A DNA stretch of 33,272 bases, taken from positions 1 to 33,272 of IMG/VR virus record IMGVR_UViG_3300008516_000059; one strand, given 5' to 3'. Source of the DNA: a virus. A program made the position numbers and the translations under genes. The notes under the pieces are model-generated. The model had not been told where the DNA came from and ran no database searches. It was given only the letters and a program-made list of their open reading frames with translations. Below, one piece after another: positions 1 to 33,272 of this stretch (positions are counted from its first letter, which is position 1; every line of letters begins with the position of its first letter).

Positions 1-36
1 CTTTAATGTTCTAGGATGGACAACAATGACTTTCAT
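1..36 (-). CDS. Start of an unidentified gene cut by the left edge
   Basis: An ATG at 36 overlaps the stop of the preceding minus-strand gene in an ATGA junction, the same coupling used by its neighbours. Only the first 12 residues (MKVIVVHPRTLK) are visible before the window ends, so no function can be given. The opening hydrophobic run followed by a basic stretch would suit the first beta-strand of a nucleotide-binding fold, but that is a guess. Confidence 0.45.
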   Translation of the reverse strand, partial: MKVIVVHPRTLK

Positions 37-272
37 CCTGTGGTGTTTGGCTCCCTATAAGGTACACCAGGGACAATGGCAGTGAATGGATAATCTGTGG
101 ATACCAGAGAACCCAATTCTTCGGATACCTCTACCCAGCCTTTGCCTCCACAAGCTCGGCAGGTTTCCATCATCTCACTGGCAACCCATGCTTCACAATC
201 TCCTGGTCTGCTGTAAAATCCACCTGATACCAGTCCTACTCCATTACACACTGGACATTTTTCTGCCTTCAT
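33..272 (-). CDS. Small DnaJ-type zinc-finger protein
   Basis: This 79-residue protein has two CxxC pairs: CPVCNGVG at residues 6-13 and CRACGGKG at about 38-45. The CxxCxGxG form is the zinc-binding repeat of the DnaJ central domain; a pair of such repeats can bind one zinc ion. There is no J domain, so it is not a co-chaperone by itself. An AGGAGGTGAG ribosome site precedes the ATG. The start overlaps the stop of the upstream gene (TAATG), so the two are translated as a unit. The role is unknown; a small protein- or nucleic-acid-binding accessory is the likeliest reading. Confidence 0.75.
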   Translation of the reverse strand: MKAEKCPVCNGVGLVSGGFYSRPGDCEAWVASEMMETCRACGGKGWVEVSEELGSLVSTDYPFTAIVPGVPYREPNTTG

Positions 273-505
273 TACTCACCTCCTAATTTTGGCATTGTAC
301 CAACACTCCCTAATACTGTCCTGGCGGTTTCCATATTTATCGGGAACAGCCTGGTCTCATGGCAATATTTACAACTGAATAGACCATAGCAGCCATTCCT
401 TGTTACCTCAATCCACCAATGAGCATTTGTGGGAGATTTATCGCATTTCCACAATCCATCGGCGATATAGTTGCGGAAATCAACCATTAAACCTTCATTG
501 TCCAT
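272..505 (-). CDS. Small zinc-ribbon-like phage protein
   Basis: The protein has 77 residues. A Cys near residue 21, the His-Trp-Trp segment near 29 and a CKYC pair near 45 followed by an Arg-Leu-Phe motif resemble a recurrent family of small phage proteins built as a single treble-clef or ribbon (from general memory, not a search). The start lies inside the end of the preceding gene (19-base overlap). The ribosome site is odd: AGGAGG is 12 bases from the ATG and can fold into a GAGG-TGTT-CCTC mini hairpin. This may tie its translation to ribosomes arriving from upstream. Function unknown. Confidence 0.65.
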   Translation of the reverse strand: MDNEGLMVDFRNYIADGLWKCDKSPTNAHWWIEVTRNGCYGLFSCKYCHETRLFPINMETARTVLGSVGTMPKLGGE

Positions 506-909
506 TTTTGAGGAACACCTCCTATTTCTTCCATTTGCTTGGCTATCTGAGCCATTTTTTCTTCCATACTAATAATCCTTAGTATATTATCAGGATTACC
601 ACTTGGTAGCTTATCCTTCCTTGATTTCAGTGTGTTATACCTCCTGATAAGCAGGAACCGCTTCCTCTGGTCATCCAGTGGCAAGCTGAGTCTTTTCCTG
701 CCACGAATTCCTGGTGTATAGGGATTGTCGTTAAGGTAAGCCAGCTCGGTAGCTACCCAGCATTGAGGATGCCAATACAATGTAACGGTGAGTCTCCTTT
801 TCTGTCCTTTGTATAGCCTGCCCATTACCATCGGGGTGGCTATCTCTATCACCTCTTCACAATACTTGCACTTGGTTTGCTTCCTACACCAGACCATTCT
901 AATATCCAT
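487..909 (-). CDS. Zinc-finger protein with PARP-like C2HC arrangement
   Basis: I place the start at the ATG at 909 (140 residues). The frame stays open upstream to 942, but a perfect TATAAT box lies at 928-933, so an upstream start would not be transcribed, and AGGAG sits 7 bases before 909. Near the N-terminus is CKYC, then about 26 residues later a W-H-x-x-C. This order resembles the PARP-type zinc finger that recognises DNA breaks. The rest is Arg/Lys rich (a GRKR-type stretch near the middle) and ends in a probable helix. DNA binding is therefore plausible; enzymatic activity is not suggested. First gene of the leftward unit. Confidence 0.65.
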   Translation of the reverse strand: MDIRMVWCRKQTKCKYCEEVIEIATPMVMGRLYKGQKRRLTVTLYWHPQCWVATELAYLNDNPYTPGIRGRKRLSLPLDDQRKRFLLIRRYNTLKSRKDKLPSGNPDNILRIISMEEKMAQIAKQMEEIGGVPQKWTMKV

Positions 910-927
910 GTTATCTCCTATAGCTAT

Positions 928-956
928 ATTATAGCTCCTCACAGCTACGAAGTCAA
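928..956 (-). promoter_or_regulatory. Leftward sigma70-type promoter
   Basis: On the minus strand TTGACT (956-951) and a perfect TATAAT (933-928) are separated by exactly 17 bases. The expected start of transcription is near 921, giving a leader of about 12 bases that holds just AGGAG before the ATG at 909. It would drive the leftward small zinc-protein genes. Confidence 0.8.
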
Positions 957-966
957 GCTACTTGAC
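952..966. promoter_or_regulatory. Palindrome covering both divergent -35 boxes
   Basis: GTCAAG-CTA-CTTGAC is a perfect 6+3+6 inverted repeat. Its left arm is the -35 region of the leftward promoter and its right arm that of the rightward promoter. A dimeric regulator bound here would cover both promoters at once. It may also simply result from two similar -35 boxes placed back to back. Confidence 0.5.
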
Positions 967-990
967 ATAAAATTGAATTAGTGTTACACT
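962..990 (+). promoter_or_regulatory. Rightward sigma70-type promoter, probably leaderless transcript
   Basis: TTGACA (962-967), a 17-base spacer and TACACT (985-990) form a good promoter. Transcription should start about 7 bases later, at 996-998, which is the ATG of the first rightward gene. No Shine-Dalgarno sequence lies before that ATG, which agrees with a leaderless mRNA. The spacer end and -10 box include the odd palindrome GTGTTACAC (981-989). Confidence 0.75.
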
Positions 991-997
991 TTACATA

Positions 998-1519
998 ATG
1001 AGCGACATAGAACCAGGAACAGAGATTGGGGCACCAGAGGATATTGCCCAAGCACTAATACCATACTACCCAGAGGACAGCAAGAAGTCCAAATATCTCT
1101 CCTACAGGGTGTGTGGATTCACCCTCAGAGAAGCCAGGGACCTGGTTGGCATTACCGAGACTAGCATTAGGAGATGGCGAAAGGAAGATGCTGAATTTGC
1201 CAAACTTGACACCACAGGTCTTAGTGTGCTAAAGGAACAGCTCAGTGCCAAATACCTAAACATTGAATTTACCCGCAATTTCCATCTAGTCCTTCAAAAG
1301 GATTTGGAAGTCCTTATCAAGAGTGTAAAGGCTCCCACCGAATTAAGCCAGCAGGAAAACCAATACCTACTCAAACTTAGGGCTTTTTACACTCCACAGC
1401 AATTTGCCATGATTCAGCAGTTGGTAGGTGAGACCACTGGTGAAGGGTTTGATTTTACCAAACTGATATTTCAAGTCAGTAGGGAGAGGGAGGAGATTAA
1501 AATAACCAGGGAGGAATAA
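998..1519 (+). CDS. terS: Probable terminase small subunit (helix-turn-helix)
   Basis: The 173-residue protein has a helix-turn-helix near residues 40-65, where a Tyr-Arg-Val-Cys-Gly-Phe-Thr-Leu helix leads to a glycine turn and then a recognition helix ending in R-R-W-R. The middle and C-terminal parts are helical and charged. Size, DNA-binding head and position at the start of the packaging module fit a terminase small subunit, which recognises the packaging site and activates the large subunit. The large subunit lies 3.6 kb downstream rather than next door, which is unusual. It is the first gene behind a promoter with no ribosome site, so it is probably translated from a leaderless mRNA. 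A transcription regulator is the main alternative. Confidence 0.55.
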   Translation: MSDIEPGTEIGAPEDIAQALIPYYPEDSKKSKYLSYRVCGFTLREARDLVGITETSIRRWRKEDAEFAKLDTTGLSVLKEQLSAKYLNIEFTRNFHLVLQKDLEVLIKSVKAPTELSQQENQYLLKLRAFYTPQQFAMIQQLVGETTGEGFDFTKLIFQVSREREEIKITREE

Positions 1520-1522
1520 TGG

Positions 1523-1666
1523 ATGATTTGCCCCCATTGCGAAAAACCAATGAGGAGGGTCAAAATGACCAAATATGAGACATTGTATCAGTGTCCTATT
1601 TGCCATTACACCGAGCTAAGGAGGGATAAGGATAATAAACTAATCACCGAGTTGAAGGAGAATTAG
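1523..1666 (+). CDS. 47-residue zinc-ribbon protein
   Basis: A short frame starts at the ATG at 1523, 7 bases after AGGGAGGA at 1508-1515. It encodes CPHC at residues 3-6 and CPIC at 24-27, the two knuckles of a classic zinc ribbon, then a charged tail. The ATG at 1519 leads to a stop after 19 codons in another frame and has a worse spacing. The TAG at 1664-1666 directly precedes the next ATG. Such ribbons usually bind nucleic acid or protein; the specific role is unknown. Confidence 0.7.
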   Translation: MICPHCEKPMRRVKMTKYETLYQCPICHYTELRRDKDNKLITELKEN

Positions 1667-1903
1667 ATGGATACATTGGTCAGCCTAATAGTCATTGGAG
1701 CGGTAGTCATTGCAAACATCATTGGCTGGGTTTATAGCTATGGTAAGCTATCCCAAAAGGTTAAAGACCTTAATGATATAGCTGCCAATCTAAAAGACCT
1801 GGATGATAGGGTCAATGGCATTAGTCGCCATGTAGCCACATTGGAAGGAACCTTAACGACATTTATGGATTTCATAAGGAGAAATCATGGCGAAGGGAGT
1901 TAG
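1667..1903 (+). CDS. Small membrane protein with coiled coil
   Basis: Of its 78 residues, the first 25 or so form one strongly hydrophobic segment (LVSLIVIGAVVIANIIGWVY). Heptad-like charged and leucine positions follow to about residue 66, predicting a membrane-anchored coiled coil. GAAGGAG lies upstream of the ATG. Small proteins of this form are common in phage lysis and structural cassettes (holin accessory, spanin-like), but nothing specific identifies it, and there is no lipobox or endolysin nearby. Confidence 0.7.
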   Translation: MDTLVSLIVIGAVVIANIIGWVYSYGKLSQKVKDLNDIAANLKDLDDRVNGISRHVATLEGTLTTFMDFIRRNHGEGS

Positions 1904-2012
1904 AGCCACACTCCGTCAAAAGGTGGCAGGGAGGCACAACCTGATGAAGGCTCAGATAACCAGGATTGGGCTCCGAGGACAACGGTATAAAAGGAGGATT
2001 AGATATGGCTAG
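1887..2012 (+). CDS. Tiny, very basic protein (41 residues)
   Basis: The ATG at 1887 follows AAGGAGAAATC and overlaps the end of the preceding gene by 17 bases. The product has about a dozen Arg/Lys in 41 residues, no acidic residues and no Cys. The strong ribosome site and tight packing argue for a real gene. Net charge suggests binding to DNA, RNA or an acidic virion surface. Similar tiny basic proteins lie at 2005, 2360, 4966 and 28193. Confidence 0.6.
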   Translation: MAKGVRATLRQKVAGRHNLMKAQITRIGLRGQRYKRRIRYG

Positions 2013-2187
2013 GATAAGGAAACCAAGCTACAAAAAGGCAATCAAGGGCTGGGTAAGATTCAAACTGACTGGTAGAGGCGTTGCATTAAAGCATCCTGTC
2101 AGGGCTACCTTCAAGGCTAGGCGGTATATCAGGCAGAGAGAACTTGGAATAAGTCAATATAAGGAAATTAGGAAATATCTAAAATGA
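2005..2187 (+). CDS. Small basic protein (60 residues)
   Basis: I chose the ATG at 2005 because AAAAGGAGG lies just before it; an in-frame ATG at 1966 lacks a site. The protein is rich in Arg/Lys with two predicted basic helices and no acidic cluster. Its start overlaps the end of the previous gene and its TGA overlaps the next ATG (ATGA). Function unknown; nucleic acid binding or packaging with the genome would suit its charge. Confidence 0.65.
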   Translation: MARIRKPSYKKAIKGWVRFKLTGRGVALKHPVRATFKARRYIRQRELGISQYKEIRKYLK

Positions 2188-2360
2188 AACAAAACTTTAG
2201 ACCAATAATAGCCATAGGATTAGCCTATACCTTGTGTGTTTTGGCTATAATCCATGCTGCTGGGATAGCAACCCCACCACAATGGTTCCTGGCTATGGCA
2301 ATACCAATAATAGTAGGACTAATGAGTGAACGGGCATATAGGAAAAATAAAGGAGAGTAA
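2184..2360 (+). CDS. Two-helix membrane protein, holin-like
   Basis: The 58-residue protein has hydrophobic segments at about residues 8-27 and 33-48, a short turn containing T-P-P, and a charged Lys/Arg-rich tail. This is the plan of class II holins, which make the membrane permeable at lysis. No endolysin gene is visible beside it, so the call rests on topology only. Start and stop both overlap neighbouring genes (ATGA and TAATG). The GGAGAG before its stop serves the next gene. Confidence 0.55.
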   Translation: MKQNFRPIIAIGLAYTLCVLAIIHAAGIATPPQWFLAMAIPIIVGLMSERAYRKNKGE

Positions 2361-2455
2361 TGAAAAGGTGTCCTGGCAGTAAAATCCGAAGTAAGGGTAA
2401 AGGTAGAGGATTAGGTATTGGCAAAGGCAAGGGTCCGATTGGCAGGAGAAAGTAA
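2360..2455 (+). CDS. Tiny Gly/Lys/Arg-rich protein (31 residues)
   Basis: The ATG overlaps the preceding stop (TAATG), with GGAGAG just upstream. The peptide is almost entirely Gly, Lys, Arg and small residues, like a histone tail or protamine fragment, with one Cys. Its stop again overlaps the following ATG. It is short enough that chance cannot be ruled out, but removing it would leave the only gap in this stretch, and its bias matches the other tiny basic genes. Confidence 0.5.
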   Translation: MKRCPGSKIRSKGKGRGLGIGKGKGPIGRRK

Positions 2456-2745
2456 TGGCTGTTGGTGAGGTATTTTCTGATATTCAATCCGTAGAGAACA
2501 ATGCCCATCTGGATATTAGACCAGCCAGCGGGAAGGAAGCTGTGGTGAATAACATCTACTTTGAGGATGATGTGGAAATCAAATTCTATGATGGCACCAA
2601 TGAGGTGGATTTCGATTCTGCCACTGGAGCAGGTTGCTATGCCAGATTTGGCTTTGATATAGACTACACCAACCGCATTAGGATTAAGAATGTCGGTGGA
2701 GAGGCTCACCCTATAGGTTACTCAGGTCGCTATACAAAGGTATGA
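2455..2745 (+). CDS. Small beta-rich structural protein
   Basis: The 96-residue product has alternating beta-strand patterns, an aspartate/glycine-rich middle (FYDGTNEVDFDS) and no membrane segment. Composition and the Y-x-G-R-Y ending resemble small accessory head or fibre proteins. AGGAGAAAGTA precedes the ATG. Its stop overlaps the start of the tail-fibre-like gene (ATGA), suggesting the two are made together and may interact. I do not recognise a specific family. Confidence 0.55.
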   Translation: MAVGEVFSDIQSVENNAHLDIRPASGKEAVVNNIYFEDDVEIKFYDGTNEVDFDSATGAGCYARFGFDIDYTNRIRIKNVGGEAHPIGYSGRYTKV

Positions 2746-4952
2746 TTAAGACACCAGAGGTATTAAATAACCTTAGGGATGTGGATATACCATCCCCAAC
2801 GGATAACTATGTCCTGACCTATGATGCTGCCACAGGGTTATGGGGTGCCGAGGCTATTTCTGTTACCAGCATGGATGCCGAAAATGTGGAGATTGAGGAG
2901 ATAGGTGAAGCTACCTATGATGATATTCAGGACTGGATAAACAACACCCAGTCCGCTGGTTATATTGAAGGTGGTATAATGTCTGATGCTGGTGCTGGCA
3001 AAATAAATACCACTGCCCTTAGAGGTTTTATCAAAACCACAGACTCGGAAATAGGCATCACCAAGAGTTTTAACCTGGCAGCACAGACCAACCTTGATAT
3101 TCTAACCACTGGGAAGATTAACTATGTTTATGTCAAATTCACGGCTCCCAGCACCATAGAGATTTTGGCAACGGTTACAAGGTCAGATATAGAATTAAAT
3201 AGGCAATTCACCTTGGGTCGTGTTTACAGGGATGGTACCACTCTCCATATTATGCAGTCAGGTGTCCAACTTGCCAACTTTATGAGGAAAGAGCATGAAC
3301 GGTTATATGAGGTTCGTTATGTTGAGAGGGCTTCGGGGCTCATTGTTACCGATGATGAGGATAGAACCTTTGACCTTAGTGCAGGTGTTTTCTATGCAGG
3401 GCGTAATAAGGTTGAAATAGAAAGTGCATTGGATACATCCACTGATTATTTTACCTACTGGTCTTGGATTAACAATGCTTGGGCAAAAACTGCCCATGAC
3501 CAAACCCAGATTAGTAATAGGCAATATAACGATGTCTCAGGAGTAGGAGCACTTGCCAATCTTACCTCTAATAGATATGGTGTTCACTGGGTATTCTTAG
3601 ACCTTGATGGACATTTGCAGGTTCTCTATGGGCAGGGTGATTATAAACTCACACAGGCCCAGGATGCTGCTTTACCAAGTAATATACCAGACTTCCTACA
3701 GCACTATTGTCTCTTGGTGGCACGCATCATCAAGAAGGAACAGATAGATAAATTTACCGAAATAGCCGCAGCCTATCAGGTGTTCTTCCCAACAACGCTT
3801 ATCACAGACCATGGGGAATTAGGTGGGCTAGATGATGATGACCATTCCCAATACCATACAGATGGCAGGGGTGATATTAGATACCTATATAAGGAGAATG
3901 AGGCTGTATTTACTCCTGATGGTGATTATGAGCCTGCTACCAAGAAATATGTGGATGATAATGCTGGAGTAACAGACCACGGGGTATTAACTGGATTAGG
4001 AGATGATGACCACACCATATACGCCTTAGTTGATGCCTCCAGGGCATTTACTGGTGAGGTTGAGTTTAGTAATGAGAGAACCAATATTACTGGTGTTGAC
4101 CTTGACTCTGCCCATTGGTTCAGAGTTGGAGGGAGTGATGAGGCAGACATAATGTTTGGTCTCCATGATGAGCATGATTCCACCATCAGGGCAGTTGGAT
4201 TCAGAGCCAGACCAGCCACCGCTGGTGCCACTAAGAAGGAATTGGAATTGGTGGTCACAGCCCAGTATTGGAAAAACGCCCAGACCAATGAGAAATACTT
4301 TGACATCACTCACCTTATCCATAGTATTGATGATGACCTGGCAAAAGTCCAATTTCAGTGGAACGCAGTAGTCAAGTTAATCCTGTATGAAAATGCCATA
4401 TTGGAACTCCAAGGTAATCTGGATGCCAATACCCATAATATAGTAAATGTGGTTGACCCTGTGGATGACCAGGATGCCGCTACCAAGAAATATATTGTAG
4501 ATAATTATACCAAAGACCATGGGAGTATGGATGGTTTGGATGGTGATGACCATAGTCAATATTATATGGTAGCTGGTAGGACAGCCGATGAGTTGGTTTT
4601 AGCAAAGCAGGATAGTAATTTGGAGGGTGGACAGATGGTATTCAAACCTGCTGACAATGATAAGGTTCCACATGATATTTGGATGGATAGGTATGATGGT
4701 GATATTAGATTCTTCAGGAATGATTCTGATGCCAGTGTTACTGTGATAACCACCAACCAATATGGTGCAGGTGGTAGTGTTACATTTGAGGCTGATGATT
4801 TAGCCTGGAAGGAAACCAAATGCCATATTTGTGGTGAGGAGTTCCAAATAGGTGATAAGATTTGCATGGTAATCCATAGCATATTGGTCAGACCACAGGA
4901 TAAACACGCTATGGCTGTTCCAATATGCAAAAAATGCTTTAAGGAGGGTTAA
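2742..4952 (+). CDS. Tail-fibre-like protein with a C-terminal zinc motif
   Basis: The 736-residue protein has three copies of a D-H-G-x-L/M-x-G-L-x-D/G-D-D-H motif at about residues 353, 412 and 591. Two are followed or preceded by A-T-K-K-Y-(V/I)-x-D-N segments. Both motifs are hallmarks of phage tail fibre and collar proteins, where they form trimeric beta structure. The last 50 residues carry CHIC and CKKC about 36 residues apart, predicting a zinc ribbon, which is unusual at a fibre tip. It lies between the small and large terminase genes instead of in the tail module. It may be a head fibre or decoration protein. Fibre nature is likely; receptor and particle position are unknown. Confidence 0.7.
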   Translation: MIKTPEVLNNLRDVDIPSPTDNYVLTYDAATGLWGAEAISVTSMDAENVEIEEIGEATYDDIQDWINNTQSAGYIEGGIMSDAGAGKINTTALRGFIKTTDSEIGITKSFNLAAQTNLDILTTGKINYVYVKFTAPSTIEILATVTRSDIELNRQFTLGRVYRDGTTLHIMQSGVQLANFMRKEHERLYEVRYVERASGLIVTDDEDRTFDLSAGVFYAGRNKVEIESALDTSTDYFTYWSWINNAWAKTAHDQTQISNRQYNDVSGVGALANLTSNRYGVHWVFLDLDGHLQVLYGQGDYKLTQAQDAALPSNIPDFLQHYCLLVARIIKKEQIDKFTEIAAAYQVFFPTTLITDHGELGGLDDDDHSQYHTDGRGDIRYLYKENEAVFTPDGDYEPATKKYVDDNAGVTDHGVLTGLGDDDHTIYALVDASRAFTGEVEFSNERTNITGVDLDSAHWFRVGGSDEADIMFGLHDEHDSTIRAVGFRARPATAGATKKELELVVTAQYWKNAQTNEKYFDITHLIHSIDDDLAKVQFQWNAVVKLILYENAILELQGNLDANTHNIVNVVDPVDDQDAATKKYIVDNYTKDHGSMDGLDGDDHSQYYMVAGRTADELVLAKQDSNLEGGQMVFKPADNDKVPHDIWMDRYDGDIRFFRNDSDASVTVITTNQYGAGGSVTFEADDLAWKETKCHICGEEFQIGDKICMVIHSILVRPQDKHAMAVPICKKCFKEG

Positions 4953-4965
4953 AAGGAGGTGAATC

Positions 4966-5151
4966 ATGGCGGTAAGGAAATGGATAGCAAAAGCCATCAA
5001 GAGACCAGGAGCACTCCACAGAGCCTTGAAGGTTCCAAAAGGTAAAAAGATTCCCCTTGCCAGGATTAGGGCTGCTGCCAAGAAGCCTGGTAGGCTAGGC
5101 AAGCAAGCCAGGCTGGCATTAACTTTGAGAGGGTTACGAAAAAGGAAATAA
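4966..5151 (+). CDS. Small basic helical phage protein
   Basis: The 61-residue protein has a run of basic residues throughout and a central G-A-L-H-R-A-L-K-V-P-K-G-K-K-I-P motif. From memory this motif recurs in unannotated small proteins of many phages near head genes. AAAAGGAGGTGAATC gives a strong start, and the stop overlaps the terminase ATG (TAATG). Coupling to the terminase and the high charge suggest a DNA-associated or packaged protein. No enzymatic features are visible. Confidence 0.7.
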   Translation: MAVRKWIAKAIKRPGALHRALKVPKGKKIPLARIRAAAKKPGRLGKQARLALTLRGLRKRK

Positions 5152-6656
5152 TGGTAACACAGACCAAACTATTTGCTGAACTCATCCAAGACCGAAGGAA
5201 ATTCATTGAATCCTTGTTATGGATTGAGAACAAATCCAGTAAGAGGACTCCATTCATCCTTAATCCTATTCAGCAGGATGTTCAGATAACCCAGACTGGT
5301 AGGGATATTTGGGTCAAACCAGCCCAGGTAGGTTTCAGCTCCGAGAGGCTAGCCACCAGGTTGATAGATACCATTACCAATCCTGGAACCAACACTGTCC
5401 TGATAGCCTACGAGGAATTTATTACCCAGAGATTGCTGGACAAAGCCCAATTCTTCTACGATATAGTCAATGCCATGGGCATACCAGGTTTTCCTCAGAT
5501 GCACCACCGTTCCTCGTATGAAAAAACCTTTCCTGACATCCACAGTTCCATGTATATTAGCTCGGCTAGGAGCTATGTGGCTGGTAGAGCCGAGACCATC
5601 CACCACCTATTATGTGATGAGTTTGCCTTTTGGGAACCAGGAGCCACCGATAGAATCCTAGCTCCAGCAATAGACCGAGTTCCACCTGACGGCACTGTGG
5701 ATGTATTCTCCACTCCCAACGGTGAGCATAATGATTTCCATGATATGTATTGGTTAGCCAAAGAAGGCAAATCAGTATTTGCTCCACATTTCTATCCTTG
5801 GTTTATACATCCCGAATACACTATGGATGGCGAGGACATATCAGACATGGATTCAACCGAAACCATGTTGGTCAATAACCATGGGCTAACCATGGGTCAG
5901 ATTAGGTGGCGTAGGTATAAAATCAAGGAGAAGAAAAGCCTTAGGAGAGGTGGTGAGCTTGTTAAACTGTTTCAGCAGGAATTCCCCGAAGATGAGGTAT
6001 CCTGTTGGCTCGCTGCTGGTGATATGTTTTATGATACCGATGTGCTTAACGAAAGGGCTAAGGATTGCTACCCTGCCCAGGTGCATAGGGATGGTGCTAG
6101 CATCTGGTATCCACCAGAAGAAGGTAAATGGTATCTGGTAGCCATAGACCCTGGACAGGCTAAGGTATCCCAAACAGCCATTGTGGTATTGAGCTTTGTG
6201 GAGGATAGACCAATATACTGTGCCAGGGCAGCAGGACTATGGGGTCCAGAGACCACGGTTCATAAGGCTGTGGAACTAGCCAAATATTATAATAACGCCA
6301 TGATTACCTGGGAAGCCAATTCCCACGGTTTGGCGATAGCTCCGCTGATGAAGGATTACCCTAATGTCTATTTTAGGAGGGATGTGGTCAGTGGTAGGGA
6401 GAGCAATGAACTAGGGTGGTTAACCACTCCCAAGACTAAGGACTTTATGCTCCACACCATGGCTAGGATGCTAAACACCATGACTGTCCATGACATGGAT
6501 TTCATCAGTGAGTGTAGGAATATCCGCCTAGCAGGAGATAAGGTTATATCCACAGGTGCGGATGACATCCATGATGCTGTGGCTATAGGTTTGGTTTGTA
6601 GAGACAGTCGCCCTATCCAGAGAGGGTTTGTAGGTGCCTCTGGGTATAAATGGTAA
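5151..6656 (+). CDS. terL: Terminase large subunit
   Basis: The 501-residue DNA-packaging motor has an N-terminal ATPase and a C-terminal RNase H-like nuclease. The Walker A variant is KPAQVGFSS (residues 56-64), the form common in terminases. Walker B is HHLLCDEF with Asp156/Glu157. The nuclease has AIDPG with Asp333, TWEAN with Glu388 and an HDA segment with Asp475, spaced as in the family. It pumps DNA through the portal (two genes downstream) and cuts the concatemer. The start overlaps the preceding stop with AAAGGAAAT upstream. Length and motif order are normal. Confidence 0.95.
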   Translation: MVTQTKLFAELIQDRRKFIESLLWIENKSSKRTPFILNPIQQDVQITQTGRDIWVKPAQVGFSSERLATRLIDTITNPGTNTVLIAYEEFITQRLLDKAQFFYDIVNAMGIPGFPQMHHRSSYEKTFPDIHSSMYISSARSYVAGRAETIHHLLCDEFAFWEPGATDRILAPAIDRVPPDGTVDVFSTPNGEHNDFHDMYWLAKEGKSVFAPHFYPWFIHPEYTMDGEDISDMDSTETMLVNNHGLTMGQIRWRRYKIKEKKSLRRGGELVKLFQQEFPEDEVSCWLAAGDMFYDTDVLNERAKDCYPAQVHRDGASIWYPPEEGKWYLVAIDPGQAKVSQTAIVVLSFVEDRPIYCARAAGLWGPETTVHKAVELAKYYNNAMITWEANSHGLAIAPLMKDYPNVYFRRDVVSGRESNELGWLTTPKTKDFMLHTMARMLNTMTVHDMDFISECRNIRLAGDKVISTGADDIHDAVAIGLVCRDSRPIQRGFVGASGYKW

Positions 6657-6861
6657 CATGAAACCAACATGGGATGAATGGCATGCCTTTATAATAGGGT
6701 TTGGTCATGCTATTTGGATTTGGAGGAAACTACCAATGCCGATGGAATATGACAATCCACTGGAGAAGGAATACCACTATTATATTGCTGGTGGTACCAC
6801 CGCCATCATTATAATAATTGGTATAATAATATACATAGGGAGGACAATATGGCAGAGTTAA
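6634..6861 (+). CDS. Small single-pass membrane protein
   Basis: The product has 75 residues if the GTG at 6634 is used, which has AGAGGG seven bases upstream and overlaps the terminase end. The ATG at 6658 would give 67 residues but has no ribosome site. The N-terminal half has aromatic residues (several Trp) and the C-terminal half one long isoleucine-rich membrane segment. It lies between terminase and portal and overlaps the portal start by 13 bases. A role in lysis or membrane contact is possible; nothing is diagnostic. Confidence 0.6.
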   Translation: MPLGINGNMKPTWDEWHAFIIGFGHAIWIWRKLPMPMEYDNPLEKEYHYYIAGGTTAIIIIIGIIIYIGRTIWQS

Positions 6862-8516
6862 AGGTAAACGACATTATCACCCAATGCAATGAGCTAAGAA
6901 GTTTTTGGTCAGTCAGGAAGGCACAATTTGAGAAGTGGTATGATTTGCTCCTGTTGACCAACAACCTAGAGCAAAAGGATATGGAAAGTGTTATAGGCAA
7001 TGACCCTGGCACAGGATTCAGGATGGGACTCCATCTGCTAACATCCAGCATTGTTAACCACAGCATACCCACAGAGGGTTTGGAACGCCCTGAGATAGTG
7101 GATACCAGCACCCTAGAGCGGTATGTAACCGACCATTGGAAGCGTATTGAAAGGGACCACAGGAGATTAGGTAGGCAATCCTGGCTTAGGGAACTCATGA
7201 GTTTCATGCTGGCTACTGGGTGGTATTCTGTATTTGTCCATGCCACACCAGAGGAACTGATAGCCGAGGTCTGGAACCCAGCAGAGGTATTCTCGGAATT
7301 CTCCAGTGATGGTCAGGAACGCTGTGCCCATATTTATGAATTAACCCCAAGGGCAGCCAACCGCAAAGCTAGGATAAACAAGTGGGTACTGCCTAGACCA
7401 TTCAATGCTAATACCACCGTATATAATTACTTTATCATAGATGATGATGGTGATGTAGCCAATGCCATAGTGATGGGTAATGTCCTTGTTAAACCAATGT
7501 CCAAGCTAGCCAGAACCGAACAGGCATCCAGTGTCATCCCTGTATTTACCTCTCCAGTTGCTGGTTTGCCAGACATGGGCAGTATTAAGTCAGGTAAGGA
7601 CTGGCAAAAGAATTATGGGGAGTCTATACTGGCTCCTAATGCCGATGAGTTTAATAACCAAAATAAAATGTTGAGTTATGTCCAACAGTTGGTCAGGGAT
7701 AGTGCCAATCCCAGATGGTTTGAACGGTCCCGTGGGGATAAAGGTATCCTAACCCCAGAGACCCTATTTAAGAGGGGAGCCATATTTCGAGGTAGTCCTG
7801 AGGATGATGTTGCTCCTTTGCCAACTGTGCCAATCCCAGTGGAAATTAGAGCCATACTATTTGATTATGGCAATAGAATCCAGAGAGGCTTATTCCCTTG
7901 GGCACTGTATGGTAACATCCAGCAGCAACTATCTGGCTACATGATGTCCCAGATAGCTAGTGTTTCCGTTGGTGCATTGGCTCCTTATGCTGAGGCTATG
8001 ACTGCTGTTCTTGCGGACATAGATAATTATTGGTTCCATGAAATGCGGGAAAGGGGACTAACTCCTTACAAATTCAAAATGCCTAAGAATATTCCACCCG
8101 AGGTTGAATTCGAGGTAACCTATAACATAAACATCCCTGGCAGCATGATACAGAGAATGACGGGAGCCAGGATGATGAATCCTTCCTTCAGAGTTGGCTA
8201 TGGCACTACCTGCGACCTTATGTTCCCTGAGATTAAAGACCCAATAAGGGAGCAAGGTCTAGTCAATAAGGATGAAGCCTTAATGCACCCAATAGCCCAG
8301 GCACTGGCCTTGATAGATTCCTACCGTGAGATAGCTAAAATGGCTGGAGATGCTGGTGATACCGCCACCGCTAACCTATACACCAAAGCCGCTGATGCCG
8401 TAGAAGCCCAACTTGGTGCTGAACCAGGCAAACCACCAGCAGCACCACCTACCAAAGAAGTTAGGACGGCTGCACCTAGAGAGGAAATGACACCACCTGG
8501 AGAATTAGGAGGTTAA
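6849..8516 (+). CDS. Portal protein
   Basis: The 555-residue protein directly follows the packaging genes and precedes the giant virion protein. It has a long helical N-terminal part, a beta-rich middle with repeated R-F and P-V-P-I segments, a helical region with Q-x-M-x-S-Q-I near residues 370-385 typical of a portal stem and crown, and a Pro/Ala-rich charged tail. Size (about 500-600) and position are right for the dodecameric ring through which DNA enters. Motifs in portals are weak, so identification relies on context and size. AGGGAGGACAAT precedes the ATG. Confidence 0.75.
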   Translation: MAELKVNDIITQCNELRSFWSVRKAQFEKWYDLLLLTNNLEQKDMESVIGNDPGTGFRMGLHLLTSSIVNHSIPTEGLERPEIVDTSTLERYVTDHWKRIERDHRRLGRQSWLRELMSFMLATGWYSVFVHATPEELIAEVWNPAEVFSEFSSDGQERCAHIYELTPRAANRKARINKWVLPRPFNANTTVYNYFIIDDDGDVANAIVMGNVLVKPMSKLARTEQASSVIPVFTSPVAGLPDMGSIKSGKDWQKNYGESILAPNADEFNNQNKMLSYVQQLVRDSANPRWFERSRGDKGILTPETLFKRGAIFRGSPEDDVAPLPTVPIPVEIRAILFDYGNRIQRGLFPWALYGNIQQQLSGYMMSQIASVSVGALAPYAEAMTAVLADIDNYWFHEMRERGLTPYKFKMPKNIPPEVEFEVTYNINIPGSMIQRMTGARMMNPSFRVGYGTTCDLMFPEIKDPIREQGLVNKDEALMHPIAQALALIDSYREIAKMAGDAGDTATANLYTKAADAVEAQLGAEPGKPPAAPPTKEVRTAAPREEMTPPGELGG

Positions 8517-8517
8517 T

Positions 8518-11500
8518 ATGCCTAATGGATTTCTGGATGAATTAAAGAAGTGGGAAACAGAGACTACATTTTGGGTTAGTGAGGAGGAAAAAGCCAGAGC
8601 AGAGCTGGTTAGACTCCAAGCAGAACCACCACACATAGTAGAGAGAATTGGTGCATGGATAGGCAAGGTCGCCGAGATACCATTCGCAGTTCCTTACCGT
8701 ATGATACGGGCTGCAATAGGTAAACCTGTGCCACCTGAGCCAGAAATTAGAGGTAGGGAATTTGTAGCACAACAAGAGGTTTGGAAAAATACAATTAACC
8801 AAGCCAACCGTGCCAATTTCTTTACCACATTATACCAAACTGCACCAATGGGTATATCTACTGGTAGGGTAACCAGCTTTGAGGACTTCATGACCCAACT
8901 ACCTGGTGGTATAAGTGAGGGAACTCTATCCGATACGGATGTAGCCCAAGCCAAGGATATAATAGATAGAATGGTAACCAGCAAGACTCCTGAAACTCCA
9001 GAATGGCTGGGAATCACTCCAGAGAAAGCGGAAGTGATTGAGGAATTTCTTACTGCTCCGATGCCTACCAGGCCGAGGTTCAAAGGTGTTCACCTAACCA
9101 CTGTTGAGGAGATGGTGAAGTGGCTCAAAAGGGAAGTCCCTACACCAGAACTCCCAACAGGTATGACTGCGGAGGAATTGCTGGCTTCTGCCACTGTAAT
9201 GGGTCTAACTGAGGAACAACTCACAACCGCTATGGACTATGATGAGATGATGGAGGTGGTTGGTCAGGCATGGGGTGAGCAGCAAAAACTAATAGATGAT
9301 GTCAAGGCTGGAGCATTGGAATACGAGATGCCAAAACTAACAGGATGGGAGAAGGCCAAGTTTGTAGCATTGCAACCATTCCAGACCTTGGCGGATGTAA
9401 TCATGCCATACCTAAAGTATTTCAATTATCCTGTGGCAGGTAGTGTTGTTGCCACTGTTCAACAGCTAATGCCTGGACTCCAAGAATACGAGAAACTATA
9501 TGATGAGGCTAGAACCACAGAGAACTGGTATATGGCTCATTCCAAAGCATGGGAGGAATGGGATGCCAACTGGGGAGCTAAACTAGCCATTGAGATTGCC
9601 GCTGACCCACTGACCTATGTAGGAATTGGCATATACACCAAAATTACCAAACCACTAGGCAGGCTTGGTAGAGCAGTCGCTAGTGCTGAAAAAGGATTCA
9701 ACTATGCGGCAGATATTCCATTCCAATGGGTTAAAACCAAATGGGCTAATATCCCCAGAGCCACATCCCAGGTAATGAGAGCCGAGCAGGAAAGATTTAC
9801 CGCTACCATCCATGCTGCTACGGCTGGTTATGTCAAGAGATTTAAGGGAGGAGCCAAGACAGTGCTCCAATTTACCAAGGATGACTATATGGATACCATC
9901 AAATTCTCCCTAGACCATTATGCCAAGCACCCTGAGTTGGCCCTCAAAGGAACGGATGATTACTTCGCTGAGTTTGGCAAATACCTAACTGATATTGCTC
10001 CAGTAACTCCTGATAATATAGCATCCTGGACCAAAACTTTGGATGGTAAACTCCTATTCAGTGAGATTACTGGTAGAACCATAGATGATGTAAATAACCT
10101 AATCTATGACCTTGTTGTCAAAAAGGGTAGCCTGGAGGAGAACGCATCCAAACTATTCGGTATTGTTATGGCTGAGAAAACTGCACCTAGATTAAAAAGA
10201 GCCACCTTGCTCCTTGCCAGGCATACCAACCAATTCGCCAAAAGGGTAGAAACTCTAGGAGCATTGGAAAAGCCTGCTGAAATACTAAGAGCATTATCAG
10301 TCCAACAGAGGAAAATAATAGATGCCCAGGTAAGGTCGCAATTTTATAACTCCAGGATGGAGCACGGCATAGTAGCTGGTATGATGAACCATGTAACCCA
10401 GATGGAATCAACTTGGTGGAGAAATCGCCTGGATAGATGGTTTGTCCGACCAATGGCTGAGGCATACCTTGGCTTTCCATCTTATCCTGCTTGGAACGCC
10501 TTTGAGGATATGTTCCGTAGTGTGATTGAAGGTGTATTACCCAGACAAATGTCATTGGAACACTTCCAACTGGTTATTGCTGGTATAAATGTCAGGGAAG
10601 CCAGACTAATAACTGGTGGTGCATCCGATGTTATGGGGATGTTAGGAGGTATGCCTGGTAGAGCTGGCACCGTTAGTTTCCTTCCAGGCAAGGTTCCTGA
10701 AGTCATTAAAGTCAGGGTGCCATTAGCAGGTAAACATGTTGCTGGTGCGGAGATTACCGAATGGCTGGGCAGGAATTGGGTAGAGCTAAGTAATGTTTGG
10801 GGTAATGCCTTTAGAAGGAACTTTATGGTTAAGAAATATCTCCAATACCTTGCCATTCGTGGTAGAGATGTAGCAGGTAAGGATGTTACCAAAATCTTTG
10901 ATGACCTTATTAACCGTGCTGGTCGTGTTCCTAAAGTAAGGACAATGAAATCCGATGCTCTAAGGAATGAGGCATTTGCCAGGGTCCAGACTAGTGATAG
11001 GAAAGTTGTATTGGAGATGAAGGAATCCATCAATAATACTACCCTTATGATGCAGGAACAGAGGAAAATTCTCTACCAAGCGGATGAACTAACTCCACAG
11101 GCTAAGACCCTTGGTGAGCAGATGATAGCCACAGGAGAAGCCATAGATAATCCTACTGCCTTTGCTAAGGCTCTGGCTGACCAATCCATCGCCGATATTA
11201 AGGTTTATCCAATCCAGATAGCCGATAACTTTGAATATATGGCTGACCACATAGCAGCCGAGACCCTTGCTACTCCAGATGACCTAATGCAGGCATATCA
11301 GCATTTGGTAATTATGCAGGATACTGCTGGTGCCATCCCTCATAGACTAATGTCCAAAACCCATGCTGAGGCGGATGCTCTAATGGCTCAGGGTAAATAT
11401 GGTAGAGTGATAGACCAACTTTGGCGTAGGGATAGAACCGAGTTGGTTGATATTATGGACAGAATCGGTGTGGCTAACCAAAAGGTCAGGCAAAAGATAT

Positions 11501-14500
11501 TGGATTCCATACCTGATGTTAAACTAGCCACCGACCAGGATTATGCCCTCCGTCAATTATTGGAACACGCCAATGTCAGGGATACCCTAAAAGCATCAGC
11601 CAGGGAAATGGATAGTAGCCTATTGGATGATTTCTGGGCTATGCCTAAAACCGAAAGAACCAAAGGAGCCTATGAAACCCTAAGAGCAGAAAGAAGTGGA
11701 CTTTGGGATGCCTACCGTAAATCCGATGCCGAATATTTTGGCAATGAATTCATAATGAGGACAAACCTTTCAGAGCTTTATAGCAAGCTACCAAGGAGAC
11801 CTCCATTGTCTGTGGATGCCAGTGCCAGAGATTTAGTCCCCAATGATATTGCCAGAGTATTGGACTGTAATGTAGATTCCGTAAGCACTGCCATTACCGA
11901 GAATGTGGTTCTCCATGACAGATACCACTTCACCCAGCTAATTAAGAAAATTGCGGATAGTAAACCAGCCGCCTTCAAGGGATTCACTGAGGATAAGATT
12001 CACAGTGTATATGATATTATCCTGGATAACATGAGGATAACCCCTGATGTGGACATCCAAATCCAGAAGGCTTTGATGCAAATTAAGGGTCTGGAACATG
12101 AAATGATGACCTTGAAGCAGTTAAAGGGAATGTCCAAGCTAGAGGAAAAGGAGTTCTTTAAGTGGGTGGATAACATAGCTGGCGGTATGGATGAAATGAT
12201 GTATGAACCAGCCCTTGTTAAGGCATTGCCTAAAGTCGAGATAGAGAGTGGTCTGATAATAGACCCTAAAGAACCTGGTGAAAAAATGATAAAGGTTAAT
12301 AAAGCTGGAGAGGAGGCCTCTGGTCTGGTTTATAATGATAGTGGAAAAGTAATTCGGATGGATAACCTTTGGACTAACGAAGGCTTTAAGAGGCAAGGCT
12401 ATGCTACTAAAGCCATTTTGGAGCTGATAGATGTAGCAGATTCACAAGGAAAAGTTTTGGGTTCTGGTGCTCTTACTGAACAAGGACTAGCATTATTAAA
12501 GGGTGCTGAGAAGCAAGGATTCATTAAATTAAATCCACCAGTTAAAGGTGGTGGCGATTTTACCATTGTTAAAGTGGTTAAACCACCAGCTAAAGTTCTG
12601 AAACCAGAATTTCAGGATTGGGATACCGTCCGCCAAGGTGCCTGGGATGAAGCCATCAAGGACTACTATAAAGCCTTCACTGATTATTCCCATGAGAATG
12701 TTATAGACCATGCAATGAGGCACATATTTCCTTACTGGTGCACTCCAGAGCATACAACCATTTTAACAAAGTGTGGTTGGAAACACCATTGGGAACTCCA
12801 AATAGATGAGGATGTTCTTACAGTTAATCCAAAAACATTAACTACTAATTGGGAACCAGTCCAGGATATAGCGGTATTTGATTATGATGATGACCTTATG
12901 GTGATACCAGCCAAAGGCAAGGATATAGAATTTACTCCCAATCATAGATGGTTAATAATAAATAGTTGGTCAGATAAGGCTAAGATAAAAAGAGGATATG
13001 AGCTAAAGGAAGTTAGTGATTTAATACCTAGAGCATTACCACACAATTTTCCTAACGATAGTATTCTATCTCCTAGAGATGCAGCTATATTAGGTTGGTT
13101 GGTTACTGATGGCTATGTCCAAAGAAGCAATGGTAGAAAACCTAATATAGTGATATACCAATCCATACATAAATATCTATCAGAAATAGAGGATTTGCTA
13201 TGGACTGAAGGATACCCTAGAACTGAAGGTGCTACTGATTGGGTAGTTAAGGCAAAACAAATTGACAGTGATAGGATACTGGCTATCTGTCCTGATAAGG
13301 AACAGTTACCTGAGATAATACCCAAGCTATCCCAGGAAGCTGCTGAGGCTATGTGGGATGCTATGTTTAAGGCAGAAGGTAGTGATTGGAATGGTAACAA
13401 ATGCTTTATACAAAATCCTGGTAAGGTCATGGATGCCTTTCAAATGCTTTCTATATTATTGGGTAAAGCTATTACTGTTGGACCTAGGGCTAAAGATAAT
13501 CCTGATGGTATTGGTCGTGTTAATATTCTTAATAACCATAAGCCATACCATGCCAAACAGGCTAGAAGGATGTTTACCAAGCATTACAAAGGTAAAGTCT
13601 GGTGTCCTGTTACTCCATCAGGAACATGGTTTATGAATTGTAACGGTTCAATAATGCCAACAGGAAACACATATGAGAGTCAACGTTGGTTTTTCTTACC
13701 AAGAACATTTGTTCGGAGGCCAGGTGTCCTAGCAGCCTGGGGTAAATACAGTGAATATTCCGAGCATGGCTATGTTCCAATACCAGGCACCGACATCCAA
13801 GTTAACCTAGCCAGAGGCTCCATATTTGGTCTGACTTTTGGCCTAACCAGGCGAGATTATCCATACTATTACCAGCAATTAGGTCCTGCCGCTGAGGTAA
13901 TGGATGGCATGATGAGGTTTGGTTTCTACCCAGGTGCCCATTTCATGTTTCCAATAGTTGCCATGCCAGCCTTCTCCGCAGAAGGGCGACCACCCAACCT
14001 CGGAGAGGCTATGCCAGCCATGTATAAGACTGGACTGAATATCCTTGCCGCATCACCAATAGACAAGGTTAGCCAAAACGCCTTATGGTTAACTGACCAT
14101 GTATTCCATGATAACTTTAGGGATTATAACATAGTAACCAAAATAGATGAGATGCAAATTAAGGCTGGTGGTAAACTAATTGGTGGACAATCTGGCCAGG
14201 AGCTATGGATTAAGCGTATGGAAGGTAGATGGGGTATGTCCGAGGATGAGCGTAGGAATATGGAAATGCGTATAGCAGCGGGTCAACTGACTCCTGAGCA
14301 AATAGCAGCATGGGAGGAACGAAAGAGGATAGTCGTTGAGGAAGAAGCCGTTTGGGAGGAAGCTGCCAAATACCGTGCATGGCTTGGTCTCCTAATGGAA
14401 AACATTACCATCTTTCGCCTGAGGCCTGAGGAGCAGATAGAGGCATTTGAGCGGGTTACTGACATGATTGAAGCCCAGACTGGATTGACAGCCGAACAGC

Positions 14501-15471
14501 AGGACTATCTCTGGAAACATAACATGAGACCATCCGATGTTAGTCCAGCAATTATGTCTCCACCACTCCGCAGAGCAATGAACCAAATCTGGGAATATAG
14601 AATATTCCTTGGCAGAGGTGTTGTCCTTAAACCAGAGAGGTGGTCAGAACTGGACATGAAAACCAACAGATTTTGGAGGGATGCCGAGGTATATCAAAAG
14701 GACAGAGTTAGTGAACAGGAAAACATAAACATGGCTTTCTTGAATCCTACTCCCGAACTACACCTTAAAGGTCGTGAATGGGTAGAAGCCAGGGCAGCCA
14801 ATTGGAACCGATACATAGATAGGTTTGATAACCTAAAGGCATCGGATGAATATGTGGATGTGGCATTAACCTTAGAGGAGCGGGCAGCCCAACTCAGGGA
14901 ACAGGGTTATCCATCCCCAACCGCCAGTATGTTTGATGAGGTTCTTAGGATGTATTTTGAAATAAGTCCTGAGGTGGCCAAAAATAAATATACAGGTGAG
15001 GAGGACATTGACTGGACTACCTTCTACATAAAACGGGAAGCTCTTAGGATGGCATTACCAGAAAGACTAAGGAATGAGTTTGATTCCTATATTAGGGAAT
15101 ATGAAACCCCACTAGAGGCAAAATGGCGTGATATTGTCAATACCTATTTCAGGGGTTATTGGGCTATCCAGAATGTGATACTTAACCAATACTCCGAGGA
15201 TGAGAAAGCCATAATAGCCGAGTATTATGCTGACCTTACCACCCATGCCAGACGGGATGAGATTAAGGACATGGTTAGACCAGCCACTGGCAGACAACTA
15301 ATCTCCGAATATACCACTGCCCTAACCGATGCCAGGCTAAAGCTAAGGACGGTATCACCAAAGCTGGACTCTTATCTCTGTATATTTGGCTATGTCTCCG
15401 TGCCGAGGACTGATGAGGCCAAGGCTATGGTGGATGCCTTTGATAAGGATAGAATGAGCTTGATAGAGTGA
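8518..15471 (+). CDS. Giant virion protein with an embedded intein and acetyltransferase-like domain
   Basis: The 2317-residue precursor becomes about 2007 residues after removal of the intein (1408-1717). Position after the portal, great length and mostly helical, Met/Ala/Arg-rich sequence fit a large internal or ejected virion protein, or a polyvalent protein delivered with the DNA. Around 1245-1355 is a GNAT-like segment: a strand, then N-E-G-F-K-R-Q-G-Y-A-T matching the acetyl-CoA loop (R/Q-x-x-G-x-G/A), a helix, and a final G-A-E-K-Q-G-F turn. I see no lysozyme or protease signature. AGGAGG precedes the ATG. The flanking extein sequence HIFPYW/TYESQRW is continuous across the intein. Exact virion role unknown. 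Confidence 0.75.
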   Translation: MPNGFLDELKKWETETTFWVSEEEKARAELVRLQAEPPHIVERIGAWIGKVAEIPFAVPYRMIRAAIGKPVPPEPEIRGREFVAQQEVWKNTINQANRANFFTTLYQTAPMGISTGRVTSFEDFMTQLPGGISEGTLSDTDVAQAKDIIDRMVTSKTPETPEWLGITPEKAEVIEEFLTAPMPTRPRFKGVHLTTVEEMVKWLKREVPTPELPTGMTAEELLASATVMGLTEEQLTTAMDYDEMMEVVGQAWGEQQKLIDDVKAGALEYEMPKLTGWEKAKFVALQPFQTLADVIMPYLKYFNYPVAGSVVATVQQLMPGLQEYEKLYDEARTTENWYMAHSKAWEEWDANWGAKLAIEIAADPLTYVGIGIYTKITKPLGRLGRAVASAEKGFNYAADIPFQWVKTKWANIPRATSQVMRAEQERFTATIHAATAGYVKRFKGGAKTVLQFTKDDYMDTIKFSLDHYAKHPELALKGTDDYFAEFGKYLTDIAPVTPDNIASWTKTLDGKLLFSEITGRTIDDVNNLIYDLVVKKGSLEENASKLFGIVMAEKTAPRLKRATLLLARHTNQFAKRVETLGALEKPAEILRALSVQQRKIIDAQVRSQFYNSRMEHGIVAGMMNHVTQMESTWWRNRLDRWFVRPMAEAYLGFPSYPAWNAFEDMFRSVIEGVLPRQMSLEHFQLVIAGINVREARLITGGASDVMGMLGGMPGRAGTVSFLPGKVPEVIKVRVPLAGKHVAGAEITEWLGRNWVELSNVWGNAFRRNFMVKKYLQYLAIRGRDVAGKDVTKIFDDLINRAGRVPKVRTMKSDALRNEAFARVQTSDRKVVLEMKESINNTTLMMQEQRKILYQADELTPQAKTLGEQMIATGEAIDNPTAFAKALADQSIADIKVYPIQIADNFEYMADHIAAETLATPDDLMQAYQHLVIMQDTAGAIPHRLMSKTHAEADALMAQGKYGRVIDQLWRRDRTELVDIMDRIGVANQKVRQKILDSIPDVKLATDQDYALRQLLEHANVRDTLKASAREMDSSLLDDFWAMPKTERTKGAYETLRAERSGLWDAYRKSDAEYFGNEFIMRTNLSELYSKLPRRPPLSVDASARDLVPNDIARVLDCNVDSVSTAITENVVLHDRYHFTQLIKKIADSKPAAFKGFTEDKIHSVYDIILDNMRITPDVDIQIQKALMQIKGLEHEMMTLKQLKGMSKLEEKEFFKWVDNIAGGMDEMMYEPALVKALPKVEIESGLIIDPKEPGEKMIKVNKAGEEASGLVYNDSGKVIRMDNLWTNEGFKRQGYATKAILELIDVADSQGKVLGSGALTEQGLALLKGAEKQGFIKLNPPVKGGGDFTIVKVVKPPAKVLKPEFQDWDTVRQGAWDEAIKDYYKAFTDYSHENVIDHAMRHIFPYWCTPEHTTILTKCGWKHHWELQIDEDVLTVNPKTLTTNWEPVQDIAVFDYDDDLMVIPAKGKDIEFTPNHRWLIINSWSDKAKIKRGYELKEVSDLIPRALPHNFPNDSILSPRDAAILGWLVTDGYVQRSNGRKPNIVIYQSIHKYLSEIEDLLWTEGYPRTEGATDWVVKAKQIDSDRILAICPDKEQLPEIIPKLSQEAAEAMWDAMFKAEGSDWNGNKCFIQNPGKVMDAFQMLSILLGKAITVGPRAKDNPDGIGRVNILNNHKPYHAKQARRMFTKHYKGKVWCPVTPSGTWFMNCNGSIMPTGNTYESQRWFFLPRTFVRRPGVLAAWGKYSEYSEHGYVPIPGTDIQVNLARGSIFGLTFGLTRRDYPYYYQQLGPAAEVMDGMMRFGFYPGAHFMFPIVAMPAFSAEGRPPNLGEAMPAMYKTGLNILAASPIDKVSQNALWLTDHVFHDNFRDYNIVTKIDEMQIKAGGKLIGGQSGQELWIKRMEGRWGMSEDERRNMEMRIAAGQLTPEQIAAWEERKRIVVEEEAVWEEAAKYRAWLGLLMENITIFRLRPEEQIEAFERVTDMIEAQTGLTAEQQDYLWKHNMRPSDVSPAIMSPPLRRAMNQIWEYRIFLGRGVVLKPERWSELDMKTNRFWRDAEVYQKDRVSEQENINMAFLNPTPELHLKGREWVEARAANWNRYIDRFDNLKASDEYVDVALTLEERAAQLREQGYPSPTASMFDEVLRMYFEISPEVAKNKYTGEEDIDWTTFYIKREALRMALPERLRNEFDSYIREYETPLEAKWRDIVNTYFRGYWAIQNVILNQYSEDEKAIIAEYYADLTTHARRDEIKDMVRPATGRQLISEYTTALTDARLKLRTVSPKLDSYLCIFGYVSVPRTDEAKAMVDAFDKDRMSLIE
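12739..13668 (+). mobile_element. Intein with LAGLIDADG homing endonuclease
   Basis: This is a 310-residue in-frame insertion. It begins with Cys1408 (CTPEHTTILTKCGW, block A). Block B is TPNHRW near 1473-1478 with the catalytic His. The two endonuclease motifs are LGWLVTDGY near 1525 and AMWDAMFKAEG near 1610. The C-terminal splicing block reads MNCNGSIMPTGN with terminal Asn1717, followed by Thr as the +1 nucleophile. All residues expected for protein splicing and for homing are present, so it looks active. Two 60-base lines sampled inside are 33-38% GC against 48% in one extein line, which would suit recent arrival. Confidence 0.92.
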
Positions 15472-15501
15472 TATACTTAATCCGAATCTGGCAGCTATAT
15501 A

Positions 15502-15533
15502 CAAGCTCTGCTAGACATAACACCAAGGGCTTG
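15502..15533 (+). other. Weak hairpin between the giant gene and the second promoter
   Basis: CAAGCTC and GGGCTTG can pair over 7 bases (one G-U) around an 18-base loop. There is no T-tract, so it is not a convincing intrinsic terminator. It sits 30 bases after the stop at 15471 in the only sizeable plus-strand gap (142 bases). Confidence 0.3.
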
Positions 15534-15565
15534 TAGTGATGTATCATGAACTATTTAGCTACGAC

Positions 15566-15594
15566 TTGACAAATTTTTGTGCTTGTGTTATTAT
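15566..15594 (+). promoter_or_regulatory. Strong promoter for the capsid module
   Basis: TTGACA (15566-15571), a 17-base spacer and TATTAT (15589-15594) are near consensus. TAGCTACGA (15556-15564) lies just upstream and TTATGTAAAG (15591-15600) overlaps the -10 end; both have counterparts at the 943-998 promoter. AGGAGGTGA and the scaffold ATG follow within 20 bases. Confidence 0.85.
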
Positions 15595-15613
15595 GTAAAG
15601 TAGGAGGTGAGCA

Positions 15614-16150
15614 ATGGATGACCCAACAACTCAGACGACCACACCACCAGGAGAAGGACCAAAGATGGTTCCTGAAAAAGACCTCTTAGCGGTTAAGTCG
15701 GGTGCAGAGAGGAAGGAAAGTGAGCTACTCACCCAGGTAGCCGAGGCTATTCGGCTAAAGGATGAAACTCATGGAAATCTTCTTCAAATGCAGGCTGCCA
15801 AAGAGCAGCTTGAGGAACAACTCAAAGATGGAGTAAGTACCAAAGCTCAGGTAGAGGAACTCCAAACCAAACTAAAGGCTGCTGAGGAAGCAGTAAGTGG
15901 CTCAGAAGTGAAGCTACTTGACCTAAAGAAGGTTAATGTTTCCGCCACCTATGGCGTGGATGTTAGCACTCTTGTGGGTAAGACAATGGACCAACTAAAT
16001 AGTTTGGAGGAAGCCCTAAAGCTGGTAGGTAATAAAGCCAAGCCAGCCACATTGGACCTTGGCGGAGGCGGAGGCGGAGCTGCTGCTCCTACAACTGCAT
16101 TGGAACAAGCCAAGGCGGAGTTAGCAGAAATCCGAAGTAAATCAAAATAA
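15614..16150 (+). CDS. Capsid scaffolding protein
   Basis: The 178-residue protein has a Pro/Thr-rich start, a long Glu/Lys/Gln-rich coiled coil (about 35-105), a glycine-rich linker (near 150) and a basic helical C-terminus ending in Lys-Ser-Lys. This architecture, acidic and helical with a small basic tail that grips the coat protein, is typical of phage scaffolds. It lies immediately before the capsid gene. It has its own promoter and an AGGAGGTGA site, as expected for a protein needed in large amounts. A capsid protease is not seen, so it may be released whole. Confidence 0.8.
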   Translation: MDDPTTQTTTPPGEGPKMVPEKDLLAVKSGAERKESELLTQVAEAIRLKDETHGNLLQMQAAKEQLEEQLKDGVSTKAQVEELQTKLKAAEEAVSGSEVKLLDLKKVNVSATYGVDVSTLVGKTMDQLNSLEEALKLVGNKAKPATLDLGGGGGGAAAPTTALEQAKAELAEIRSKSK

Positions 16151-16163
16151 GGAGGAATAAATT

Positions 16164-17177
16164 ATGGGAGCTGTTATTGGACACTGGAAAAATCTAGCTG
16201 AAGCTGAAAGGCTAACCGAATCCCAGTTGCTTCCTGGTGTTGTTGAGGAAATCATCAAGCGGGAGAACTTACTGGAGCGTGCTCCTGTGGCTCTGGCTCA
16301 GGGAAAGTCCATAAAGTGGAACCGAGAGAAGGTAACCCTGGAGGCTGATGTTGAGAATCTGGATATTGGCCAACAGATGACCTGGGTTTCCAGTATGGAA
16401 TATGACCCTCAGGAGACCACCCTAAAGAGGAAAGGAATGCAGAGACTCCTGGATAACTTCATAGTTGATGTCTATGGAACCGTCCAGAACTATGAGGCTC
16501 AGGCACTCCTGGAAATCAAGAAAGGTGTTACCCTAGCATTGGGTGATAACCTAATCTATGATGACCCTGCTGCTGATTCCAAGCAATTCTCTGGTCTGCA
16601 TGACCTAGCCTATATCCAGACTGGAACTGACCTGGACATTGACATGGCTGGTGCTCTGGAGCTTAATAGGCTAAGGACCCAGATAGATGCCATGAAGCAT
16701 GGTGTGGACATTATCTATATGCCTATGGTTATTGCCCGAAGGATGGATGCAGCCTACCAAGAGAGAGGCTTTGCTAACCTAGGGACTGCCTCTAGCTCTT
16801 TTGCCATGATTAGTTATGGACTAAACGAGATGGGCAAGAGGATAATGTTCTTTGATGGGATTCCTATCGTAAGGACTGATTTCTTGGTGAAGGAAGATGA
16901 TGGCAGTAATGCCCCTAGAACCAAGAATACGGCTGGTGAGGCATACTCAATTTTCCTAGTAAAGTTTGGTGATGTATTTGCAGGGAATCCTGGTCTCTGT
17001 GTGGGATTTGGAGACCCTGAAATGGGAAGCCAGCTCTACAGGATTGAGTTGTTTGACAAGCTAGAGGACTATGATGCCAAGGGAATCAGATTGGTTTCCT
17101 ATGTATCACCGTTGCTTGGTAGTAAACTCTGCTTGGGCAGGATTTACGATGTAACGGATGCTCCGATTGCTGCCTAG
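16164..17177 (+). CDS. Major capsid protein (HK97-type fold)
   Basis: The 337-residue protein directly follows the scaffold, with AAGGAGGAATAAATT before the ATG. It has an N-terminal helical arm, a spine-like long helix (around 120-133, VQNYEAQALLEIKKGV), a D-N-L-I-Y-D-D-P loop with Q-F-S-G-L, a Met-rich P-domain strand (IIYMPMVIARRMDAAY) and a C-terminal beta region with repeated G-F-G-D. These elements are typical of HK97-fold coat proteins of short- and long-tailed phages. No protease processing site is evident. Length and location make this call firm even without a search. Confidence 0.9.
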   Translation: MGAVIGHWKNLAEAERLTESQLLPGVVEEIIKRENLLERAPVALAQGKSIKWNREKVTLEADVENLDIGQQMTWVSSMEYDPQETTLKRKGMQRLLDNFIVDVYGTVQNYEAQALLEIKKGVTLALGDNLIYDDPAADSKQFSGLHDLAYIQTGTDLDIDMAGALELNRLRTQIDAMKHGVDIIYMPMVIARRMDAAYQERGFANLGTASSSFAMISYGLNEMGKRIMFFDGIPIVRTDFLVKEDDGSNAPRTKNTAGEAYSIFLVKFGDVFAGNPGLCVGFGDPEMGSQLYRIELFDKLEDYDAKGIRLVSYVSPLLGSKLCLGRIYDVTDAPIAA

Positions 17178-17204
17178 AATAAATAAAGGAGGAAAGAAGA
17201 AAAA

Positions 17205-18014
17205 ATGACTGAACAATATGTAAACCACGATTTGAGGCGTGTAAATGGAAGGACCATCTATATGCCCCCTTGGGCAGAGGGAGAAGAAGGTTGGGGTAAT
17301 CTGCTCTTACCTGATGTGTATGTTGAAGATACAAACCAGAAGTATCCTATTGGGACAAGGTTTGTAGAGGGCGATAGAAGCTTCAGGTATAGCTATGCTG
17401 CTACAGGTCTTTATTGTGGCATGGGAGCACATGATGGTGGTATAGTTGGGCTCTACACCTTGGCGTTAGCAGGCGGACAAGCTGTTGGAGTTGAGTTTAT
17501 CACTATTCCTGATACCGACCTAAGCCACACAGCAAACTACTGGGCTGGTGGCTACATAGCCGTTGAGGGTTGGGGACCTTGGATTAGGAACATTATTCGC
17601 AGCACTGCCAGTGATGGTTCAACTGTAGACCTTTATCTGGACAAGGTTACCCCTGCTGTTCTGACTACCAATAAGGTTCAGGTGGTCAAAAATCCCTATG
17701 CTACAGTAACAAGGGGTATGTCCATTAGTGCAGCTGTGGCTAAAATAATGTCTATTGTCTGCTTCCCTCTGTTGGTAGTAACATCTGGTTGCTACTTCTG
17801 GGGACAGACCTGGGGGCCTTGTGCTGGCGTTCCAGTGCAATTCTTCGGAGACCTGGAGTTTGAGAAATCGGTAGTTCTGTTCGACACTGATGGTGCGGTA
17901 GCATCACGATTTGCTTACACCGAGAAGTATCAGGATGCTGGCAATCTAATAGGCCGCTATACCGCCTCCACTGACCACAGGATACCGATATTCTTCCTAA
18001 CGCTTGCACCATAA
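17205..18014 (+). CDS. Probable head decoration or minor capsid protein
   Basis: The 269-residue, beta-rich protein lies immediately after the capsid gene. Motifs include P-I-G-T-R-F-V-E-G-D-R-S-F-R-Y near residue 48 and several Gly/Tyr/Trp-rich loops; four Cys occur in the chain. From memory, capsid-adjacent proteins with the G-T-x-F-x-x-G-x-R-x-F-x-Y pattern are common in environmental phages and often turn up as structural proteins. A cementing or surface-decorating role is inferred from position. AAGGAGGAAAG lies upstream of the ATG. Confidence 0.65.
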   Translation: MTEQYVNHDLRRVNGRTIYMPPWAEGEEGWGNLLLPDVYVEDTNQKYPIGTRFVEGDRSFRYSYAATGLYCGMGAHDGGIVGLYTLALAGGQAVGVEFITIPDTDLSHTANYWAGGYIAVEGWGPWIRNIIRSTASDGSTVDLYLDKVTPAVLTTNKVQVVKNPYATVTRGMSISAAVAKIMSIVCFPLLVVTSGCYFWGQTWGPCAGVPVQFFGDLEFEKSVVLFDTDGAVASRFAYTEKYQDAGNLIGRYTASTDHRIPIFFLTLAP

Positions 18015-18039
18015 ATTAAAGTATAGGAGGAGAATGAAA

Positions 18040-18111
18040 ATGGCAGAGAAAGAAGTTAAGGACAGGACAAACCCTCTTTGGCTGGCTAATCAGGAGGCTA
18101 GCAAGGAGTAG
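18040..18111 (+). CDS. Possible 23-residue peptide
   Basis: After GGAGGAG the ATG at 18040 (9-base spacing) opens MAEKEVKDRTNPLWLANQEA and three further residues. An in-frame ATG at 18034 sits too close to the ribosome site. The sequence is charged and helical with one N-P-L-W-L segment. The ribosome site is strong and nothing else uses it, but the frame is so short that it could be the remnant of a longer gene. Function unknown. Confidence 0.35.
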   Translation: MAEKEVKDRTNPLWLANQEASKE

Positions 18112-18126
18112 ACATGCACCAAAGGC

Positions 18127-18157
18127 TTTGGAGGCTGTGCCTTAAACAACCTCCAAA
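18127..18157 (+). other. Perfect 8-base-pair hairpin between head genes
   Basis: TTTGGAGG and CCTCCAAA are exact complements around a 15-base loop. It lies in a 73-base gap between the tiny peptide and the next gene. No T-run follows, so an RNA-processing, stability or attenuating hairpin is more likely than a full terminator. GGAGG inside the left arm would be hidden in the folded form. Confidence 0.45.
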
Positions 18158-18184
18158 TAAATCATAGAGGAGGAAATTAGGACT

Positions 18185-18481
18185 ATGATATTTGTAGTCA
18201 AGGCAAGGGAGACCATTACCAGTCTTGTTGACGCAGTAGGATTCACTGCCGCACAGATACCACCTACCAGCCTTAATGTAATCTATGCCATTGTCCAGCC
18301 AGTTGATGGTGATATTAGGATATGTATAGATGGTAGCGTTCCTACAGCCACTAAGGGTATCAAGATAAACGAGGATACCACCTTTGAGGTTTGGGGAGCA
18401 GGAGCCTTAAAGAATTTCCGCTGTATCAATGATGGTGGCACAGCCAAACTTGAAGTAATCTACATGGGGCAGGGAGGTTAG
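18185..18481 (+). CDS. Small structural protein, function unknown
   Basis: The 98-residue, mostly beta product has a V-D-G-D-I-R-I-C-I-D-G segment in the middle and an L-E-V-I-Y-M-G ending. It resembles in style the 96-residue protein at 2455, though I cannot show homology by eye. GAGGAGG lies 11 bases or so before the ATG. Being within the head-tail module, it is probably a minor virion component or completion protein. Confidence 0.5.
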   Translation: MIFVVKARETITSLVDAVGFTAAQIPPTSLNVIYAIVQPVDGDIRICIDGSVPTATKGIKINEDTTFEVWGAGALKNFRCINDGGTAKLEVIYMGQGG

Positions 18482-18483
18482 AG

Positions 18484-19080
18484 ATGTTAAAAAATGTTAG
18501 AGGACAGGCAAAGAATGTTGACATTTCCAGCATCAAGGCCACAGTTGAGGCTATCCTTGTAGATACAGGGACAACCTTAGATGCCAAAATTGATGCCATC
18601 AAAGCCGTTGTTGATTTGGTTTTGGTTGATACTGCCACTACCCTAGAGGATAAGCTGGATGTAATTGATGGCCTAATTGATACCATTGAAACCAGAACCG
18701 ACTTCCTGGACAAGACCGTTTTCAGTCAGGAAGCTGTGGCTGCAACGGATGTCAATGGTGTAACTTGGAAAGACTTATTGGATAAGTCAACCATAACCAA
18801 ACCCACAAAGATATGTGGCTTCAAACTAACTGCGGCAGGAACATGGGCTGGTGTAGCAAAGGTCAGGATAACTGATGGTGCTGGCACCAAGATTTGGCCT
18901 TTTGGGGATGAGCTAGTCCAGGATACAGATTGGGTAAGTGGCACCCAGGAGACATTGAACTTTCCAATTTGGGTTCCTATTGCTACTGGATACAAGGTCC
19001 AGTTCCGAAGTTCGGAGGCAGCAGATGGAGAGGATGAAACCCTGCAATTAAATAACCTCGATATAATAGAGGTAGGATAG
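18484..19080 (+). CDS. Coiled-coil plus beta-sandwich virion protein
   Basis: The 198-residue protein has two parts. Residues 10-75 contain repeated V-D-T-x-T-T-L-x-x-K-(I/L)-D-x-I units, an amphipathic trimer-forming coiled coil. Residues 90-198 are beta-rich with W and G spacing like a small jelly-roll adhesin or anchor domain. This order, stalk then head, suits a short fibre or capsid spike. GGGAGG precedes the ATG. Receptor or attachment role is inferred only. Confidence 0.55.
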   Translation: MLKNVRGQAKNVDISSIKATVEAILVDTGTTLDAKIDAIKAVVDLVLVDTATTLEDKLDVIDGLIDTIETRTDFLDKTVFSQEAVAATDVNGVTWKDLLDKSTITKPTKICGFKLTAAGTWAGVAKVRITDGAGTKIWPFGDELVQDTDWVSGTQETLNFPIWVPIATGYKVQFRSSEAADGEDETLQLNNLDIIEVG

Positions 19081-19088
19081 GAGGTAAT

Positions 19089-19526
19089 ATGAGTGAAGCT
19101 TCTCTAAAGGCAAGAGAGTATGAATTTAGCATAGGTGGTGTAAACTTCAATGGTCATGACAAGATAAAGACATTGACACTTGATGCCAATGCCTATAATG
19201 ACCATCCTTCCACGCTCCATGATGCCAGCACTGGTGATGATTACCAAGTACCTACTGGTAAAGTGTTTATATCCTTCCAGGCTTTGGTCTGGCTACAGCA
19301 AATTGCAATGGTAGGTAGGATAGGCGAATCCACTGGTGCAGATGGGGTCATTGATGCAACTGGAGAAGTCCTTAAACTTGCTAATGGCACATTACTACCA
19401 TTCATGACGGACTGTATTGGTGTTTTTAGTGCTGATAAATATATTACAGCCGAGTCTGATAGTGGTTCTTCTAACTACACCATAAAGTCAGGTAGTGTCC
19501 TGTATGGTATTGAGGTAGATGCGTAG
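19089..19526 (+). CDS. Tail or adhesin protein, short paralogue of the next gene
   Basis: The 145-residue protein begins with a Y-E-F-S-I-G-G-V-N-F-N motif and ends with L-Y-G-I-E-V-D-A. The next gene has Y-E-F-S-L-G-G-Y-N-F-N and L-W-G-I-E-V-D-A in the same places, so the two are paralogues that arose by tandem duplication. The shared G-K-V-F-I-(S/G) strand in the middle supports one common beta fold. AGGAGGTAAT precedes the ATG. Function is unknown; a virion surface protein is likely. Confidence 0.6.
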   Translation: MSEASLKAREYEFSIGGVNFNGHDKIKTLTLDANAYNDHPSTLHDASTGDDYQVPTGKVFISFQALVWLQQIAMVGRIGESTGADGVIDATGEVLKLANGTLLPFMTDCIGVFSADKYITAESDSGSSNYTIKSGSVLYGIEVDA

Positions 19527-19537
19527 AGGAGTTGAGG

Positions 19538-20398
19538 TTGAAAACATACGAATTTAGCCTAGGCGGATACAACTTCAATGATTGGAGCCAGGTAAAGGAG
19601 CTATACCTTCCTACCGATGTTGCTATGAACCCAGCCAGAACATTCCACGAAAGAGGGGGAGAGGACCTTCCCCATCATCTCCAGCATTATTTCATCCCTT
19701 ATGGCAAGGTGTTCATTGGGCTTAGGGCTACTGTTCAACTAACCCAGACCAATGGAATAGGGTTACTGGGCACCCACTTTCGCTGGAGAAAAGGTGTAAA
19801 CCTGGAGTGGGAGACTGGGCAGAGCTATTGGGAGAACATCATCCATAGGCGAAATGCTGGTTCTATCTTTATCTGTAAGGTACGGCATACATCTGGTGCA
19901 GATGATGATGAACCTGGAGTAGGAGCTAATTGGGAGACCTATTGGACACAGGGACAACCAACCTATGATTATGTCTGGGCAGCTGGTCAGAAGTATGTGT
20001 TCAACCAATTCGTATCGCATATCTATGTCCGAAATGGCATCTCTCTTCCTAGTGGTTACAGGTGTAAATATCAATGGACTCACACTGCGGTGGCAGGTGT
20101 TGGCGGTAATGAACCAGGTATAGCAACTAACTGGACTGACTACTGGGATATTGGAGATGAAATGCAGGCTGACCTCTCTTGGCCTTACTACACTTATTCA
20201 GGCAATCCAGGATTCGTGCCAGCCATTAAGCTCTCTGAGGGGCATCAATACCAGTTCAGCAAGGATGTCCTTGGGAAGTTTTATGGGTGGCATTATTGGC
20301 CCGCAACTAACCTTGAAGGGAGAGCCCTTGATGCCCTTGCTACCACTGGTAATATGAAACAGGATGGTATCCTATGGGGCATTGAGGTAGACGCATAA
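19538..20398 (+). CDS. Virion surface protein with carbohydrate-binding-like repeats
   Basis: It is the long paralogue of the preceding gene: same first and last motifs but 286 residues. The extra central part holds two copies of a pattern H-T-(x)n-E-P-G-(V/I)-(G/A)-x-N-W-x-x-Y-W near residues 120 and 195, each after a Y-x-F-x-(Q/N)-type strand. This Trp/Tyr pattern is common in phage tail proteins and is like small chitin- or polysaccharide-binding modules. I use the TTG at 19538, six bases after GAGGAG; the TTG at 19532 abuts the ribosome site. Glycan binding is inferred. Confidence 0.6.
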   Translation: MKTYEFSLGGYNFNDWSQVKELYLPTDVAMNPARTFHERGGEDLPHHLQHYFIPYGKVFIGLRATVQLTQTNGIGLLGTHFRWRKGVNLEWETGQSYWENIIHRRNAGSIFICKVRHTSGADDDEPGVGANWETYWTQGQPTYDYVWAAGQKYVFNQFVSHIYVRNGISLPSGYRCKYQWTHTAVAGVGGNEPGIATNWTDYWDIGDEMQADLSWPYYTYSGNPGFVPAIKLSEGHQYQFSKDVLGKFYGWHYWPATNLEGRALDALATTGNMKQDGILWGIEVDA

Positions 20399-20409
20399 GG
20401 AGGTTTGAA

Positions 20410-20661
20410 ATGGCAGATAATGAAGCAACGGTTAAAAGCCTACAACTCCAGCAGCTTAGGATAATTAAGGACGGGCAGGCAATTAGGCTCAATATTGATT
20501 TTAAGACAGGTATAATAATTAATGCTCATCTTACCACATTCTCAAGGAGTCTAACACCTGCACCTGACTTACCAGCTAATATCCAGGCTGATATTGAGCA
20601 CCTATGGGATGATATATTTGAATATCTCCATACCAACCATTTCGATTTAGATTTAGATTAA
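20410..20661 (+). CDS. Small unidentified protein (83 residues)
   Basis: The protein has an N-terminal charged helix, a beta-hairpin-like middle (IRLNIDFKTGIIINAHL) and an acidic Asp/Leu-rich tail (residues 77-83). TAAGGAGGTTTGAA before the ATG is strong. It lies between adhesin-like genes and a possible hub gene and may be a small tail accessory or chaperone. I do not recognise a family. Confidence 0.55.
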   Translation: MADNEATVKSLQLQQLRIIKDGQAIRLNIDFKTGIIINAHLTTFSRSLTPAPDLPANIQADIEHLWDDIFEYLHTNHFDLDLD

Positions 20662-20673
20662 AGGAGGTGAATT

Positions 20674-20886
20674 ATGGCATTACCTGTAGAAGCACTAACA
20701 CCAAGTTCCAGTCCTGATGATATTAAGAGGGCTATTTCCAGGAGCATAGAACAATGTATCAATGAAGGTAATCCTAGGAGTAGCTGTCAGGCTAGGGTAT
20801 ATAGTATGGTTGAAAAAGCCACTGGCAAGAGCACTGACCAGCTTACCCGACCAGGGATGGAACACGGTGAACCTGGTGGTGTGTAA
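20674..20886 (+). CDS. Small unidentified helical protein (70 residues)
   Basis: It contains A-I-S-R-S-I-E-Q-C-I-N-E-G-N-P-x-S-S-C-Q-A-R-V-Y-S-M, a two-helix unit with two Cys. From memory, this C-x(5-8)-G-x-P-x(3)-C/A-x-A pattern recurs in phage structural proteins without assigned function. The end is flexible and acidic. AAAGGAGGTGAATT gives a strong start; the stop overlaps the next ATG (TAATG), so its product is probably made along with the hub-like protein. Confidence 0.55.
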   Translation: MALPVEALTPSSSPDDIKRAISRSIEQCINEGNPRSSCQARVYSMVEKATGKSTDQLTRPGMEHGEPGGV

Positions 20887-21893
20887 TGAGGACAATCTCT
20901 AGTGCCTTGAAGTCCGCCCAGCAGGCAGCATCTGTGAAGCCTTATATCCGCATTTACCTCACCACCAATGCTGGAGGACACTATGACTATTCCCACAGGC
21001 TTATCCAACTAAAACATATAGAGGAACCATACAATGATTGGGCTAATGTATTCCTCTATGATAATGATAGAGCCATCCCAGACCTTAGAGGTGCCTGGCT
21101 AGAAATAGGCTATGGTGCCATCCTGTCAGATGGTGGAGTGGACTATGCCAGCACCCCGAGGTTATGGGTCAAGTGGACCCAACTTGTCTCCAGGGAAGGA
21201 GACCTATTCATGATGCTGCAATGTGAAGGAATGTGGACTCACATGAGTGAATTGGATATAGTAACTAAAGGCGACCCACCCTATTTTGATGAGTCATATG
21301 GGGAGGAATATACCATCTATGATACCATCAAGGACATAATAGCTGCCTCTGGATTTACCCTAAATACCTTAGGAGACCAGGATGATGGTATAATAGATAC
21401 CTTATGTCCCCAGGTTTGGCTAAACCAGAACCCATTTGAGAACCCTGCCGAGGTCATATACCGCCTGGTAGCCATGACCAAATGCTTTATCAGACCATTA
21501 ACCAACCTCCAATTTGAGGTTAGATTTCCTCAGGAATCCGATGATGAGGATGAGTCCTATAGTTATAACTCCGCCCATTATTTCCATGAATATGCGGAGA
21601 AGCTAAACATAGCCATACCTAACCATATAATAGTATATGCCAACCCTGGTGAGGATGAACAATGGACTGACCTAATCACCGTTGAGGCTGAGGATGAGGA
21701 CTCCATCAATAAATATAAGAGAATCACCAGGCACCACATAGCTATGGATATAGATAATGCCTCCGATGCCGAGAATAGAGCCTCGGCTATCCTAACCAGA
21801 ATAATGTTTGAAATGCTGGCTGGTAGATTGATAATCCCTCACGATTGCCGAGTGGAGCTTTACGACCGTGTGGGAATTTACGATGAGAGGTAA
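20886..21893 (+). CDS. Tail hub or baseplate-like protein
   Basis: The 335-residue beta-rich protein has an N-terminal D-Y-S-H-R-L segment with aromatic strands. A Y-F-D-E-S-Y-(x)n-T-I-Y-D-T-I-K-D-I-I-A-A-S-G motif near 135-160 resembles the domain following the first beta-barrel in phage tail hub proteins. An acidic loop (residues 220-226) may bind metal. The C-terminal part ends with R-V-E-L-Y-D-R-V-G-I-Y, like the barrel strand of hub domains. I infer a tail tip or baseplate component; no lytic domain is visible. Translation starts by TAATG overlap. Confidence 0.5.
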   Translation: MRTISSALKSAQQAASVKPYIRIYLTTNAGGHYDYSHRLIQLKHIEEPYNDWANVFLYDNDRAIPDLRGAWLEIGYGAILSDGGVDYASTPRLWVKWTQLVSREGDLFMMLQCEGMWTHMSELDIVTKGDPPYFDESYGEEYTIYDTIKDIIAASGFTLNTLGDQDDGIIDTLCPQVWLNQNPFENPAEVIYRLVAMTKCFIRPLTNLQFEVRFPQESDDEDESYSYNSAHYFHEYAEKLNIAIPNHIIVYANPGEDEQWTDLITVEAEDEDSINKYKRITRHHIAMDIDNASDAENRASAILTRIMFEMLAGRLIIPHDCRVELYDRVGIYDER

Positions 21894-21895
21894 AA

Positions 21896-22732
21896 ATGTC
21901 TGAGAATAGTTATCCTATTGTTTCTGGAATTGCCTATCGTTGGTGGTATAAATACGCAAATAGTTGGTCTGAGGCATATTATGCCGATGAATCTGACCAG
22001 GCCAATAAAGGTTCTTACATAGCAATGGGTTGGTGGGCACGCCCAGATGGGAAAGGTGATATAGATAGGGGTGGTTTATTCTTTGATACCACAGCACTTC
22101 CCGCTGGCATTGCCATATCTTCGGCTAAGATTACCTGTTTGGTTAGATTTGCAGTAACTGGACCTCCTGCTGATTCCACCCCAGTAGCAGATGTCGCCAA
22201 ACTTTATAGGGCACCAGGATTATACTATGGATACCCAGGTTATAAGTCGGATTATGGTTACCTAAGGGATTGTGGTATATACTGTGGTGGATTACTTATT
22301 ACCCCTGGTATGCAGCCAGATATGGTAGCCTGTGAGATTCCACTAAATGCAGCAGGGATAGCTTCCATAGTTTCTGGTGATTACACCATATTTGGTATAA
22401 AGGCTGATAGTGATAAAGCTGCCAGCCCACCATTGGATACTACGTGGCGTTTTCAAGGGGATGACTTTCTATTAGTAGTTACTTATGAGGAGGCTGGAGT
22501 ATTAAAGGTAGTAACCATAGCAGCCACCGATGTAACCAAGAACTCCCTAACTGTGAATGGCCAGATAACCCAAGGTGCTGCCACCAAGAGAGGTTTTGAT
22601 TGGGGAGTAAGTGCTGCTGCCTTAATAAATGAATGGTATGAGGAAGGCACATTCGGTGTAGAGGAGTTTTCCCATGCTGTAACTGACCTAACTCCAGGAC
22701 AGGACTTCTGCCATCGGGCAAAAGCCTGTTAA
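21896..22732 (+). CDS. N-terminal part of a split tail adhesin (DNRLRE-like and FnIII-like)
   Basis: The 278 residues include an R-G-G-L-F-F-D-T-T-A-L-P-x-G-I-x-I-S-S-A-K-I pattern near 55-80, as in DNRLRE/CBM96-type adhesin domains. From about 205 a beta domain ends in F-S-H-A-V-T-D-L-T-P-G-Q-D-F-C-H-R-A-K-A, the last strand of a fibronectin III-like fold. The fold stops one strand short at TAA. The missing G-W-T-Y-G-E-T strand begins the gene at 23183, in the same frame, after an endonuclease gene. The two are therefore probably halves of one original gene. GAGAGGTAAAA precedes the ATG. Confidence 0.6.
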   Translation: MSENSYPIVSGIAYRWWYKYANSWSEAYYADESDQANKGSYIAMGWWARPDGKGDIDRGGLFFDTTALPAGIAISSAKITCLVRFAVTGPPADSTPVADVAKLYRAPGLYYGYPGYKSDYGYLRDCGIYCGGLLITPGMQPDMVACEIPLNAAGIASIVSGDYTIFGIKADSDKAASPPLDTTWRFQGDDFLLVVTYEEAGVLKVVTIAATDVTKNSLTVNGQITQGAATKRGFDWGVSAAALINEWYEEGTFGVEEFSHAVTDLTPGQDFCHRAKAC

Positions 22733-22742
22733 GGATATGGAT

Positions 22743-23183
22743 ATGGATACTGATGGTTTAGGATTAGCTTATGTAGCAGGATTCTTTGATGGAGAAGGCA
22801 GTGTTAGTATTGCAATGTCAGCCTTCAAATATCGCAGTTCTCCTTGCCTAACAGCATCAATATGCAATACTAATCTAATGGTATTGGAGTGCATACAGGA
22901 GGACTTTGGTGGTAAGATTGAGTTATCAAATCCTGGTGGGCGTGGTAACCGCAAACCAACATATGTATTGAGGTGGCATTCATGGGAAGCTGTAAACATT
23001 CTCCATCTCTTATATCCCTATTTGTTTATAAAAACAAGGCACGCAGAGATAGGTATGGAATACCAGGAGACATTTCGGTTAATTTGGACTAAGAATGGAT
23101 TACCGCCAGAGATTAGAGAAAAACGGAAGGCAATAGCAAGTGAATTGCAAAAATTAAACCAAAAGGGAATGGTAAGGGAATAA
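22743..23183 (+). CDS. Free-standing LAGLIDADG homing endonuclease
   Basis: The protein has 146 residues from the ATG at 22743, 8 bases after AAGG; the ATG at 22737 is only 2 bases from it. A single catalytic motif, L-A-Y-V-A-G-F-F-D-G-E-G-S-V, lies near the start. The family's downstream F-G-G-K-I, the K-P-T-Y-x-L-R-W strand and the P-Y-L-x-I-K-T-R-H-A helix follow. Single-motif members act as dimers that cut a long site and so spread their own gene. It interrupts an adhesin gene and leaves no room for a group I intron core. Its TAA overlaps the downstream ATG (TAATG). No intein splice blocks are present. Confidence 0.88.
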   Translation: MDTDGLGLAYVAGFFDGEGSVSIAMSAFKYRSSPCLTASICNTNLMVLECIQEDFGGKIELSNPGGRGNRKPTYVLRWHSWEAVNILHLLYPYLFIKTRHAEIGMEYQETFRLIWTKNGLPPEIREKRKAIASELQKLNQKGMVRE

Positions 23184-23977
23184 TGACTTGGACTTATGGT
23201 GAAACCCTATGTATAGAACCCCACATACCAGTTGGTGATTGGGTATATGGTGAAACATTATGCACTACCTTAGCCACTGTAGTGTATCCAACCCTGGCAT
23301 GGGTCAGAGTTACCAGCCTGATTCATAGGTGGAGTCCAGGTCTCTATAGCTTAACATTAGGATTGGGTGAATTAACCACAGATTTTGTTATACCTGATGT
23401 AATTTCAAGACCACCACCAGCACTAGGAGTGATGCCAGAACCAGGACCACCAATGCCACCTGTTCCACCGCTACCACCAATGCCTGAATGTATTGAAGGG
23501 AACTATACCTGTGTAGGTGATGATAAGTATGTCTGCTTTGAAGGAAGATGGCGACTTGCTGAGAAAAATGCTCCCGAATGTGCTGGTGGTGGTTGCCTTG
23601 AAGGTAGTTATGAATGTAGGGGAGCTGACCTCCATGTGTGCTTTGAGGGTAGATGGAGACTAGCAGAGGAGAATTCTCCTAGATGTGGAGGTGTTCCACC
23701 TACTCCTACTCCTCCAGTTCCACCAGCTCCACCACCTGCTCCTCCAGCACCACCAGAGCCGCCTATACCGCCAATTGACCCTACATTACCACCAGGACCT
23801 ATGCCACCAACACCTACGCCACCAACACCAACTCCTCCTGTAACAGGCTGCACCTATGAAGGTATAACATATTCACCAGGAGCGTATGTTTGTATGGGTA
23901 GGGATAAATATGTATGTTTTGAGCGGATGTGGAGGCTTGCCCGAAAGAACGCTCCTGAGTGTGGGGGAGGTATATAA
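23183..23977 (+). CDS. C-terminal part of the split adhesin with Cys modules and Pro-rich linkers
   Basis: The 264-residue product starts with W-T-Y-G-E-T-L-C, which completes the fibronectin-like fold of the gene at 21896, and repeats V-Y-G-E-T-L-C 17 residues on. Three Cys modules follow (103-133, 138-168, 223-260), each with the pattern Y-x-C-x-G-x-D-x-(Y/H)-V-C-F-E-x-x-W-R-L-A-x-(K/E)-N-(A/S)-P-x-C. Proline-rich stretches (around 80-100 and 173-220) act as stiff spacers. The Cys pattern implies disulfides or a metal site on the particle surface. Upstream AAGGGAAT is a modest ribosome site. Confidence 0.65.
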   Translation: MTWTYGETLCIEPHIPVGDWVYGETLCTTLATVVYPTLAWVRVTSLIHRWSPGLYSLTLGLGELTTDFVIPDVISRPPPALGVMPEPGPPMPPVPPLPPMPECIEGNYTCVGDDKYVCFEGRWRLAEKNAPECAGGGCLEGSYECRGADLHVCFEGRWRLAEENSPRCGGVPPTPTPPVPPAPPPAPPAPPEPPIPPIDPTLPPGPMPPTPTPPTPTPPVTGCTYEGITYSPGAYVCMGRDKYVCFERMWRLARKNAPECGGGI

Positions 23978-24363
23978 TGGGGCGGGAAAAGACAGGACGC
24001 CCAAGGGATATTGATGCCTGGAGAGCTAGGCAATACCTAGACCTCCAGCAAAGGAAGCTGCATATCCCTCCTGGTGCCATCACCTGGGATATGCTAACTG
24101 ATAGCGTTAAGAGGTTATTGCCCATATTACCAATAGGCAGATATGGTGGTGATGGCTCAACCTTTGATGTTGGTGTTGATGAAGTAGGTAGGGTGGTTTT
24201 TGTCCCTATTATATATGGTGGTGGGCAATATGGTCTCTGTGTGTATGGTGCTGCTTATGGTGTATATGGCACGGCTAAATATGGTGAGACATCTTATGGG
24301 TCAATTATAATTTATGGAGGTAAATATGACAATGGAAAATTTGGCGAAAGCAAATACAAATAA
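23977..24363 (+). CDS. Protein with Tyr-Gly-rich tail
   Basis: I use the ATG at 23977, which overlaps the previous stop (TAATG) behind GGGGGAGG, giving 128 residues. The N-terminal 50 residues are basic and helical (R-x-R-Q-Y-L-D-L-Q-Q-R-K). The C-terminal half consists of short Y-G repeats spaced 3-8 residues (Q-Y-G, V-Y-G, A-Y-G, K-Y-G, S-Y-G, I-Y-G). Glycine/tyrosine repeats of this kind occur at the ends of tail-associated proteins of environmental phages. The function is unknown. Confidence 0.6.
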   Translation: MGREKTGRPRDIDAWRARQYLDLQQRKLHIPPGAITWDMLTDSVKRLLPILPIGRYGGDGSTFDVGVDEVGRVVFVPIIYGGGQYGLCVYGAAYGVYGTAKYGETSYGSIIIYGGKYDNGKFGESKYK

Positions 24364-24374
24364 GGAGGTGCATT

Positions 24375-24422
24375 ATGACTAGATGGCGAAATAATAAGGA
24401 AGGAGGTAATACGAATGTTTGA
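24375..24422 (+). CDS. Possible 15-codon leader peptide
   Basis: An ATG at 24375 follows TAAGGAGGTGCATT, a full ribosome site. Its 15-codon frame (MTRWRNNKEGGNTNV) ends at the TGA that overlaps the start of the fibre gene at 24415. A second AAGGAGG inside it serves that gene. It may be a coupling peptide or the relic of a deleted gene. Confidence 0.3.
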   Translation: MTRWRNNKEGGNTNV

Positions 24423-25833
24423 TAAATTATGGTCTTTATTAAAAGCAATCCACTACGACCAGAGAGGCGGGAGTGGAACTGCGGTAGCCACAGGGGATGT
24501 CATAACTGCGGCTAAGATGAACCTGAAACTTGAAACCATTGTGGATGCAGACCTAACCCATGACAGTGGTGATTGGACAGTTGGTGAGGATGGTGCTGGA
24601 CAGGACATAATCTATTATACCGATACCGCAGGAAGGGTAATGACCTGGGACCCATCCGACTCATCCTTAGAGCTGGATGATAATGTCATTATTGCCTTTG
24701 GAGATGATGACGATGTGGAGATTTATTGGAATGCTACCAGCCTGCTCATTGTGCCACTAACAAATGATGTTGGTTCAATCCAGATTGGCGATGGTGATGC
24801 TAAATCCATGGATGTGTTATGGTATGGTGGCACGACAGATAACTGGGTCAAATTTGACCTGGGTGCCGATAAGGTGCAGCTTGAGGCTGTTGACCTGCAC
24901 CTAGGTGATACCGACCTATTGATACTTGGTGATGGAAGTGATATAACCATTCAGTGGACCTCTGCCCTACTGACCATTATCCCAGCCACGGATGATACTG
25001 GAGCCATAAACATTGGGGATGGCACCACTGACATTGACCTCAAGATATTCCTTGGCAGTGCCACTGAATATGTTGACTTTAATGTAGGTGATAGTAAGGT
25101 AACTATGGCATTGGTTCCACTAGCATTTACTGGAGCATACCTGGATGACTGCATTGACTTCACAAATGTTGCCATAAACCATACTGGTGCTGATGGACCT
25201 GCTCTCCTGCGAGCTGGGACATACGATAGTCCACTATCAAATGCGGATGAGGACCAAAGTGGCTTGATAAGGTTCTATACCACAACCTCAGCCGATGGTG
25301 TAGGTTATGATAGGGGTATATTTGTCTGTCAGAAAACCACAGGTCTAAAGGCGGTATTCCCAATAGCTGGCTTGGCAGAAATTAAAGCACAGTCAGGTGA
25401 TGGTCCAACCACAGCCATGGCAGCACAATTTATCACCATGCTCCAAGATGCCACATCTAAATTGGCTGCTATTGGTGCATCCACTCATGGTATGTATGCT
25501 GCATGGCTCAAGGTTGGTGCAGTGGAAGGTGCAATTACAGCTTCTGGTTCCAGAGTTGCTGCTGTGTGGCTTGATAACCAATTGAATGGTTCTGGCATCA
25601 GTTCTGGGATGGAAGAATACGCAGCCTTCATAACCTGCGGAGGTTCAAAGCCTGATGCTGTGTTTGGATTTGAAACCACATCAAGTGGTTGGGCAAATCT
25701 ATTCCTCTTTGATGAAACTTCCTATGACCACGAGCCTCTGGTAGCTGCTGATATTACCACAGGTGATAAGGACTACTATCTGAAATGTAGCCTGAATGGT
25801 GTGGGTTATGGTATCCAGCTTTACAAAATTTAA
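24415..25833 (+). CDS. Fibre-like protein with repeated beta modules
   Basis: The 472-residue protein has two imperfect copies (about residues 85-160 and 165-225) of a D-V-E-I-Y-W / D-I-T-I-Q-W module followed by L-(x)-I-(I/V)-P-x-(T)-(N/D)-D-(V/T)-G-(S/A)-I-(Q/N)-I-G-D-G. Such modules are found in phage fibre and appendage proteins. The C-terminal half (230-472) is a Gly/Ala/Ser-rich beta domain, possibly the receptor-binding or chaperone end. The start has AAGGAGGTAATACGA. A tail-fibre or appendage role is inferred. Confidence 0.6.
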   Translation: MFDKLWSLLKAIHYDQRGGSGTAVATGDVITAAKMNLKLETIVDADLTHDSGDWTVGEDGAGQDIIYYTDTAGRVMTWDPSDSSLELDDNVIIAFGDDDDVEIYWNATSLLIVPLTNDVGSIQIGDGDAKSMDVLWYGGTTDNWVKFDLGADKVQLEAVDLHLGDTDLLILGDGSDITIQWTSALLTIIPATDDTGAINIGDGTTDIDLKIFLGSATEYVDFNVGDSKVTMALVPLAFTGAYLDDCIDFTNVAINHTGADGPALLRAGTYDSPLSNADEDQSGLIRFYTTTSADGVGYDRGIFVCQKTTGLKAVFPIAGLAEIKAQSGDGPTTAMAAQFITMLQDATSKLAAIGASTHGMYAAWLKVGAVEGAITASGSRVAAVWLDNQLNGSGISSGMEEYAAFITCGGSKPDAVFGFETTSSGWANLFLFDETSYDHEPLVAADITTGDKDYYLKCSLNGVGYGIQLYKI

Positions 25834-25844
25834 TAAGGAGGGTT

Positions 25845-26261
25845 ATGAAACTTACAAATGGAGAGATTTTCAGAGCCAAGGAACCACTTGCCAGATTGAT
25901 GGTGCAGAAATTCCCAGTCAAGGTTGCCTATGGGCTGGCAATGCTCACCAATAAACTAGATAGCCAGCTAAAGGTAATTGATAATGTAAGGAATGGTTTA
26001 ATTAAGACCTATGGTGTGCCAGACCCTGACAACCCTAAGCAAATCAAGGTATTGCCTGGAAGTGAAAACTTTGGGAAGTTCATTGAGGAAATGAATGAGT
26101 TGTTTTCACAAGAGGTTGAGGTTGTTTTTGATAAGGTGAAGTTGCCCGAAAAGGTAGCTGCCACCTGTGATAAGTGCAACCACAATATGGATAAAGCCCT
26201 GGAAATAGAGCCTTGGATTCTGGCTGCCTTGCCCAAATTCATAGACATAAAGGAGGTATAA
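25845..26261 (+). CDS. DUF1617-like phage protein
   Basis: The 138-residue protein begins K-L-T-N-G-E-I-F-R-A-K-E-P-L, continues with P-V-K-V-A-Y-G-L-A-M-L and includes V-I-D-N-V-R-N-G-L-I-K-T-Y-G, the signature of small phage proteins classed as DUF1617 in siphophages (from memory). A CDKCNHN segment near residue 106 replaces part of the usual beta end and could bind metal if it dimerises. TAAGGAGGGTT precedes the ATG. Its function in the known family is not established; it is usually found with tail genes. Confidence 0.65.
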   Translation: MKLTNGEIFRAKEPLARLMVQKFPVKVAYGLAMLTNKLDSQLKVIDNVRNGLIKTYGVPDPDNPKQIKVLPGSENFGKFIEEMNELFSQEVEVVFDKVKLPEKVAATCDKCNHNMDKALEIEPWILAALPKFIDIKEV

Positions 26262-26262
26262 T

Positions 26263-28182
26263 GTGAACCTATTGGATATGCACGATGCCCTAAAGATTGA
26301 TTTGGCAGATGCTGACTGGGATGCCTTTGAGTTAAGCAGAGGTGTAAACAAAGCCGTCAATGATTTGTCCAGATTCCTCCCTGATGAAAAAACCTATGAG
26401 ACCACCTTTATCCTGGAAGTAACCAGTGAATCCTTTACCACCGAAGCAGCCCATGGAACCTATAAAGCATTGGCTAATAAACCCATTAAGTGGCAATCCG
26501 AGACCGTAAAGAATGTGGCGGGTGATACTACCTATACCAGAGACACCGACTACTATATGGATTATGCCAATGGAGAGATAACCACCATTGATGGTGGTGT
26601 TATGGTTGTGGCGACTCCCTATAAGATTACCTACACCAAGTCCAGACTTGGCTTGGACATCAGCTCTATGGATGCTAACCTAATCCGAGTCAGGAGAATC
26701 GAATACCCTGCGGGTGATGTTCCACCGACATTTCTTCCATTCTCCATCTGGGAAGATGTCCTATTCATGAACCTTGAAGGTGAAAGAGTTTACGAGAAGA
26801 AACATTTGGTAATCTATTATGAGGCTGAGTGCACCGCTCCTACCGTTACCACTAATGGTAGTTTCTCCAGATATTTGGATGAGTTAATCCTCAAGGGTGC
26901 TGCTGCCTATGCCTTGATGTCCAGAGGTCTGAAGGCTGAACATGATGGTAAGACTGCCCTTAGTGCCGCCAATACCGCCATAGCCACCCTTGATAATAGC
27001 CTTGCTGAGACGGCATTAGGTAATATTGGTGCTGTGGCATCTGCCATAGCCGTAGCATTGGCGAAGATAATCACAGAGGCTACTGCCATCAACTCCGTCT
27101 TGAGCACCATATCAGCCTTCCTAGCAAGTGCAGATGCCGCTCTGGATAAGATAGTTACCCATGTAGGAGAAGCTGACACTGCATTGGATAGTGTGGCTGG
27201 TGAAATCACCACTGCTGGTCAGGCATTAGCCAAGGTAGCCACCCACAGTGCAGAGGCTATTACCGCATTAGCCAAAGTAGCTACCGAGGTAGCCAAGGCT
27301 GGTAGTGGTGCTGGTCAAGACATGGAGAATATCAATACCGAACTTACCAGTGCAAATACAGCATTGGGTAAGGTAGCTGGCAAAATCACTGACATGGAGA
27401 CTGCCCTGGCTGAACTGGCAGCCATGTGGACTGATGAGGAAGCCTACAGAACCAAGGCTAATGCCTACCTAGAATCTGGTGATGACTACATAAATAAGGT
27501 TAATATAGGTGATAGGGTAGCCGATGTCTATAGCACCTATGCTCAGGTGATGGCTGCACTAGCCAGACTATCCGAGAGTAGGAGAACTGCCAAACTCAGT
27601 GAGGCATCTACCCAGCTATCCTCTGTTGGTGCTCATATCAATGAGGCTAATGCCAGAGCCAACCTTGTATCTGGATATATAAATGAAGCCAGAGAGAGAG
27701 TAAACCAGGCTCAGGCATATATTGGTGAGAGTGCTGGTAGGATTGCCGTGTCCAGAAGCTATGTGGATGAAGCCAATGGTAGACTTGGTGGAGCTGATAG
27801 GTATATTGGTGAAGCCAACAGTAGATTAGGATTGGCGGACAGATACCTTGGTGAGGCTGGTGGCTGGGTAGCCTTGGCTGATAGGGCAATAGCTCATGCC
27901 AATGTCAAGTTGAGCCTAATAACCAGTTATATCAACGAGGCAGGGATTAAGGTAGCCCAAGGTAATGTTTACATTGCCGAGGCTAGTGGAAGATTAGCCA
28001 GCCAAGAACTGATTGCCAGGCAAACTGATGGTTACATTACCATCGGGATTCAGCAAATGGCTATGGCTGATAAATACCTCAATGAAGCCATTGAGCGGAG
28101 GAATGAGTTTTGGACAATATTGAAGGACAAACAGCAAATGAGGAAAGAGTTTAGTATGGTGTCCCAAAGACAACCAGCGTAG
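26263..28182 (+). CDS. Long repeat-rod virion protein (14-residue repeats)
   Basis: The 639-residue protein starts at a GTG behind AAGGAGG. Residues 1-215 form a globular part with a V-N-K-A-V-N-D-L-S-R-F-L-P-D-E-K motif, like phage head-tail adaptor domains. From about 280 onward the chain is built on a 14-residue period. First come A-L-x-K-V-A-T-x-x-A-E-A-x-x units. Then nine uninterrupted units run from 458 to 583 of the form Y-I-x-E-A-x-x-R-L-x-x-A-D-R (42 bases each). Two heptads per unit predict a long alpha-helical rod, as in tail needles or fibres. Last structural gene before the convergent replication genes. Confidence 0.65.
   Translation: MNLLDMHDALKIDLADADWDAFELSRGVNKAVNDLSRFLPDEKTYETTFILEVTSESFTTEAAHGTYKALANKPIKWQSETVKNVAGDTTYTRDTDYYMDYANGEITTIDGGVMVVATPYKITYTKSRLGLDISSMDANLIRVRRIEYPAGDVPPTFLPFSIWEDVLFMNLEGERVYEKKHLVIYYEAECTAPTVTTNGSFSRYLDELILKGAAAYALMSRGLKAEHDGKTALSAANTAIATLDNSLAETALGNIGAVASAIAVALAKIITEATAINSVLSTISAFLASADAALDKIVTHVGEADTALDSVAGEITTAGQALAKVATHSAEAITALAKVATEVAKAGSGAGQDMENINTELTSANTALGKVAGKITDMETALAELAAMWTDEEAYRTKANAYLESGDDYINKVNIGDRVADVYSTYAQVMAALARLSESRRTAKLSEASTQLSSVGAHINEANARANLVSGYINEARERVNQAQAYIGESAGRIAVSRSYVDEANGRLGGADRYIGEANSRLGLADRYLGEAGGWVALADRAIAHANVKLSLITSYINEAGIKVAQGNVYIAEASGRLASQELIARQTDGYITIGIQQMAMADKYLNEAIERRNEFWTILKDKQQMRKEFSMVSQRQPA
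27634..28011 (+). repeat. Nine tandem 42-base coding repeats
   Basis: Nine in-frame units of 14 codons follow one another without a gap, encoding the Y-I-x-E-A-x-x-R-L pattern. The DNA has diverged between units while the protein pattern is kept, so selection acts on the helix, not on the DNA. Confidence 0.8.
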
Positions 28183-28192
28183 GAGGTATGAA

Positions 28193-28345
28193 TTGCCACC
28201 AAAGTTTACTAGATGCGTTAAGGCTGGAGGTAGAGTCCGAACCATAAAGCCTAAGGGTAAGAAATCCCGAACCTATATCCATGTTTGTTATCCAAAAGGT
28301 GGTGGACCTCCAGCCCGTGGTGAAGTGAAGAAAAGAAGGAAATAA
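28193..28345 (+). CDS. Small basic protein with TTG start
   Basis: A TTG at 28193, six bases after AGGAGG, opens a 50-residue frame: MPPKFTRCVKAGGRVRTIKP, then a Lys/Gly-rich stretch with T-Y-I-H-V-C-Y-P and an E-V-K-K-R-R-K end. The ATG at 28188 in another frame stops after 19 codons. The R-C-V-K-x-G-G-R-V-R-T pattern resembles a small conserved phage protein I recall without function. Two Cys and strong basic charge suggest nucleic acid binding. Its TAA touches the stop of the opposing polymerase gene with no base between. Confidence 0.7.
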   Translation: MPPKFTRCVKAGGRVRTIKPKGKKSRTYIHVCYPKGGGPPARGEVKKRRK

Positions 28346-30025
28346 TCATTCCCACCGCTCCAGATATTTAACCTCAATCGGTGTGTGCAATGGTGCCATG
28401 TTCTCCAAATCTGGCAGTTCTACCTTCCCATCAAATAGCAGTTCATCATGTATCTGGAGCACAATAGGCAGATGCTTACACTTAATCAATGCCCGCTTTA
28501 GTATTTCCGCCGCACTTCCCTGAATAGGATAGTTCACAGCCTTCCTCATTATACCACCTTCCGACTCCTCATCTATTGTTGGCAATCTAATCCTCCTACC
28601 ATATAGAGTAGTGGCATAGGGATTCCTCAATGCTTCCTCCTGAATTGCTTGGATATAATCACCAGCCTCCCTATACTTCTCAAACCACATTTCCTTTAAT
28701 TGTCTGGCTCTGGATATACTCCTAATGTGGGCAGTCTCGGCAATGGTTTCATCTGTAGCCCCATAAATCATGGCAAAGGACACATTCTTGGCTGGTCTCC
28801 TTGGTATGCCTAGGAAGTTAGCCGTTTGTTGGTGGATGTCTGCCTCCTCGTTTAGTGAGCCATCGGAATTAAACTTTGGCAGACTATAAATATACTGCAT
28901 TTCCCTATCACCAGATAAATGGGCTAATATTCTTAGTTCCACTTGGGAAAAATCCGCATCGGTGAACACACCACTGTCTGGCAGGAATATTCCTCTAGCC
29001 TCACCAGGTGGGACATTCTGTAAGTTCCTATCAGTAGAGCTAGGTCTGCCAGTTATAGCATCCATGTGAAACCTGGTATAGGCTCTATCCTCACCAGCCC
29101 AAGGTTTAATATAGGTGCTGAGTAGTTTGGATTTGCCTCTATAATCCAATACCATTGCTGCTACTGGGTCATCCATTTTGTTCAATACCTCCACACTGGT
29201 ATTTAATTGTTTCCTGCCTTTTGTACCACCTCTGGTAAATGGTATCCTATTAAATACACTATAGGCTCCTCTCTTAGCCAATGTATAACCAACCTGTTGA
29301 TTGGAGCCAGGATTAAATCCCTCAGTGTATGCCAAGTCCAGATAGTATTCAACTTCCTTTTCCAGCCTTACTTGTAGTTTGGCTCTGGCTTCCTGGTCTA
29401 TTAACAATCCTCTGAAGGACATATCCATCAACACTGGGATAACTTCCATCTCACTGTTATAGTAGTCCATATCCATCTGAGGTAACAGGTGGTTATGGAC
29501 ATGGTATGTAGCCACAGTATGCTGGCAACAATGTCTAGCCACTGTTTCCTCAGACAAATCCAACATTATCTGTCCTTTTCCCAATATGTCCTTTGTGGCA
29601 TGGCACTCATATAGCTCACCTCCATACAATGCCACATGGGATACCAAATCAATTAACCTGGCTGGGGATATATTCAATAGGTGAGCCATAACGCTGGTAT
29701 CACTAACATTCTCATTGGATATTTCATATTCCCTAAGGCATAATAAATCGAATGGTGCATTATGGAATATCTTCTTAACCTCAGGGTTCTTTAACAGGTG
29801 CCAAGGAGTATATTCTGATGGTTTAGGAAACAGTGGGAAATAGAAAGCCATCTTGGAACTAGGTGCTACACCAACCCCAATGGCTATCCTTTCCTTCAAG
29901 CTGATGGTTTCTACATCTACGGCTATGGTCTTTGGGTCAGTGAGGTAATCGGTATATAGTCCTGACCTAGGTTCCACATCACCATAGTAGTAAAAGTTGT
30001 GCTCGGAATCGTGGGCAAAATACAC
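28346..30025 (-). CDS. polA: Family A DNA polymerase with 3'-5' exonuclease domain
   Basis: The 559-residue Klenow-like enzyme replicates the phage genome and lacks the 5' nuclease. Polymerase motif A is D358-F-S-Q-V-E-L-R, the O-helix is RR-P-A-K413-N-V-S-F417-A-M-I-Y421-G, and motif C is H526-D-E. Exonuclease motif I is D37-V-E39 and motif II is N89-A-P-F-D93. Motif III, normally Y-x3-D, reads H165-C-C-Q-H169, so the last metal ligand appears lost. The start is the GTG at 30025: an in-frame TAA lies 9 bases upstream and GAAAGGG is nearby. Phe at 417 corresponds to E. coli Phe762. Confidence 0.92.
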   Translation of the reverse strand: MYFAHDSEHNFYYYGDVEPRSGLYTDYLTDPKTIAVDVETISLKERIAIGVGVAPSSKMAFYFPLFPKPSEYTPWHLLKNPEVKKIFHNAPFDLLCLREYEISNENVSDTSVMAHLLNISPARLIDLVSHVALYGGELYECHATKDILGKGQIMLDLSEETVARHCCQHTVATYHVHNHLLPQMDMDYYNSEMEVIPVLMDMSFRGLLIDQEARAKLQVRLEKEVEYYLDLAYTEGFNPGSNQQVGYTLAKRGAYSVFNRIPFTRGGTKGRKQLNTSVEVLNKMDDPVAAMVLDYRGKSKLLSTYIKPWAGEDRAYTRFHMDAITGRPSSTDRNLQNVPPGEARGIFLPDSGVFTDADFSQVELRILAHLSGDREMQYIYSLPKFNSDGSLNEEADIHQQTANFLGIPRRPAKNVSFAMIYGATDETIAETAHIRSISRARQLKEMWFEKYREAGDYIQAIQEEALRNPYATTLYGRRIRLPTIDEESEGGIMRKAVNYPIQGSAAEILKRALIKCKHLPIVLQIHDELLFDGKVELPDLENMAPLHTPIEVKYLERWE

Positions 30026-30098
30026 TGTTCCTTATATCCCTTTCTTACCTGACCTTGTGGGAATTTAGTTCCTTCATAATTATATAAATTGCATCCTG

Positions 30099-30935
30099 TC
30101 ATTTGTTTCTCCTGAAAATCACCACGTCTTCGTCTTGGACAGTGGCATAGCCTCTGCTTCTCCATAACTTCAGAAACCCTGTGCCTGGGGCATCTCTCTT
30201 AAACCAGTCAATATTCTCAAATCCCATCTTAACACAGGTTCTGATTAACCAATCACTTAGATATACCCTCTTACCTTGCTTGATATAATCCTTTAATATC
30301 ACGGTCATGGTGCCACCAGGCAGGATACTATCATAACATAGTTTATACACCTTCTCCATAGCCTGGTTATAGAGGAATTTATTCAGCCTGCCTATATTCC
30401 TAGTATTCTTGGTATAATCTGGTGACCAAGCACCGTCCTCTACACCCTTCCTTGAGCCAGCCAAATACTTGGTGCTCTCCCTTTCTGGTCCTTTCCTGGT
30501 AGTCAATATCTGGGCATAGGGAGGACTAAATATAATATGGTTAACCATGATTGGTAGGAAATCCCTGCAATCACCTTGAAGTATTGTAATGGTGCTCTTG
30601 GTGTCTAGCTCTATGTTCTGCCTAGCCATCAATAGGCTTGCCTGGTATATATCCTCTATCTCGATACAGATGACATTCCTGCCAGCTAAGGCTGCTAGCA
30701 TTATGGTTCCACTACCAGTCATAGGGTCTAATATGGTTTCACCTGGTTTGCTGACATATTCCACTATGGATACTATTAACCCAGGAGGGGCTTTGGCTGA
30801 GTGTGCCATAACCTCTGGTGGGAATACAGCCCTTCTCCACTCTGAGTCATCTGGGAATATTACCCAGCCTTCCTCAGACCTAGGGTATTGAGGTGCAAAC
30901 TTTTCCTGAAGCACCCATTCAATTTTAGTTTCCAT
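30099..30935 (-). CDS. DNA methyltransferase (N4-cytosine or N6-adenine type)
   Basis: The 278-residue enzyme of the SAM-dependent amino-methyltransferase group has a motif X-like A-x-x-A-K-A-P-P-G-L (42-53), then motif I L-D-P-M-T-G-S-G-T (69-77), acidic motif II (E92/E94), motif III G-D (121-122) and catalytic motif IV S-P-P-Y (137-140). The SPPY form is usual for N4-cytosine and some N6-adenine enzymes, yet the order X-I-IV is that of the alpha/gamma classes, not beta. A variable region from about 145 to 200 could read the target. No partner restriction enzyme is visible, so it probably protects or marks phage DNA. Its start overlaps the upstream gene by 11 bases. Confidence 0.85.
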   Translation of the reverse strand: METKIEWVLQEKFAPQYPRSEEGWVIFPDDSEWRRAVFPPEVMAHSAKAPPGLIVSIVEYVSKPGETILDPMTGSGTIMLAALAGRNVICIEIEDIYQASLLMARQNIELDTKSTITILQGDCRDFLPIMVNHIIFSPPYAQILTTRKGPERESTKYLAGSRKGVEDGAWSPDYTKNTRNIGRLNKFLYNQAMEKVYKLCYDSILPGGTMTVILKDYIKQGKRVYLSDWLIRTCVKMGFENIDWFKRDAPGTGFLKLWRSRGYATVQDEDVVIFRRNK

Positions 30936-31227
30936 GCTTAACCAATATTGCCTTTATTTCCTTATCCCAATTTTCATTCTTATACCATTCCATGCCACAC
31001 TTAGGACATTTGAATAGAAGTGTGGAATTGCGGACCCATATCAGTGGTTCCTTACATACAACACAGTATGGTATTGTAGCCATCCACTTACGCAGTCCGA
31101 TTGTCTGTGCCTGCTGCAATGCCTTCATTGCCATAGCACCAACATCCACCGTCTTTGGTGGCGTTTGACCTACATAGTTGCTTATGGTATCCACACCTGG
31201 TGTTTCTATGTATTTATGTATTGTCAT
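30925..31227 (-). CDS. Zinc-ribbon protein (100 residues)
   Basis: The ATG at 31227 follows GGAGGACAAT; an earlier in-frame ATG at 31239 overlaps that site and is less likely. CVVC near residue 56 and CPKC near 76 (F-K-C-P-K-C-G-M-E-W) form one zinc ribbon. The N-terminal 45 residues are helical. Ribbons of this kind serve DNA-replication, recombination or transcription complexes. Its neighbours are a nuclease and a methyltransferase, so a DNA-linked role is plausible, not shown. Confidence 0.7.
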   Translation of the reverse strand: MTIHKYIETPGVDTISNYVGQTPPKTVDVGAMAMKALQQAQTIGLRKWMATIPYCVVCKEPLIWVRNSTLLFKCPKCGMEWYKNENWDKEIKAILVKHGN

Positions 31228-31247
31228 ATTGTCCTCCATTAGTTTCC

Positions 31248-31460
31248 TTATTTGAATAAGCCATCTATGTAACATTCATAACAGATACCAACACAACACT
31301 CACCATTGCCATCACTATACTTACCTAACTGGAGATTATTATAGTTGATGGTTTCTTGCGTTCTGACTGGCTCACCGATGGTAACATCCACCTTTATTCC
31401 CATTATAGTTGGACCACTATCCTTTCTTTCCATATCCTTACCACACTTAAAGCATTTCAT
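31248..31460 (-). CDS. Small double-CxxC protein (70 residues)
   Basis: An M-K-C-F-K-C-G-K-D-M-E-R start and an E-C-C-V-G-I-C-Y-E-C-Y end give one Cys pair at each terminus, so both ends probably share one zinc ion. AGGGAGAACAGTATA precedes the ATG, which overlaps the stop of the upstream nuclease-like gene by one base. The function is unknown; translation is coupled to the nuclease. Confidence 0.65.
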   Translation of the reverse strand: MKCFKCGKDMERKDSGPTIMGIKVDVTIGEPVRTQETINYNNLQLGKYSDGNGECCVGICYECYIDGLFK

Positions 31461-32188
31461 TATACTGTTCTCCCTATAGCCTTTAATAATTTCCTTGCAG
31501 TGATTAGTCCTATTCCCTCGACCTGGGCCAACTCCTCAGGCTCTTGCAATAATATATACCATACAGTCCCGAATCTTTCTACCAATGCCTTAGCCTTTCC
31601 CTCACCAAGTAGCGGTCCTCGGTCTGTTCCTTTAATTCCCATAAGAGTCTCCACATGGTGATTATGCTGCTTTGGAGTAATCTTCTGCTTAATATACCTC
31701 TGGAGTGTGGTGTGTTCAGGCTTTATGGAATTATTGTGCATGGTTACCAAAGCCTGGGCTGTTTCTGTCCAATCAAAAGTTGGGAGGTATGTGATACCAG
31801 CCTTATCCAGTTGGTATATCCAGGCATAGAATGAGGCGATGCTGGTTCCAAACTTGTGCCCTGGAATTAGGAATCTCCCATCCTTAGACGGGTACCATAC
31901 CTGTGTTCCTGGCTTCTTATTATACAATGTACCACTGAATACTCCTTCATTCAGCAAATACATTTCATCCACTGATAGCATATCCTTCCTTAATTGCTCC
32001 TCAGCATCATCCAGCCCTCCTAGTAACTCACCAGCCTGTTTTCTGGATACTCCAATCCTATGACCATCAACAGCAAACCAATGATAATCAGGTAGTCCAT
32101 GGGAATTAAATGGACCTCTGGTTGTAGGCACGGATTGTTGGATTAGAGTTTCCAATTCTACTGGTTCAAAAACATCCACGAATACCAT
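31460..32188 (-). CDS. ERCC4-like nuclease with helix-hairpin-helix domain
   Basis: The 242-residue protein has an N-terminal half matching the ERCC4/XPF nuclease plan: a G-L-P-D-Y-H-W-F strand with Asp34, then R-I-G-V-S48-R-K50-Q-A-G-E-L-L and a helix E-E-Q-L-R-K. The C-terminus (about 182-240) holds a double helix-hairpin-helix (G-I-K-G-(x)n-L-L-G-E-G-K-A-K-A-L and V-E-G-I-G-L-I-T-A-R-K-L-L) that binds DNA backbone. The family cuts branched or flap DNA. The conserved E-R-K motif reads S-R-K here, so the catalytic Glu may be missing or supplied elsewhere. AAGGATTAG precedes the ATG. Confidence 0.72.
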   Translation of the reverse strand: MVFVDVFEPVELETLIQQSVPTTRGPFNSHGLPDYHWFAVDGHRIGVSRKQAGELLGGLDDAEEQLRKDMLSVDEMYLLNEGVFSGTLYNKKPGTQVWYPSKDGRFLIPGHKFGTSIASFYAWIYQLDKAGITYLPTFDWTETAQALVTMHNNSIKPEHTTLQRYIKQKITPKQHNHHVETLMGIKGTDRGPLLGEGKAKALVERFGTVWYILLQEPEELAQVEGIGLITARKLLKAIGRTV

Positions 32189-32195
32189 CTAATCC

Positions 32196-32435
32196 TTAAT
32201 CAGCTCGTTGTCCTTCTCTATCCCTTTTTGCAATCTTTTCCTCCTCACCTTCGTATGTCTTCAACTTCTCATTGAGTAAGAAGCTGGTGGAGTTCTCATA
32301 GACACAATGGGGGCAAAGGATACCTCCCTCCCAGCCCAAGCTCTCTAATTCCTTTTTAGCACTCCGCTTCTCTATGGTTACATGCACTCCACAACCACCA
32401 CAAAAGAATGTTGTCATCATAACAGTTCCATTCAT
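32196..32435 (-). CDS. Zinc-ribbon protein (79 residues)
   Basis: The ATG at 32435 follows AGAGGAGAGAAAA; an open frame extends upstream to 32483 but has no ribosome site. CGGC near residue 12 and CPHC near 41 are the ribbon knuckles; the tail is a charged helix (E-G-E-E-E-K-I-A-K-R-D-R-E). Its start lies directly after a 287-base untranslated region with strong secondary-structure potential, so its translation may be regulated by RNA folding. Confidence 0.7.
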   Translation of the reverse strand: MNGTVMMTTFFCGGCGVHVTIEKRSAKKELESLGWEGGILCPHCVYENSTSFLLNEKLKTYEGEEEKIAKRDREGQRAD

Positions 32436-32722
32436 TTTTCTCTCCTCTTTAATCTTTAGGCTGGCTAGTAGCTGTTGGTTCACCGTGTTTCTTGCTACTT
32501 CCCTTCCAACACCCTGTCACTTAGTGTAGTTCCTAAAGCTGATTGCCTTCCTCATTTAACCCAGTCATTCTTCCTCTGGGCACTTTAGGCTTAGATAGGT
32601 TTTCTGCTCTCAATGGACTTTCACCAAACCGCTAAGACATTAAGTTATCTTCAAACCGACTTTCACGGCTCAATATAGTAGGGGTTGTGGCAACTCCCTA
32701 TCGGTAGCCAGCTATTCAATTC
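32436..32722 (-). ncRNA. Candidate structured RNA or regulatory leader
   Basis: This 287-base stretch between two minus-strand genes holds no credible gene of its own, while most other gaps in the window are a few bases. Read on the minus strand it contains: a 9-bp hairpin with one bulge (32700-32679, loop CCA); AGCCG/CGGTT (32670-32654); CTTAG-GGTTT paired with AAACC-CTAAG (32636-32590); CCTAAAG/CTTTAGG (32589-32583 with 32538-32532) enclosing CCCAG/CTGGG (32580-32560); TGTTGG/CCAACA and AGTAGC/GCTACT interleaved (32511-32467). A second CCTAAAG (32460-32454) lies against the ribosome site. I do not recognise a known class. It could act in cis or be a separate RNA. Confidence 0.5.
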
Positions 32723-33272
32723 TTAAAGTTCTCCTTTTATCCTCTTGATGGCTGCCATTATACCATCATAGCTAGGATTCCCGAATACCATACCCACCAA
32801 TGGACTAGGCACCGATGGTGCATCAACCTCACAAAAGAATTTACCATTATCCGTGTAGGTATGGAGCATCAAATCTGCACTATCACCCAAAGATGAAAAC
32901 CCCGACCTCTCCCTCTTACCACTCCTTCCATCCTCAATATTACCAGTCTTTGTATTAAGCATTGGTTTATACTCATCCCTAGCATGGTGAGCCAGAACCA
33001 AATGCTTACCATGAGCCTTGGCTTGGTATATTATGCCTCTCATCCTGATGTTAGGCTCCCTATATTCTATAGGTAACAGACTAACCCTAAGCTTCTCACC
33101 AGGCAATAGGTTACCCTCAGAATTAAACTGCATTTCCTGTTTTTCCTGAAGGTAAGCAGTGCAGATTATCTCCCAGAGCAAGGTTCCAGTGTCTATAATA
33201 CCAGTAGCTATCTCCTTGCTTGTTAGGAACCTAAGGTATTCTACTAGGAACTCATACCACAGCTCCTTAACT
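32723..33272 (-). CDS. RecA/Sak4-like recombination ATPase, cut by the right edge
   Basis: The frame is open from the window end, so the N-terminus, including the expected Walker A, is missing. Near the visible start is a Walker B-like I-A-T-G-I-I-D-T-G-T-L-L-W-E. Later come K-H-L-V-L-A-H-H-A-R-D-E-Y and G-D-S-A-D-L-M-L-H-T, the sensor and D-x-x-x-x strands seen in phage Sak4-type single-strand annealing or RecA-like ATPases. The TTG at 33181 is internal and should not be taken as the start. As the first visible gene of the leftward replication unit it would act in recombination with the polymerase and the ERCC4-like nuclease. Confidence 0.7.
   Translation of the reverse strand, partial: VKELWYEFLVEYLRFLTSKEIATGIIDTGTLLWEIICTAYLQEKQEMQFNSEGNLLPGEKLRVSLLPIEYREPNIRMRGIIYQAKAHGKHLVLAHHARDEYKPMLNTKTGNIEDGRSGKRERSGFSSLGDSADLMLHTYTDNGKFFCEVDAPSVPSPLVGMVFGNPSYDGIMAAIKRIKGEL

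Follow-up and report, generated by a model that had tools for sequence, protein, structure and literature searches.

A conserved candidate structured RNA with a covariation-supported pseudoknot in a phage recombination operon

Compensatory base changes among four phage sequences indicate that an intergenic gap in a 33,272-base virus record (the whole stretch of DNA analysed, hereafter the window, which is possibly a fragment) encodes an evolutionarily conserved structured RNA and not merely a fold of one sequence. The gap is located on the minus strand between P0001, an ATPase gene truncated at the end of the contig, and a zinc-ribbon-like gene, and the RNA is on the same strand as both neighbours. 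On balance, we favour its interpretation as a conserved structured phage noncoding RNA that has an RNA role of its own, as opposed to a switch of the next gene. It probably acts independently of the neighbouring gene, a trans-acting role that we infer solely from the change of neighbour genes. A sequence-only reading of the window had proposed that this region holds a structured RNA, either a riboswitch or attenuator or a stand-alone phage RNA. The four long forms with their compensatory changes bear out the structured RNA, and the last of these options is the one that fits best.

The gene upstream encodes the C-terminal part of an ATPase for which we use 'Sak4-like' as a working name, because a full-length P0001 homologue matched AAA_24 and Sak4-like annealing proteins only weakly. 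When the zinc-ribbon protein was used as query, one partial, uninformative match was obtained. In relatives, the Sak4-like gene is preceded by a nuclease gene whose product had neither a Pfam match nor a relative in the named-phage collection; an invariant DYK.WGS together with a cysteine pattern suggests that it is Cas4-like. Neither a promoter nor a terminator belonging to the RNA was found on its strand, and the single promoter-like site is on the other strand. Coordinates of all features are collected in Table 1.

Table 1. Positions of the RNA, its helices, the flanking genes and related elements (window numbering unless a locus is named)
Feature	Position	Strand	Remark
Structured RNA element, long B-type, 253 nt	32460..32712	-	homologues and covariance model R1
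Long-form homologues	L002:1343-1526; L109:149-379; L111:2513-2680(-)
Upstream gene P0001, C-terminal part of Sak4-like ATPase	32723..33271	-	cut by contig end; orthology by tblastn
Leader TAAGAATTGAATAG	32712..32725	-	stops TAA 32725-32723, TGA 32718-32716, TAG 32714-32712
P1 5′ strand GCUGGCUA	32705..32712	-	pairs with 32467-32460
P1 3′ strand UAGCCAGC	32460..32467	-	pairs with P1 5′ strand
P2 5′ strand GAUAGG	32697..32702	-	pairs with 32599-32594
P2 3′ strand CCUAUC	32594..32599	-	pairs with P2 5′ strand
P2a 5′ strand UUGCC	32689..32693	-	pairs with 32608-32604, one C.A mismatch in the window
P2a 3′ strand AGCAG	32604..32608	-	pairs with P2a 5′ strand
P3 5′ strand CCUAAAG (first copy)	32583..32589	-	pairs with 32538-32532
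P3 3′ strand CUUUAGG	32532..32538	-	pairs with P3 5′ strand
P4 mini-hairpin UAC ACUAA GUG	32518..32528	-	compensatory change A-U to G-C
Invariant CAGGG before pseudoknot	32512..32516	-	identical in 4 of 4 long forms
P6 5′ strand UGUUGG	32506..32511	-	pairs with CCAACA
P6 3′ strand CCAACA	32473..32478	-	pairs with UGUUGG
P5 5′ strand GUAGC	32494..32498	-	pairs with 32472-32468
P5 3′ strand GCUAC, between P6 and P1	32468..32472	-	pairs with GUAGC
Second CCUAAAG copy	32454..32460	-	outside conserved RNA; absent after P1 in L002, L109, L111
Shine-Dalgarno AGAGGAG of zinc-ribbon gene	32442..32448	-	outside all conserved helices; from sequence
Zinc-ribbon-like gene, 79 aa, downstream	32196..32435	-	not kept beside RNA in relatives
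CCTAAAG, two copies	32589-32583 and 32460-32454	-	from sequence
CTTTAGG between CCTAAAG copies	32538-32532	-	from sequence
TGTTGG / CCAACA	32511-32506 / 32478-32473	-	from sequence
AGTAGC / GCTACT	32499-32494 / 32472-32467	-	from sequence
9-bp hairpin, one bulged A	32700-32691 / 32687-32679	-	from sequence
Module A			CUUGCUGG...CCAGCAAG
Module B, the kind in the window			GCCAGCYA...URGCUGGC; P2-P4 usually reduced to small hairpin
Module C			CCUGAGC...GCUCAGG
Module D			fourth array module

The long form of the RNA is known in four phage sequences: the window and the records L002, L109 and L111. Directly downstream of the Sak4-like gene, the RNA is absent in the 15 loci closest by P0001; blastn over the whole records of these loci gave three colinear blocks in the closest relative, L002, where the RNA is found upstream of the putative Cas4-like nuclease gene and not after the ATPase gene. 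A 17-base block used as query found L109 and L111, which also carry the other two blocks, neither of which had played a part in finding them, and a pattern of the third block returned the same three records and no others from the viral collection. The blocks common to the four long forms, from closing stem to closing stem, are CCGATAGGGAGTTG, GCAGAAAACCTATCTAAGCCT.AAGTG and CTT.AGGAACT.CAC.AAG.GACAGGG, and the invariant core across the four phages comprises GGGAGUUG, GAAAACC, CUAAG and CAGGG. No DNA similarity to the window was detected in named phages, and a protein search of bacterial genomes found none. A pattern search of GTDB gave 14 DNA matches, none with another conserved block in the flanks inspected, that look like chance or coding matches. 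Likewise, a second B-like regular-expression match in the window (27297-27120) lies antisense inside a tail gene and was taken as chance.

A structure comprising P1, P2, P2a, P3 and P4 was drawn by hand on the four long forms. It pairs 98.3% of cells and contains six pairs with double compensatory changes, and neither value was reached in any of 500 shuffles; a control in which the partners were slid by 1-3 columns gave 0-1 doubly changed pairs. Drawing and testing the structure on the same four sequences favours it, a bias that the slid control shares, and for that reason P1 was also checked over 25 B-type elements, 21 of which are not long forms (strands typed by hand from the sequences, 24 of the 25 re-located by script). 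Four of the 8 bp of P1 are doubly changed among the four long forms. Over the larger set, 197 of 200 cells are paired, a proportion that is not independent because B elements are recognised by this stem, but the swaps of pair type are independent evidence: pair 7 is U-A in 12 elements and C-G in 11. P2, most of its extension P2a, and P3 are nearly invariant, with little or no covariation; since P2 is identical in the four sequences, covariation argues neither for nor against it. One pair of P3 alternates among A-U, G-U and G-C. In L046 and L047, both short forms, the CAGGG motif recurs as AACAGGG.

Two further helices are interleaved near the 3′ end. TGTTGG/CCAACA and AGTAGC/GCTACT had been proposed to form either a pseudoknot or two exclusive states. 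The first of them, P6, is a helix of 5-6 bp that recurs in the corresponding position of each of the four long forms, starting directly past CAGGG and stopping 0-1 base short of the CUAC (or CAC) next to P1. The four versions of P6 have unrelated sequences (UGUUGG/CCAACA, CAGGG/CUUUG, CUGUU/GACAG and GACAG/CUGUC, with shuffle p values of 0.001, 0.02, 0.065 and 0.025, respectively). For the P5-type helix abutting P1, the summed score over 24 B elements was 147.5 versus 111.2 +/- 7.5 in shuffles, none of 400 of which reached it; in single elements of this set the helix is often not significant, and in some, such as L109, the best-scoring partner lies far away and not within the P6 loop. CTAC directly precedes P1 in 15 of the 24 located B elements, and where CUAC is replaced its partner is often replaced too (GUGC/GCAC, GGAGCC/GGCUCC, GUCUU/AAGAC). 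Because both helices are retained with changed sequences, the pseudoknot is better supported than the exclusive states. The simplest reading of these sequences would be a pseudoknot in which P1, P5 and P6 stack on one continuous 3′ strand.

The RNA also appears to have shorter relatives. An alignment-based search with the nuclease collected 68 loci, many of which contain a chain of stem-closed modules in the gap after a gene that we call 'gene X'. Modules A, C and D were identified by visual inspection, and the covariation figures cover B only. Some 20 additional phage loci carry a short B form with the same closing stem, mostly arranged in tandem with other modules (A-B-C-D); the short form is related to the long form via P1, CTAC, the AACAGGG of L046 and L047, and the scores of covariance model R1, which recovers short forms in other phages with 17-24 bits (E 0.0002-0.014). 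The synteny is gene X, array, nuclease, Sak4-like gene and helix-hairpin-helix protein. The array follows gene X in most phages, but in the window, L086/L109 and L076 it comes after the Sak4-like gene; arrays occupy one of these two intergenic sites of one recombination module. In the related phage G020, a DUF3800-VII RNA forms an array module (L181 rc 287-377; G020:41253-41343, minus; 61 bits versus a cut-off of 36.2), and a hairpin element of about 35 nt, GACAAGAGCYAGACAAAGACGAGATAAGTCTGGC, is present three times around it.

In most related arrays, a leader of the type TTAACAATTGAATAG stands ahead of the first module. The window leader has one stop codon per frame, immediately 5′ of the RNA. 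Of 26 leaders, 14 have a stop in every frame within a fixed 18-nt stretch versus 1.1 expected from shuffles, a count that is not a probability because the loci are related and not independent; the window leader scored 2 in this strict count because its TAG runs into the stem. The motif could be conserved for a reason other than ribosome insulation. A decayed coding sequence, an alternative raised by the sequence-only reading, does not match what we found, namely three-frame stops at the 5′ side, no ORF of at least 60 aa confined to the gap, and conserved pairing.

Other elements were seen in the intergenic regions of this recombination module. Short HNH-endonuclease-like genes, recognised by eye, lie in the gap after the Sak4-like gene in L007, L008, L010, L011 and L016. 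A CCCC-TTCG-GGGG tetraloop hairpin is located immediately 5′ of the Shine-Dalgarno site before the nuclease gene in L009, L005 and L045. The more distant relatives L055, L066, L085 and L088 have unrelated stem-closed elements in the gap upstream of the nuclease gene. A long element at L088:2643-2900, closed by AGCGTTCTG/CAGAACGCT with an inner stem ATAGGATA/TATCCTAT, is possibly another structured RNA.

With neither a promoter nor a terminator detected for it on its strand, the RNA would, we infer, be co-transcribed with the replication/recombination genes. The three-frame stop leader may keep ribosomes out, thereby letting the RNA fold, and the RNA might then work in its own right as a scaffold, a decoy or an RNP component, possibly after processing. 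A wider proposal, which we offer tentatively as one possibility, is that the tandem chain of separately closed modules, with its three-frame stop leader, constitutes an RNA island inside the recombination operon that would serve as a modular RNA machine or scaffold. Such an island, made of modules A-B-C-D and sometimes a tRNA-like gene or a DUF3800-VII RNA, might be comparable with ROOL and GOLLD but unrelated to them.

The main rival to an independent RNA role, in our judgement rather unlikely, is a general cis-acting mRNA element, such as a roadblock or nuclease-processing island, whose fold stabilises, processes or insulates the polycistronic transcript, whichever gene follows. The invariable location of the elements on the coding strand, after a stop codon and before the next ribosome site, their tandem stable stems, the unrelated stem-loops in the corresponding gap of L055, L066, L085 and L088, and an intra-operon position with no promoter or terminator of their own are all consistent with it. 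However, a mere stabiliser would need neither an invariant core kept across four phages nor a pseudoknot.

A switch dedicated to the zinc-ribbon gene is a different matter, and it depends on the strings from which the sequence-only reading started. All of these are indeed present on the minus strand, where that reading had placed them, and AGAGGAG (32448-32442) begins 5 bases past the second CCTAAAG. Among dinucleotide shuffles of the region, 0.6% contain a 7-mer twice with its complement in between; repeated 7-mers alone (13% of shuffles) and inverted 7-mers (19%) are unremarkable, and the folding energy of the region gave no signal (z = -0.90). The single sequence alone would thus leave the case undecided, and it is the existence of homologues with compensatory changes that raises the region above chance. 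In these homologues the pairing of the first CCTAAAG with CTTTAGG is kept and the second copy is not. The 9-bp hairpin that had been noted past the upstream stop proved to be specific to the window; it uses TAGGG, which P2 also needs, and was dropped because it is incompatible with the conserved GATAGG/CCTATC helix. A riboswitch or translational attenuator in which both CCTAAAG copies compete for CTTTAGG is accordingly improbable: despite the rarity of the triplet in shuffles and the 5 nt that separate one copy from the Shine-Dalgarno site, the second copy is missing from all three homologues and, in the window, begins with a base of the conserved closing stem, the conserved pairing is that of P3, the ribosome site is outside every conserved helix, and the RNA strand shows no terminator. 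The following gene also differs in each relative, the next feature being the zinc ribbon in the window, a 50-aa membrane-like ORF in L109 and further RNA modules in L002 and L111. With neither the second CCTAAAG nor the 9-bp hairpin nor the zinc-ribbon gene conserved, a gene-specific switch is unsupported.

We consider it still less probable that the modules are relics of a decayed tRNA island, that is, tRNA genes that subsequently drifted. One module of the L005 array is a tRNA-like gene that carries CCA and has its own leader copy (L005:1060-1207; L040:6228-6378); this gene scores 28.1 bits to RF00005 (cut-off 29), has a 93-nt insertion in the anticodon region and is called tRNA-Gly with an intron by ARAGORN. 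In L013, ARAGORN reads a module at about 745-892 as tRNA-Arg carrying a 61-nt intron; its D arm resembles that of tRNA-Leu, and it has a stem resembling a T arm. The general layout of the modules, with closing stem, arms and a last arm abutting the stem, is tRNA-like. Against this, no tRNA match was obtained for the window element, the L047 array or, by Infernal, the L013 module, B modules have no T-loop or CCA, and the compensatory changes point to ongoing selection on the fold and not to decay. Finally, a mobile ribozyme or intron-like element is highly improbable, for although the sites differ among related phages, the same gap is empty of RNA in close relatives and HNH-endonuclease-like genes seen by eye fill it in L007 and L010, the RNA has no Rfam intron or ribozyme match, is always intergenic with no interrupted gene seen, and carries no recognised cleavage motif.

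The sequence-only reading had matched the region to no known class, in agreement with our scan of Rfam 15, which gave 0 gathering-score matches in the window, including group I and II introns and known ribozymes, and nothing credible in the window and L109 at relaxed thresholds. The GOLLD and ROOL family models did not match, and in the window ARAGORN found 0 tRNA genes and RF00005 had no match, with no tRNA in the L047 array either. Hammerhead- and HDV-like motifs, looked at by eye, were rejected. We found no paper describing this RNA in a literature search whose scope excluded many subscription papers and a 2017 survey of 224 candidate RNAs. Judged from these comparisons, the RNA family and its modular arrays appear to be new, while phage structured noncoding RNA as a kind is already known.

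Like a riboswitch or attenuator, the RNA is a structured element a short distance upstream of a ribosome site, but no conserved downstream gene, competing strand or expression platform was found here. With tRNA (RF00005) it shares the stem-closed layout, the last arm abutting the closing stem, and arrays that may include a tRNA-like gene; unlike tRNA, the window element has no tRNA match, CCA or T-loop, and the combination of cloverleaf, T-loop and CCA is approached only by the separate L005 module. The DUF3800-VII RNA (RF02967) of the G020 array is a genuine member of its family, whereas a search of the window and 17 other related records gave none. GOLLD and ROOL are large ornate RNAs of phages and prophages, with pseudoknots and often beside tRNA-type elements, whose shapes are known and whose function is unknown (PMC12286853). 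The window RNA is also phage-encoded, heavily structured and predicted to contain a pseudoknot, but GOLLD and ROOL are single RNAs of 600-800 nt, whereas the RNA described here measures about 250 nt or consists of several small modules in a chain and sits inside a recombination operon; the two are comparable, not homologous. Taken together, these findings point to a further candidate class of structured RNA in phages, one whose pseudoknot is supported by covariation, and indicate that such RNAs are maintained in modular arrays next to the recombination genes of a phage clade. A smaller modular family whose composition varies while its genomic location stays fixed would provide a way of approaching the purpose of ROOL- and GOLLD-like RNAs.
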